Assembly (NCBI GenBank): GCA_017397175.1
Contig: JAFQKA010000010.1
Coordinates: forward strand, 1 to 45,794
DNA length: 45,794 nt
Origin: Clostridia bacterium
GTDB taxonomy: Bacteria > Bacillota > Clostridia > Oscillospirales > CAG-272
Direction of reading: 5' to 3'
Part shown: positions 1 to 45,794 of the stretch, in pieces
Position numbering within the stretch: the stretch's first letter is position 1
Layout: each line of letters begins with the position of its first letter
Made by a program: the position numbers and the translations under genes
Notes under the pieces: model-generated
What the model was told of the DNA's origin: nothing
Databases searched by the model: none
Seen by the model: the letters and a program-made list of their open reading frames with translations, nothing else

Positions 1-731
1 ATAAAAAAGGATAAATTTGAAAAGCCGCACAGCTCTGCCACCTCGGAGACGTTGTATTCTCCGCTCTGGAGCTTGTTTTTTGCGTTTGTCAAGCGAATGT
101 CGTTGCGGTATTCAATAGGGGATCTTCCTGTGTATTCCAGAACGAGACGGCGAAAATTGACCTCACTCATATGGCACAGCTCCGCGTAGTAAGAAACGAG
201 GTGATTTTCGCTTGAGTGCTCTGTCATCTCGGACAATGCCGCCTGAAGCTTTCTGTATTTTTTCGGTATGCTTGAATATGCCTCGTCGATTTGCCACAAA
301 AGACTGTAGAAGCAGGAAAGATAGTAAAACGGGTGATTTGAGGTGTGATTTTCCGTGGGCTTAAAGAAATTCTCGATCAGCTCTCCCGCCTGTGGAAGCT
401 CGATCTTGACAGGCTTTGAGAGATATTCGGGTAGAATACCATCATCAATGTCGAATTGTACTAATTTTATCTCGGTGTTTTCCTCAAGATAGGTGACCGT
501 GTATATGCTGCCGCAGGGTATAAAAACAAGCTCGCCCTCTTTGGCGTATATGCTTTCCTTTTCTTCTGTGGCAAAGGAATCGCACACCTGTCCGCCGACG
601 GTGTAGATGAAACCGTGCTTTCCACGCCCTTGCTTGAACGTATGTTTGTAATCCTTGGACCTTGATACCATTTGAATATCTATATTTTTGACTGTAAATA
701 CAGGATTCTGTAAGACGTATTGATATTTCAT
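1..731 (-). CDS. AraC-family transcriptional regulator (3' end cut off)
   Basis: Reading the minus strand from ATG at 731 gives about 243 residues before the window edge. The N-terminal part is a cupin-like sensor region (KHTFKQGRGKHGFIYTVGG, then a stretch reading GELVFIPCGSIYTV). The C-terminal part is the start of the double helix-turn-helix: HMSEVNFRRLVLEYTGRSP, then RLTNAKNKLQSG and VSEVAELCGFSNLSFF, where the sequence ends. A GGGAGG ribosome site lies just upstream. It is divergent from the uronate operon, so it probably senses a uronate-derived ligand and controls that operon; this is inference from position. The last HTH helix and C-terminus are outside the window. Confidence 0.93.
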   Translation of the reverse strand, partial: MKYQYVLQNPVFTVKNIDIQMVSRSKDYKHTFKQGRGKHGFIYTVGGQVCDSFATEEKESIYAKEGELVFIPCGSIYTVTYLEENTEIKLVQFDIDDGILPEYLSKPVKIELPQAGELIENFFKPTENHTSNHPFYYLSCFYSLLWQIDEAYSSIPKKYRKLQAALSEMTEHSSENHLVSYYAELCHMSEVNFRRLVLEYTGRSPIEYRNDIRLTNAKNKLQSGEYNVSEVAELCGFSNLSFF

Positions 732-748
732 TTTATCACCTCCCGTAT

Positions 749-777
749 ATTCTAAACTATTTTTTTGCCATTGTCAA
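749..777 (-). promoter_or_regulatory. Sigma-A promoter of the AraC regulator
   Basis: On the minus strand TTGACA (772-777) and TAGAAT (749-754) are separated by 17 nt, about 20 nt ahead of the start codon at 731. Confidence 0.8.
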
Positions 778-819
778 TACAAGATGATCGAATAGTATTA
801 AAATTGATCAAATGCTTTC

Positions 820-848
820 TTGAACAATAAGGGCTTTTGTGCTATAGT
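820..848 (+). promoter_or_regulatory. Sigma-A promoter of the uronate operon
   Basis: TTGAAC (820-825) and TATAGT (843-848) are separated by 17 nt, 38 nt upstream of the uxaC start. A perfect 8-bp palindrome, TTGATCAA, lies just upstream at 804-811 between the two divergent promoters. Its position would suit an operator for the neighbouring AraC regulator, which is inference. Confidence 0.75.
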
Positions 849-885
849 TAAATATAAGATAAGGTAAATTTGGGGGTGTAAATGA

Positions 886-2178
886 ATGAAAGACTCTTAT
901 TTACTTAAAACAAAAGGAGCCGAACGCCTTTATTTTGAATACGCAAAGGATCAGCCCATAATAGATTTTCACAACCATCTTTCGGTGGCAGATATTGCCG
1001 CAGACCGGAAATTCGAAAATCTCAGTGAGCTGTGGCTTGCGCCCGATCCCTATAAGCACCGACTTATGAGGATTTGCGGTGTGGACGAGCATTTTGTCAC
1101 GGGAGACGCTGATCCTTATGAAAAATTTCAAAAATACTGCGAGATATTTCCGTATATTGCGGGGAATCCTGTGTACGACTGGTCAAGAATGGAGCTTTCG
1201 GATATCTTCGGGATAGACGAGCCGCTTTGTGCGGAAAATGCAGGGTATGTGTACAGCAAAGTTGGTGAAATGCTTCGCTCACCCGAATATTCAAACAACG
1301 CAATACTGAAAAGATTCAATATAGAAAAACAGTTTCCCGTGGCATCCCTGACAGACGACCTGTCGCCGTTTGACGGAGGGGAAATTGCGCCGTCCCTGCG
1401 CGGTGACAACCTTCTTGAGCCAACAAAGGAGATTTTGGAACTGCTGTCAGAGGAGTCCGGTCGTCAGATAAATGATACTGAATCCTATATTGGAGCAGTT
1501 GGCGTTTTGATTGACCGATTTGACAAAAAAGGGTGCAGATTTGCGGATCACGCGCTTGACGCGGGATTTTTCGACGGTGGTTTTGACAGTGAAAGGGCGC
1601 AAATGCTTGTGCGTCTCGGGGGTGAATATACAAAAAGGGGCTGGACACTGCTTTTGCACCTTGATGCAAAGAGAAAAACGAGCACAAGATTGGCCCAACT
1701 GACAGGTCCCGCAGGAGGATATGCGGCGGTTGGAGGTCAATTTAATATTTCCGCGTTGTGTGAACTTTTGAATGAGATGGAAAGTGCAGGTGGCCTTCCC
1801 GATACGGTGATATTTCCGCTTAACATGAACGATCAGGCACCTTTGGCGGTGCTTCAGGGCTCTTTCTCGCAGAACGGAGTATCCTCAAAGGTTCAGCTTG
1901 GCCCTGCCTGGTGGTGGTGCGACCATGCCCTCGGAATTGAAAACACGCTGAATTGCATTTCATCCTTTGGAGTGATTTCTGAATTTATCGGTATGACCAC
2001 CGACTCAAGAAGCATTTTGTCCTTTGTACGCCACGATTATTTCCGCCGGTTGCTTTGCTCTTGGCTTGATAATCGGAACAGTGCGATGGATTGGGAGCTG
2101 CCGATACGGACTCGGGGCGAAATAATTAGCAAAATCTGTTATGGGAATGCAAAAAAGAAAATGGAGAGAAAAATATGA
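886..2178 (+). CDS. uxaC: Uronate isomerase (glucuronate/galacturonate isomerase)
   Basis: A 430-residue cytoplasmic protein of the UxaC family, slightly shorter than the usual 460-470. The enzyme converts D-glucuronate to D-fructuronate and D-galacturonate to D-tagaturonate, the first step of hexuronate breakdown. Visible signatures are the metal-binding IIDFHNHLS at residues 25-33 (His29, His31), the NPVYDWSRMEL segment, the WWWCDHALGIE block and TTDSRSILSFVRHDYFRR near the C-terminus. The start has GGGGGTG 9 nt upstream; an ATG at 882 is out of frame. It is first in a four-gene operon, with its stop overlapping the next start by 4 nt. Confidence 0.95.
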   Translation: MKDSYLLKTKGAERLYFEYAKDQPIIDFHNHLSVADIAADRKFENLSELWLAPDPYKHRLMRICGVDEHFVTGDADPYEKFQKYCEIFPYIAGNPVYDWSRMELSDIFGIDEPLCAENAGYVYSKVGEMLRSPEYSNNAILKRFNIEKQFPVASLTDDLSPFDGGEIAPSLRGDNLLEPTKEILELLSEESGRQINDTESYIGAVGVLIDRFDKKGCRFADHALDAGFFDGGFDSERAQMLVRLGGEYTKRGWTLLLHLDAKRKTSTRLAQLTGPAGGYAAVGGQFNISALCELLNEMESAGGLPDTVIFPLNMNDQAPLAVLQGSFSQNGVSSKVQLGPAWWWCDHALGIENTLNCISSFGVISEFIGMTTDSRSILSFVRHDYFRRLLCSWLDNRNSAMDWELPIRTRGEIISKICYGNAKKKMERKI

Positions 2179-3020
2179 AGAGATTTGACGGAAAAATAGC
2201 GGTGGTTACAGGTGCCGGCGGCACTCTTTGCTCGAAGATAGCTATTGAGCTGTCTTTGGAGGGAGTTTTGGTATACCTTGTGGGGAGAACCGAAGAAAAG
2301 CTTGTAAGGACTGCTGAAAAGATAAAAGAAATGGGCGGTGTTCCTGCTAAAATTTTCGCCTGCGACGTGACAGACAGAGAGAGCATTTCGGCACTTGCCG
2401 AGCAGGTCGAAGCGGCAGGCGGTTGCGATTTTCTGATCAACGGAGCAGGCGGAAATAACGCAAAAGCCATGCCTACCATTACAAAATTTGATCCGAGAGA
2501 GCTGACAGATCAGCTCCCCGAGGGACAAAAGGGACTTTACGATATTGACATGGACGCTTTTGAGAGCGTACTGAAGATCAATACCATGGGAACGATCATT
2601 CCCACCATGGAATTTGCCCGTCAGATGATAAAAAAGGGCGGGGGATCGGTGATAAATTTTGCGTCCATGAATACATATTGTCCTCTCACCCGTTGCTTTG
2701 CCTATGCCATGAGCAAGGCGGCAGTGTCCAATCTCACACAGTCCTTTGCGGCATATTATGCGCCCGCAAACGTGCGTATAAACGCTATAGCTCCCGGCTT
2801 TATGGTGAACGAGCGAAGCAAGGCTTATCTGGGGACGGTCGAGGAGGGTTTGACCTTGCGCGGACAGCAGGTTATCGATCACACTCCTATGGGACGCTTT
2901 GGTGAAGCCGCCGATCTTATGGGCTGTGTAAAGTGGCTTCTTGACAGCGATGCGTCAGGCTTTGTAACGGGGATCACCGTCCCCGTGGACGGCGGCTTTT
3001 TGACATTGGGAGGTGTATGA
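2175..3020 (+). CDS. uxuB: SDR-family D-mannonate oxidoreductase (fructuronate reductase)
   Basis: A 281-residue short-chain dehydrogenase. The NAD(P)-binding start reads AVVTGAGGTLCS, the form usual in the SDR-type mannonate oxidoreductases of Bacillota, and is followed by LINGAGG. The catalytic triad is Ser164, Tyr177 and Lys181 (YAMSK); INAIAPGFM is the conserved segment after it. It should reduce D-fructuronate to D-mannonate. This is the SDR form (as in B. subtilis YjmF), not the long-chain E. coli UxuB. The 4-nt overlaps with uxaC and uxuA suggest translational coupling. The exact substrate is inferred from its position between uxaC and uxuA. Confidence 0.9.
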   Translation: MKRFDGKIAVVTGAGGTLCSKIAIELSLEGVLVYLVGRTEEKLVRTAEKIKEMGGVPAKIFACDVTDRESISALAEQVEAAGGCDFLINGAGGNNAKAMPTITKFDPRELTDQLPEGQKGLYDIDMDAFESVLKINTMGTIIPTMEFARQMIKKGGGSVINFASMNTYCPLTRCFAYAMSKAAVSNLTQSFAAYYAPANVRINAIAPGFMVNERSKAYLGTVEEGLTLRGQQVIDHTPMGRFGEAADLMGCVKWLLDSDASGFVTGITVPVDGGFLTLGGV

Positions 3021-3976
3021 TGATACTTGCTGATTATTTCAGAAGTAAGCGAGATGCCACATGGGATTTTGCCCTGCAATGCGGTGTTACGCACGGCGTG
3101 ATCCGACTTCCCGAGGATAATGATTTTGATCTGACCAATGCCTCTCATTGGAAGACGGTATACAAGAATTTTACCGATTTTGGCATAACTCCCGTTGTGA
3201 TCGAGCCTATGCCAAACAGCGTTCACGATCACATTAAGGCAGGGGATCCGATGCGCGATGAAAGCATTGAAAAGGTCATAAAAATGTTTTCGATCATGCG
3301 CTCCTTGGGAATTGATACTATTTGCTTTAACTGGATGGCACATATTGGCTGGCTTCGTACCTCCTCCGATTATCCCGAGCGCGGCGGTGCCCGTGTTACG
3401 GAGTTCAACATGAGCGATTTTACTCCTGCGGACGGGAAAATAACGGCCCAAGAGCTGTGGAACAATTATGAGTATTTTATCCGCGCGGTAATACCAGAAG
3501 CGGAAAAATACGGCATAAAGCTGGCGCTTCACCCCGACGATCCGCCTGTGCCGAGGCTTGGTGACGTGGAAAGAATTATGATAAGTAAGGCAAATATCGA
3601 GCGTGCCGTTTACGATATCGTTGACAGCGAATGTCTTGGTATTACCATGTGTCAGGCCAATTACTTTATTATGGGTGAGGATCTGAAGGATGTTATCGAG
3701 AAATTTGCCAAAAAAATATTTCTGATCCACTTCAGAAATACCACAGGGGAGCCAAATCATTTCCGTGAGACCTTTCATGATAACGGTGATATAGACATGG
3801 CACGGCTTATGCAGGTGTACCAAAAGAACGGGGTGGACGTTCCGATCAGAGTAGACCACGTGCCCACAATGGCAGGAGAAAAATCAACTCAGGCGGGTTA
3901 TGACGCTTTGGGGCGTCTGTTTGCCATAGGATATCTGAAAGGCATTCTTGATGCCACGAAAGGACGTTCAAAATGA
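3017..3976 (+). CDS. uxuA: Mannonate dehydratase
   Basis: A 319-residue TIM-barrel enzyme that dehydrates D-mannonate to 2-keto-3-deoxygluconate (KDG), which the KDG kinase and aldolase (not in this window) would split. Signatures are ICFNWMAHIGWLRTSSD, the metal-site segment LALHPDDPPVPR at 169-180 (His172, Asp174, Asp175), MCQANYF, and IHFRNTTG followed by HDNGDIDM. At 319 residues it is shorter than E. coli UxuA (about 394) and Bacillus forms (about 360). Tandem ATG codons at 3017 and 3020 make the first residue uncertain. It overlaps both neighbours by 4 nt. Confidence 0.93.
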   Translation: MMILADYFRSKRDATWDFALQCGVTHGVIRLPEDNDFDLTNASHWKTVYKNFTDFGITPVVIEPMPNSVHDHIKAGDPMRDESIEKVIKMFSIMRSLGIDTICFNWMAHIGWLRTSSDYPERGGARVTEFNMSDFTPADGKITAQELWNNYEYFIRAVIPEAEKYGIKLALHPDDPPVPRLGDVERIMISKANIERAVYDIVDSECLGITMCQANYFIMGEDLKDVIEKFAKKIFLIHFRNTTGEPNHFRETFHDNGDIDMARLMQVYQKNGVDVPIRVDHVPTMAGEKSTQAGYDALGRLFAIGYLKGILDATKGRSK

Positions 3977-5460
3977 TAAAAATTGAAAACAGAATTTTGC
4001 GAGATCAGGACAAATTCTGGTGTGGGTGCGTGTTTCACCCCACCGATGCTATAGAGGATCCTTGGGGACGGCGGATTCTTGATAGAGTGTCGATAGACGG
4101 TGCAATAGATACAGTCCGCATCTATTCCATGTTTGAGGATATAGCTTACACCGATGCCCAAGGGAATCTCTGCTACGATTTTCGCCTCAGCGATCTGCGC
4201 CTTGACTATATGCTCGAAAAGGGATACGATCTTGTTATTGCTTATGCGGGTATTCCCGATTGCATCGCTTCCTCTACCGACAACAAGTGCAGCATTGCAA
4301 AGGGTAAGACCCGTTATAAGGGCAAGATGTGGAACACATCGCCACCAAAGGACTATGCTCTTTGGGAGGAGCTTTGCTACGAGTACACAAAGCACAATAT
4401 TGAACGATACGGTATTGAAACGGTTTCAAAGTGGAAATGCCAGTGCTTCAACGAGCCGGATGTGAAATCGTTTTGGCTTTCCGAGCTTGATCCGTGCGAT
4501 AACGAGCCTCGCCTGAGAGAATATTGCAAGCTCTACGATCATTTTCAGCGCGGTGTACGTCGCGCGTCGGAAAAGATACCCGTTGGCGGTCCTGCCTTTG
4601 GAGGCGTGGGAGGAATCAAGGAATTTTTTGGAGGATTTCTCAAATACATAAGAGAGAATGATCTGAAATTGGACTTTGTCACCGAGCATAAGTACAGCGT
4701 CGGTTTTCACTTGGTGCGTGACAAAAAAGGTTTTATCGACGTTGGCAATATGATACGAAAGCACGAGGAGATCGAGGAAACCGTTCGGGAAAACGGTTTT
4801 GGTGATCTGCCTATTATCATGGACGAGTGGGGAATGGTAACTCACGGATTCTGCAATATTGAGGAGTGTCCTGATATGATCTGCCGCGAGACGGAGGTTT
4901 TTTCCGCCTTTTACGTGCGAATGATTCGGAGGTTTCTCGATTGCGCCAATCCCCCAAAGGAGCTAATGATCTGCCTTTCAGGACAGCACGAGATGGAGCA
5001 GGATTTTACGGGATTCCGCAATTTCTTCACTCTCAATTTTATTAAAAAACCCATTTATAACGCACACGTTTTGGCAAGCAGGCTAAAGGAAAAGCTGATC
5101 GACGTTAATGTGGAAGACGACTGTATTTCTCTCATTCCGACCACCGACGGAAAGGGCAGATATTCGGTTCTGCTTGCATATTCTGCCGACAATGGCGATA
5201 TATCCTTGCCAGATAAAACAGAGCAGGTGGTGTTTGACGATGACGTTTCGGACAAAACGGTAACTCTTTTCTGTATCGACCGTGAAAATACCAATCCGTA
5301 CAGACTTTTTGAAAGAGAAAAAATGACGGTGCCCAGCGAAGAACAGATCCTTGCCTTGCGCCGAGAGGGTGAGCTCAAGCCCCTGACCGTTCAACAGGGC
5401 AGGGAGCCTCTGACCTTGAAGCTGACGGCGAACTGCACCTATCTCATTACAGTTGAATAA
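3973..5460 (+). CDS. GH39-like (clan GH-A) glycoside hydrolase
   Basis: A 495-residue protein without a signal peptide, so intracellular. It resembles GH39 xylosidase and iduronidase catalytic domains. The likely acid/base is Glu161 in CFNEPD and the likely nucleophile is Glu285 in IIMDEWG; their spacing of 124 residues fits the (beta/alpha)8 GH39 fold. A short beta-sandwich-like region follows residue 390. As last gene of the uronate operon it probably releases xylose, glucuronic acid or another uronic acid from imported oligosaccharides, feeding uxaC. Substrate and anomeric specificity cannot be read from sequence alone; beta-xylosidase is the usual automatic annotation. Confidence 0.82.
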   Translation: MIKIENRILRDQDKFWCGCVFHPTDAIEDPWGRRILDRVSIDGAIDTVRIYSMFEDIAYTDAQGNLCYDFRLSDLRLDYMLEKGYDLVIAYAGIPDCIASSTDNKCSIAKGKTRYKGKMWNTSPPKDYALWEELCYEYTKHNIERYGIETVSKWKCQCFNEPDVKSFWLSELDPCDNEPRLREYCKLYDHFQRGVRRASEKIPVGGPAFGGVGGIKEFFGGFLKYIRENDLKLDFVTEHKYSVGFHLVRDKKGFIDVGNMIRKHEEIEETVRENGFGDLPIIMDEWGMVTHGFCNIEECPDMICRETEVFSAFYVRMIRRFLDCANPPKELMICLSGQHEMEQDFTGFRNFFTLNFIKKPIYNAHVLASRLKEKLIDVNVEDDCISLIPTTDGKGRYSVLLAYSADNGDISLPDKTEQVVFDDDVSDKTVTLFCIDRENTNPYRLFEREKMTVPSEEQILALRREGELKPLTVQQGREPLTLKLTANCTYLITVE

Positions 5461-5504
5461 AAGAACCCGATGCTGTGGTACAGCATCGGGTTCTTTCATT
5501 TTTT
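5461..5504 (+). terminator. Rho-independent terminator of the uronate operon
   Basis: A 15-bp perfect stem (5461-5475 with 5481-5495, GC-rich core CCCGATGCTG) with loop TGGTA starts right after the stop codon and is followed by a T-rich tract to 5504. Confidence 0.93.
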
Positions 5505-5558
5505 GGGGGCAGAAAGCATATAATTGCTAAAAAGATCAGGAAAGCGGAGGATAGGGCA

Positions 5559-8216
5559 ATGAACGGCTTGGCAGAAAAGCAGGGGATCAAAAGGACGAAC
5601 GGAGATCACCGACGTGGACTGACTGAAGCGGAGGTTTTTGAGGCGCGAGAAAAATACGGAGAAAATCTGCTGAAAAAGCGGGGAAGACGGAGCTTTTTTG
5701 CCTGTTTTATCTCAAATTTGGGTGATCCCGTGATCCGCGTGCTCTTGGTGGCGCTGGCGGTCAACCTTGCGGTGGCATTTCGCGGCGGCAGTATATACGA
5801 AAGTGTCGGAATCGCCATTTCCGTTCTTTTGGCGACCTTTATTTCCACCCTTTCCGAATATGGCGGTGAGGCGGCCTTTGAAAGTCTGCAAAAGGAAAGC
5901 GACAAGCTTCTTTGTCGAGTGCGCCGTGACGGAAAAACAGTTCAGATCCAATCCCGTGAGATAGTCGTGGGCGATCTGCTTCTTCTTCGCGCGGGGGACA
6001 AGATACCTGCCGATGCCATGGTGGTGTTCGGTGAGGTGGGAGTTGACCAATCCGCCATGACGGGAGAGACGAGAGAGGTACAAAAACATTCCGATGAGAA
6101 AAAAGATGACAGAACACACGGAACAGACCCTTCACAGCCGGATATGCTCCCCGGCGGCTGTCTTGTGGTGTCCGGGGAATGTGAGGCGGTGGTCTGCGCC
6201 GTTGGAGACAAGACCCTTTTGGGGGAAATATCCCGAGAAATACAAGAGGAAACGCGGGAAAGCCCTCTCAAATTGAGACTTAAAAAGCTGGCGGCTACGG
6301 TCAGCCGATTGGGATATATTGCAGCACTTGTTATCGCTTTGGCTTCTCTTTTCGATGCGTTCGTTATTGACAGCGGATTTCAGCGGGAGCTTGTGCTTTT
6401 GAAGTTGAGTGACGGAGGCTTCGTTTTCCGTGAGCTTTTGTCTGCTTTCATGCTTGGGCTTACGGTAGTGGTCATGGCGGTTCCCGAGGGACTTCCCATG
6501 ATGATAGCCGTGGTGCTGTCCTCAAACATTCGGAGAATGGTGCGGGACAACGTGCTTGTGCGAAAGCCCGTGGGCATTGAGGCGGCAGGAAGCATGAACA
6601 TTCTTTTTACCGATAAAACGGGTACTTTGACCGAGGGCAAGCCCGCTTTTGAGCGTTACCTTTCCTGCACAGGCGGTGAGATAGCCCACGACTCGGAGGA
6701 GGAACGACTGCTGGCACTGTCAGCTCACCTCAATACATCGTATAAGCCGGGCATTGAGGCGGCGGCTGCAGGCGGCGGCACGGACAAAGCTCTTTGGGAC
6801 AGCCTTCCGCTGAAGAAGTCCGAGAGCTTTGGGGTCTCAGAGAAAATAGATTTTGACAGCAAGAAAAAGTTTTCTGCGGTTCGTCTGTCCGACGGAACCG
6901 TGCTTGTCAAAGGTGCCGCCGAGGTGCTCCTTCCCCATGTGAGACAGGGAATGGTGCAAGGGATGACGGTGGGATTCAACTCGGTCAGATTTCAGTCTGT
7001 TCTTGATGAAATTTGCCTTGACGGAAGCCGTGTGATCCTTGTGTGTAAAGGCGATAAAATGCCGCGAAACGGCGATTTCGGACAGCTTACGTTGCTTGGC
7101 GCAGCGATCCTTTCCGACCGAGTGAGGCCAAGCGCTCAAAAATCGGTCAGATCCCTACGCGAGGCAGGGATCCACGTGGTCATGATAACGGGTGACAGCC
7201 CCGAGACGGCTCGCAAAATAGCACAGCAGAGCGGAATTTTATGTGATGGTGTGGATATTTGTTTGAGCGGCAGAGAGTTGGCGAGAATGAGTGACGTTCG
7301 CCTTCGAAGTCTTCTTCCGCGGATAGGGGTAGTGGCGAGGTCACTTCCTTCCGATAAGAGCCGTCTGGTCAGGATTGCACAGGAGGCTGACATGGTGGTC
7401 GGAATGACGGGCGACGGCATCAACGACGCACCTGCCCTCAGACGCGCCGACATTGGCTTTGCCATGGGCGGCGGCACGGCTGTCGCAAAGGAGGCGGGGG
7501 ACATCATCATTCTTGATAATGACCTGTCATCTATTGCAAAGGCTGTGCTTTACGGACGTACCATCTTCAAGAGTATCCGCAAATTCATCGTACTTCAGCT
7601 CACCATGAATATGTGCGCCGTGGGTATCTCCATGCTTGGTCCCTTTATCGGTGTGGACGCGCCCGTGACCGTGGTACAGATGCTCTGGATAAATATTATC
7701 ATGGATACCCTGGGCGGTCTTGCCTTTGCAGGTGAGCCTGCTCTGCCCGAATATATGAAAGAAAAGCCAAAGAAACGTGACGAACCTATCCTCAACGGAT
7801 ATATGATAAATCAGATAATCCTATTGGGACTTTTCACCGTTGGACTTTGCGTTGCGTTCCTCAAATCGGGATTGTTTACCTCGGCATACAGATACAGCCA
7901 TGATTCGATATATCATCTGACGGGATTTTTTGCTATGTTCATCTTTGCGGGAGTGCTCAATTGCTTCAACGCCCGTGTTGACAGCCTGAATTTTTTCAGA
8001 GGACTGTCAAAAAACAAAATATTTACCTTTATCATGGCGGCGGTGGCGGCGGTACAGATCGGGTTTGTCTATCTTGGCGGGACGATCTTGCGAACCGCAC
8101 CACTTGAGGGAAAAGAGCTTCTGACGGCGTTTCTTTGTGCCTTGCTTGTGTTTCCCGCAGAGCTTTTACGAAAGGTGATCTGGCGAATTTTCCGAGGTCG
8201 GGGACGCGGGTATTGA
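5559..8216 (+). CDS. Calcium-translocating P-type ATPase (PMCA/type II)
   Basis: An 885-residue membrane ATPase. I chose ATG 5559 because GGAGG lies 8 nt upstream; an upstream GTG at 5475 sits inside the terminator stem. P-type motifs appear in order: actuator TGET at 168-171, M4 PEGLP at 309-313, phosphorylated Asp352 in DKTGTLTEGK, and the hinge TGDGINDAPAL around Asp619. About ten hydrophobic segments are visible, with an N-terminal cation-ATPase domain (GLTEAEVFEAREKYGEN). PEGLP and the length of close to 890 fit bacterial Ca2+ pumps such as B. subtilis YloB, which export Ca2+. Mn2+ or Na+ transport cannot be excluded. A TATAAT at 5519-5524 has only a weak -35 partner. Confidence 0.9.
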   Translation: MNGLAEKQGIKRTNGDHRRGLTEAEVFEAREKYGENLLKKRGRRSFFACFISNLGDPVIRVLLVALAVNLAVAFRGGSIYESVGIAISVLLATFISTLSEYGGEAAFESLQKESDKLLCRVRRDGKTVQIQSREIVVGDLLLLRAGDKIPADAMVVFGEVGVDQSAMTGETREVQKHSDEKKDDRTHGTDPSQPDMLPGGCLVVSGECEAVVCAVGDKTLLGEISREIQEETRESPLKLRLKKLAATVSRLGYIAALVIALASLFDAFVIDSGFQRELVLLKLSDGGFVFRELLSAFMLGLTVVVMAVPEGLPMMIAVVLSSNIRRMVRDNVLVRKPVGIEAAGSMNILFTDKTGTLTEGKPAFERYLSCTGGEIAHDSEEERLLALSAHLNTSYKPGIEAAAAGGGTDKALWDSLPLKKSESFGVSEKIDFDSKKKFSAVRLSDGTVLVKGAAEVLLPHVRQGMVQGMTVGFNSVRFQSVLDEICLDGSRVILVCKGDKMPRNGDFGQLTLLGAAILSDRVRPSAQKSVRSLREAGIHVVMITGDSPETARKIAQQSGILCDGVDICLSGRELARMSDVRLRSLLPRIGVVARSLPSDKSRLVRIAQEADMVVGMTGDGINDAPALRRADIGFAMGGGTAVAKEAGDIIILDNDLSSIAKAVLYGRTIFKSIRKFIVLQLTMNMCAVGISMLGPFIGVDAPVTVVQMLWINIIMDTLGGLAFAGEPALPEYMKEKPKKRDEPILNGYMINQIILLGLFTVGLCVAFLKSGLFTSAYRYSHDSIYHLTGFFAMFIFAGVLNCFNARVDSLNFFRGLSKNKIFTFIMAAVAAVQIGFVYLGGTILRTAPLEGKELLTAFLCALLVFPAELLRKVIWRIFRGRGRGY

Positions 8217-8241
8217 CTTTTCCTTTTGCCTGTGATAAAAT
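8213..8241 (+). promoter_or_regulatory. Sigma-A promoter of the tautomerase-birA pair
   Basis: TTGACT (8213-8218) and TAAAAT (8236-8241) are 17 nt apart. The -35 box overlaps the ATPase stop codon, so the next two genes form their own unit. Confidence 0.8.
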
Positions 8242-8283
8242 TTATTCAACGGATAATCCGAAAAAAGAAGTGAGGTAAAAATT

Positions 8284-8628
8284 ATGCCGTATATCAATAC
8301 AACGACCACAAAAAAACTGGATAAGACACAGAGAGACGAGATAAAAGCTGAACTGGGACAGATAATCGCAGAGATTCCCGGAAAGTCGGAAAATTGGCTC
8401 ATGGTAGGATTTTCCGAGGGAGCCGCAATGTATTTTCGTGGAGACGACAGTGCCGACAGTGCTTACGTTGAAGTGAGCATTCTCGGTCGCGCCGATGCCG
8501 ACGCATACGAGCGCATGACCGCCCGCATTTGCGATCTTTTCGAGCGCAAGCTGGGAATTTCCCCCGACAGAGTTTACGTGAAATACGAGGAAGCGGAGCA
8601 CTGGGGCTGGAACGGAGCGAATTTCTGA
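8284..8628 (+). CDS. MIF/tautomerase-superfamily protein (phenylpyruvate tautomerase-like)
   Basis: A 114-residue protein of the macrophage migration inhibitory factor family, normally a trimer. The catalytic proline is present as Pro2 (MPYINTTTTKKL), and family features include WLMVGFSEGAAMYFRG, a YVEVSILG strand and the C-terminal ISPDRVYVKYEE segment before HWGWNGANF. The biochemical activity of the family is keto-enol tautomerisation of phenylpyruvate-like compounds; the physiological role in bacteria is unclear. A GAAGTGAGG ribosome site lies upstream. The stop abuts the birA GTG start directly, so the two genes are co-translated. Confidence 0.9.
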   Translation: MPYINTTTTKKLDKTQRDEIKAELGQIIAEIPGKSENWLMVGFSEGAAMYFRGDDSADSAYVEVSILGRADADAYERMTARICDLFERKLGISPDRVYVKYEEAEHWGWNGANF

Positions 8629-9447
8629 GTGAGCGGTAATTTTTCTGCCGAAGGCATTAAAAAATACCTGCCGGAGAGCTTTGACCGCTTGATTTTTCTT
8701 GACGAGGTCGATTCAACAAACGAATTTTGCAAGCGTGAGGTCTTGCCCGACGGTACTTTTGTCGTTGCTGCTACCCAGAGCGGAGGAAAAGGACGCCTGG
8801 GCAGGAGATTCGAATCTGAACGCGGCGGAGTTTTTCTGTCCTTTTGCTTTTCTCCAAAAATTCCCGCAGAGCGCCTTGCCTGTGTCACGGGAATGGCGGC
8901 GGTGTCGGTTACGCGAGCTGTTTTTGACGTCACGGGCGAAAAATGCTCTGTCAAATGGGTGAACGATATTCTGCTTTCAGGCAAGAAGATCGGCGGAATC
9001 TTGTGCGAAACGGAATTTTGCGGAGATGCGCCTAAAGTGATTTTGGGAATCGGGATCAACTGCAACAATTCTGCGCGGGATTTTTTTTGGGACGAAGAAA
9101 AAAAGGCTGGCTCTATCTTAACGGAAACGGGTAAAACGGTCGACGTTTCATGTCTTGTTGCGTCACTGGCACAGCACCTTGAAATTTTGCGAGGTGACCT
9201 TGAAGAAGGCAATTTTGCGCCTTATCTTGAAGAATACCGCCGTCTCTGCACTACTCTCGGTCGTGATGTGACCCTGTTGTGGCGCGGCGGAAAGAGCGAG
9301 TTTTCCCAGTCGGGCGAGCACGCAGGCGGGTTTGCTATGGATATCAGCGATACGTTCGGACTTGTTGTGGAGTATTCGGACGGGACGAGTGAAGAATTGC
9401 ATTCCGGAGAGGTTTCCGTGCGCGGTGATAGCGGAGAATATCAATAA
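8629..9447 (+). CDS. birA: Biotin--[acetyl-CoA-carboxylase] ligase, no DNA-binding domain
   Basis: A 272-residue enzyme that attaches biotin to a carboxylase carrier lysine through biotinyl-AMP. The catalytic signatures are the ATP loop GGKGRLGRR at 52-60 and KWVNDILLSGKKIGGILCE at 109-127, followed by GIGINCNN. The protein opens directly with the ligase domain (RLIFLDEVDSTNEF), with no N-terminal winged helix, so it is a group I BirA that should not act as a repressor. The C-terminal SH3-like domain is present. The start is GTG at 8629, adjacent to the stop of the tautomerase gene. Confidence 0.93.
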   Translation: MSGNFSAEGIKKYLPESFDRLIFLDEVDSTNEFCKREVLPDGTFVVAATQSGGKGRLGRRFESERGGVFLSFCFSPKIPAERLACVTGMAAVSVTRAVFDVTGEKCSVKWVNDILLSGKKIGGILCETEFCGDAPKVILGIGINCNNSARDFFWDEEKKAGSILTETGKTVDVSCLVASLAQHLEILRGDLEEGNFAPYLEEYRRLCTTLGRDVTLLWRGGKSEFSQSGEHAGGFAMDISDTFGLVVEYSDGTSEELHSGEVSVRGDSGEYQ

Positions 9448-9478
9448 AAAATGACGGTCAAAAAGACCGTCATTTTTT
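9446..9478. terminator. Bidirectional terminator between birA and rsmA
   Basis: A 14-bp stem with A6 on one side and T6 on the other (core TGACGGTC, loop AAAAA) sits between the two convergent genes and overlaps both stop codons by 2 nt. Confidence 0.93.
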
Positions 9479-10340
9479 AATTTAAAATTTCATAAAGGGC
9501 ATCGGACAGGTCGCAGAATTGAGCGGTTGAAAGCTTTTCGCCGCGAATGTCCGCGAGGTGTCCGCATCTTTCGATGACCTGTGTTATTTGTTCCTTCGTC
9601 AGCTCGGGAAAACCGTTTGAAAGGGCGTTCGAAAGGGTCTTTCTCCGCTGTTCAAATGCCGCTTTGATGGTTCGGAACATGAGGGCTTCGTCCTTGGGGT
9701 GATATGGACAGACCTTGTGGAGAGTGATCCGCACCACGGCGGAGTTGACCTTGGGCGCCGGGACAAAGCGGTCGGCGGGAACGGAAAAAAGCTTTTCCGT
9801 GGTGCCGTAGTAGCCAAGCACAGCGGTAATGGCACCGTAATCCGACTTTCCTGCCACAGCGCAAAGCCTGTCCGCAACCTCCTCCTGCACCATGACCGTC
9901 ACGGTCTCAAAGGGCAGACGGGACTCCAGTATCTTCATAAGAATGGGTGTTGTGATGTAGTAGGGCAGGTTGGCGCAGACCGATACCTTTCCCGATTCAA
10001 AATAAGGCGCGAGAAGACTGTCAAGATCGGTCTTCATCACGTCCTGATTGAGCACCTCAACGTTGTCAAATTCACCCAGAGTATAATTTAGTATCGGCAT
10101 GAGAGTGTCGTCGATCTCAAGGGCAATTACCTTTTTGAAGCGGAGCGCCAGCTCGTAGGTTAGGACGCCGATGCCGGGGCCTACCTCAAGGATAACGCTG
10201 TCCGCGTCGTAGCAGCAGTTGTCGGCTATCTCCTCTACCACACTGCGGTCGGTGAGGAAATTCTGACCGTATTCTTTTTTGAGGCGCACCTTGAAGGCGC
10301 CGAGAATGTTTTTTATAGTTTTAAGGTCGCAAAGATTCAT
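9477..10340 (-). CDS. rsmA: 16S rRNA (adenine1518/1519-N6)-dimethyltransferase
   Basis: From ATG 10340 this gives 287 residues, usual for RsmA/KsgA, which dimethylates two adenines in helix 45 of 16S rRNA late in 30S assembly. Signatures are EYGQNFLTD at 23-31, the SAM-binding LEVGPGIGVLT at 51-61, and the catalytic NLPYYITTPI from residue 124. The C-terminal helical domain carries FEQRRKTLSNAL. A longer reading frame adds 15 upstream residues, but these have no ribosome site, whereas ATG 10340 has GGAG about 11 nt upstream. The promoter diverges from the tRNA-Thr promoter. Confidence 0.96.
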   Translation of the reverse strand: MNLCDLKTIKNILGAFKVRLKKEYGQNFLTDRSVVEEIADNCCYDADSVILEVGPGIGVLTYELALRFKKVIALEIDDTLMPILNYTLGEFDNVEVLNQDVMKTDLDSLLAPYFESGKVSVCANLPYYITTPILMKILESRLPFETVTVMVQEEVADRLCAVAGKSDYGAITAVLGYYGTTEKLFSVPADRFVPAPKVNSAVVRITLHKVCPYHPKDEALMFRTIKAAFEQRRKTLSNALSNGFPELTKEQITQVIERCGHLADIRGEKLSTAQFCDLSDALYEILN

Positions 10341-10375
10341 ATATAAAATTGCTCCAATACGGTTTTGATGGTGAT

Positions 10376-10404
10376 ATTTTAGCATATTTTTTGAAGAAAA
10401 TCAA
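10376..10404 (-). promoter_or_regulatory. Promoter of rsmA
   Basis: On the minus strand TTGATT (10399-10404) and TAAAAT (10376-10381) are separated by 17 nt, 36 nt before the chosen rsmA start. Confidence 0.75.
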
Positions 10405-10423
10405 GATTTCTTTTATTTTTCTC

Positions 10424-10452
10424 TTGATTTTTGAGAAGTTATGTGGTAAAAT
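10424..10452 (+). promoter_or_regulatory. Promoter of tRNA-Thr
   Basis: TTGATT (10424-10429) and TAAAAT (10447-10452) are separated by 17 nt. Transcription would begin a few bases before the tRNA at 10462. Confidence 0.78.
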
Positions 10453-10461
10453 AACAAGGTC

Positions 10462-10537
10462 GCTAGTGTAGCACAGTCGGTAGTGCAGCTGATTCGTAAT
10501 CAGCAGGTCGTGTGTTCGAGTCACATCACTAGCTCCA
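10462..10537 (+). tRNA. tRNA-Thr (anticodon CGU), CCA encoded
   Basis: The cloverleaf folds by eye. The acceptor stem pairs GCTAGTG with CACTAGC, the D arm is GCACAGTCGGTAGTGC, and the anticodon arm is GCTGA-TTCGTAA-TCAGC with CGT in the loop. The T arm pairs GTGTG with CACAT (four Watson-Crick pairs and one G-T) around loop TTCGAGT. The discriminator is T, then the CCA end is encoded at 10535-10537. The total length is 76 nt. Confidence 0.95.
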
Positions 10538-10540
10538 AAT

Positions 10541-10573
10541 AAAAAAGGTCGGGATTCATTCCCGACCTTTTTT
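10541..10573 (+). terminator. Terminator of tRNA-Thr
   Basis: A6 then GGTCGGG, a 7-nt loop, CCCGACC and T6 immediately follow the tRNA. Confidence 0.92.
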
Positions 10574-10581
10574 ATTCGTAG

Positions 10582-10778
10582 CCAGCGCGACTCGAACACC
10601 TCCGATTTGCAAAGGCAAATCGGATTGGTTTGCGCTGGGCGAGACTTGATTGGACTTTGGCGCAAACAGTGGGCGGGTCTTATTTCTTCACCGACCCGCC
10701 CACCTTTAATTTGCTTTGCAAATTAAAACGATTTGTGCTGTGAGGACTATGGATTTTGCCGAGGCATTGGCACAAATC
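10582..10778. repeat. Array of four consecutive palindromes downstream of tRNA-Thr
   Basis: This 331-nt gene-free gap (10576-10906) contains four inverted repeats in a row. The first is nested: arms CCAGCGC (10582-10588) and GCGCTGG (10632-10638) enclose CCGATTTGC/GCAAATCGG (10602-10610, 10615-10623). The second is an 11-bp GC-rich stem, GTGGGCGGGTC (10669-10679) with its complement at 10693-10703. The third is TTTAATTTGC-ttt-GCAAATTAAA (10705-10727). The fourth is GATTTGTGC (10730-10738) with GCACAAATC (10770-10778). Two stretches resemble a tRNA T arm: TGTTCGAGTC on the minus strand near 10588-10600, and TGTTCAGAGTCACATCAC at 10780-10797, close to the true tRNA 3' half. I see no coding sequence here. 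Confidence 0.7.
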
Positions 10779-10906
10779 TGTGTTCAGAGTCACATCACGC
10801 GATTCTACCGGATTTGCTTGTTTGCGGCGATTATTTGTCCATCAAAAGCGGAGGAAGATCCGTTACCCTCGTCGTCTATTCGACAAATTGGAATTTATTC
10901 GTCCGT

Positions 10907-11698
10907 TTACTTCTTTCTCAGTATCCAGACATAGTTTCCTGTTTCCTCGGTGCTTTTGTAGTAGTTTCCGTATACCTGTACGACTTCAAAACCACAAAGT
11001 TCAATCAAATACAAGAGTTCCTGCTTATAAGTTTGCCGCATTTTCAGCGGTCTTACTCTTTCCGCAATCTTGTTACCTGCTTCGTCAAAGGTTTCAAATT
11101 TCCAATTTCCAAACATAACTTGGGTTTGCGGGTCATAAGAAATTGCATTGTAAATCTTTTCGCGGAAACCTTCATTGTTGATATACTCAAGACGGTAAGT
11201 GTAGTCCGTTTCTTTTGTTCTCATTTGCTCTGCTTGGAATGGCGGATAAGGAGCAAAGGTATTCAAGGTGAGAATACCGCCATCCTTCAAATTATCCCGA
11301 ATATTCAAGAGTGCTGCCCGTTGCAATTCAGGAGTCAGCAGATGCATAAACCCGCTTCTTGCGATGATTGCCAAGGAATATTTTCTGTCACTTTTAAAAT
11401 CGGTCATGTTGGCAGGAAAGATATTCAAGTGCATACCCTTACTTACTGCTTTACCTCTCGCAACAGCGCACATAGCTGCTGACAAATCCGTACCATCAAT
11501 ATCAATTCCTGCTTCTGCAAGATACAGCAGAACTGCACCAGTTCCACAAGCAATATCAATCGTACCACCCTCGCCGTACTTTTTGGCTAAATCAAGGTAA
11601 AATTCTTGAAAGCCTTCATAATTGTCATGCTCGCTGTACATCACATCGAGATATCGGTCGTAGTTTTCTGCTACATCCTTATAATCGTGCAAATCCAT
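10907..11698 (-). CDS. Class I SAM-dependent methyltransferase
   Basis: A 263-residue soluble protein. The N-terminus (YKDVAENYDRYLDVMY) and the SAM-binding motif I, GTIDIACGTGAVLLYLAEAG, mark a Methyltransf_25/UbiE-like Rossmann methyltransferase. Motif II is DGTDLSAAMCAVA, followed by NIFPANMTDF and LKDGGILTLNTFAP. The substrate is unknown. It has its own promoter and an AGGGAG ribosome site. Its base composition looks more A/T-rich than flanking mnmE and rsmA, and it sits where mnmG would often follow mnmE, next to a tRNA and repeats, so it may be an acquired gene. Acquisition is inference. Confidence 0.88.
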   Translation of the reverse strand: MDLHDYKDVAENYDRYLDVMYSEHDNYEGFQEFYLDLAKKYGEGGTIDIACGTGAVLLYLAEAGIDIDGTDLSAAMCAVARGKAVSKGMHLNIFPANMTDFKSDRKYSLAIIARSGFMHLLTPELQRAALLNIRDNLKDGGILTLNTFAPYPPFQAEQMRTKETDYTYRLEYINNEGFREKIYNAISYDPQTQVMFGNWKFETFDEAGNKIAERVRPLKMRQTYKQELLYLIELCGFEVVQVYGNYYKSTEETGNYVWILRKK

Positions 11699-11743
11699 TT
11701 CTCTATTCTCCCTGTCAAATTCTTATTTATCGAACCGATTTAA

Positions 11744-11771
11744 ATTATCTTTCTTATAATATTTTGGTCAA
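11744..11771 (-). promoter_or_regulatory. Promoter of the methyltransferase gene
   Basis: On the minus strand TTGACC (11766-11771) and GATAAT (11744-11749) are separated by 16 nt, immediately after the mnmE stop codon. Confidence 0.68.
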
Positions 11772-11773
11772 GC

Positions 11774-13174
11774 TTACTTCCCCACGCAAAAATGCGAGAA
11801 GATCTCTGCCACGATATCCTCGTCTACCTGACGTCCGTCAAGCTCGGCGAGAACGGACATGGAAAGTTCGATGTCAGATGAACAAAGGTCAAAGGGAAGT
11901 CCTGCGGCGAGTGCCGAGAGTGCGTTTTCAAGTCCCTCGATTCCGCGCAGGATCGAGCTGTACTGCCGTGCGCCCGTGACCACCGCGTCGTGGCGCAGGT
12001 CGATGTTACCTTCTCTGAAGAGAGAAGAAACAAGTGAGGACAGTTCGTCCATTCCGTCACCGGTCAAGGCAGAAATTTGAGCTGTGTGTTCAAACATTTT
12101 CTTTGTCGTATCAAGCGTTTCGGTGCAAGAGGTTGACGCGTCGCATTTGTTCAGCACTGCAATCTTGCAGCAGGGAAGCGCGGAGATCATTTTAAGGCTT
12201 TCATGCTCGTCCGCATCAAGCGGTCGGGTTGAATCAACGACCGCCAGTACAAGCTCTGCCTCGGACAGTGCCTTGTTTGCTCGGTCGATACCAATGCTTT
12301 CGACCTTGTCCTCGGTCTGCCGCAGACCTGCCGTGTCGCAAAGGCGCAGGGTTATGCCGCCAAAGGGGACGGTCTCCTCGATAATATCGCGGGTCGTTCC
12401 CTCAATGTCGGTAACGATCGCCGCTTCGCGCCCTACAATTTTATTGTAAAGTGAGCTTTTGCCCGCGTTGGTGCGGCCGCAGATGACGGTCTTTACACCC
12501 TCTGCCACGGCGCGTCCCGTTTTGTAGGTGGATGCCAGCTTTTCAAGCTCGGATTTTGCGTTTGAGAGAGCATTTGTAATTTCGTCGTTTGTCATGGAGG
12601 ACAGATCCTCGTCGGGGAAATCTATCTTTGCGTACATTGATGCCATGACTGCACGCAGAGCCTCGTAAATTGCGCGGACGCGGTCGCTCAGTCCGCCGTC
12701 AAGACCGTTGCGGGACAGCAAAAGCTGATCGTAGGTCTTTGCTTCAAGAAGTGCGCCCAAACTTTCCGCTTGTGACAGACTGATTTTTCCCGAAACAAAT
12801 GCCCGTCGGGTAAATTCCCCGGGAAGCGCCGCGCGACACCCTGCCGCAAGGCAAGCGGAAAGCACGGTCTCGGTGACAAGCGTACCGCCGTGACAGCAAA
12901 TTTCAACGGTGTCTTCGCCTGTGAAAGACGATGGTGCGTAAAAAACGGTTGCCATGCCATCGTCAACAGGTTCAAATCCGCCTTTTTCGTCTGGGGCAAA
13001 TATCCTGCCGTAAAGCTGTCGGCGCGGTTCGGCCTCGGACAGCTTTCTGCCGCCGACAGGCGTAAAAACCTTTTCTGCCAACTCTATCGCCCGGTCTCCG
13101 CTTATTCTGATGAGTGCAACACCGCCTTTGCCTCTCGGTGTGGAGACGGCGGCGATCGTATCAAGCTCTATCAT
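11774..13174 (-). CDS. mnmE: tRNA modification GTPase MnmE
   Basis: 466 residues from ATG 13174. With MnmG it forms the 5-carboxymethylaminomethyl group on wobble uridine 34 of certain tRNAs. The formyl-THF-binding N-domain starts DTIAAVSTPRGKGGVALIRISG. The inserted G domain has P-loop GRTNAGKS at 233-240, GTTRDI (switch I), DTAGLR and NKCD. The C-terminus ends in CVGK, with the conserved Cys463. An upstream TTG at 13192 is in frame, but ATG 13174 matches the family start. The partner mnmG is not adjacent. Confidence 0.97.
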   Translation of the reverse strand: MIELDTIAAVSTPRGKGGVALIRISGDRAIELAEKVFTPVGGRKLSEAEPRRQLYGRIFAPDEKGGFEPVDDGMATVFYAPSSFTGEDTVEICCHGGTLVTETVLSACLAAGCRAALPGEFTRRAFVSGKISLSQAESLGALLEAKTYDQLLLSRNGLDGGLSDRVRAIYEALRAVMASMYAKIDFPDEDLSSMTNDEITNALSNAKSELEKLASTYKTGRAVAEGVKTVICGRTNAGKSSLYNKIVGREAAIVTDIEGTTRDIIEETVPFGGITLRLCDTAGLRQTEDKVESIGIDRANKALSEAELVLAVVDSTRPLDADEHESLKMISALPCCKIAVLNKCDASTSCTETLDTTKKMFEHTAQISALTGDGMDELSSLVSSLFREGNIDLRHDAVVTGARQYSSILRGIEGLENALSALAAGLPFDLCSSDIELSMSVLAELDGRQVDEDIVAEIFSHFCVGK

Positions 13175-13206
13175 TTGAAAGGATCCTTTCAATTTTGATT
13201 TTACTC

Positions 13207-13237
13207 AAAACGGGTCGCTTTTGGCGACCCGTTTTTT
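13207..13237 (-). terminator. Hairpin terminator between jag and mnmE
   Basis: CGGGTCGC pairs with GCGACCCG (13211-13218, 13224-13231), flanked by A4 and T6, so it could work on either strand. On the minus strand it would end or attenuate the rpmH-to-jag transcript before mnmE. I found no clear separate mnmE promoter, so partial readthrough is likely. Confidence 0.75.
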
Positions 13238-13246
13238 CTTGGTTTA

Positions 13247-13903
13247 TCAGTTGGACTTTGCGTCGTCAAGGTAAATAACTACCTTGCGGTTGTTTTCCGA
13301 ACCGATGGAGTTTGTGGATACACCCGAGATATTCTGAATTTCGGAGTGAATGATTCTTCTCTCGTAGGGGTTCATAGGCTCAAGCATGACGCTCTTTTTG
13401 TACTTTAATACCTTACTTGCCATGTGGTGAGCGAGAGTGCGGAGAGTTTCTTCTCTCTTTGCACGGTAGTTTTCAACGTCAAGAGTTACCTTTGTGTATT
13501 CTCTCTTCTTGCCTTCTTCCTTCTTGTTTGCCGCAAGGTTTGCAAGGTACTGCAAAGAATCGAGAGTGTCGCCGTGGTGGCCGATGAGGATTCCTGCCTC
13601 CTCGCCGACCACGGAAATGACCTTATCGTCGTTATCGCCGTCGGTCATTGTAACGTCAGCGTTGATCTCCATATCGGAGAGAAGTCTCTGAATGAATTCA
13701 AGGGCGATGTCGCCGCCTGTTTTTTCCGTTTCGTATACAAAGGATACCTTTGCGGGAGCCGCGCCGATGCCGAACAGACCCTTCTTGGGTTCTTCAAGAA
13801 CCGTATACTGAAGCACCTCGGCAGAGGGTGCGCCAAGCTCTTTAACTGCGTTTTCTATTGCTTCTTCAACCGTCTTTGCGGTGAGTATAATTTCCTTTTT
13901 CAT
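13247..13903 (-). CDS. jag: Jag/KhpB (EloR) RNA-binding protein
   Basis: 218 residues with the standard three-part layout: a Jag_N domain (KTVEEAIENAVKELG, then KKGLFGIG), a KH domain with GILIGHHGDTLDSLQYLANL, and a C-terminal R3H domain (PYERRIIHSEIQ). In Bacillota it binds RNA and links membrane protein insertion with cell elongation, usually next to yidC, as here. The start overlaps the yidC stop by 4 nt (ATGA). Confidence 0.96.
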   Translation of the reverse strand: MKKEIILTAKTVEEAIENAVKELGAPSAEVLQYTVLEEPKKGLFGIGAAPAKVSFVYETEKTGGDIALEFIQRLLSDMEINADVTMTDGDNDDKVISVVGEEAGILIGHHGDTLDSLQYLANLAANKKEEGKKREYTKVTLDVENYRAKREETLRTLAHHMASKVLKYKKSVMLEPMNPYERRIIHSEIQNISGVSTNSIGSENNRKVVIYLDDAKSN

Positions 13904-15087
13904 TTTTGTTCCTCTTTATCGTCTTTCTTTTCTTCGACGTTTTCCGACTTCTTGTCATCAACCTTGATCTTACCGGAGAGCAGAGCGTTTTTTGCCTCGC
14001 GCTTTGCCTTTTCCTCGGCCTCCTGAGCCTCAAGCTTTGCCTTAAACTCAAGCGCCTTTTCGCGGGTATCTTCAAAGTCCTCGTCGTCGATGTGGTGCAG
14101 ACTTCTTACAACTCTGCCCGACTTTTGTACCTTTTCATTTTTCTTAGTCTTTGAATTTACTTCCTTTTCGGCCGCCTTGTAGTCCTCTTCCGTAAACTTA
14201 GGATAAGGCATAAGCTTTACCATTAGTATCTGACGGATAAAGGAGATGATGTTCTTGAACACCCAATAGATACCGACAGCACCGGGCATGATATACGAAA
14301 AATACGTTGTCATGAGAGGCATGGTAATATCCATCACGGTGTTAGAGCAGCCCATGTTTGCGTCCTGCGCGGAGGGAGGCTGGTAGGTAAATTTACGGAT
14401 AAGCTTTGAATAAAGGAACTGGCTGAGAAATACCAGAACGGGTACGAGGAGAATCCAAGACAGAGACAGTCCGACTGAGCTGGGCTTGTCGCCAAGGTCA
14501 AGACCGCCGAACACCGTGAAATCGGGGAGATCGGAGATATTTGCGATCTTTTCCGTGAACCAGTCTTCTTGTGAAAGAACCTCAAAGTTCTCCTTGATTT
14601 TACCGATAAGCTCAATGTCGTTGTTCTTGAACAGCTTTGCTTCAAGAGCAGCAGTGCCTGCCTTTTCGTATACACCGTTGATCACATCAACGATTTTTGT
14701 GATCTCCTTTGCGCTGAAGCCGATAACGTATTTCAGCGGGCTTACGATAACTCGGTAGAGTGCCAGGACAATAGGCAGCTGGATGAGCAGAGGGAGACAG
14801 CCTGCCGCAGGATTGAAGTTTTCCTTCTGGTAGAACTCCTGGATCTCCTGGTTCATCTTCTGCATGGTGGCCTGATCGTTTCTGCCCTTGTACTTATTGC
14901 GGATAGCCATTTCCTTGGGGCGGAGCTTAGCCTGCTTTATTGAATTTTTCTGTTGCTTTATGCCGAAAGGGAGAAGAACTATCTCGGTAATAAGGGCAAA
15001 AGCAAGCATTGCTACAACGTAGCTGCCGGTCAATCCATCAAAAAATGCGATGACCTGACCGAGTCCGTATAGGATCTTGTCAATCAT
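13900..15087 (-). CDS. yidC: YidC/Oxa1-type membrane protein insertase
   Basis: 395 residues. The Oxa1 core is visible: a first TM near residue 20 (VVAMLAFALITEIVLLPFG), the cytosolic hairpin QQKNSIKQAKLRPKEM, then GCLPLLIQLPIVLALYRVI, a 100-residue extracytoplasmic stretch, two further hydrophobic segments (WILLVPVLVFLSQFLY) and MTTYFSYIMPGAVGIYWVFKN. It inserts membrane proteins with or without SecYEG. The 85-residue C-terminal tail is strongly charged (Lys/Glu), probably for ribosome contact. It is Gram-positive-like, without the large E. coli periplasmic domain. The gap to yidD is 18 nt. Confidence 0.96.
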   Translation of the reverse strand: MIDKILYGLGQVIAFFDGLTGSYVVAMLAFALITEIVLLPFGIKQQKNSIKQAKLRPKEMAIRNKYKGRNDQATMQKMNQEIQEFYQKENFNPAAGCLPLLIQLPIVLALYRVIVSPLKYVIGFSAKEITKIVDVINGVYEKAGTAALEAKLFKNNDIELIGKIKENFEVLSQEDWFTEKIANISDLPDFTVFGGLDLGDKPSSVGLSLSWILLVPVLVFLSQFLYSKLIRKFTYQPPSAQDANMGCSNTVMDITMPLMTTYFSYIMPGAVGIYWVFKNIISFIRQILMVKLMPYPKFTEEDYKAAEKEVNSKTKKNEKVQKSGRVVRSLHHIDDEDFEDTREKALEFKAKLEAQEAEEKAKREAKNALLSGKIKVDDKKSENVEEKKDDKEEQK

Positions 15088-15105
15088 TGTTACACTTCCT
15101 TTTCG

Positions 15106-15351
15106 TTATTTATCGCCGTTTCCCCTGCGGGTCTTATTTTCGGGCACGGGATCGTATCCGCCGGCGCAAAAAGGATTGCACCGCAGAATGCGCCACACCG
15201 TCAGATAAAGTCCCACGAAAAAGCCACGTTTTTGAAATGCCTCCAGGGCATAGGCAGAGCAGGTCGGCGTAAACCGACAGCTGGGGTTCCGTTTTAAGGG
15301 CGATATGAATTTTCTGTAAAAGCGAATGAGCCAGATGCAAACGTACTTCAT
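15106..15351 (-). CDS. yidD: Membrane protein insertion efficiency factor YidD
   Basis: An 81-residue protein with the full family signature: [12 protein letters not shown], then [19 protein letters not shown], then [17 protein letters not shown]. YidD helps YidC-dependent insertion at the inner face of the membrane. It overlaps rnpA by 4 nt. Confidence 0.96.
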
Positions 15352-15746
15352 TTGGCAGTCTCTTTATTGGATAGCATACCCAATTTTGTCAGTCCGTATC
15401 TCATTTCTTTTTCCACATCCGTACTTTTTGCGCCGTGACAGCCCTCTCTTATGGCGATGACCACGAGAAAGCCCTTTTTGAGAGTTATGCTATCGTCCTT
15501 TTGAATATTCTGAAGCGCCGCGCGCACGATTCGCTTTGCGCGGACGCGCTGGGTCGCCTTGCCGTATTTTTTCGATACGGACAGCCCGATCCTGTTCACG
15601 TATTCCTTCAAAGGATTTGCGCGCATGAGTTTTTTTGAGGCGAAGTCGCGCAACACGTAAATTGCGATCAGCCTGCCCGAAAAACGCTCGCCTTTGGCAT
15701 ACGCCTTTGAATACAGATGGTTTTCTGTTATGGCAATATTCTTCAT
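15348..15746 (-). CDS. rnpA: Ribonuclease P protein component
   Basis: 132 residues. The RNR-like signature reads [20 protein letters not shown] followed by KRIVRAALQ, with the conserved hydrophobic strand [12 protein letters not shown] after it. It helps the RNase P RNA (not in this window) remove 5' leaders from pre-tRNAs. GGAAAGAG lies upstream of the ATG. A 209-nt gap separates it from rpmH, longer than is common. Confidence 0.95.
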
Positions 15747-15837
15747 ATTACTCTTTCCTGTACGTTTTTGCTGTAAAGCCGCTTCCGTTCAGCTTTTTTG
15801 ACTTTTTTTGTGTTTTTTGAAAATGCTTATAATATCA

Positions 15838-15956
15838 AAAACCCCGATTTCAGTATGCGGTGCTACGGCACGGCAGTCTTCAATCGGTGGTTTTATGATA
15901 GGACTTGGCATAGACTCGGACAGGGTGACCCTGCCCAACAATTCACAGATGTGAAT
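15838..15956 (-). other. Structured intercistronic region between rpmH and rnpA (three hairpins)
   Basis: Read in the operon direction, three stems follow the rpmH stop. The first is ATTCACA-tc-TGTGAAT (15941-15956), starting at the stop codon. The second is CAGGG-tca-CCCTG (15921-15933). The third is a long stem pairing 15838-15849 with 15882-15894, with an inner GTGC/GCAC hairpin (15860-15871), then GGTTTTTG. The last could be an attenuator or terminator separating rpmH from rnpA, or a processing signal. No open reading frame fits here. Confidence 0.6.
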
Positions 15957-16090
15957 TAGTATGTGAGTCTCTTTCTGCCCTTTGCGCGTCTTCTCTTGAG
16001 TACGTTTCTGCCGTCTGCAGTCTTCATTCTCTTTCTGAAGCCGTGCTCCTTCTTTCTCTGTCTCTTCTTAGGCTGGTAAGTTCTGAGCAT
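15956..16090 (-). CDS. rpmH: 50S ribosomal protein L34
   Basis: A 44-residue basic protein read directly from the minus strand: it begins [18 protein letters not shown] and continues [20 protein letters not shown] to a final RLTY. This is the complete L34 family sequence (slightly diverged from the usual KRTYQPKKR...GFRKRM). The AAGGAGG ribosome site is well placed. It heads the rnpA-yidD-yidC-jag-mnmE group. In many bacteria dnaA is divergent from rpmH; here holA is. Confidence 0.97.
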
Positions 16091-16172
16091 TCTGCTGCAC
16101 CTCCTTGATTTTGATTATCGGAAGCGTTGCTTTAGTAAGCCTTTTTAACGCTTTTACACAATGACGGTATAT

Positions 16173-16201
16173 ATTATATACTGTTTTTTTTCTCTTGTCA
16201 A
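16173..16201 (-). promoter_or_regulatory. Consensus sigma-A promoter of rpmH
   Basis: TTGACA (16196-16201) and TATAAT (16173-16178) are separated by 17 nt on the minus strand, a perfect consensus fitting a highly expressed ribosomal gene. Confidence 0.93.
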
Positions 16202-16269
16202 GTTTTTTTTGAAAATTTACCCTCAAAAACGGCAAAATTTGCAAAAATTATGGCTTTTTTCAGTTCTGC

Positions 16270-16299
16270 TTGACAAAATACACAAATGAGAGGTATAAT
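16270..16299 (+). promoter_or_regulatory. Sigma-A promoter of holA
   Basis: TTGACA (16270-16275) and TATAAT (16294-16299) are separated by 18 nt. The -10 box lies inside the longest possible holA reading frame, which excludes its upstream start and supports ATG 16331. Confidence 0.9.
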
Positions 16300-16330
16300 T
16301 CAGGTAGTAAAAACTTCTCGGGAGATAAAA

Positions 16331-17374
16331 ATGGCAGATTTCAAACCCATAAACGATTCGGATTTCAGACGGCAGGCAAAGAGTGCCCTTGGCACAGGCT
16401 ACCTGTTTTATGGCGACGAGGATTATTTGAAGATCCACGCCGTCCGCCTCGTGCAGGATATTGTCGCGCCCGATCCGGCATTCGCGTTATTTAATATAGT
16501 AAAAATCGCATACGAGGACTACACTCCTGAAAAGTTGATCGACGCTATGCAGCCTCCTCCCATGATGGCGGACAGAAAGCTCATTTTGCTGACGGGCTTT
16601 GATTTTACGTCCATGCGCTCATCCGAGACGGACGAGTTGCTGGAGGCCCTTGACGCATTGAGGGAATACGATTTCAATACGGTGATTTTGTCTGTTGCGG
16701 CAGGACTTATTGACGAGGGATATTCGGTATCCAAGCCTTCGGCAACTCTGAAAAAGCTCGGGGAAAAGCTCTGTGCCGTAAAATTTGACAAATGCACTCC
16801 CGGCAGGCTTGCGGTCTGGGTGAACAAGCATTTTGAGCACAATGGGGTGAGCATCAGCGACTCTGCGACAGACTTTTTCATAAATTACTGCGGAAACAGT
16901 ATGATGCGTCTTGCAAACGAGATCGAAAAGCTATGTGCTTACGTGCTGTATGAAAAGCGAACGGAGGTGACGCGGGAAGACGTGCGTAACGTCTGCTGTG
17001 CGGACACGGACTATGACAACTTTGCTTTCGCTAATGCCATAGCGGAAGGGCGAGCGCAGGATGCACTGGCTATCCTTGATTATCTGAAATTCAAGCGGGT
17101 CGATCCGTTGATAATTTTCGGAGAGACCTCAAAGACCTTCTGTGATCTGCTTCTCGTAAAGCAGTTGGCGGAGTCTGGCATGACTGCGGCCGATATGGCA
17201 AGAGAAAAATACATGAACGAATATCGGGCAAAGATCTATCTGAGAAGTGCCGCGCGGCTTTCTCTTGAGACCTTGCACCGAAAGATCGCTCTGTGCGAGG
17301 AGACGGACAGAAAGAACAAGCTGTCCTCGGGCAGCGGAAGCTACGTGCCGCTGGAAATGCTAATATGTACCTAA
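16331..17374 (+). CDS. holA: DNA polymerase III subunit delta
   Basis: 347 residues from ATG 16331 (GGGAG 6 nt upstream); in-frame ATG 16286 is upstream of the transcription start. Delta opens the beta clamp as part of the clamp loader. Visible features are GTGYLFYGDEDYLKIHAVR at the N-terminal Rossmann-like domain, PMMADRKLILLTGFDF, the middle-domain FINYCGNSMMRLANEIEKLCAY (close to the conserved GxDlrrLxnElEKL), and the C-terminal collar KNKLSSG. The sequence is diverged from E. coli HolA, as usual for Bacillota. Confidence 0.93.
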   Translation: MADFKPINDSDFRRQAKSALGTGYLFYGDEDYLKIHAVRLVQDIVAPDPAFALFNIVKIAYEDYTPEKLIDAMQPPPMMADRKLILLTGFDFTSMRSSETDELLEALDALREYDFNTVILSVAAGLIDEGYSVSKPSATLKKLGEKLCAVKFDKCTPGRLAVWVNKHFEHNGVSISDSATDFFINYCGNSMMRLANEIEKLCAYVLYEKRTEVTREDVRNVCCADTDYDNFAFANAIAEGRAQDALAILDYLKFKRVDPLIIFGETSKTFCDLLLVKQLAESGMTAADMAREKYMNEYRAKIYLRSAARLSLETLHRKIALCEETDRKNKLSSGSGSYVPLEMLICT

Positions 17375-17375
17375 A

Positions 17376-17400
17376 AAAACTCCCGCGACGCGGGAGTTTT
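17376..17400. terminator. Bidirectional terminator between holA and mntP
   Basis: AAAACTCCCGC-gac-GCGGGAGTTTT is an 11-bp stem between the convergent genes, starting 1 nt after the holA stop. Confidence 0.9.
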
Positions 17401-17403
17401 CGT

Positions 17404-18003
17404 TTATATAATGCCTTTGAGCAACGTTCCTTTGAGGAATATCCAAATTCCGATGAGGATAAGTATCGTACCGCCGAAGATCTGTGCTTTTCCCGATATG
17501 GCGGTGCCGATCTTCTTGCCGATAATTATTCCCGCATAGCAGATAACGAAGGTCACGGCGGCGATGACCGTAGCGCAAATGAGAGCCTCGGTGAAATTGT
17601 GATCCGAGATGGTAAGACCTACGGAAAGAGCGTCTATGGACGTTGCAATACCTTGTATCATAAGGGCAGAGAAGCCCAACCTCACCAGCTTGCATTCCTC
17701 ACCCTCGCATTTGATGCCCTCATAGAGCATTTTGCCGCCGATATATGCAAGCAGAACGAGTGCTATCCAGGGAATAAACGGTTCAAATGCCTTGAAGTAG
17801 TTGACCAGCGTGTGAACGCAGAACCAACCTGCAAGAGGCATCACCGCTTGGAAGAGCGCGAAAAGTCCTGCGACAGTCAGCATTTTCTTTTGCCTCATTT
17901 TCGGCTCGCTGAGACCGTCCGTCAACGACACGGAAAAGGCGTCCATTGCCAGTCCCACGCCTGTGCTGATGCTTTGTATAAAGAAGGAAAGACCTAAATT
18001 CAT
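17404..18003 (-). CDS. mntP: Manganese efflux pump MntP
   Basis: 199 residues from ATG 18003 (AAGGAG 6 nt upstream). The longer frame upstream runs through the promoter and is rejected. Six hydrophobic segments and the two repeated acidic motifs of the family are present: STGVGLAMDAFSVSLTDGL near the N-terminus and GIATSIDALSVGLTI in the second half. It exports Mn2+ across the membrane. The gene is monocistronic. The leader is too short for a yybP-ykoY Mn2+ riboswitch but holds a terminator-like hairpin. Confidence 0.94.
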   Translation of the reverse strand: MNLGLSFFIQSISTGVGLAMDAFSVSLTDGLSEPKMRQKKMLTVAGLFALFQAVMPLAGWFCVHTLVNYFKAFEPFIPWIALVLLAYIGGKMLYEGIKCEGEECKLVRLGFSALMIQGIATSIDALSVGLTISDHNFTEALICATVIAAVTFVICYAGIIIGKKIGTAISGKAQIFGGTILILIGIWIFLKGTLLKGII

Positions 18004-18021
18004 TTTTACTCCTTGAAAAAT

Positions 18022-18045
18022 AAAAATCCCGCCTGCGGGAGTTTT
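18022..18045 (-). promoter_or_regulatory. Attenuator-like hairpin in the mntP leader
   Basis: On the minus strand TCCCGC-ag-GCGGGA is followed by TTTTTATTTTT, then the AAGGAG ribosome site. It lies only about 10 nt after the expected transcription start, with no room for a ligand-binding domain. Confidence 0.55.
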
Positions 18046-18054
18046 GCAAGGTGT

Positions 18055-18083
18055 ATTATATAACGAAAAGCTCGGTTTGTCAA
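18055..18083 (-). promoter_or_regulatory. Consensus sigma-A promoter of mntP
   Basis: TTGACA (18078-18083) and TATAAT (18055-18060) are separated by 17 nt on the minus strand. Confidence 0.93.
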
Positions 18084-18100
18084 GTTTATTCGACAATAAT

Positions 18101-18137
18101 CCCCTTGGGCACATGGGATAACCCAAGGGGAAGTTTT
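18101..18137 (-). terminator. Hairpin after the ABC exporter operon
   Basis: CCCCTTGGG (18101-18109) pairs with CCCAAGGGG (18122-18130) just downstream of the permease stop. The minus-strand tail (GATTATTGT) is only moderately T-rich; the better T6 run lies on the plus side, so efficiency is uncertain. Confidence 0.65.
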
Positions 18138-18138
18138 T

Positions 18139-18861
18139 TCAGCTTCTCATTCTTTTTGTGAAAAGCATGACTGCCGCTGTCAAAATTGCTGCAGTGTAGA
18201 TGAGAACGGTCAGAGCGGGTATCAAAAGTCCGTTTGCATTTTGCGCCAGAGCACCGCGCAAAATGTCAACCGTACCCGAAAAAGGAAGAATCTTACAAAG
18301 GGTTGCAAAAAATCCGCCCATCATCGACGCGTCAAAGTACAGGCCTCCGGTGAACGCAACAAGCTGAACGGCGATGCTTCCCACGCCTGACGAGGCACGT
18401 TCGCCTACGCAGGAGCCGACCAGAATGCCCAATCCGATAAAAAGAAGGGATATGGGCAGGGACAGAGCCGCGCATAAAAGTATTCCCGCGGAGAAGTCAA
18501 GTCCTAAAAGGAGAGCCGCCGCAAAGAACAAAATATTCTGCATGAGCGCCATGGGCAAGACTGCCAGAAGATATCCGAGAACATAGTCCGAGCCTCGCAT
18601 GGGGCTGACCCCGAGACGGGAAAGCAGGGCAGATTCCCGATCCTTTGAAACAAGTGTTGCCGTGAAAAGAGTAAGGAAGGAGAAACCGAAAACAATGATT
18701 CCCGGGGTAAAATTTTCCAATTTGTATGCCTCTCCGGGAATATCGAATTGCTGAAAAATGAACAGCAGAAAAAGCGGCAGGATCAGAGCGAAGATTATGC
18801 TCAAAGGATCGCGCATGATCTCTTTAAAGTTTCTTTTGGCGAAGTTTAAAGCGCGCATCAA
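18139..18861 (-). CDS. ABC-2 type transporter permease
   Basis: 240 residues with six hydrophobic segments. The N-terminal amphipathic part NFAKRNFKEIMRDPLSIIFALILPLFLLFIFQQF is typical of ABC-2 membrane subunits, as are LTLFTATLVSKDRESALLSRLGVSP (coupling region) and YVLGYLLAVLP. It overlaps the ATPase gene by 4 nt, so it is its membrane partner in an exporter. The cargo (lipid, drug, peptide) cannot be read from sequence. Confidence 0.9.
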   Translation of the reverse strand: MMRALNFAKRNFKEIMRDPLSIIFALILPLFLLFIFQQFDIPGEAYKLENFTPGIIVFGFSFLTLFTATLVSKDRESALLSRLGVSPMRGSDYVLGYLLAVLPMALMQNILFFAAALLLGLDFSAGILLCAALSLPISLLFIGLGILVGSCVGERASSGVGSIAVQLVAFTGGLYFDASMMGGFFATLCKILPFSGTVDILRGALAQNANGLLIPALTVLIYTAAILTAAVMLFTKRMRS

Positions 18862-19580
18862 AACTCACCTCCCGTTGCGAGGCTTACAAAGGCATCCTCG
18901 AAATTGTCCTTTCCGGACTGTTTGATTATCTCCTGCGGTGTTCCCATAGCGCGGAGCTTTCCCGATGACATCACGGCAACCCTGTCCGACAGCTTTTCCG
19001 CTTCCTCCATGTAGTGGGTGGTGAGAATTACCGTGACCTCTCCTCGCATGGCTTCGATGACAGACCAAAGCTCTTTGCGTGCAATGACGTCAAGACCTAA
19101 TGTCGGCTCGTCCAGAAACAGGAGCTTCGGCTCGTTTATGAGCGCGATAGCGATAGAGAGCTTTCTCTGCCAACCACCCGAGAGGGTCTTGCCCTTTTGC
19201 TCCAAGACGGGCGATAGTCCGAATTTTTCAGTAAGCTCTTCTATCTTTTTTGCCGGATTTTTTATTCCGTATGCACCCGCCATAAATTCAAGATTTTCGC
19301 GGACGGTAAGGTTTTGAGCAATGGCGGTTTCCTGAGGGGAAATATTGATCAGCTGTCTGATCTTCTGACGGTCCTTTTCCGTGTCAAGCCCGAATATCTC
19401 GGCTTTGCCGGCGGTTTTGCCAATAAGCGTTGAGAGCATTTTTACAGTGGTGGTTTTGCCTGCACCGTTTGTTCCGAGCAGCGAGAATATCTCGCCTTTT
19501 TCGACTGTCAGGTCAAGACCGTCTACCGCCTTTTTTTCGCCGTATCTTTTGGTAAGACCCTCGGTTTTAATTGCACTCAT
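18858..19580 (-). CDS. ABC transporter ATP-binding protein
   Basis: 240 residues. Walker A is GTNGAGKTT, the Q-loop region is NISPQETAIA, the signature motif reads LSGGWQRKLSIA, Walker B is LLFLDEPTLGLD and the H-loop is TTHYMEEAE. This is the DRA/CcmA-like type that powers ABC-2 exporters. GW in the signature (LSGGWQ, usually LSGGMQ or LSGGQQ) is a small variation. Its start overlaps the upstream AbrB-like gene by 14 nt. Confidence 0.94.
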   Translation of the reverse strand: MSAIKTEGLTKRYGEKKAVDGLDLTVEKGEIFSLLGTNGAGKTTTVKMLSTLIGKTAGKAEIFGLDTEKDRQKIRQLINISPQETAIAQNLTVRENLEFMAGAYGIKNPAKKIEELTEKFGLSPVLEQKGKTLSGGWQRKLSIAIALINEPKLLFLDEPTLGLDVIARKELWSVIEAMRGEVTVILTTHYMEEAEKLSDRVAVMSSGKLRAMGTPQEIIKQSGKDNFEDAFVSLATGGEF

Positions 19581-19776
19581 TTGAAAGCCCTCCCAGAATG
19601 CTGTCGGTCATATCCTCAAAGGCATCTGATTTGAGAAGTGCAATTCCTCTTTTCTTGTCTGCCAGAAGTATCACCGAGTCGCCCGATGCGATGCCGAACA
19701 TATCCCGAATCTCTTTCGGAATAACTATCTGTCCCTTTTCTCCTACTTTGCTTATTCCAACAAATTTGTCCTTCAT
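19567..19776 (-). CDS. AbrB/SpoVT-like (MazE-fold) DNA-binding protein
   Basis: A 69-residue swapped-hairpin transition-state regulator. The family core is clear: ISKVGEKGQIVIPKEIRDMFGIASGDSVILLAD. It is first in the operon with the ABC exporter and has an AAGGAGG ribosome site, so it probably controls the exporter and itself. No toxin partner follows, which argues against an antitoxin role. Confidence 0.93.
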   Translation of the reverse strand: MKDKFVGISKVGEKGQIVIPKEIRDMFGIASGDSVILLADKKRGIALLKSDAFEDMTDSILGGLSNECN

Positions 19777-19795
19777 TTCTTGCCTCCTTGGTGTG

Positions 19796-19846
19796 ATAAG
19801 TTATACTTTTCATACTTATTATACCAAAGGCGAAAGCTTTTGTCAA
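19796..19846 (-). promoter_or_regulatory. Promoter and candidate operator of the abrB-ABC operon
   Basis: TTGACA (19841-19846) and TATAAT (19818-19823) are separated by 17 nt. An inverted repeat, ATAAGT (19796-19801) with ACTTAT (19814-19819), covers the -10 edge and start site, and AAGTAT occurs twice on the minus strand in the same stretch. It is a likely autoregulatory site for the AbrB-like protein. Confidence 0.78.
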
Positions 19847-19900
19847 CCGTCAAGCGAAAAAAACGTGGTTTTTCGAAAGCAATAGGCTTTTTTGAAACAC

Positions 19901-19935
19901 AAATGTATTTACATTTGCAAAAAAAATGATATAAT
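19901..19935 (+). promoter_or_regulatory. Promoter with overlapping palindrome ahead of the first Gfo/Idh gene
   Basis: TTTACA (19908-19913) and TATAAT (19930-19935) are separated by 16 nt. The palindrome AAATGTA-tt-TACATTT (19901-19916) overlaps the -35 box, so a bound repressor would block polymerase. Confidence 0.68.
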
Positions 19936-19973
19936 TGTTGTGGTACTATTCCAAAGGGAATCGGGAGGAAATC

Positions 19974-21263
19974 ATGAAAAAACTTAAAGCAATAGTCATC
20001 GGCGCCGGCAGCCGAGGAACCTGCTATTCCGACAAAATGCTCGCTTACCCCGACAAATTTGAGGTAGTTGCGGTTGCCGAGCCTATGAGACACAAGAGAC
20101 GTCATTTGCAGGAAATGTACAACATTCCGGACGAAATGTGCTTTGATAGCTGGGAACCTTTGCTCTCCCTTGGCAAGATCGCGGACTTTGCTGTTATCGC
20201 AACGCCCGACCGTCTCCACTATGCGCCTGCAATGAAGGCTATATCGCTGAAATACGATCTCCTTCTTGAAAAGCCTATTGCGCCCACCGAGCAGGAGTGT
20301 GTGGACATAGCTGCTTCTGCCAAAGAAAACGGCGTGAAGGTGGTGGTCTGCCACGTGCTCAGATATGCGCCTATGTTTATTGCCATCAAGGATATTATTG
20401 ATAAGGGTGAGATCGGTCGCGTGATCTCTGTCAATCACGAGGAATGTGTGGGTAACGTTCATCAAAGCCACAGCTTTGTGCGCGGCAACTGGGGCAACTC
20501 TGACAGATCCAGCACTATGCTGCTCCAGAAATCCTGTCACGATCTTGATATTTTGCAGTGGTTGCTTGGTAAGGAATGTAAAAAAATACAGTCCTTTGGC
20601 ACGCTTACTTATTTCAGAGCCGAAAATGCTCCCGAGGGTGCGCCCGAGCATTGCACCGACGGTTGTCCTCATGAGGAAAGCTGTCCGTATAGTGCATTGA
20701 AGCTCTATCTGAACAGCACGGACGACCATTGGTTCCGTCCTGCGGCAGCGCACAGTGTTGAGCGCGATAATTTCGTTCCCACAAACGAAGATGTCCTGAA
20801 GGCTCTGCAGACTACCCAATACGGAAAGTGTGTTTTCAAGTGCGACAACAACGTGGTGGATCATCAGACGGTAAATATGCTCTTTGAGGACGATATTACC
20901 GTAACCTTTACCATGAACGCCTTCAATAGCGGCGGACGCTTTATTCACGTTATGGGCACCAAGGGCGAGCTGAGAGCGGCTATGAAGGGTGATTCGCCTA
21001 TCGAGGTGACCGATCTTGCTACGGGCGAGACCCGCGTCGTTGATTCCAACGCCCGCGACGGAATATTGGGCGGTCACGGCGGCGGTGACAGCCGCATTAT
21101 CCTTGCACTTTACGATTATTTCACCGAGGGCAAGGGAAAAGAGAACATAACCGAAGCGGATATATCCTGCCGAAACCATATGCTCGTTTTTGCGGCGGAA
21201 AGGTCGAGACTGACGGGTGAAACGGTGGATATTGCCGAGTTCAAGCGAGAGTTTGGATTATAA
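19974..21263 (+). CDS. Gfo/Idh/MocA-family oxidoreductase
   Basis: 429 residues from ATG 19974, which has GGGAGGAA upstream; the extended frame begins in the -10 box. The Rossmann fold starts with AIVIGAGSRGTCYSDKML, and the family motif EKPIAPT (from LLLEKPIAPTEQE) supplies the conserved Lys-Pro. Later segments include KSCHDLDILQWLLG and a four-cysteine stretch (CTDGCPHEESCPYSALKLY) that may bind a metal. It is an NAD(P)-dependent sugar or cyclitol dehydrogenase of unknown substrate. The gene is monocistronic. Confidence 0.9.
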   Translation: MKKLKAIVIGAGSRGTCYSDKMLAYPDKFEVVAVAEPMRHKRRHLQEMYNIPDEMCFDSWEPLLSLGKIADFAVIATPDRLHYAPAMKAISLKYDLLLEKPIAPTEQECVDIAASAKENGVKVVVCHVLRYAPMFIAIKDIIDKGEIGRVISVNHEECVGNVHQSHSFVRGNWGNSDRSSTMLLQKSCHDLDILQWLLGKECKKIQSFGTLTYFRAENAPEGAPEHCTDGCPHEESCPYSALKLYLNSTDDHWFRPAAAHSVERDNFVPTNEDVLKALQTTQYGKCVFKCDNNVVDHQTVNMLFEDDITVTFTMNAFNSGGRFIHVMGTKGELRAAMKGDSPIEVTDLATGETRVVDSNARDGILGGHGGGDSRIILALYDYFTEGKGKENITEADISCRNHMLVFAAERSRLTGETVDIAEFKREFGL

Positions 21264-21265
21264 AT

Positions 21266-21301
21266 AAAAATGAAGGCGGTCAAACGACCGCCTTCATTTT
21301 T
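21266..21301. terminator. Bidirectional terminator, Gfo/Idh gene / AraC gene
   Basis: A 16-bp stem (AAAAATGAAGGCGGTC and its complement, loop AAAC) lies between two convergent genes. Confidence 0.94.
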
Positions 21302-22151
21302 ATTTTAAAGAGTGCTTTTCGCCCGACCATTGAAGGGACAGTCGGTAATCCTTTGGAGATATGCCCGTGATCCTTTTGAAGATACGGCTGAAATAAAACT
21401 GATCGTCAAAGCCTACGGCATAAGAAACCTCGGCGATCGAAACCGAACGGCGCGACAGCAGAGCCTTGGCGTTTGAGATCCGCAAAGTGTTTCTGTATTC
21501 AACCGGACTCATTCCCGACCATTTTGCAAAAAGCCGACGGAAATATGTTTCACTGACCCCGCAGCGGTCTGCCACTTCGCTGATCTTCACGTCCCGGTTC
21601 CAATTTTCTTCAAGATATTTGATGCCCGCTCGAATGGGATGATAATATGCGGAGGAATTTATCCCCGCGCCGATAAGAGAATCTGAGAGGGAATAAAAAA
21701 GCGATTTTACGCGGAATGGCCTTTTTTCGGCTTTTGCAAGTTCTGTGGTAATGTCAAGCATTCGTGAGGCGGCATTTCGGCTTTTTTCTCCGTTGAGAAG
21801 CACAGGTCTGTCGGAAAAAACGGGGGTTCTGCCTTCGCTGTCACGAAAAATAAAATTCACGAGACATGAACGGATTCGGGTGGGCACGGCGGGTCTCGTT
21901 TGGGTCATGGTATAGTACGATCCCTGAGGGAGGTAGACGATGTCTCCCTTTTTCAGCGTTATCTCATATCCGGTGCCCGAATAAGTCATGGTGATGTCGG
22001 AGAGCAGCAGTAAAAAACCGCTGTCGGGACGCGGCGAGGTCTCATAGCGAGTGAATCTCGGTGTTGCATCGTGATTTTGAAACATTGCCGACAGATAGAT
22101 CAATTCAAGATCCGATTTATAGAAATCCTCTATGGAAAGCAAATTTGTCAT
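21300..22151 (-). CDS. AraC-family transcriptional regulator
   Basis: 283 residues. The N-terminal cupin sensor runs to about residue 160, including GYEITLKKGDIVYLPQGSYY. The C-terminal two-HTH domain starts near VKISEVADRCGVSETYFRRL and contains the AraC signature SIAEVSYAVGFDDQFYFSRI followed by GISPKDYR. It is divergent from the Gfo/Idh-isomerase operon and probably regulates it, perhaps with the convergent Gfo/Idh gene, in response to a sugar. The ligand is unknown. CAAGGAG lies upstream of the start. Confidence 0.95.
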   Translation of the reverse strand: MTNLLSIEDFYKSDLELIYLSAMFQNHDATPRFTRYETSPRPDSGFLLLLSDITMTYSGTGYEITLKKGDIVYLPQGSYYTMTQTRPAVPTRIRSCLVNFIFRDSEGRTPVFSDRPVLLNGEKSRNAASRMLDITTELAKAEKRPFRVKSLFYSLSDSLIGAGINSSAYYHPIRAGIKYLEENWNRDVKISEVADRCGVSETYFRRLFAKWSGMSPVEYRNTLRISNAKALLSRRSVSIAEVSYAVGFDDQFYFSRIFKRITGISPKDYRLSLQWSGEKHSLK

Positions 22152-22183
22152 GAAAAACTCCTTGGAAACCTGTATTTAAAAAT

Positions 22184-22212
22184 ATTTTATCATATTTGTG
22201 CCGAAAAGTCCA
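22184..22212 (-). promoter_or_regulatory. Putative promoter of the second AraC gene
   Basis: On the minus strand TGGACT (22207-22212) and TAAAAT (22184-22189) are separated by 17 nt. The -35 box is a weak match. Confidence 0.5.
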
Positions 22213-22231
22213 TAGTTTTCTTGTTTGTTTA

Positions 22232-22259
22232 TTGAACTTTTTTCTTTTTTTGCTATAAT
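22232..22259 (+). promoter_or_regulatory. Promoter of the second Gfo/Idh operon
   Basis: TTGAAC (22232-22237) and TATAAT (22254-22259) are separated by 16 nt, 32 nt before the start codon. Confidence 0.75.
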
Positions 22260-22291
22260 GGAGTTACAAAAGCTACAGGAGGCGTGCATTT

Positions 22292-23422
22292 ATGGCATTC
22301 AAACCTATGAAAACTGCGGTCATTGGCTGCGGAATGATAAGCGATATCTATTTAAAGAATCTGAAAGAGACCTACAAGATCACAGAGCTTGTGGGCTGCA
22401 GCGACATTATCCCCGAAAGAAGCGCAAAGCAGGCGGAGAAATACGGGATCCGCCAAATGACCAACGAGGAGATCTTTGCCGACCCCGAAATTGAGATGGT
22501 TGTGAATATTACATATCCCACCGCTCATTTTGAGGTGTCCCGTCGGGCACTTGAGGCAGGGAAGCACGTTTACTGCGAAAAGATGACCACTCTCACGGTT
22601 GAAGAATCCACCGCACTTCTGGAGTTGGCTCAGTCCAAGGGACTGTTTGTAGGCGGCGCGGCAGACACATTCCTTTGCGGCGCGACCCAGACTGCGCGCA
22701 TGATAATTGACAGCGGAATTGTTGGAACTCCGGTTATGGCGAACGCACTTCTTGCGCGTTCTTACCACCACGAGAGATTTAATACAGCACCCTATAAGCG
22801 TTTTGCCTTCTGTCCCGGCGGAGGTATCATTTTCGACATGGGAAGCTATTATCTGTCCGAGCTTGTGTTCCTGCTTGGGCCTATCAAGCGCGTTGCCGGA
22901 TTCTCTCAGATACGCAATCCTCACAGAACCTTTGTAAATCCCGATTCGCCTCTTTACGGTCAGCCTATGGAGGTGGAGAGCTACAACAATACCACGGGTG
23001 TTCTCGAATTTGAGAGCGGCGCACTGGGCAACATTACAATGACGAGTGAGTCGGCAAAGGGAACCGACACATTCCAGATTTTCTGTACCGACGGAACTAT
23101 TGATCTGGGCGACCCAAATACCTACCGCACTTCGATCAAGATCATCGACAAGGTGGGCAAGGTCAGCGAGATAGTTACAAATTTTGGCTACAAGGGAGAT
23201 AACTTCCGCGGACTTGGAGTGGCTGATGCTGTCTACGCTATCCGAAACAACCGTCCCGCACGTTGCTCGGGAGAGCTTAACCGCCACGTTCTTGAGGCGG
23301 CACTGGGTATCTGCCAAAGCAGTGAGGACGGTAAGTATTACGAAATGACCACCCGATGTGAACGCCCCGAGCCATTCAAGCCGGGTTACACCGAAAGACA
23401 GGAAATGCAGCTTGAAATTTAA
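22292..23422 (+). CDS. Gfo/Idh/MocA-family oxidoreductase
   Basis: 376 residues with AGGAGG upstream. The Rossmann motif is AVIGCGMISDIYLKNLKE, then LVGCSDIIPERSAKQAEKYG, and the active-site region HVYCEKMTTLTVEES, where EKM replaces the usual EKP. FDMGSYYLSELVFLLGPIKRV is the conserved middle motif. It is an NAD(P)-dependent sugar dehydrogenase of unknown substrate, about 50 residues shorter than the other Gfo/Idh protein in this window and clearly distinct from it. It is co-transcribed with a TIM-barrel isomerase, a common pairing in inositol- or keto-sugar pathways. Confidence 0.92.
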   Translation: MAFKPMKTAVIGCGMISDIYLKNLKETYKITELVGCSDIIPERSAKQAEKYGIRQMTNEEIFADPEIEMVVNITYPTAHFEVSRRALEAGKHVYCEKMTTLTVEESTALLELAQSKGLFVGGAADTFLCGATQTARMIIDSGIVGTPVMANALLARSYHHERFNTAPYKRFAFCPGGGIIFDMGSYYLSELVFLLGPIKRVAGFSQIRNPHRTFVNPDSPLYGQPMEVESYNNTTGVLEFESGALGNITMTSESAKGTDTFQIFCTDGTIDLGDPNTYRTSIKIIDKVGKVSEIVTNFGYKGDNFRGLGVADAVYAIRNNRPARCSGELNRHVLEAALGICQSSEDGKYYEMTTRCERPEPFKPGYTERQEMQLEI

Positions 23423-23439
23423 TGATAGGAGAAAATAAA

Positions 23440-24216
23440 ATGACACAGTTTGGTATTCAGATGTATACACTTCGCAATTTTATGAAGACACCCGAGGATT
23501 TTGACAACACACTTCGCCGCGTTGCCGAGATGGGTTATACGAACGTTCAGATAACCCGTCCCGCATTTACAAGCGCGCCTGAGATGGCAAAGCAGCTTGA
23601 AGGCTACGGACTGAAGGCCGATTCCGCATATTGCCACGTTTACGAGATCCCCTACAAGCTCGACGCGGTCGTTGAGGAAGCAAAGCTTCTTGGCACCGAC
23701 GTTGTCCGCACAAATTCAATGCATAATCCCCAGATGAGAGCGGATTTTGAGATATTCGCGGACTGGATGAACAAGTGCGGAAAGCTCCTTCATGACAGGG
23801 GACTGAAGTTCATGTACCACTTCCACTCATTTGAGTTCATGAAGCTGGGCGATGACAGAGGTATTGATATTCTGCTGAACAATACAGACCCCGAGCTTGT
23901 ATATTTTCAGCCCGACGTTTTCTGGCTGACAGCTGCGGGTCACGAGCCCAGCCGCGCTCTTGAAATGTTCCGCGGCCGCGCTATCTATATGCACTGCAAG
24001 GACTACGTTATCGTTCGAAAGAAAGGCGAGGTGCTTGAGGAAACGAGCCGCGCAAGTGCTCCCGTAGGCACGGGCAACCTTCATTGGAAGGAGATCATCG
24101 AGGCGGCAAAGAACGTGGGAATATACAATTTCGTGGTTGAGGACGACATGGGTATTCTCGATCCCTTTGATTCCGCAAAACAGAGTATTGATAACATGAA
24201 GAAGCTGGGCTTCTGA
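23440..24216 (+). CDS. Sugar phosphate isomerase/epimerase (AP endonuclease 2 family TIM barrel)
   Basis: 258 residues from ATG 23440, which has AGGAG 8 nt upstream; a further ATG at 23422 overlaps the previous stop but lacks a ribosome site. The protein opens FGIQMYTLRNFM and includes FMYHFHSFEF, FQPDVFWLTAAG, MHCKDY and GIYNFVVEDDMG, the metal-ligand carrying strands of xylose isomerase-like barrels. With the preceding dehydrogenase it probably interconverts a keto-sugar or inositol intermediate. The exact substrate is unknown. Confidence 0.9.
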   Translation: MTQFGIQMYTLRNFMKTPEDFDNTLRRVAEMGYTNVQITRPAFTSAPEMAKQLEGYGLKADSAYCHVYEIPYKLDAVVEEAKLLGTDVVRTNSMHNPQMRADFEIFADWMNKCGKLLHDRGLKFMYHFHSFEFMKLGDDRGIDILLNNTDPELVYFQPDVFWLTAAGHEPSRALEMFRGRAIYMHCKDYVIVRKKGEVLEETSRASAPVGTGNLHWKEIIEAAKNVGIYNFVVEDDMGILDPFDSAKQSIDNMKKLGF

Positions 24217-24236
24217 TATTATTTTAAAACAGTAAA

Positions 24237-24271
24237 CCCCTTGACATATCGGTGTCAAGGGGTGATTTTTT
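24237..24271. terminator. Terminator after the isomerase gene
   Basis: CCCCTTGACA-tatcgg-TGTCAAGGGG is a 10-bp stem followed by TGATTTTTT; it lies between two convergent genes and could act both ways. Confidence 0.9.
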
Positions 24272-24272
24272 A

Positions 24273-24611
24273 TTACGGGATCTCTTCGGCGTCGGGAAGC
24301 TCAAGGCAGGGAAGAACACGGGCGATGGTTTCGCCTTCCTCATTTTTATCTTCAAGAGCTTCTTCTTTCGTTTCTTTTGAATCCTCTTGTGATGTGACAG
24401 TGTCGTCAAGTGTGTCAAGATCCACCTCGGGCAGGGGCTTTGCACGCTTGGGAATACGTTTTTGGGGGTCATATGTGAATTTTCTGCAATGGTGAGTTCC
24501 CGTGACCACGCCGCGCTTTTCGCACAAAACGTGTTCACCGCCTGCCAGCGGTGTGGCGTGCTCGCAGTACGCGCAAACTCTGTCAAGCTCGTATTTTTCT
24601 TTTCTTCCCAT
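24273..24611 (-). CDS. Conserved hypothetical protein with N-terminal zinc-knuckle-like cysteines
   Basis: 112 residues, not recognised by name. Cys13 and Cys16 (CAYC), Cys30 and Cys42, with several histidines (HHC), could form a zinc site, and FTYDPQKRIPKR follows. The C-terminal half is very acidic and probably disordered (EDSKETKEEALEDKNEEGE). The layout (short Cys cluster then KFTYDPxKR) resembles small clostridial proteins of unknown function. It has its own promoter and terminator. Confidence 0.82.
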   Translation of the reverse strand: MGRKEKYELDRVCAYCEHATPLAGGEHVLCEKRGVVTGTHHCRKFTYDPQKRIPKRAKPLPEVDLDTLDDTVTSQEDSKETKEEALEDKNEEGETIARVLPCLELPDAEEIP

Positions 24612-24659
24612 AAAATGCTCCGCTCTGCCGTATTCGGCTGAAATCTTTTGCTTTTAATC

Positions 24660-24688
24660 ATTATACAACATTTTTTTGCAAAAATCAA
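24660..24688 (-). promoter_or_regulatory. Promoter of the Cys-rich protein gene
   Basis: TTGATT (24683-24688) and TATAAT (24660-24665) are separated by 17 nt on the minus strand. Confidence 0.78.
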
Positions 24689-24777
24689 CAGAAAAAATAA
24701 ATCGGAATAAAAAAAGCGGACAGAGCATATTATTCAGTGAATAAAAAGCCGCTGTGCGGCGGATTGGAGCGAAGAAG

Positions 24778-26334
24778 ATGAACAAAAATCCACTTGAATT
24801 TATGCTCACCCCCGAAAACGGCGAGGGCGTGGACGCAGAATACAGGAGTTGCTTTATGTCCCGCGACGTTATTACCGAGCTGTCCTCTGACTTCACCTTG
24901 CCCGATTATTATCCCGAGATCAGAAAGCTTTTGAGAATAGATACGAGCCTTTCGCCCTCAAACCGATATATCGGCGGCGGATCTGCGGAGTTTTCGGGGA
25001 AGGTGGATTATGAAATGATCTACGTGACATCCGATGGCACCGTGGCAAGCGCGCCCTTGGGGTGTGATTACGCCTTTGATGTTCCTGTGGTTCGTCCGGA
25101 GAACGCCCCCGACCCGTTTACCCCAGAGGTGATCGCGGACAGTCGGACAGAGAACGTTGTGGGAAGGGTCGTTTCGCAGAGAAAGGTGAGCGTAAAGTGC
25201 CGTTTGAGATCAAGGGTACGGGGCTACTGCCTGTCTGAATACGCGCCTCAGATCGACTGTGACGTGAAATGCGAGAAATTGCATGACGAGATCCTTTGCT
25301 CGGACAGCCGAAGATACATGAGCGAGGAGCAGACCCTTTCTGAGCAGATTCCCGTGGAAACAGAGCTTTTGACCCCCGTTTGCAGTCGATCGGAAGCGTA
25401 TATAAAGGATATATCGGCATCGGGAGGTCTTGTGAACGTTACGGGCGAAGCAAGGCTGAGATTTCTATGCACCGAGGAAGGACAGCCAAAGGAAATATGC
25501 GAGATCTTGCCGTTTTCCTGTGATATCGAGACTGATATTCATGGGGACAGCGCCGCGCAGGAGCTGTGGACTGCTTTTCCTTATGTGACCGATACGGACG
25601 TTACCTTGGAGGACGGAAATATCAGCGCGAAGATAACGCTTTCCCTCTGTGCCGATCTGCATCGCAACTCTCCATTGACGGTGTTGAAAGACATATACAG
25701 CACCGAGGGGACGGAAAAAATCGAAACTGCAGAACACAAGTACAATACCGTCATAGCCGCAGGAGGTGATACGGTAAGGTTCAGTCAGCCGCTTCGCCCG
25801 GGAAATCTGCAGTTGACCGAGGAGAGCCGGATTTTTGACACATACGGTGCTGCCGAAATTGACGAGTGTACATATGAGAACGGGAAGATATGCCTGACGG
25901 GTCATTGCCGTGCGGGCGCGGTGATTTTATCAGCGGGTGAATATTTTGTGACAGAGGAGAACGTTCCAATAACCCTGTCTGTAAGCGCAAAGAAGCCCGA
26001 AGGAAATCTGAGTTTGATCTGTCGGGAAAATGTGTACGGCACGGAATGTAAAATGGAAAACGGTACGGCAACTTTAGCCGGGAACATTTATCTTTCTTAC
26101 TGCGTACTCGACGAAAGAAGCGCGACGGTGGTGAAAAGTGCGGATTTTGAGCGGTCGCAGGAACATGAAAGCGGCATTACCGTTTGCTATCCCGCCGCAG
26201 GGCAGACCATGTGGGGAGTGGCAAAAAAGTACCGTGTGCCTCTTGAAGCAGTTGCCGCGGCAAACGATCTTCCAATGTCAGCCATGTCTGATCCTCTTCC
26301 CGAGAACGTAAAGTACGTTATCATCTGCAAATAA
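24778..26334 (+). CDS. SipL-like spore coat/morphogenesis protein (DUF3794 repeats + LysM)
   Basis: 518 residues from ATG 24778 (GGAG 8 nt upstream; the extended GTG frame is disfavoured). The N-terminal DUF3794/SPOCS domain includes LPDYYPEIRKLLRIDTSLSPS, and similar blocks recur (QIDCDVKCEKLHDEILCSDS and later). The C-terminus is a LysM-like domain (about residues 465-518: GQTMWGVAKKYRVPLEAVAAAN). Known SipL anchors the spore coat protein SpoIVA through its LysM domain in C. difficile. A short upstream stretch at 24735-24750, CATATTATTCAGTGAA, may be a mother-cell sigma -10 box. This supports a spore-forming ancestry, though DUF3794 proteins also occur in non-sporulating relatives. Confidence 0.88.
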   Translation: MNKNPLEFMLTPENGEGVDAEYRSCFMSRDVITELSSDFTLPDYYPEIRKLLRIDTSLSPSNRYIGGGSAEFSGKVDYEMIYVTSDGTVASAPLGCDYAFDVPVVRPENAPDPFTPEVIADSRTENVVGRVVSQRKVSVKCRLRSRVRGYCLSEYAPQIDCDVKCEKLHDEILCSDSRRYMSEEQTLSEQIPVETELLTPVCSRSEAYIKDISASGGLVNVTGEARLRFLCTEEGQPKEICEILPFSCDIETDIHGDSAAQELWTAFPYVTDTDVTLEDGNISAKITLSLCADLHRNSPLTVLKDIYSTEGTEKIETAEHKYNTVIAAGGDTVRFSQPLRPGNLQLTEESRIFDTYGAAEIDECTYENGKICLTGHCRAGAVILSAGEYFVTEENVPITLSVSAKKPEGNLSLICRENVYGTECKMENGTATLAGNIYLSYCVLDERSATVVKSADFERSQEHESGITVCYPAAGQTMWGVAKKYRVPLEAVAAANDLPMSAMSDPLPENVKYVIICK

Positions 26335-26365
26335 AATAAGGACGGCCTTGTGCCGTCCTTATTTT
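26333..26365. terminator. Bidirectional terminator, SipL-like gene / queT
   Basis: A 14-bp stem (AAAATAAGGACGGC with its complement, loop CTTGT) lies between the convergent genes. Confidence 0.94.
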
Positions 26366-26852
26366 ATTTGAAAAGCTTGTTTTTTACGGGCATCAAGGCA
26401 AACAGCAATGCCGTGCCGATAAGCGTGCATGAGACGATCTCGCTCAAGGCTATTCCCGAAGCTATCACCACCCAGCCCTCGCTGTATCCGTAGCAATAAG
26501 AAAGGATAGGAGGAATGATAATGGTGTTCGACAGAACGGGAGGAATGGATGCAAACCATTTTCCTGTTTTAAAATTTCGCAGAAGATATGTTCCCGCGGC
26601 GCCAAGCAGCGTTGCCAGACTTCCGAAGATTATATCGGGAATCGCACCGCCCAAAATGAGGTTTGAAATGAGACAGCCCACGAAAAGTCCGGGGACGGCG
26701 GCGGATGTAAAATAGGGGAGCACGCACAGAGCCTCCGACAATCGAACGGGGGTTGAAAGCAACCCTATGACGCTTGAAATAAGCGTCAGGATTACGTAGA
26801 GTGTGCCGATCATGGCACCTTGACACAGAAACAGTACCTTGTTGTTTTTCAT
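26364..26852 (-). CDS. queT: QueT-family queuosine precursor (preQ1/preQ0) transporter
   Basis: 162 residues, about six hydrophobic segments, the S-component of an ECF transporter. Family features include VRLSEALCVLPYFTSAAVPG and LFVGCLISNLILGGAIPDIIFG. It should import preQ1 or preQ0 for tRNA queuosine, which fits the preQ1-like leader immediately upstream. It is third in an operon after an esterase and a membrane protein. The energising module is elsewhere. Confidence 0.93.
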   Translation of the reverse strand: MKNNKVLFLCQGAMIGTLYVILTLISSVIGLLSTPVRLSEALCVLPYFTSAAVPGLFVGCLISNLILGGAIPDIIFGSLATLLGAAGTYLLRNFKTGKWFASIPPVLSNTIIIPPILSYCYGYSEGWVVIASGIALSEIVSCTLIGTALLFALMPVKNKLFK

Positions 26853-26857
26853 TTGAT

Positions 26858-26905
26858 TTTCTCCTTTAGTTTTGTTTTGGGTGAGGAAGGTCTCGAACTC
26901 ACCGT
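26858..26905 (-). promoter_or_regulatory. preQ1-I riboswitch controlling queT
   Basis: The minus-strand leader folds as P1 stem GGTGAG (26898-26903) with CTCACC (26880-26885), loop TTCGAGACCTTC, and an A-rich tail ending in AAAACTAAAGGAG that contains the Shine-Dalgarno sequence. This matches preQ1 class I aptamers (compare the B. subtilis queC leader: stem-loop, A-rich tail, CUAAGG). The tail would form an H-type pseudoknot with the loop, hiding the ribosome site when preQ1 binds. It lies between two genes, so translational control of queT alone is expected. Confidence 0.85.
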
Positions 26906-26913
26906 CGGGAAAA

Positions 26914-27378
26914 TTAAGGCTTCCCGTTACCTTTTTTCAGAGTTTTGATAAGCGGAACTATGGCGGTCGCCGTCATACAGCCCGTCAGTACAAAGCAGAA
27001 GGCAGGCAGCGCAATGCTGTTTGTGATGACACGTGACCAACCGAAGAAGGGAAATATCTCAAACATGATCGCAAAGGCAAGCCCGGTGCTCAGCTTGAGC
27101 GAGGGGAAGATGGACATGATGAGCATGAGCAGATACAAAAGTGCCGTTATACCCAAATATATCGCAGAAAACCATTGAAGTGTTTTCCGATTTTTGGCGT
27201 TTGCCCACAGAATCAATCCTACCCACGCAATAGAATAGAGGACCGAAAAAACGAAATTTCCGTTTCTGACAGCTTCTTCTCCGATAGAAAGTATAAGAGA
27301 GAAAAAGGACGCGATGATAACCAACGCTAACAGAACGGATACTGCCAAAACGCGCAAGAAATAGTTCTTTTTCATCAT
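26914..27378 (-). CDS. Small integral membrane protein, four TM segments
   Basis: 154 residues from ATG 27378 (or 27375; tandem ATG). Hydrophobic segments run at roughly 8-28 (VLAVSVLLALVIIASFFSLI), 42-58, 70-90 and 105-145, with short charged loops. I recognise no family. Its start overlaps the stop of the upstream esterase gene and its ribosome site is weak, so it relies on translational coupling. The preQ1 riboswitch begins right after its stop. Confidence 0.78.
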   Translation of the reverse strand: MMKKNYFLRVLAVSVLLALVIIASFFSLILSIGEEAVRNGNFVFSVLYSIAWVGLILWANAKNRKTLQWFSAIYLGITALLYLLMLIMSIFPSLKLSTGLAFAIMFEIFPFFGWSRVITNSIALPAFCFVLTGCMTATAIVPLIKTLKKGNGKP

Positions 27379-28211
27379 TTTATTTTCTCGTCGTACATGA
27401 ATCGAATGGCTTTTTCCATCCAATCCTTTGCTTCGTATCCCTCGCCGTATGTGCAATCTGTGCCCATGTGGTCCGCAAGACCGATGCCGTGAGGACCGTG
27501 GGGATACATATAAAATTCGCAGGGGATCTTGTGCTTTATATACTCTGCCGCAAAATAGAGGGGATTGAGAGGATTCACCGCTTTATCCTCGGCGGTGATC
27601 CACAGGAAAGCGGGCGAAGATTCGTTGTCCACGTGCTTTTCGAGACAGGTCTGATCAAGCTCGGCTTGCGTCAGCTCCTCATACGTTTTGCAGAACAGAT
27701 TTCCGAAGCTGCCCTTGTGTCCGGTTTCGGGGTCGTTTGAAATTACGGGATAGCAGGGAAGGATCTTGTCGGGACGGTACGCGCGGCGGTCGCCTTCAAG
27801 ATATCCGTCAAGACAGCTTTCGTTCCAAAGTACACCCGTGGATGCGCAAAGATGTCCTCCGGCAGAAAAACCGAGTGTAGCAATATTGTTCGGGTCGATT
27901 CCGAATTCTTCTGCGTGGTCACGAACGTATTTAACGGCGGTCAGCGCCTCGCAAAGAGCCTGGGGAAAAACCGCGCCGTCGGGCTTGACGGAATATTTTA
28001 GAACGAAAGCGCAGACGCCCTGTGCCGCCAATCTGAGCGCGATAGGCTCGCCCTCGTGGTTTGCAAGTCCTACGTAGCCGCCGCCGGGAAGAACTATGAC
28101 CGCGGGACGGCGGTCCTTATAGGCCGAGATCTCTCGTGGATTTACGGGAATGTAACCGTAAAAGGGAACGGAAAAGCCGTTCAGCTCGATTTTTTCTTCA
28201 AAATATCTCAT
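27375..28211 (-). CDS. Alpha/beta hydrolase (acetylxylan-esterase/BD-FAE-like)
   Basis: 278 residues without a signal peptide. The oxyanion segment LPGGGYVGLA (42-51), nucleophile Ser116 in GFSAGGH, an Asp in LWITAEDKAVN and His in HGPHGIGLAD form a complete catalytic set. FCFS-like loops resemble bifunctional feruloyl/acetyl-xylan esterases of gut bacteria. It would remove acyl groups from imported xylo-oligosaccharides; substrate is inference. First gene of the esterase-membrane protein-queT operon, with AAAGGAGC ribosome site. Confidence 0.9.
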   Translation of the reverse strand: MRYFEEKIELNGFSVPFYGYIPVNPREISAYKDRRPAVIVLPGGGYVGLANHEGEPIALRLAAQGVCAFVLKYSVKPDGAVFPQALCEALTAVKYVRDHAEEFGIDPNNIATLGFSAGGHLCASTGVLWNESCLDGYLEGDRRAYRPDKILPCYPVISNDPETGHKGSFGNLFCKTYEELTQAELDQTCLEKHVDNESSPAFLWITAEDKAVNPLNPLYFAAEYIKHKIPCEFYMYPHGPHGIGLADHMGTDCTYGEGYEAKDWMEKAIRFMYDEKIK

Positions 28212-28262
28212 TTTGCTGCTCCTTTTTCTTTAATGACAGATAAGCCCATAGGACTACAACCA

Positions 28263-28291
28263 ATTATATAACTCTTTGCCCTCAAAGTCAA
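28263..28291 (-). promoter_or_regulatory. Promoter of the esterase-queT operon
   Basis: TTGACT (28286-28291) and TATAAT (28263-28268) are separated by 17 nt on the minus strand. Confidence 0.9.
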
Positions 28292-28322
28292 TAAATAAAA
28301 TGCAAAAAAATGCCAAAAACTA

Positions 28323-28351
28323 TTGCAATAGAAAAATAAATAAGATATAAT
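28323..28351 (+). promoter_or_regulatory. Promoter of the thuA-glnA unit
   Basis: TTGCAA (28323-28328) and TATAAT (28346-28351) are separated by 17 nt, 53 nt upstream of the start. Confidence 0.8.
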
Positions 28352-28403
28352 ATCTTTAAATGGGCGGTAGCCTGAATTTTGTTTGATTTTTGAGGAGACT
28401 ATT

Positions 28404-29150
28404 ATGGCGGACAAGATAAGAGTCACGTTCTGGCACGAATGCAGACACGAAAAAACGAATCCCAAGGTCACAGAGATCTATCCCGGCGGTATTCACGCGT
28501 TTATCTGTAATTTTTTGAATGAAGAAGTCGATATAGAGGCGAAGTTTGTCGCTCTTGACGATCCCGATCAGGGGCTTCCCGATCAGGTTCTCAACAACAC
28601 GGACGTTCTTATCTGGTGGGGACATTTGGCTCACGGAGAGGTTCAGGATGAGTTGGTCGAGAGGGTATTCAGAAGGGTTGTGAACGGCGGTATGGGTTTT
28701 TTGGCACTTCATTCCGCGCACCATTCCAAGCCTTTCAAGCGTATTCTCGGCTCTACGGGTAACCTTACCTGGGGCAGAAATCAGCGCGAGATAATCTGGA
28801 ACATGAATCCCGCTCACCCCATTCTTGCAGGTATTCCCGATCACTTCCTTATTGAAAACGAGGAGCTTTACGCGGAGCCTTTCTATATCCCTCAGCCCGA
28901 CGAGCTTCTGCTGTGCGGTTGGTATGAGGACGGTCACGTGTTTAGAAGCGGTGCTTGCTATCACAAGGGCGCGGGCAAGCTGGTATATCTCCAGCCCGGT
29001 CATGAGACCTGCCGTTCTTTCCATAACCCTTATGTTCAGCGTCTTATAAAGAATGCAGTTCACTATCTTAAGCCCAATGAGTTTGGCTATACGGTAGACG
29101 AGGGCTGCATCCACGTCACAGAGCCTATCGTAAACGAGTTTAACAAATAA
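28404..29150 (+). CDS. ThuA-like domain protein
   Basis: 248 residues from ATG 28404 (GAGGAG upstream). Family features of ThuA/trehalose utilisation-like class I glutamine amidotransferase folds: VTFWHECRHEK, the strand YPGGIHAFICNFL, DVLIWWGHLAHG, GMGFLALHSAHHSKPF and YLQPGHETCRSFHNP. The Cys nucleophile of glutamine amidotransferases is replaced by His/Ser in the HSAHH elbow, as usual in this family. The function is unknown; ThuA proteins act in sugar metabolism. It is 22 nt upstream of glnA, with no terminator between. Confidence 0.88.
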   Translation: MADKIRVTFWHECRHEKTNPKVTEIYPGGIHAFICNFLNEEVDIEAKFVALDDPDQGLPDQVLNNTDVLIWWGHLAHGEVQDELVERVFRRVVNGGMGFLALHSAHHSKPFKRILGSTGNLTWGRNQREIIWNMNPAHPILAGIPDHFLIENEELYAEPFYIPQPDELLLCGWYEDGHVFRSGACYHKGAGKLVYLQPGHETCRSFHNPYVQRLIKNAVHYLKPNEFGYTVDEGCIHVTEPIVNEFNK

Positions 29151-29172
29151 TTAAAGAAGAGGTAGAAACAAA

Positions 29173-30597
29173 ATGGCAAAAAGTGTAAAGGACATTCTTG
29201 CTCTTATCAAGGAGCACGATATAAAAATGATCGACTTCAAGATGGTCGACATTAACGGTCAGTACCGTCACGTAACCATTCCTGCACAGAACTTCTCCGA
29301 GGACACCATGAAGAGCGGTATCGGATTTGACGCTTCAAACTACGGCTATGCTGTTGTTGAAAAGAGCGACATGGTGTTTATTCCCGACCCCGACACGGCT
29401 GTGATCGATCCCTTCTGCGAGATCCCCACGCTGTCCATGACGGGTAACGCAATGATAATCGATAACCCCGAAAACAGACCTCTGGCGCAGTACCCCAGAA
29501 ACATTATCCGTGCCGCTGTTGACTATATGAAAGCAAGCGGAATTGCAGATGAAATGTTCATTCTCCCCGAGTTTGAGTTCTATCTTTTTGACGAGGTTAA
29601 CTGGGGTGTTGAGGGCAACTATATCGGCGCGTCCGTTGACGCAAAGCAGTCCTACTGGAACAGTGCCGTTGAGGGCAAGGGAGTTATTGTTCCCAAGCAG
29701 AAGAACTACCACATCGCAAAGCCTTTCGATGTTTCCTACGAGTGCCGTAGTGAAATGTGCATGAGAATGGCTGAGATGGGCATCAAGATCAACTATCATC
29801 ACCCCGAAGTCGCAGCCTCCGGTCAGTTTGAGATCGAGCCTCAGCTGGGCGAGGTGGTTGATATGGCTGACGCAACCATGATGATAAAGTATATCATTCA
29901 CAATACGGCGCTCAAGTACGGCAAGACGGCGACCTTTATGCCCAAGCCTATCTACGGCGAGGCAGGCTCGGGTATGCACGTTCATATGCTTCTCAAGAAG
30001 GACGGTCAGCCCGTGTTCTCGGACGATAACGGATATTCCCATCTGAGCAAGACGGCACACTACTTTATGGGTGGTCTGCTCAAGCACATCGCGTCGCTGT
30101 GCGCTCTCACAAATCCCAGTACAAACTCTTTCAAGCGTTTGGTGCCCGGATTTGAGGCTCCCGTAACTGTCGGATATGCGACTTCCAACAGAAGCGCGGT
30201 TATCCGTATTCCCGCATACGCAAAGAGCCCCGACAAGCGCCGCTTTGAGCTCCGAAATCCCGATGCTACCTGTAATCCCTATTTCTGCTATGCGGCGATC
30301 CTCATGGCAGGTCTTGACGGCGTGAAGAATAAGATAGATCCTCACGAAAACGGTTGGGGACCCTACGATATGAACCTTTATAACCTCCCCGAGGAGGAGA
30401 AGGCAAAGCTCAAGGGACTGCCCACGTCTCTGGACGAGGCTCTCAATGCTCTTGAAGCAGACCACGCTTACCTGACCGAGGCGGGTGTATTCCCAGAGGA
30501 GCTTATTGCGAACTTTATCAAGTCCAAGCGTGCAGAGTGCCGCCAGCTGGCAGCAATCCCTCACCCCGCTGAGTTCGATAAGTACTACAATCTTTGA
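29173..30597 (+). CDS. glnA: Glutamine synthetase, type I
   Basis: 474 residues. Active-site signatures are DGSSY-equivalent GFDASNYGYA (51-60), PEFEFYLFD, the KPIYGEAGSGMHVHMLL stretch, NPSTNSFKRLVPGFEAP and RIPAYAKSPDKRRFELRNPDATCNPY. It makes glutamine from glutamate, ammonia and ATP. The segment NLYNLPEEE with Tyr403 corresponds to the adenylylated tyrosine of E. coli type I-beta enzyme (NLYDLPPEE), rather than the I-alpha form of B. subtilis. No glnR or nitrogen regulator is adjacent. The AGAGG ribosome site is close to the ATG. Confidence 0.96.
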   Translation: MAKSVKDILALIKEHDIKMIDFKMVDINGQYRHVTIPAQNFSEDTMKSGIGFDASNYGYAVVEKSDMVFIPDPDTAVIDPFCEIPTLSMTGNAMIIDNPENRPLAQYPRNIIRAAVDYMKASGIADEMFILPEFEFYLFDEVNWGVEGNYIGASVDAKQSYWNSAVEGKGVIVPKQKNYHIAKPFDVSYECRSEMCMRMAEMGIKINYHHPEVAASGQFEIEPQLGEVVDMADATMMIKYIIHNTALKYGKTATFMPKPIYGEAGSGMHVHMLLKKDGQPVFSDDNGYSHLSKTAHYFMGGLLKHIASLCALTNPSTNSFKRLVPGFEAPVTVGYATSNRSAVIRIPAYAKSPDKRRFELRNPDATCNPYFCYAAILMAGLDGVKNKIDPHENGWGPYDMNLYNLPEEEKAKLKGLPTSLDEALNALEADHAYLTEAGVFPEELIANFIKSKRAECRQLAAIPHPAEFDKYYNL

Positions 30598-30604
30598 TAA
30601 AGCA

Positions 30605-30636
30605 AAACGGCAGTCCCATAGGACTGCCGTTTCTTA
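30605..30636 (+). terminator. Terminator of glnA
   Basis: AAACGGCAGTCC-cata-GGACTGCCGTTT followed by CTT forms a 12-bp stem. Confidence 0.9.
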
Positions 30637-30666
30637 AAAAACACATTTTTTGTCGGTAAAAGCACA

Positions 30667-30695
30667 TTGATTTGACGATCTTGCTGTGTTACAAT
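30667..30695 (+). promoter_or_regulatory. Promoter of the SemiSWEET-like/DUF4886 pair
   Basis: TTGATT (30667-30672) and TACAAT (30690-30695) are separated by 17 nt. A second arrangement, TTGACG-17-TATACA, is offset by 5 nt. Confidence 0.72.
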
Positions 30696-30724
30696 ATACA
30701 GAGTATAAAAAGGGGGAATGAAAA

Positions 30725-31015
30725 ATGTCTGAAATATTTGAGATCGCCATGGTATGTCTCTTCGGTGCGTCCTGGCCTATAAACGTTGCAAAATCCTATA
30801 AGGTAAGAACGGCAAAGGGCAAGAGCGTTATGTTTTTGCTGTTCATTTGGGTTGGTTATATTTGCGGAATTACCGCAAAATTGACGGCAGACAGCTTCAA
30901 ATGGTACGTTCTCATGTTCTACGTTATCAACCTTATCATGGTCTCTGTTGATATTTTGCTTTACATACGCAACAAGAGACTTGATGCGGCTCTCGAGAGG
31001 GGAGAAGAAAAATGA
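30725..31015 (+). CDS. Small three-TM membrane protein, possibly SemiSWEET-like
   Basis: 96 residues with three hydrophobic segments. The segment WPINVAKSYKVRTAKGKSVMF followed by an aromatic TM resembles the PQ-loop region of SemiSWEETs, in which a short TM-proline motif and the KSxxx(S)xxF pattern recur. Bacterial SemiSWEETs form dimers that move sugars. The match is suggestive only. GGGGGA precedes the start, and it overlaps the next gene by 4 nt. Confidence 0.75.
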   Translation: MSEIFEIAMVCLFGASWPINVAKSYKVRTAKGKSVMFLLFIWVGYICGITAKLTADSFKWYVLMFYVINLIMVSVDILLYIRNKRLDAALERGEEK

Positions 31016-31743
31016 AGATTTTAGCTATCGGTAACAGTTTTTCGGAGGATGCGACGAAATATTTGCATCAGATCGCAAAAGGGTCTGAATTTGACCTTAC
31101 TGCGGTAAATTTGTTTATCGGCGGCTGTTCTCTTGAGAGACACATGGAGACTATAAACGAGGGTCAGCGAGTTCACCACCGCCAGGTCAACGGCATATTC
31201 CCGGGAGAGTTTTGCTCAATAAAAGAAGGACTTTTGTCGGGCGAGTGGGACGTGGTAACGATCCAGCAGGTGAGCCATAAGTCGGGACTTGAGGAGACCT
31301 ACGAGCCATACGGCAGTCAGCTTCTTGAGTATGTCACAAAGTACGCGCCCAACGCCAAGGTCTATTTCCATAGAACCTGGGCGTATGAGATCGACAGTAT
31401 GCACGGTCAGTTTCCCAATTACGATTGCGACCAGCAGAAGATGTACGACATGATAATCTCGGCGACAGATAAGTTCTGCGCGAATCATAATCTTCCGATC
31501 ATCAAGGCGGGAGACGTTATTCAGGCTTTGCGTAAGACCCCGGAATTTGACTACGCAAAGGGTGGCGAGAGTCTTTGCCGTGACGGATTCCATATGAATC
31601 TTATTTACGGCAGATATGCAGTTGCGGCCACATGGTTTGAGACCCTGACGGGCAAGAGCATTTTTGATTCGACTTTCGTTCCCGAGGGAGCGGACGAAGA
31701 AAAGATTGAGGTTATCAAAAAGATCGTTCACAGCATGGTTTAA
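31012..31743 (+). CDS. DUF4886 protein (SGNH-hydrolase-like)
   Basis: 243 residues, no signal peptide. Opens MKILAIGNSFSEDATKYLHQ, with Ser9 in the GNSFS block as candidate nucleophile, NLFIGGCSLERH and later CRDGFHMNLIYGRYA, in which Asp and His match the C-terminal DxxH of SGNH hydrolases. This is the pattern of DUF4886 proteins, often found with carbohydrate genes and suggested to be esterases. The substrate is unknown. It is translationally coupled with the upstream membrane protein. Confidence 0.87.
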   Translation: MKILAIGNSFSEDATKYLHQIAKGSEFDLTAVNLFIGGCSLERHMETINEGQRVHHRQVNGIFPGEFCSIKEGLLSGEWDVVTIQQVSHKSGLEETYEPYGSQLLEYVTKYAPNAKVYFHRTWAYEIDSMHGQFPNYDCDQQKMYDMIISATDKFCANHNLPIIKAGDVIQALRKTPEFDYAKGGESLCRDGFHMNLIYGRYAVAATWFETLTGKSIFDSTFVPEGADEEKIEVIKKIVHSMV

Positions 31744-31744
31744 T

Positions 31745-31780
31745 AAAAAAGACAGACACCGTCGGTGTCTGTCTTTTTTT
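31745..31780. terminator. Bidirectional terminator, DUF4886 gene / hflX
   Basis: A perfect stem with AAAAGACAGACACC paired with its complement and loop GTC is flanked by A- and T-runs between the convergent genes. Confidence 0.95.
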
Positions 31781-33092
31781 ACCAATCCTTTTCACTTTCT
31801 ATGTGCGGCCTGTCGGCTTCGGGTAGATATTTTGCCAACATTCCCCGCACCTTGTTATCGACTACTGCCGTGACCTTTACGACCTCGGGGCCGTATTCCA
31901 CGTCCTCGACCACTGCGTTTTTGTAGAGCGTATTCAACGCTCCCTGCTCGGCGTTGGGAATAGTGAAAACAAGTCTGCGCTTGCCTTCGTTTACGATTTC
32001 TTCGATTCGGTTGACAAGAGCGTCAACACCCTCTCCCGTCACAGACGAGATGGCGAAAATGTTCTGCAATTCAAAATCGGGAAGGATAGGGAGCTTGTCC
32101 TTTGCGCGATCACGCTTGTTCAGCGCCAAAAGCATAGGCTTATCTCCTGCCTTCAGCTCGTTTATTATCTGATAGGTTACCTGTAATTGCTGAGGATACT
32201 CATCGTCCGAAAAGTCAAGCAGGATAAGGAGAATGTCGGCGTAAACCGCCGTGTCAAGAGTGGATTTGAATGCCTTTACCAGATGGTGCGGCAGCTTGCG
32301 GATAAATCCGACGGTGTCTGTGAGAAGAACGGGTGTGCCCGAGGGCAGCATAAACTTTCTCGTGGTGGGATCAAGGGTCGCAAAAAGCTTGTCCTGTGCC
32401 AGGATGCCCGCATCGGTCAGATAGTTGAGCAGAGTGGATTTTCCCGCGTTTGTGTAGCCCACGATGGCAATTTCGGGAATACCGCTTCGATCACGGGCGG
32501 CGCGCATAGTCTGACGGGTGCGGTCAAGCTCGGCAAGCTCCTCTTCAAGGGCAACGATTCGCCGCTTCAAGTGACGTCTGTCGCTTTCAAGCTTGGTCTC
32601 ACCGGGACCTCTCGTGCCAATTCCGCCGCCCAGTCGTGACATGGATTTACCCTTGCCCATAAGGCGTGGCGCTGTGTATTTAAGCTGTGCCAGCTCAACC
32701 TGAAGCTTTCCTTCGCCGGTTACGGCGTGGAGAGCGAAGATATCGAGAATGAGCATACTGCGGTCGATGACGCTGACGTCACCACCGATCCCGTCCTCAA
32801 GATTTCTGATCTGGGAGGGGGACAGCTCGCCGTCGTATACCACCAAATTTATATCGTTGTTCTTGCAGGCTTCGGCTATCTCCTCAACCTTGCCTTTTCC
32901 CACGGCTGTGGCAACGTCGGGATTTGGACGTGCCTGGGTAACCCGAATTACCGTTTCACCGCCTGCGGTGTCAACCAGTCTTTCAAGCTCGTCCAGGCTT
33001 TTATCTACTTCCTCGGGAGTGGTGCTTGGCAAAATCAATGCCACCAGCATTACCCGATTTTGCACCTCGGGATTATTTTCTATCAATTCCAT
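31779..33092 (-). CDS. hflX: GTPase HflX
   Basis: 437 residues from ATG 33092 (AAAGGAGG upstream); the 23-residue extension is rejected. The N-terminal HflX domain includes ERLVDTAGGETVIRVTQARPNP and VGKGKVEEIAE, a coiled linker (LKRRIVALEEELAELDRTR), and the G domain with P-loop GYTNAGKSTLLN, DTVGFIRKLPH and NKRD. HflX binds the large ribosomal subunit and splits stalled ribosomes under heat or stress. The C-terminal segment (VVEDVEYGPEVVKVTAVVDN) is present. Confidence 0.96.
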   Translation of the reverse strand: MELIENNPEVQNRVMLVALILPSTTPEEVDKSLDELERLVDTAGGETVIRVTQARPNPDVATAVGKGKVEEIAEACKNNDINLVVYDGELSPSQIRNLEDGIGGDVSVIDRSMLILDIFALHAVTGEGKLQVELAQLKYTAPRLMGKGKSMSRLGGGIGTRGPGETKLESDRRHLKRRIVALEEELAELDRTRQTMRAARDRSGIPEIAIVGYTNAGKSTLLNYLTDAGILAQDKLFATLDPTTRKFMLPSGTPVLLTDTVGFIRKLPHHLVKAFKSTLDTAVYADILLILLDFSDDEYPQQLQVTYQIINELKAGDKPMLLALNKRDRAKDKLPILPDFELQNIFAISSVTGEGVDALVNRIEEIVNEGKRRLVFTIPNAEQGALNTLYKNAVVEDVEYGPEVVKVTAVVDNKVRGMLAKYLPEADRPHIESEKDW

Positions 33093-33121
33093 TAGGTAAA
33101 ACCTCCTTTTTTGCGGAGAGT

Positions 33122-33176
33122 AAAAAAACAATAAGGGCAGGCATGTACCACAAAAGCACACGACTGCCCGTTGTTG
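33122..33176 (-). terminator. Terminator of rpmE
   Basis: On the minus strand CAACAACGGGCAG (33164-33176) pairs imperfectly with CTGCCCTTATTG (33129-33140), followed by T7. It separates rpmE from hflX. Confidence 0.8.
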
Positions 33177-33185
33177 CGAATTTGA

Positions 33186-33395
33186 TTACTTTGCGCTTGC
33201 CTGAAGTCTCTTCTTGAACTTATCAACCTTACCGCCGGCATCAACAAACTTCTGCTTACCGGTAAAGAAGGGATGGCACTTAGAGCAAACTTCAACCTTA
33301 ATCTCTCCGCCCTTTGTGGACTTAGTTGTAACCTTTTCGCCGCATGCGCAGGAAATTACAACCTCTTCGTAATTAGGATGGATTCCTTCCTTCAT
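33186..33395 (-). CDS. rpmE: 50S ribosomal protein L31, zinc-binding (C+) type
   Basis: 69 residues. Starts [20 protein letters not shown] with the zinc ligands Cys16, Cys18, Cys37 and Cys40 all present, followed by [12 protein letters not shown]. The full Cys set marks the zinc-rich form, replaced by a Cys-free paralogue in zinc limitation in some species; no such paralogue is in this window. Confidence 0.97.
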
Positions 33396-33435
33396 TATTT
33401 ACACCTCGCTTTACTGATATCCATTAACGAAGGAC

Positions 33436-33464
33436 ATTATAACATGATTTTTTATAAATTGCAA
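33436..33464 (-). promoter_or_regulatory. Promoter of rpmE
   Basis: TTGCAA (33459-33464) and TATAAT (33436-33441) are separated by 17 nt on the minus strand. Confidence 0.82.
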
Positions 33465-33556
33465 GAGTTTTTTCAAAAAAAATAAAAAAACTTCTCAAAA
33501 GCCCCATTTTTGTAAGATTTATGCAAAAATGCGGAAAATTGGCGACAAATTTCTGC

Positions 33557-33585
33557 TTGACAGAAAAAAAGATCCATGTTACAAT
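33557..33585 (+). promoter_or_regulatory. Promoter of the 75-residue orphan gene
   Basis: TTGACA (33557-33562) and TACAAT (33580-33585) are separated by 17 nt. Confidence 0.85.
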
Positions 33586-33641
33586 ATGTTCGTACTTAAA
33601 TGAGGCTACGGCTTCAAATATTTTTGGAGGATTTCAATTTT

Positions 33642-33869
33642 ATGTTAAAAACTATATGTGGCAAACAGTATGACACAGATAGCGCAACTCTTATCAAGAA
33701 GAAGACCTTTGGTGCTTACGGTGATCCCGCAGGCTACGAGGAGTCTCTTTATCAGACCGAGGCAGGTCTTTATTTCCTTTACGTAAACGGCGGTGCAGAA
33801 TCCGCCTATACCAAGGAGGATATTAAGAGAATGTCCAAGGCAAACGCTGAAAAGTGGCTTGCTGAGTAA
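33642..33869 (+). CDS. Small conserved-looking protein of unknown function
   Basis: 75 residues from ATG 33642, with GGAGG 11 nt upstream. An ATG-like start at 33600 would begin close to the transcription start and has no ribosome site. The sequence is soluble and moderately charged (AYTKEDIKRMSKANAEKWL at the C-terminus, a likely helix; two aromatic-rich strands before it). I do not recognise it. It has its own strong promoter and terminator, which makes a real, expressed gene likely. Confidence 0.8.
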   Translation: MLKTICGKQYDTDSATLIKKKTFGAYGDPAGYEESLYQTEAGLYFLYVNGGAESAYTKEDIKRMSKANAEKWLAE

Positions 33870-33873
33870 GGTC

Positions 33874-33911
33874 GAAAGAAAGAGGGCTGCGTTAAGCAGC
33901 CCTCTTTCTTT
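33874..33911. terminator. Bidirectional terminator, orphan gene / surface esterase
   Basis: AAAGAAAGAGGGCTGC-gttaa-GCAGCCCTCTTTCTTT is a 16-bp stem between convergent genes. Confidence 0.94.
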
Positions 33912-33916
33912 TGAGT

Positions 33917-36073
33917 TTATTTTTTCTTTTTCTTAAATATTGCAAGAAGAGCAACACCTGCCGCAACGATGGCGGCCGCTGCCGCGCCAATGATTATTGG
34001 CAGAGAGGATTTATTTTCCTTGTCTGTGTCGGAGGTGTCGTTGGTTTTGTCGTCATCTGTCTGAGCGGGCTTGCTGTCGTCGGGAGTGATTTCGGGTGTG
34101 GTATCCTCTGCTGTATCTGCGGTGGTGTCGTCGGGTTCCTCGCCCTTTACGACCTCAAACTTTATGTTCATGGCCTGTGCGTATTCGGCAGCGTAAGAGG
34201 AAGGCTCAACCAGGAGCGTAAGACCTGTGGGATCTGTATTGAATGCCGATTCGGCAATGTTGATTACAGACTTTGGAATCTGTATTTCGACGCCCGAAAC
34301 ACCCGTAAGGTCAAGCGCGTAAGCACCGACCGAGATAAAATCGCCGTCAAGAACGATCTTCTTTATCTGACGTCTCTTGCCAAGCCAGGGAGCTTCGTCG
34401 TCGGGGAATGCCAAAACGCCGCTACCCTTGACTGTAAGCGTGCCGTCGGTCAGATCCCAGTCGGAGATGACTGTTTCAAGGGAACAGTCAAAAGATACGC
34501 TGTAGTCTGCCTTTTTGTAGGTTGCGTTGTCCTTTATGTCACTTCCTCCGTCGTGGGTCTTGCCCTGACGCCAGGTGATCGAGAAATGACCTGCTTCAAC
34601 GTCCTTGCCGCGCGTCAGATTGTTGTAGAGTGCCATATTGCCGGTAGGGGGACAAGTTGTGTCGCCCATGCCCGCGGAAAGAGTTGTAGGGCACTTGATG
34701 AGCGTTGCGAGATTTGCCGTGTCGCAGTATCTGATACCGTCGCCCGCTGTGGGACGGAGGGTTGAGTGGATCTTATCCTCGTCTGTGTTTCCGTGTGTGT
34801 CGCACATCCAGGAGGAGCTTGCCGCGCAGCTTGTTACTTGAGGGCACAGCGCTGCCAGACCGAGAGCCATAAATCCGCCTTGGCTTCCGCCGCTGACAGA
34901 GATCTTATTGCCCTTTTTGTAAAGCCCCTTCCAGGAATCAAAGCAGCTCTGGATTTCTGCTTCGGTCATGGTTTCGGATTCAAATCCTTTTGCCAGAGCG
35001 CCGCCCTCTTCACCGAAGGCCTTTTCAAGGAAGCGGAGTGCTTGTACCTCGCGCAAAAGCACGTTACGCTGATAGCAGGTCTCGATATTATCGTTGTCCG
35101 TTGTGGTCATGCCGTAGCCGTTGACCCAACCCGAATAGTTTGTTTTGAAATCGGCGTTGGTCATTTCGGGCAGGAGATAGAGGGAATGTGCCAGAATGTT
35201 GATGCCGATATTGTCGCCGGGGTTGGTCTGAGGGTTAACAGTCTGAACGCCGTATCCGATAAAGCCGAAATTGAAGCCCAGAGAGCCGGGAGCCTTGTTC
35301 TTTGGAACGGTTATGTATGCCGATGCAAAGGTGGCACCGTCGTCGGGACCCTTTCCGGTATTGCCCGCGGGGCGCTTGATGTTGGCAGGGTTTCCGATAC
35401 AGTCGATATAAACTGCGTAAACGTCAACGCCGGGGTAGTTTTCTGCCTGGGTCCTTATCTTACCGTCGGAGGCGTAGAAGGATTCGACCTTTTCGATCTT
35501 GATCAGGTCGGGAGCGCACTCGTCAAGAAGCTCAAGCTGCTCTTTCCAGACCTGTTCAAAGTCGTCGGGTATCGGCTCGGTTGTGGTAATATTCTGAGCG
35601 TCAACCAGAACACCGCCCTGGAAAAGAGGCTTGTTCGACAGATAGCGGTAATCGGTGAGTGCCTTTCCGTTTTCGTCGCACACGTCGGCCTCAAGACGAA
35701 CGTAGCCTGTCTGATTCATTGTGGTAAATGTCACGGTAGCGTTGCCGTTTTCGTCGGACATAACGTAACCGCTCTTTTCATAATCCTTGCCCGCGTCACC
35801 CTTTACCGTGTACGCAAAGCCGGGCGCGGCTATCTTCTTTCCGTTCTCGTCCCAGAGAGCAAGAGTGAAGGTCACGGTCTCACCCTGTGTATACAAGACC
35901 ATGTTCTTGTCCGACTGACCTGTGATATAAACGCCGCTGTCGTATTTTCCTGTGGTCATCGGAATCGAGCGTAGGTCGAGAAGATTTGCGCCGTAAGAGG
36001 GAACGACAGCCGCCGTCATCAGCATGGCAGAGAGCAGAACAGAGCTGATAATTCTTTTGTTGATCTTTTTCAT
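33917..36073 (-). CDS. Surface-anchored acetyl-xylan-esterase-like protein with BspA-type repeat tail
   Basis: 718 residues from ATG 36073 (AAAGGA upstream). Layout: a signal peptide (residues 1-28, MLMTAAVVPSYGA), an Ig-like N-domain, then an AXE1/cephalosporin-C-deacetylase-like alpha/beta hydrolase with Ser397 in SGGSQGG, an acid-containing LSAGMGDTTCPPTGNM and His in VEAGHFSI. Next is a short BspA-like leucine-rich segment (GVLAFPDDEAPWLGKRRQIKKIVL, then IPKSVINIAESAFN), an acidic Thr/Asp linker and a C-terminal TM (IIIGAAAAAIVAAGVALLAIF) followed by five lysines. It is thus held on the outer membrane face of a Gram-positive cell and removes acetyl groups from hemicellulose. Specificity is inferred. 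Confidence 0.9.
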   Translation of the reverse strand: MKKINKRIISSVLLSAMLMTAAVVPSYGANLLDLRSIPMTTGKYDSGVYITGQSDKNMVLYTQGETVTFTLALWDENGKKIAAPGFAYTVKGDAGKDYEKSGYVMSDENGNATVTFTTMNQTGYVRLEADVCDENGKALTDYRYLSNKPLFQGGVLVDAQNITTTEPIPDDFEQVWKEQLELLDECAPDLIKIEKVESFYASDGKIRTQAENYPGVDVYAVYIDCIGNPANIKRPAGNTGKGPDDGATFASAYITVPKNKAPGSLGFNFGFIGYGVQTVNPQTNPGDNIGINILAHSLYLLPEMTNADFKTNYSGWVNGYGMTTTDNDNIETCYQRNVLLREVQALRFLEKAFGEEGGALAKGFESETMTEAEIQSCFDSWKGLYKKGNKISVSGGSQGGFMALGLAALCPQVTSCAASSSWMCDTHGNTDEDKIHSTLRPTAGDGIRYCDTANLATLIKCPTTLSAGMGDTTCPPTGNMALYNNLTRGKDVEAGHFSITWRQGKTHDGGSDIKDNATYKKADYSVSFDCSLETVISDWDLTDGTLTVKGSGVLAFPDDEAPWLGKRRQIKKIVLDGDFISVGAYALDLTGVSGVEIQIPKSVINIAESAFNTDPTGLTLLVEPSSYAAEYAQAMNIKFEVVKGEEPDDTTADTAEDTTPEITPDDSKPAQTDDDKTNDTSDTDKENKSSLPIIIGAAAAAIVAAGVALLAIFKKKKK

Positions 36074-36114
36074 ATGAGTCCTTTCCACCGAAATAAGATC
36101 GGATTTGGAGAAAT

Positions 36115-36134
36115 AATAAGTTGATAAACTTATT
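36115..36134. repeat. 20-bp palindrome at the esterase transcription start
   Basis: AATAAGTT-gata-AACTTATT lies directly after the expected start of the minus-strand transcript. It could be an operator or a 5' stabilising hairpin. Confidence 0.65.
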
Positions 36135-36142
36135 CTTCCGAT

Positions 36143-36171
36143 ATTTTACGCCTTTTTCCTCTCAAAAGCAA
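36143..36171 (-). promoter_or_regulatory. Promoter of the surface esterase
   Basis: TTGCTT (36166-36171) and TAAAAT (36143-36148) are separated by 17 nt on the minus strand. Confidence 0.68.
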
Positions 36172-36245
36172 TATGTTATTTATTTTTTGTTTAATATATA
36201 CAAACGGTTTTGTATAAAATACCCATGAAAGCGAGGTACGCAACT

Positions 36246-37610
36246 ATGATGACTGAAAAGTACGCGGAAATGCTGGAGTTGCTCCAAAACAAGCGGTATT
36301 CCGAGCTTATGCGGCAAATGGATACCTTGAATCCTATCCATTGCGCAGAATTTTTTGAGGAGCTTGAGCGACCGCAGCAGATAATGGTCTTCCGGATGCT
36401 CAAAAAGGATATGTCTGCGGAAATTTTCGCGGAGCTGTCACAGGAGACCATGGAAAATATCATTCGATCGGTCAGTGACAACGAGCTTTCCGCTATTATA
36501 GAGGAGCTTTTTGTGGACGACGCCGTGGATATGCTTGAGGAGCTTCCCGCAGGTATGGTAAAGCGTATTCTCAAAACGGTTAAGCCCGAGACCAGAGCTA
36601 CCATCAACCGTTTCCTCAGCTATCCCGAGGGATCTGCCGGAAGCATTATGACAGCCGAATTTATCGACTTCCGCCGAAATATGACGGTTTCCCAGGCAAT
36701 AGCCCACATCAAAAAGACAGGTGATGATAAAGAGACCGTATACGTCGGATATATTACCGATGAAAAGCGGATTCTTCAGGGCAGTATCCGAATTGAGAAA
36801 CTGCTTTTCTCGGAAGGAGACACGTTGCTTTCCGACATTATGAATACGGACTTTGTCTGCGCGGGCACTCACGACGATGAGGAAAGTGTGGCAGACACCA
36901 TCTCAAAATATGACCTTCCCGCACTACCTGTTGTTGACGCGGAGGGCAGACTGGTGGGTATCGTTACCGTCGACGATGCTATCGACGTTATCGAGGAAAA
37001 GAACACCGAGGATATGGAAATGATGGCGGCTATGACCCCTACGGATAAGCCGTATCTGAAAACGGGCGTTCTTTCTACGTTTGTCAAGAGGATCCCCTGG
37101 CTTCTTCTGCTCATGGTGACCTCAACCTTTACAGGACGCATAATTTCCGGCTTTGAAAGCGCGCTTTCTGCGTTTCCCGTGCTTATTGCTTTTATACCTA
37201 TGCTCATGGGTACGGGAGGAAACTCGGGAGGACAGTCCTCTGTGGCGGTCATTCGCGGACTTGCTCTTGATGAGATACGGCCCGCGGACGTCTTTTGTGT
37301 TGTGATAAAGGAATCGGGCGTGGCAATTCTTTGCGGTGCGGCACTGGCAGTCTGCAACCTGCTGAAAATAATGCTTATTGACAATCTTATCTTTCACATG
37401 AACGTCGGCACCGTGGCGGCTGTGGTTATCTCGCTGACGCTTTTTACAACCGTGCTTGTGTCAAAGCTCGTGGGCGGCGCACTTCCCATTTTGGCAAAGG
37501 TGACGGGGCTTGATCCCGCCGTTATGGCAAGTCCTTTTATTACAACTATTGTTGATGCCGTATCCCTGCTTCTTTATTTTGGATTTGCACAGGCAATTCT
37601 CATAAAATAA
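36246..37610 (+). CDS. mgtE: Magnesium transporter MgtE
   Basis: 454 residues from ATG 36246, preceded by GCGAGG; in-frame upstream ATGs at 36210 and 36225 lie at or before the likely TATAAA -10 box (36213-36218). Layout: an MgtE N-domain of short helical repeats (LELLQNKRYSELMRQMDTLNP, FFEELERPQQ), two CBS domains (ends at GIVTVDDAIDVIEEKN) and a five-TM pore with PMLMGTGGNSGGQSSV. The cytosolic domains close the pore when Mg2+ is high. The upstream gap is too short for an M-box riboswitch. Confidence 0.95.
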   Translation: MMTEKYAEMLELLQNKRYSELMRQMDTLNPIHCAEFFEELERPQQIMVFRMLKKDMSAEIFAELSQETMENIIRSVSDNELSAIIEELFVDDAVDMLEELPAGMVKRILKTVKPETRATINRFLSYPEGSAGSIMTAEFIDFRRNMTVSQAIAHIKKTGDDKETVYVGYITDEKRILQGSIRIEKLLFSEGDTLLSDIMNTDFVCAGTHDDEESVADTISKYDLPALPVVDAEGRLVGIVTVDDAIDVIEEKNTEDMEMMAAMTPTDKPYLKTGVLSTFVKRIPWLLLLMVTSTFTGRIISGFESALSAFPVLIAFIPMLMGTGGNSGGQSSVAVIRGLALDEIRPADVFCVVIKESGVAILCGAALAVCNLLKIMLIDNLIFHMNVGTVAAVVISLTLFTTVLVSKLVGGALPILAKVTGLDPAVMASPFITTIVDAVSLLLYFGFAQAILIK

Positions 37611-37613
37611 TTG

Positions 37614-37642
37614 TTGACATAAAAAAACAAAAGTGATATAAT
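37614..37642 (+). promoter_or_regulatory. Consensus sigma-A promoter of the kinase gene
   Basis: TTGACA (37614-37619) and TATAAT (37637-37642) are separated by 17 nt, starting directly after mgtE. Confidence 0.92.
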
Positions 37643-37672
37643 TTTATTCAAATCCAATACAGAGGTAAAAAA

Positions 37673-38506
37673 ATGGAAAAAGCTAAAAGAATTTTGACGA
37701 TACAAGACGTGTCATGTGTTGGTCAGTGCTCTCTGACCGTTGCCCTTCCCATCGTCTCCGCTTGCGGAATCGAGACGTCGGTGTTGCCGTCCTCGGTGCT
37801 TTCCACCCACACGGGCGGATTTGTAGGCTATACCTTCCGCGACCTGACCGACGATATGCCCTCAATTGAGAAGCACTGGATAAGCGAGGGCTTGAAATTC
37901 GATGCCTTCTATACGGGCTACGTCAGCGAAAGCCAAATAGACTACATTTTAAGTATAATGGACAGCTGTGCCTCCGACGGTGCTCTTCGCATCGTTGACC
38001 CTGCCATGGCAGATAACGGCAAGCTCTACGTGGGCTTCGGACAGGATTTCCCGAAGAAAATGGCGAAGCTCTGCCGTGGTGCGGATTACATACTACCCAA
38101 TCTCACCGAGGCTGCACTGCTTCTTGACCAGGAGCCTGTACTGTCGGGCTACGGAAAGGAATATATTGAGCTGCTTCTCCGTCAGCTTACAACGCTTGGG
38201 GCGAAGAATATTATTCTTACCGGCGTTTCCTTTGACGATAATAATCTGGGCGTTGCTACATATGACGGCAAGGAAGTAAAGTATTATTTCAATGCGAAGA
38301 TTCCCAGAATGTCCCACGGAACGGGCGACGTTTTCGCTTCCGCATTTACAGGCGCGCTCATGCGCGGCGCTGATGCGGATAAGGCTGCGGCGATTGCGGC
38401 GGACTTTGTCTGCGAAAGCATAAAGGCTACCCCCGAAGATCATACCTACGGCGTTTGTTTTGAGCGAGCAATACCCACTCTTGTTGACGCTATCGGAAGA
38501 ATTTGA
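37673..38506 (+). CDS. Pyridoxal/pyridoxamine kinase-like protein
   Basis: 277 residues of the ribokinase-like PdxK/PdxY family, which phosphorylates pyridoxal, pyridoxamine or pyridoxine. Signatures are TIQDVSCVGQCSLTVALPI near the N-terminus, PNLTEAALLL, KNIILTGVSFD, and the catalytic GTGD (Asp219 in SHGTGDVFAS). The form is the one often annotated pyridoxamine kinase in Clostridia. No other vitamin B6 gene is adjacent. Confidence 0.92.
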   Translation: MEKAKRILTIQDVSCVGQCSLTVALPIVSACGIETSVLPSSVLSTHTGGFVGYTFRDLTDDMPSIEKHWISEGLKFDAFYTGYVSESQIDYILSIMDSCASDGALRIVDPAMADNGKLYVGFGQDFPKKMAKLCRGADYILPNLTEAALLLDQEPVLSGYGKEYIELLLRQLTTLGAKNIILTGVSFDDNNLGVATYDGKEVKYYFNAKIPRMSHGTGDVFASAFTGALMRGADADKAAAIAADFVCESIKATPEDHTYGVCFERAIPTLVDAIGRI

Positions 38507-38516
38507 TATTTTCTCG

Positions 38517-38544
38517 AAAAAGCGTAACAAGTGTTACGCTTTTT
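38517..38544 (+). terminator. Terminator of the kinase gene, overlapping an ECF-like promoter
   Basis: AAAAAGCGTAAC-aagt-GTTACGCTTTTT is a 12-bp stem after the kinase stop. The same bases hold the -35-like GTAAC of the next gene, so terminator and promoter share sequence. Confidence 0.8.
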
Positions 38545-38549
38545 CCGTC
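38524..38549 (+). promoter_or_regulatory. ECF-sigma-like promoter, lipoprotein gene 1
   Basis: GTAAC (38524-38528), 17 nt, CGTC (38546-38549), then TTTATAAGTAGA. The same element recurs before the next two genes. AAC at -35 and CGTC at -10 is the usual pattern of ECF sigma promoters such as those of B. subtilis SigM, SigX and SigV. Confidence 0.6.
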
Positions 38550-38588
38550 TTTATAAGTAGATGAAGATACTGAAAGGAGGATTTCAAT

Positions 38589-40133
38589 ATGAAGAAGCTA
38601 CTTGTGATTTTGGTTGTTTTGGTGCTGTTGCTCACCTCCTGCACCGTAACTCGTCCGGCAGATGGGGATAAGCTGCCAATTAAAGATGGGAATACCACTG
38701 ATATAATCGCAGACAAGGATGACGAATCGTCAGCCGAGGTGAAAAAGCTCTCTTTTACCTCTTACAGCTGTTGGGCGAACTGGACCGATGACGAGAGGAT
38801 CATGCAGGGGATAGTCAATCCCGACACGGTCAGCCACGATTATCCAAGAACTCATTTGCCTTTGTACCGAATTGACAGCGTGGAGTCTCTTGAGAAATTT
38901 AAGACTGACTATGCCGATGTCTTTTCTTTGGATTATAATTATGACGGTATCCTCTGTTTTAATGAGCAAACCGCCAATAACGATGAGGCATTCTTTGAGG
39001 AGAACATAATCTTTGTTGTCTATATGGAGGCGGCAAGCGGTTCGTTCAGATACGAAGTTTACGGTGCTCAGGTCGTGGGAAAAACTCTTATGATTGAGCT
39101 CGTGCAGATCAATCCCCCCGAGACACATACCGACGATATGTCGGGTTGGCTTATAGCTCTTGAAATAGACAGGGAAGATATTGAGGGCTGCACCTCGTTT
39201 GATGCTGTTTATAATGGAATGATGCGAGACGCTTGGTTTGAAAACTATGAATTTATAGAGCCACCGTCCTTGACCGTCGCAAGTCCATACGGAGAGATCG
39301 AAGCAATACAAAGCGGCGCACATTGGTGGGGCGGAGAAATGGGAATGATAACCGACAGCGATTATCCCTATGCGGATGAATTTCTTGATAATATGAATTA
39401 TCTGCCCAATGCGGAATTTTTCGGAGAGGACGCGGTCATAGGAAAGCTTACCTTTGATTTTGCTCGGCAACCGGATAAAATATATATGAGCCGTTGGCGC
39501 ATCGGAGATGAGAGAAATCACGCGTCCCACTACGATATTGACGTCAGTGTGGATGACAAGGGGATTACGTTTCCTCTCAATACCTCAGGGTGTTATGCGT
39601 ATTCTTTGAATGCCACGTGGGAAAAGGTCGACAATGTGGGCGGCTCCGCATCGTATTATTTCTGCGTTGGCGACCGCGAGGGATATTATGATAAAACCTG
39701 CTCCCCACAGCTTTTCGTTGTCGTTCGACAGTTTGAGCTGAAGGCGAAGACGGTGTCCGACGGTTGGACTTATCCTTCGCTTGTAGGCATGGAAAATGTA
39801 AGGGAAAGCTCTGACATTTTGAGGGAATATCAGCTTGGAAACCTTCCGCTGATCTCAACCGATGCTTATGGTTACGGGCAGCAGGCAAAACTGATCTTTG
39901 ATTTTGACGGTGAGGTGCAGGTGGCGGTTCGTCGATGGAATATGGAAGCGGCGAAATATACCGGTTACGATGCGGCTTGTGAGAACGTAAAGGTCGATGA
40001 AAACATGACGATAGAACTTGAAAGAAGAGGAATCTACGTTTACGAGGTGACCGCCGTTTGGGAGATTTCCGATGGGGTTGGCGGCAAGATGACCTATGGT
40101 TTTTACGAAGGCCCTGAGACAACCCAATCATAA
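38589..40133 (+). CDS. Lipoprotein 1: paralogue family, two C-terminal repeat domains
   Basis: 514 residues with a lipoprotein signal peptide and lipobox LLTSC (Cys18). A low-complexity linker leads to an N-domain (SYSCWANWTDDERIMQGI, then NPDTVSHDY and LPLYRIDSVESLEKF) shared with lipoprotein 3. Two related C-terminal beta-rich domains follow. The first ends with FDFARQPDKIYMSRW and LNATWEKVDNVGGSASYYF. The second ends with FDFDGEVQVAVRRW and VTAVWEISDGVGGKMTYGF. The RW...Y.V.A.W....GG..(T)Y.F pattern occurs twice. I do not know a named function; the protein should sit on the outer membrane face. A strong AAAGGAGG ribosome site precedes the start. Confidence 0.85.
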   Translation: MKKLLVILVVLVLLLTSCTVTRPADGDKLPIKDGNTTDIIADKDDESSAEVKKLSFTSYSCWANWTDDERIMQGIVNPDTVSHDYPRTHLPLYRIDSVESLEKFKTDYADVFSLDYNYDGILCFNEQTANNDEAFFEENIIFVVYMEAASGSFRYEVYGAQVVGKTLMIELVQINPPETHTDDMSGWLIALEIDREDIEGCTSFDAVYNGMMRDAWFENYEFIEPPSLTVASPYGEIEAIQSGAHWWGGEMGMITDSDYPYADEFLDNMNYLPNAEFFGEDAVIGKLTFDFARQPDKIYMSRWRIGDERNHASHYDIDVSVDDKGITFPLNTSGCYAYSLNATWEKVDNVGGSASYYFCVGDREGYYDKTCSPQLFVVVRQFELKAKTVSDGWTYPSLVGMENVRESSDILREYQLGNLPLISTDAYGYGQQAKLIFDFDGEVQVAVRRWNMEAAKYTGYDAACENVKVDENMTIELERRGIYVYEVTAVWEISDGVGGKMTYGFYEGPETTQS

Positions 40134-40140
40134 GATGATG

Positions 40141-40300
40141 GTCGCTCTGCTTTGGCAAAAAAATGAAATTTTCGGGAAAAGTGTAACAACCTCTGCGCTT
40201 TTTCTGTCTTTATAGGTAGAGATCCCAATTTGAAACAGGAGGTTTTATGAAGAGATTACTTACAATACTTGCTGTTTTTGCGTTGCTTTTGGCATCATGC
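40141..40300 (+). repeat. Upstream-and-signal-peptide repeat, copy 1
   Basis: This stretch (promoter, ribosome site and signal-peptide codons to the lipobox Cys) is nearly the same as 42373-42538. Both share TTCGGGAAAAGTGTAAC, GTCTTTATAGGTAGAGATC, CAGGAGGTTT and ATGAAGAGATTACTTACAAT. Downstream of the Cys codon the two proteins are unrelated. Confidence 0.85.
40182..40208 (+). promoter_or_regulatory. ECF-sigma-like promoter, lipoprotein gene 2
   Basis: TGTAAC (40182-40187), 17 nt, TGTC (40205-40208), then TTTATAGGTAGAGATC. The flanking bases can also form an imperfect hairpin (GAAAAGTG with CGCTTTTTC). Confidence 0.6.
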
Positions 40301-42355
40301 GCCGAAAAACCGGAAGAGAACACAAGCAAGCTGGTATACACCGAGATCAACGGCGGTTCCGAATATGAGGTGACGTCTGCGGGCTTCGAACGCGGAGATA
40401 CGCTCAACATTCCGTCCGAGTATAACGGGAAGCCCGTCACGGTTATCGGTGATAGAGCTTTTTCGGGGCTCCATTTCAAAAAAGTCGTCATACCGGACAG
40501 CGTTACTCATATAGGAAAGGAAGCCTTCGCGTCGTGCGGAGATTTGGAAAGCGTTGAAACGAGTGCCGTTTCGATCGGAGCGGCGGCGGTTTCAAATTGC
40601 AAAAATCTGAAGAGCGTAACATTTAAAGGAAATATTACGCATATTGCGGACAGCACATTCAAGGACTGCCAAAGCCTTGAAAGCATAGTTCTTCCGTCAA
40701 CGGTGACGGAGATAGGGAACAAGGCGTTCTTTAACTGTTCTGCGTTGAAGAATATAGATCTTCCCCTTGGTGTGCGCAGTATAGGTGAACAGTCATTTAT
40801 GTACTGCGGATCAATTGAGGAGCTTGTTATTCCACAATATCTTGAATCCATCGCGGAAAACGCATTCCCTTATTGTCACGGGATCAGCAGTATCCGAGTG
40901 GAATCCGGAAACAAAAGATATTATGCTGACGGAAACTGCTTGATTGAGCAGGTCGAAAATGAAAAATATCTCGTTATGGGATGTAAGACGAGTGCTATAC
41001 CGAATAATATTCACGGAATGTACGACGGTGCCTTTGAGGGCTGTGCCGAGCTTGAACAGATAAGTGTTCCCGACGGAGTGACAAGTATTCCCGAAAGCGC
41101 TTTTGCGGATTGTACTGCGCTGAAGAATGTTGTTTTACCGGAGAGTATAAAGCGAATAGAGAATGATGCATTTTCCGGTTGCCGTAATCTGGAATCCGTG
41201 AATCTTCCCGACGGTATAGAGTTTTTGGCATCTTCCGCATTCAATGAGTGCCCGGCTGTTGAGACTGAAGACAACGTGAGTTATTTGGGAAAATGGTGTC
41301 TTTCAAACAGTTCTTTTGATAAGGTCATAACGGTAAGAGAAGGAACGGAGCATATTGCAGCATACGCCTTTTCCGATCTTGAGTATATTGAGCTTCCTGT
41401 AAGCTTGAAATCCATAGGGGAAATGGCATTATGGGATTGTTTTAATATAAAGAAGATCGAATATAAGGGAACGGAGCAACAGTGGAATGATATAAAAAAG
41501 CCTACAAGTTTTATACATCCCGAATGCGAATGTGATATAAGCTTTTTGGGAGTTCCCGAAGGACATGAATACCTCTATGAAACAATGCGCGCCCTCGTTG
41601 ACGGAGCAATAGACGTTTTTGAAGATCGTTGCGGTGTAGGGGTAGGTGTGTATGAAGATCTGCGCGGTATTGAGATAGGCGATTTTGAGATATATTTTGA
41701 GGGCTTTCCCGTCGTAGAGGACGGCAGCATTGTGGAGGAGTGTCCGGTACTGAAATTAGAGGTAATATCGGGCGAGTCGAAGATACTTCCCGTGGGAACA
41801 CACGAGCTTGTCTTCTTTGAAGGAATGTATACCTCTTTCGTAAAGAAGGATGAGTTTAAATGGCCCGGGGAGCATACAAATGACATCTCTCCCGCTGTGA
41901 GATACGTATACGATGTTGGCTCTGACAGAGATTTTGAGTCTGTCAAAAAAGAGGGACTTCGTCTCTTTGGCCTTTGTGATTTCATAATAGGCCGCCTTGA
42001 TTACATATCGGGAACCTATGGCTCAAAGACCGAGGAAGAGATAAAAGCATATGCTGAAAAATACCTTGGAGTAAGCGGCGATGAGCTTGTTTTTGATGAT
42101 AATAAGATATTGAAGCTCGACGACGGTTATGCTATGCTTGGAAGAGGAGGTTCTTCACACGTATCTAATGTTATTTCGGAAGAAGTGAGGAACTCAATAA
42201 CCGTAGTCACTATGCAGTTTTGGGCGGATCATTCAAAGTTCGTTCCGTCAAGGAAGGTCGAATTCCATATGGAGCTTGTTGACGGAGAATACAAGCCTAT
42301 TAAGACTGTTATTCTTGAAGACAGCGAGTTTGCGACAGCCTACTACGGTTGTTGA
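40247..42355 (+). CDS. Lipoprotein 2: BspA-like leucine-rich-repeat protein
   Basis: 702 residues with lipobox LLASC (Cys18). Residues about 30-400 are LRR_5/BspA-type repeats of about 23 residues: VTIGD..F..C..L..V.LP..(V)..I, for example SIGEQSFMYCGSIEELVIP, IPESAFADCTALKNVVLP and IENDAFSGCRNLESVNLP. The C-terminal 300 residues (from about HEYLYETMRALVDGAIDVF) form an acidic domain I do not recognise. BspA-type repeats mediate binding to host or to other cells in some gut bacteria. It is unlike lipoproteins 1 and 3 apart from its signal peptide and promoter. Confidence 0.88.
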   Translation: MKRLLTILAVFALLLASCAEKPEENTSKLVYTEINGGSEYEVTSAGFERGDTLNIPSEYNGKPVTVIGDRAFSGLHFKKVVIPDSVTHIGKEAFASCGDLESVETSAVSIGAAAVSNCKNLKSVTFKGNITHIADSTFKDCQSLESIVLPSTVTEIGNKAFFNCSALKNIDLPLGVRSIGEQSFMYCGSIEELVIPQYLESIAENAFPYCHGISSIRVESGNKRYYADGNCLIEQVENEKYLVMGCKTSAIPNNIHGMYDGAFEGCAELEQISVPDGVTSIPESAFADCTALKNVVLPESIKRIENDAFSGCRNLESVNLPDGIEFLASSAFNECPAVETEDNVSYLGKWCLSNSSFDKVITVREGTEHIAAYAFSDLEYIELPVSLKSIGEMALWDCFNIKKIEYKGTEQQWNDIKKPTSFIHPECECDISFLGVPEGHEYLYETMRALVDGAIDVFEDRCGVGVGVYEDLRGIEIGDFEIYFEGFPVVEDGSIVEECPVLKLEVISGESKILPVGTHELVFFEGMYTSFVKKDEFKWPGEHTNDISPAVRYVYDVGSDRDFESVKKEGLRLFGLCDFIIGRLDYISGTYGSKTEEEIKAYAEKYLGVSGDELVFDDNKILKLDDGYAMLGRGGSSHVSNVISEEVRNSITVVTMQFWADHSKFVPSRKVEFHMELVDGEYKPIKTVILEDSEFATAYYGC

Positions 42356-42372
42356 TATCGAGATTTTCGAAG

Positions 42373-42538
42373 CACTCGCCATGCTTTGACAGAAAAATGA
42401 ATTTTTCGGGAAAAGTGTAACATTCTTGCGCTTTTCCCGTCTTTATAGGTAGAGATCTCATTTCGCATTACAGGAGGTTTATTTATGAAGAGATTACTTA
42501 CAATACTTGCCGTTATGGCATTGCTTCTCACATCCTGC
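42373..42538 (+). repeat. Upstream-and-signal-peptide repeat, copy 2
   Basis: This is the second copy of the repeat described at 40141-40300. The upstream similarity begins with CTTTGACAGAAAAATGAA against CTTTGGCAAAAAAATGAA and ends at the lipobox Cys codon. Confidence 0.85.
42416..42441 (+). promoter_or_regulatory. ECF-sigma-like promoter, lipoprotein gene 3
   Basis: TGTAAC (42416-42421), 16 nt, CGTC (42438-42441), then TTTATAGGTAGAGATC. GGGAAAAGTG with CGCTTTTCCC forms a 10-bp stem around it, so a terminator of the preceding gene is an alternative reading. Confidence 0.62.
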
Positions 42539-43606
42539 GTTAGCACCCGACCGCTTGATCGGGATAAGCTACCCGCAAAGGATGACGGAACGGATCTGCC
42601 CATCGTTGATAACAGACCCGCAGATATCGGAAACGATCGAATCGAAATTCCCATCCTTTCCGACCAGTACAGTGCATGGGCAAATTGGACGGACGACGAG
42701 AGGGTGACGCGGGGAATAGTCAATCCCGACACGGTCAGTCATACTTACCACAGAAAACATCTTCCACTTTATCGGATCGACAGTGTTGAGGAGCTTGAGA
42801 AGTTCATCGAGGACTACGGCGACGTTTTCTCAATGAATTACAAGTATGATGAAAACGAGGGCTTTGCGGCTGCAACGGCTCACTGCGACGTTGATTTCTT
42901 TGCGGACAAATTTCTGCTGGTGGCATATATGGAGGCTCCAAGTGGATCATTCAGATACGGTGCGCGCAATATAATCATTGATGACGGAGCACTTACTCTT
43001 GAAATTGAGCAGACTAACGATCCAGAGGCCTACACCGACGATATGTCGGGCTGGCTTGTGACGGCGGAGGTTATCCGAGCGTCTGTTACGACGGAATGTA
43101 CCTCGTATGACGCGGCCTACGTCGGGGTAAAGGGCAGGGAAGACGAGCCGGTCGTACCGCGGATAATGAGCGAGCCCCCAACACTTGCCGTAATAACACC
43201 GGATGGTTCGATAAAGGCCAGCATGGGAACCAGCAGTTGGTTTTATCCCGTGGGTGACGGCACGAGCGGTGCCAATATGTACGACAGCAATCACCCCACA
43301 AGCAAACAATTTATCGACGTTATGCCCAGACTTTCAAACGATAAATATTACGACGTTACAGGCGGCGTCTACGCTAAATTGGCATTTGATTTTCAACGTG
43401 TGCCCGAGATATCAATTAAGCGTTGGAAATGCGATGGAGACAATGTTTTCTCCGAGCCGGAGCAGGTTCAGGTCTTTGATGACATTTGTTTTCACATAAA
43501 CCAAGACGGTGAATTCATTTACGAAGTAACGGCTGTTTGGGACACGTCGATCGACGGATACGGTGGAAACGTGACCTACGTTTTCAGCATTGGACCGACC
43601 AAATGA
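42485..43606 (+). CDS. Lipoprotein 3: paralogue of lipoprotein 1 with one repeat domain
   Basis: 373 residues with lipobox LLTSC (Cys18). The N-domain is close to lipoprotein 1: WANWTDDERVTRGIVNPDTV, then HLPLYRIDSVEELEKFIEDYG, MEAPSGSFRYG and DMSGWLVT. It then has one copy of the repeat domain (PPTLAVITPDGSIKA, a GTSSWFYPVGDGTSGA turn, FDFQRVPEISIKRW and YEVTAVWDTSIDGYGGNVTY). Lipoprotein 1 has two copies. The SSWxYPxGDGT turn resembles domains of unknown function in other Bacillota lipoproteins. The function is unknown. Confidence 0.87.
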   Translation: MKRLLTILAVMALLLTSCVSTRPLDRDKLPAKDDGTDLPIVDNRPADIGNDRIEIPILSDQYSAWANWTDDERVTRGIVNPDTVSHTYHRKHLPLYRIDSVEELEKFIEDYGDVFSMNYKYDENEGFAAATAHCDVDFFADKFLLVAYMEAPSGSFRYGARNIIIDDGALTLEIEQTNDPEAYTDDMSGWLVTAEVIRASVTTECTSYDAAYVGVKGREDEPVVPRIMSEPPTLAVITPDGSIKASMGTSSWFYPVGDGTSGANMYDSNHPTSKQFIDVMPRLSNDKYYDVTGGVYAKLAFDFQRVPEISIKRWKCDGDNVFSEPEQVQVFDDICFHINQDGEFIYEVTAVWDTSIDGYGGNVTYVFSIGPTK

Positions 43607-43609
43607 ATC

Positions 43610-43645
43610 AAACAAAAAGCACGGCACGAGCCGTGCTTTTTGTTT
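43610..43645 (+). terminator. Terminator after lipoprotein gene 3
   Basis: AAACAAAAAGCACGGC-acga-GCCGTGCTTTTTGTTT, a 16-bp stem, closes the lipoprotein cluster. Confidence 0.95.
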
Positions 43646-43676
43646 GCGAAAATTTTTGAATGTGACCAAAATTTCA

Positions 43677-43916
43677 TTATGTAGGGGCGACCATTGATTG
43701 CCTGCGGTCAGATAATATCCGCCCATACGGAAAACGGCAATGAGTTGTAGTACCTCATCTTATTGAAATGTTAGATGAGATGAGAATATAACATAAAAGT
43801 TAGATTTTCTTTGCGAATTAGATTCATCTCTAATTGCAACGGATATGATTATCTCACAGATAATCCCGCCATCTTGTTCAAATTTCTTCAAACAACCCTT
43901 GAAATATAAGGGTTTT
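43677..43916. repeat. Gene-free stretch with several inverted repeats, including a GTAGGGGCG-type element
   Basis: The gap 43646-44042 holds no convincing gene. It has a GTAGGGGCGACC...GGTC...CGCCC element (GGGCG 43685-43689 with CGCCC 43720-43724; GACC with GGTC inside), of the type scattered in many Clostridia genomes. It also has CTCATCT/AGATGAG (43754-43779), GATTATCT-cac-AGATAATC (43847-43865), and AACCCTT-gaaatat-AAGGGTT (43894-43914) followed by TTGGGGCTTTTTTG. These could be remnants of a small mobile repeat. Confidence 0.55.
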
Positions 43917-43968
43917 GGGGCTTTTTTGATAAAAAAATCGGCAAAAGCGAAAAATTAACGGGGAAGAC

Positions 43969-43997
43969 TTGATTTCGCGCCACAAATGTTATATAAT
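43969..43997 (+). promoter_or_regulatory. Promoter of the LCP-glyS unit
   Basis: TTGATT (43969-43974) and TATAAT (43992-43997) are separated by 17 nt. The longest LCP frame would start inside this promoter and is rejected. Confidence 0.85.
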
Positions 43998-44042
43998 AGA
44001 ATGAATTTATTTAATTCGGATTATTTTACGGAGGTGAAGTTA

Positions 44043-45083
44043 TTGCTTTCATCAATAAGAAACTTTGCTATTACGTTTGTAATATCATTTGTTACCTTTG
44101 CGGCGTTGGCATGCCTTATAGTTTCACTGGTGTTCGGAACAGGCAACAAAAATGAACTGCCCAATGACATGATCGTCAGCGGTACAGACGACTCCTTCGG
44201 ATTTGACACGTCGGACGAGGATGATACAAGGGAAGAGCTTCAGGGTGATTCCTTCAATATGCTCTTCCTCGGACTTGACTATGCTCCCTCGCTTTTCTAC
44301 GACATCTACGATCCGGAGAGTGTTGCGGGTCTTGTGGACTATGAATCGGAGATCGAGGCGGGAAGCTCTGTCACGGACGGTATCTATCGCGAGATAAGTG
44401 CCGACACTATCATGCTTGTGTGCGTAAGCAAGGAAAGGGAAGAATTTGCATTCGCTACCTTCAGCCCCTACACGGTGGTAAGCTACAAGGGTGAGTCCGT
44501 ATACCTGGGCAGAATTTTCGAGGAATACGGTATTGGTGAATTTAAAAAGACTGTTGAAAGGCTCTCGGGTCTGACAGTTGACAGATATGCCGTTGTCAGC
44601 ATGAACGAATTTCCCGATATGCTAAATATAATAGACGGTGTTACCTTCAACGTGCCCTGCGACATGAAATACACGGATAACCGTGGTCAACTGAACATCA
44701 ATATCAAGGCAGGTATGCAGAATCTCAACGGTGAGGATGCCCTTAAGGTTCTTCGTTTCAATTCTTACGAGGGAACCGAGCATTCGAGAATGAAGACTAC
44801 CATTGAATTTGCAAAGGCTGTCATGCGTAAGCTGACAAGCGAGGCGGATATCCGCACTTACATAACAAAGGCCACCGCGCTTTTCAAAAAGGCGGACGGA
44901 ATGTTCATCACCGATTTTACAACAAACGATCTTAACGCGAACCTTGATCTGATCTTCTCTTATTCGAGATTTTCGCCCGTTACCATTGATATTCCCGGAG
45001 AATACAGGACGGTGGGCGGTGTGCTGACATTTGTACCCAACGCCAAGGGCTGCACCGAGGCTTTCAGGGATTATAAGAGATAA
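44043..45083 (+). CDS. LytR-CpsA-Psr (LCP) family protein, TTG start, lacking some conserved arginines
   Basis: 346 residues from TTG 44043, chosen because GGAGG (44030-44034) is 8 nt upstream and the only in-frame ATGs (43986, 44001) overlap or precede the transcription start. Layout: short cytosolic start, one TM (FAITFVISFVTFAALACLIVSLV), then the LCP domain: MLFLGLDY, DTIMLVCVSKE, LRFNSYEGTEHSRMKTTIEF. LCP enzymes attach wall polymers to peptidoglycan using several Arg residues. Here the usual R-S-DTIML reads SADTIML, and the SIPRDT-like strand reads FSPYTVVSYKG, so two arginines are missing. It may be a non-catalytic relative. Next gene is glyS. Confidence 0.87.
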   Translation: MLSSIRNFAITFVISFVTFAALACLIVSLVFGTGNKNELPNDMIVSGTDDSFGFDTSDEDDTREELQGDSFNMLFLGLDYAPSLFYDIYDPESVAGLVDYESEIEAGSSVTDGIYREISADTIMLVCVSKEREEFAFATFSPYTVVSYKGESVYLGRIFEEYGIGEFKKTVERLSGLTVDRYAVVSMNEFPDMLNIIDGVTFNVPCDMKYTDNRGQLNINIKAGMQNLNGEDALKVLRFNSYEGTEHSRMKTTIEFAKAVMRKLTSEADIRTYITKATALFKKADGMFITDFTTNDLNANLDLIFSYSRFSPVTIDIPGEYRTVGGVLTFVPNAKGCTEAFRDYKR

Positions 45084-45126
45084 AGAGTAAATTATTTCGC
45101 CGCGATTGCGGCAGAATGGAGACATA

Positions 45127-45794
45127 ATGAAAAACACAGAAAAGACAATGGAAAAAATCGTTGCTCTTTGCAAAACCAGAGGATTTATTTTCCCCGGCTC
45201 CGAGATCTACGGTGGTCTGGCTAATACCTGGGATTACGGACCTCTCGGCGTTGAGCTGAAGAACAACGTGAAAAAGGCATGGTGGAAGAAGTTCGTTCAG
45301 GAAAACCCCTACAACGTAGGTCTTGATGCGGCTATCCTCATGAACCCCCAGACCTGGGTCGCTTCCGGTCACCTTTCCGGATTTTCCGATCCTCTCATGG
45401 ACTGCAAGGAGTGTCACGAGCGTTTTCGCGCGGACAAGATCATCGAGGATTGGTGTGCTGAGAACAATTTTGAGCTTCCCAAGCCTATCGACGCATTTGA
45501 GCAGAGCGAGATGAAGGATTTCGTTGAAGAGCACAACATTCCCTGTCCCACCTGCGGCAAGCACAATTTCACGGATATCCGTCAGTTCAACCTTATGTTC
45601 AAGACCTTCCAGGGTGTAACCGAGGACGCAAAGAATACAGTTTATCTTCGTCCCGAAACAGCACAGGGTATCTTTGTAAACTTTGCAAATGTACAGAGAA
45701 CAACAAGAAGAAAGGTTCCCTTCGGCATTGCACAGATAGGTAAGTCCTTCAGAAATGAAATCACACCCGGCAACTTCATTTTCCGTGTTCGTGA
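45127..45794 (+). CDS. glyS: Glycyl-tRNA synthetase, dimeric (alpha2) type (3' end cut off)
   Basis: Reading from ATG 45127 gives 222 residues to the window edge: [56 protein letters not shown], then a metal-type [17 protein letters not shown] and the class II motif [15 protein letters not shown], ending [19 protein letters not shown]. It is the single-chain GlyRS used by most Bacillota and eukaryotes, not the alpha2-beta2 form. GGAG lies 5 nt before the start. It probably shares the LCP promoter; the 43-nt gap has only a small GCCGC/GCGGC hairpin and no T-box. Confidence 0.95.

Follow-up and report, generated by a model that had tools for sequence, protein, structure and literature searches.

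In Bacillus subtilis, the ECF sigma factors sigma-M, sigma-X and sigma-W each work with a membrane anti-sigma factor, regulate their own operons and serve envelope targets. The -10 consensus of sigma-M is CGTC, as given in the excerpted text of PMC6827917. The closest laboratory precedent for the locus described here is the Tt-RpoE1/Tt-TolB pair of Thermoanaerobacter tengcongensis, for which the promoter tGTTAC-N16-CGTC was shown by binding and in vitro transcription (PMC3397946, excerpted text). Tt-TolB is described there as a long membrane anti-sigma factor, numbered to residue 645, with a membrane segment at 39–61 and a sigma-binding N terminus (PMC3397946).

The locus compared here lies in a 45,794-nt stretch of DNA from a Clostridia bacterium, analysed whole and called the window below, in which three lipoprotein genes are each preceded by a putative ECF promoter. 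An ECF sigma factor, a membrane anti-sigma factor, a self-regulated operon, a CGTC -10 and envelope targets are what it would share with the B. subtilis sigma-M, sigma-X and sigma-W systems. Like Tt-RpoE1 and Tt-TolB, the candidate sigma factor, encoded on another contig (C53), adjoins a long presumed membrane anti-sigma factor, a likeness drawn from gene order and build. The Tt-RpoE1 oligonucleotides carry CGTC followed by TATAAAGGTGG, similar to CGTCTATATAGGTG in the ECF self-promoters studied here, whereas the Tt-RpoE1 -35 is GTTAC and ours is GTAAC; only self-transcription is shown in the excerpted text of PMC3397946, whereas the predicted target genes here are lipoproteins.

Putative ECF promoters precede three lipoprotein genes

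The promoter elements and the genes behind them are arranged as follows:

38524..38561, + strand: ECF-type promoter 1 (GTAAC 38524-38528, 17-nt spacer, CGTC 38546-38549, TTTATAAGTAGA to 38561)
38589..40133, + strand: lipoprotein gene 1 (514 aa, no Pfam family; ...LLLTSC, by eye)
40183..40220, + strand: ECF-type promoter 2 (GTAAC 40183-40187, 17-nt spacer, TGTC 40205-40208, TTTATAGGTAGA to 40220)
40247..42355, + strand: lipoprotein gene 2 (702 aa, BspA-type leucine-rich repeats, LRR_5, E 4.3e-72; ...LLLASC, by eye)
42417..42453, + strand: ECF-type promoter 3 (GTAAC 42417-42421, 16-nt spacer, CGTC 42438-42441, TTTATAGGTAGA to 42453)
42485..43606, + strand: lipoprotein gene 3 (373 aa, no Pfam family; ...LLLTSC, by eye)

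An earlier note on this DNA had described GTAAC, a spacer, YGTC and then TTTATA(A or G)GTAGA before the three genes, and the elements are present in that form. The AAC-containing -35 is GTAAC at all three, and the -10 is CGTC at promoters 1 and 3 and TGTC at promoter 2, with spacers of 17, 17 and 16 nt. Read with one further base in each block, the elements consist of a -35 of TGTAAC or CGTAAC, 15–16 nt and a -10 of CCGTC or CTGTC followed by TTTATA. The start codons of the three lipoprotein genes lie 32 to 37 nt 3′ of TATA, each with a Shine-Dalgarno sequence before it. The whole-genome search proposed in the earlier note located the exact pattern at these three places only in the 1.52-Mb assembly, and its reversed-pattern control gave 0 matches.

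The three elements are very probably ECF sigma promoters, as the earlier note had proposed. This reading is supported by a motif learned de novo from DNA 5′ of 80 ECF sigma genes, by the exact motif 5′ of two ECF genes (L056 and L062), by the motif 5′ of envelope genes in other genomes and by a fourth copy in the same genome, 5′ of another lipoprotein-like gene. The sequence shows which class of promoter this is, where it stands relative to the genes and that ECF sigma and envelope genes in other genomes have it in front of them too.

A two-block model was trained only on the 160 nt 5′ of 80 ECF sigma genes from other genomes (L097–L176; named, mostly clostridial records), from random starts. 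The learned motif was TGTaACc-N14/15-CgGTCTaTaa.GgTG, with a log score of 851 (best of 40 starts) versus 162 for shuffled input (best of 20); from a seeded start, 75/80 upstream regions exceeded the 95% level of shuffled ones. On both strands of the window, the model ranked promoter 3 first (23.8 bits), promoter 2 second (23.4) and promoter 1 third (21.4), and the next-best site reached 15.4 bits. No site of at least 21 bits occurred in 200 simulated windows (first-order Markov copies), the best scoring 19.4. Because a model from other genomes ranks the three elements first in the window and none of the 200 Markov windows contains a 21-bit site, the elements are not explained by chance. The 80 ECF self-promoters have the same two-block layout and spacing as the window promoters, but many carry TGTGAC, TGCAAC, TGTAAT or TGTAAG as the -35 and other -10 bases, and exact GTAAC/YGTC is found in just 5/80. 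Sigma self-promoters alone suffice to recognize the ECF promoter in genomes of this kind.

Related sites in the genome and the family

The pattern GTAACN{15,17}YGTCTNTA gave 4 sites in the same genome versus 1 in the reversed control. The fourth, at C6:5695-5724, lies 29 nt 5′ of a TTG-started gene whose product carries a lipobox-like LFGC (by eye) and does not match the model of lipoproteins 1 and 3. The genus’s four other genomes yielded 1 site with this pattern versus 12 in reversed controls. Across 295 family genomes (own included), GTAACN{15,17}CGTCTWTATA gave 32 sites, 30 of them with a locus, versus 13 in the reversed control, a count taken by hand from the table. Outside the own genome, 15 family sites scored at least 20 bits; by product classes assigned by eye, the gene behind the site encodes a lipoprotein at 5 (L045 by eye), an ECF sigma factor at 2, another secreted or membrane protein at 4 and an ABC transporter at 1, and 3 sites have nothing convincing behind them.

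TGTAACN{14,15}CYGTC, a pattern spanning only half of the right spacings, matched at four places besides site 3. Three of these were read and all fall inside listed open frames; the fourth, at window 33583-33559 on the - strand, lies ~400 nt before the start of a - strand frame beginning at 33161. A match in the own genome to a wider pattern, at C15:44701 before an rsgA-like gene (by eye), is doubtful.

Lipoproteins 1 and 3 are 45% identical where aligned. The domain of lipoprotein 3 is common to other lipoproteins and to BlaR1-type M56 proteins of the family, and the domain of lipoproteins 1 and 3 is present in 69/295 genomes; a search of the genome contigs with the lipoprotein alignment found no relative. 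The motif lies within 300 nt 5′ of 2/30 genes with a lipoprotein 1/3 homologue, namely window gene 1, which is included in the 30, and the gene of G078, with 6/30 having less than 150 nt of upstream sequence. With the motif in front of only these two of the 30 genes read, the lipoprotein domain and the promoter do not travel together, and the homologues were dropped as a test of promoter conservation.

A candidate sigma factor and its presumed partner

The earlier note had reported that the matching sigma factor is absent from the window, and indeed no sigma-70-region-4 or ECF match occurs on the window’s contig. The assembly holds three genes of one ECF type, on contigs C59, C53 and C6. By tree, partner type and specificity residues the C53 sigma factor fits best of the three, and we favour it, with moderate confidence, as the reader of the three promoters. 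It falls far below the NCBIfam cut-offs for SigV, SigW, SigX and the SigM subfamily. In its clade (SH-aLRT 86, not starred), a TGTAAC self-promoter occurs in 7/12 other rows, versus 3/74 rows elsewhere.

The gene after the C53 sigma gene encodes a 677-aa protein with PF09826 at 166-676 (E 2e-63). Its N terminus is short, its single hydrophobic segment lies at about residues 31-53 (by eye), and its large domain outside the membrane is a beta-propeller. By position and build, the protein is a presumed anti-sigma factor. It is 33% identical to its counterpart at L056, where the ECF gene’s own promoter is TGTAACC-N15-CCGTCTTTATAGGTG (28.9 bits). A TGTAAC self-promoter precedes 9/12 ECF genes located in the regions flanking PF09826 matches. 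PF09826 is present in 8/25 genomes with the site versus 3/25 without (one-sided Fisher p 0.085, not significant), the site-less genomes being hand-picked and one of them, G036, coming from another family and searched with a narrower pattern only. G078 has two good sites and no PF09826. As to the same promoter on an ECF sigma gene itself, which the earlier note had proposed to test in this genome, the exact motif stands before L056 and L062 in other genomes, but the putative self-promoter of the C53 sigma gene deviates (TGTAATT/CCGACTTTAATTGTG, 15.3 bits).

The general idea of ECF specificity residues is already known. For this sigma type, we made a residue–base covariation table of 63 ECFs at residues 80, 162 and 163, in which D80 goes with C at the second -10 base (21/23), K162 with C at -35 base 6 (47/47) and V163 with T and A at -35 bases 3 and 4 (21/22 for either base); the table is structured by ancestry, with 1, 2 and 1 independent pairs on well-supported branches, too few for a test. 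The three sigma factors read DRV (C53), KSV (C59) and NTV (C6) at these positions, so only the C53 sigma fits GTAAC/CCGTC. The step from R162 to C has one strong example behind it, L225, which is the only other R162 sigma with a strong self-promoter (TGTAACC/CTGTC). CTGTC of site 2 pairs in the table with N80, not D80. R162 presumably corresponds to R171 of E. coli sigma-E. R171 recognizes the C of GGAAC, according to the discussion in the excerpted text of PMC3397946. Such a table may be a cheap way to propose ECF sigma–target pairs in relatives.

Because 28% of the genome is missing (the assembly is 72.44% complete), real ECF promoters could instead be read by another sigma factor, either one encoded in the missing part, which would be expected to carry D/N at 80, K/R at 162 and V at 163, or one of the C59 and C6 pair. 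The deviating self-promoter of the C53 sigma gene agrees with this, as does the entirely comparative nature of the C53 ties, and we regard it as unlikely while giving it real weight. The C59 and C6 sigma factors were rejected as readers: KSV and NTV go with other bases, and the C59 sigma falls in a clade with TGTAGT or CGTAGT -35 elements. The C53 sigma, by contrast, has the right clade, partner type and residues. As for a further gene in the missing part, the genus’s four other genomes gave strong matches to the sigma type only in G001, G003 and G004, with a single match in each.

Proposed regulation of the lipoprotein genes

Taken as a whole, we consider it probable that each lipoprotein gene has its own ECF promoter, most likely read by the C53 sigma factor under a membrane anti-sigma factor. 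Each gene would be transcribed from its own promoter; a start at the usual 7–9 nt past the -10 would leave a leader of ~30–36 nt to the start codon. The membrane protein whose gene directly follows the C53 sigma gene would keep the sigma factor inactive until a cell-surface signal frees it. The freed sigma factor would then drive transcription of the trio, of the fourth lipoprotein-like gene on C6 and of its own operon. We infer which sigma factor reads the promoters, that its partner is an anti-sigma factor, that a signal brings about the release, and what the system is for; envelope stress as the trigger, like the regulon itself, is suggested on the same footing. The three promoters, with transcription predicted, would be a further, well-supported example of already known ECF regulation. 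With them, three uncharacterized lipoproteins, probably exposed at the surface, become a regulon that can be tested and that has both a candidate sigma factor and a candidate anti-sigma factor.

Terminator-like hairpins overlap the putative promoters

Predicted hairpins overlap the elements; the shuffle z was computed on 57-61-nt stretches:

38516..38545, + strand: terminator-like hairpin behind the kinase gene; overlaps promoter 1 at its -35 and spacer (z -6.1)
40173..40206, + strand: terminator-like hairpin behind lipoprotein gene 1; overlaps promoter 2 (z -2.9)
42407..42439, + strand: terminator-like hairpin behind lipoprotein gene 2; overlaps promoter 3 (z -4.7)

That the -35 and spacer lie within a terminator-like hairpin was not mentioned in the earlier note. 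At all three elements a GC-containing stem is followed by a T run, as in intrinsic terminators, and termination is predicted. The hairpins more likely than not end the preceding transcript and insulate each unit, and they leave the conserved GTAAC and CGTCTTTATA unexplained. Sites 2 and 3 form a duplicated block, with 45/50 columns identical over hairpin plus promoter, copied along with part of the gene; the three copies are therefore not three independent observations.

It appears very unlikely that the elements are nothing more than intrinsic terminators of the genes before them, duplicated along with the genes, and that transcription comes from read-through or another promoter. Each of the three does overlap a good hairpin that has a T-rich 3′ arm and follows shortly after a stop codon, sites 2 and 3 do lie within the duplicated block, and L058, a site of the family, forms a strong hairpin (z -9.0) and, by the rule applied, has no gene behind it; L058, however, scores -2 with the promoter model, which was learned from ECF genes and not from terminators. 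GTAAC is invariant at sites 2 and 3 even though the loop or weak pairs take up part of it; CGTCTTTATA is at or past the hairpin end. Among 31 scored sites (window site 2 left out), z is below -7 at just L066 (window site 3), L055 (window site 1) and L058, and the remaining sites of at least 20 bits have z of -2.8 or weaker. Because this promoter half lies at or beyond the hairpin end and other good sites lack strong hairpins, a terminator alone was rejected as the explanation.

Tentatively, hairpin, ECF promoter, leader and signal peptide may form a cassette copied onto unrelated outside domains, recruiting insulated lipoproteins one by one into the regulon of a beta-propeller-sensing sigma factor. 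The hairpin would end the preceding gene, its 5′ arm and loop holding the -35 and its 3′ arm serving as the spacer; the recipient outside domains would be the leucine-rich repeats of gene 2 and the BlaR1-shared domain of genes 1 and 3.

Ordinary sigma-A promoters with TATAAG or TATAGG as the -10 are extremely unlikely: TATA does come after CGTC, and gene 1 is preceded by a 9/12 sigma-70-like site at 38484-38512, but that site sits upstream of the hairpin, and the two gaps ahead of genes 2 and 3 contain none of the sigma-70-like sites listed by the scan. Where the earlier note saw TTGA/TATAAT promoters at almost every other gene, the same scan, over 33500-45794, found a 12/12 site at 37614 before the kinase gene and a 10/12 site at 43969 before the LytR/CpsA/Psr gene.

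Three ECF-type promoter elements precede the lipoprotein genes

Elements of the form GTAAC, a 16–17-nt spacer and YGTC, which an earlier note had placed before three tandem lipoprotein genes, were confirmed at exactly the coordinates claimed:

38524 (+), site 1, with a terminator-like hairpin at 38516-38545 (z −6.1)
38589-40133 (+), gene 1: 514 aa, no Pfam family, lipoprotein by eye
40183 (+), site 2, with a terminator-like hairpin at 40173-40206 (z −2.9)
40247-42355 (+), gene 2: 702 aa, BspA-type leucine-rich repeats, lipoprotein by eye
42417 (+), site 3, with a terminator-like hairpin at 42407-42439 (z −4.7)
42485-43606 (+), gene 3: 373 aa, no Pfam family, lipoprotein by eye

The genes start 32–37 nt past the TATA of their elements. 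A genome-wide search of the 1,520,079-base assembly (72.44% complete) for the exact element returned sites 1–3 only, and the reversed-pattern control returned 0. The LytR/CpsA/Psr gene downstream of the lipoprotein genes has a sigma-70-like site of its own. Across hairpin and promoter, sites 2 and 3 are identical in 45 of 50 columns; sites 1 and 3 agree at 39/50 in the promoter block and 15/32 in the leader. The copies are therefore related, and supporting evidence was needed from elsewhere.

A promoter model learned from sigma factor genes recovers the sites

ECF sigma genes are often self-transcribed. A two-block model was learned from up to 160 nt of DNA upstream of 80 ECF genes, the best 80 of at least 590 confirmed candidate loci of the same kind in named records. 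The strict GTAAC/YGTC pattern occurred within 200 nt upstream at 5 of these 80 loci, compared to a shuffle mean of 0.56. Started from random words on all 80, the model converged on TGTaACc-N14/15-CgGTCTaTaa.GgTG. The best of 40 such starts had a log score of 851, and the best of 20 on shuffled input reached 162; from a seeded start, 75 of the 80 upstream regions exceeded the 95% level of shuffled regions. When the randomly started model was run over both strands of the window, sites 3, 2 and 1 ranked top at 23.8, 23.4 and 21.4 bits, in that order, followed by 15.4 and 10.2 bits; the maximum over 200 Markov windows was 19.4 bits. The interpretation of the elements as ECF promoters is supported. 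The 15.4-bit match, at 43057 (+) inside lipoprotein gene 3, is probably due to chance.

We consider the three-site set a well-evidenced new case of a known type of regulation, with a testable candidate sigma. The nearest laboratory case found is Tt-RpoE1/Tt-TolB, in which self-transcription was shown for Tt-RpoE1 (PMC3397946). The −10 consensus of sigma-M is likewise CGTC (PMC6827917).

Overlap with terminator-like hairpins

All three elements start within the terminator-like hairpin located after the preceding gene (z values computed on 57–61-nt stretches). At site 1, GTAAC is perfectly paired. In the stems of sites 2 and 3 there are G–U pairs, and GTAAC, though partly in the loop, is unaltered; CGTCTTTATA is positioned at the stem end or past it. 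Base pairing therefore fails to account for the conserved letters, and promoter and hairpin can both be real at the same place. A strict-pattern match in another record (L058) is a strong hairpin (z −9.0); the rule used assigned it no downstream gene and its model score is −2, so pattern matches by themselves are insufficient.

Matching sites in the genome, genus and family

GTAACN{15,17}YGTCTNTA gave four matches in the genome (reversed control, 1). The fourth, on contig C6, lies 29 nt ahead of a TTG-started gene whose product has a lipoprotein-like beginning (LFGC, by eye). The model of lipoproteins 1 and 3 does not match this product, nor does any Pfam family above its cut-off. In the four other genomes of the genus this pattern matched once, compared to 12 matches in reversed controls. 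The wider TGTAAYN{15,16}CYGWCTNTA matched five times (control, 0): two matches were sites 2 and 3, one was the C6 site, one lay upstream of the sigma gene on contig C53 and one, which is doubtful, stood before a gene reading like rsgA.

In 295 family genomes, this one included, GTAACN{15,17}CGTCTWTATA found 32 sites in 26 genomes (reversed control, 13). Thirty of these with a locus, plus the C6 site, were scored, and 17 of the 31 reached at least 20 bits, including sites 1 and 3. By eye, the other 15 precede genes for five lipoproteins (one, at L045, overlooked by the automated rule), two ECF sigma factors, four other secreted or membrane proteins and one ABC transporter; three have no convincing gene. 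Below 16 bits, eight of nine sites had no gene under the automated rule. In genome G035 a 25.8-bit copy of the promoter precedes a DUF4349 lipoprotein gene (L036/L054), and the genome also encodes an ECF sigma adjoining a PF09826 protein.

A candidate sigma factor on contig C53

As the earlier note had stated, the matching sigma is outside the window: no ECF match was found on this contig. Alignment searches of the assembly found three genes for ECF sigmas of this type, one each on C53, C59 and C6. In an ECF tree of 89 sequences built by a quick method (11 of 86 branches starred), the C53 sigma falls in a 13-member clade on an unstarred branch (SH-aLRT 86). TGTAAC self-promoters occur in seven of the 12 other members (two of them near-identical) versus three of 74 sequences elsewhere. 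The C59 sigma groups with users of TGTAGT/CGTAG.

A protein of 677 aa is encoded next to and after the C53 sigma, and one of 647 aa after the sigma of locus L056 (self-promoter, 28.9 bits); both contain PF09826 and are 33% identical, aligned over their length. Among 13 PF09826 loci read (one weak match of 14 was excluded), one lacked an ECF gene and the flanks held 12 distinct ECF genes, with self-promoters reading TGTAAC in nine and TGTAAG in one, and none found for two. PF09826 was present in 8/25 genomes with a site and 3/25 picked genomes without, a difference that is not significant.

Residue covariation was tabulated for 63 ECFs with self-promoters of at least 12 bits, after 26 of 89 rows were dropped (three own, one near-duplicate and 22 weak). 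Residue 80 (region 2.4) covaries with the base at the second −10 position (C for D, 21/23; T or G for N, 26/26; G for K, 9/9), residue 162 (region 4.2) with the base at −35 position 6 (C for K, 47/47; T or G in 15 of 16 non-K) and residue 163 with the bases at −35 positions 3 and 4, although the table leans on ancestry, an independent-pairs test having only 1, 2 and 1 usable pairs. The rules for residues 80 and 162 were obeyed by eight of nine PF09826-linked ECFs outside the 63 with sites above 10 bits (L219, close to a training row, L220, L222–L227 and L230); the ninth, L225, obeys the residue-80 rule and pairs R162 with C. Residues 80/162/163 are DRV in C53, KSV in C59 and NTV in C6, and judged from these C53 alone would fit GTAAC/CCGTC. 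Counting against this assignment are the CTGTC of site 2, the incomplete assembly (72.44%) and the C53 self-promoter. The earlier note had asked whether an ECF sigma gene in the genome carries the same promoter; upstream of the C53 sigma gene this holds for the wider pattern only, the sequence reading TGTAAT/CCGAC.

Lipoprotein domains and a possible copied cassette

Lipoproteins 1 and 3 are 45% identical over the aligned part, and their domain was found in 69 of the 295 family genomes, in small lipoprotein-like proteins and in BlaR1-type proteins in the region after the M56 domain, as in the membrane peptidases of loci L084 and L088. The domain had no match to anti-sigma-like proteins in the stretches searched. 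Lipoproteins 1 and 3 may be surface or sensor-related proteins. Among 30 genes with this domain, the motif stands in front of only two, window gene 1 and one in genome G078. BspA-type leucine-rich repeats (LRR_5, E 4.4e-19) occur in the anti-sigma-like protein adjoining the C6 ECF sigma (L207:5967-8492), a repeat family it shares with lipoprotein 2.

The stretches 40173-40303 and 42407-42541 closely resemble each other in promoter, leader and signal-peptide codons, and the mature proteins that follow are of different families. Genes 2 and 3 agree in 47/57 columns of the signal-peptide codons and 58/127 of the first mature-protein stretch, where gene 2 encodes a different protein family. It looks as though promoter and signal peptide had been copied together as a cassette.
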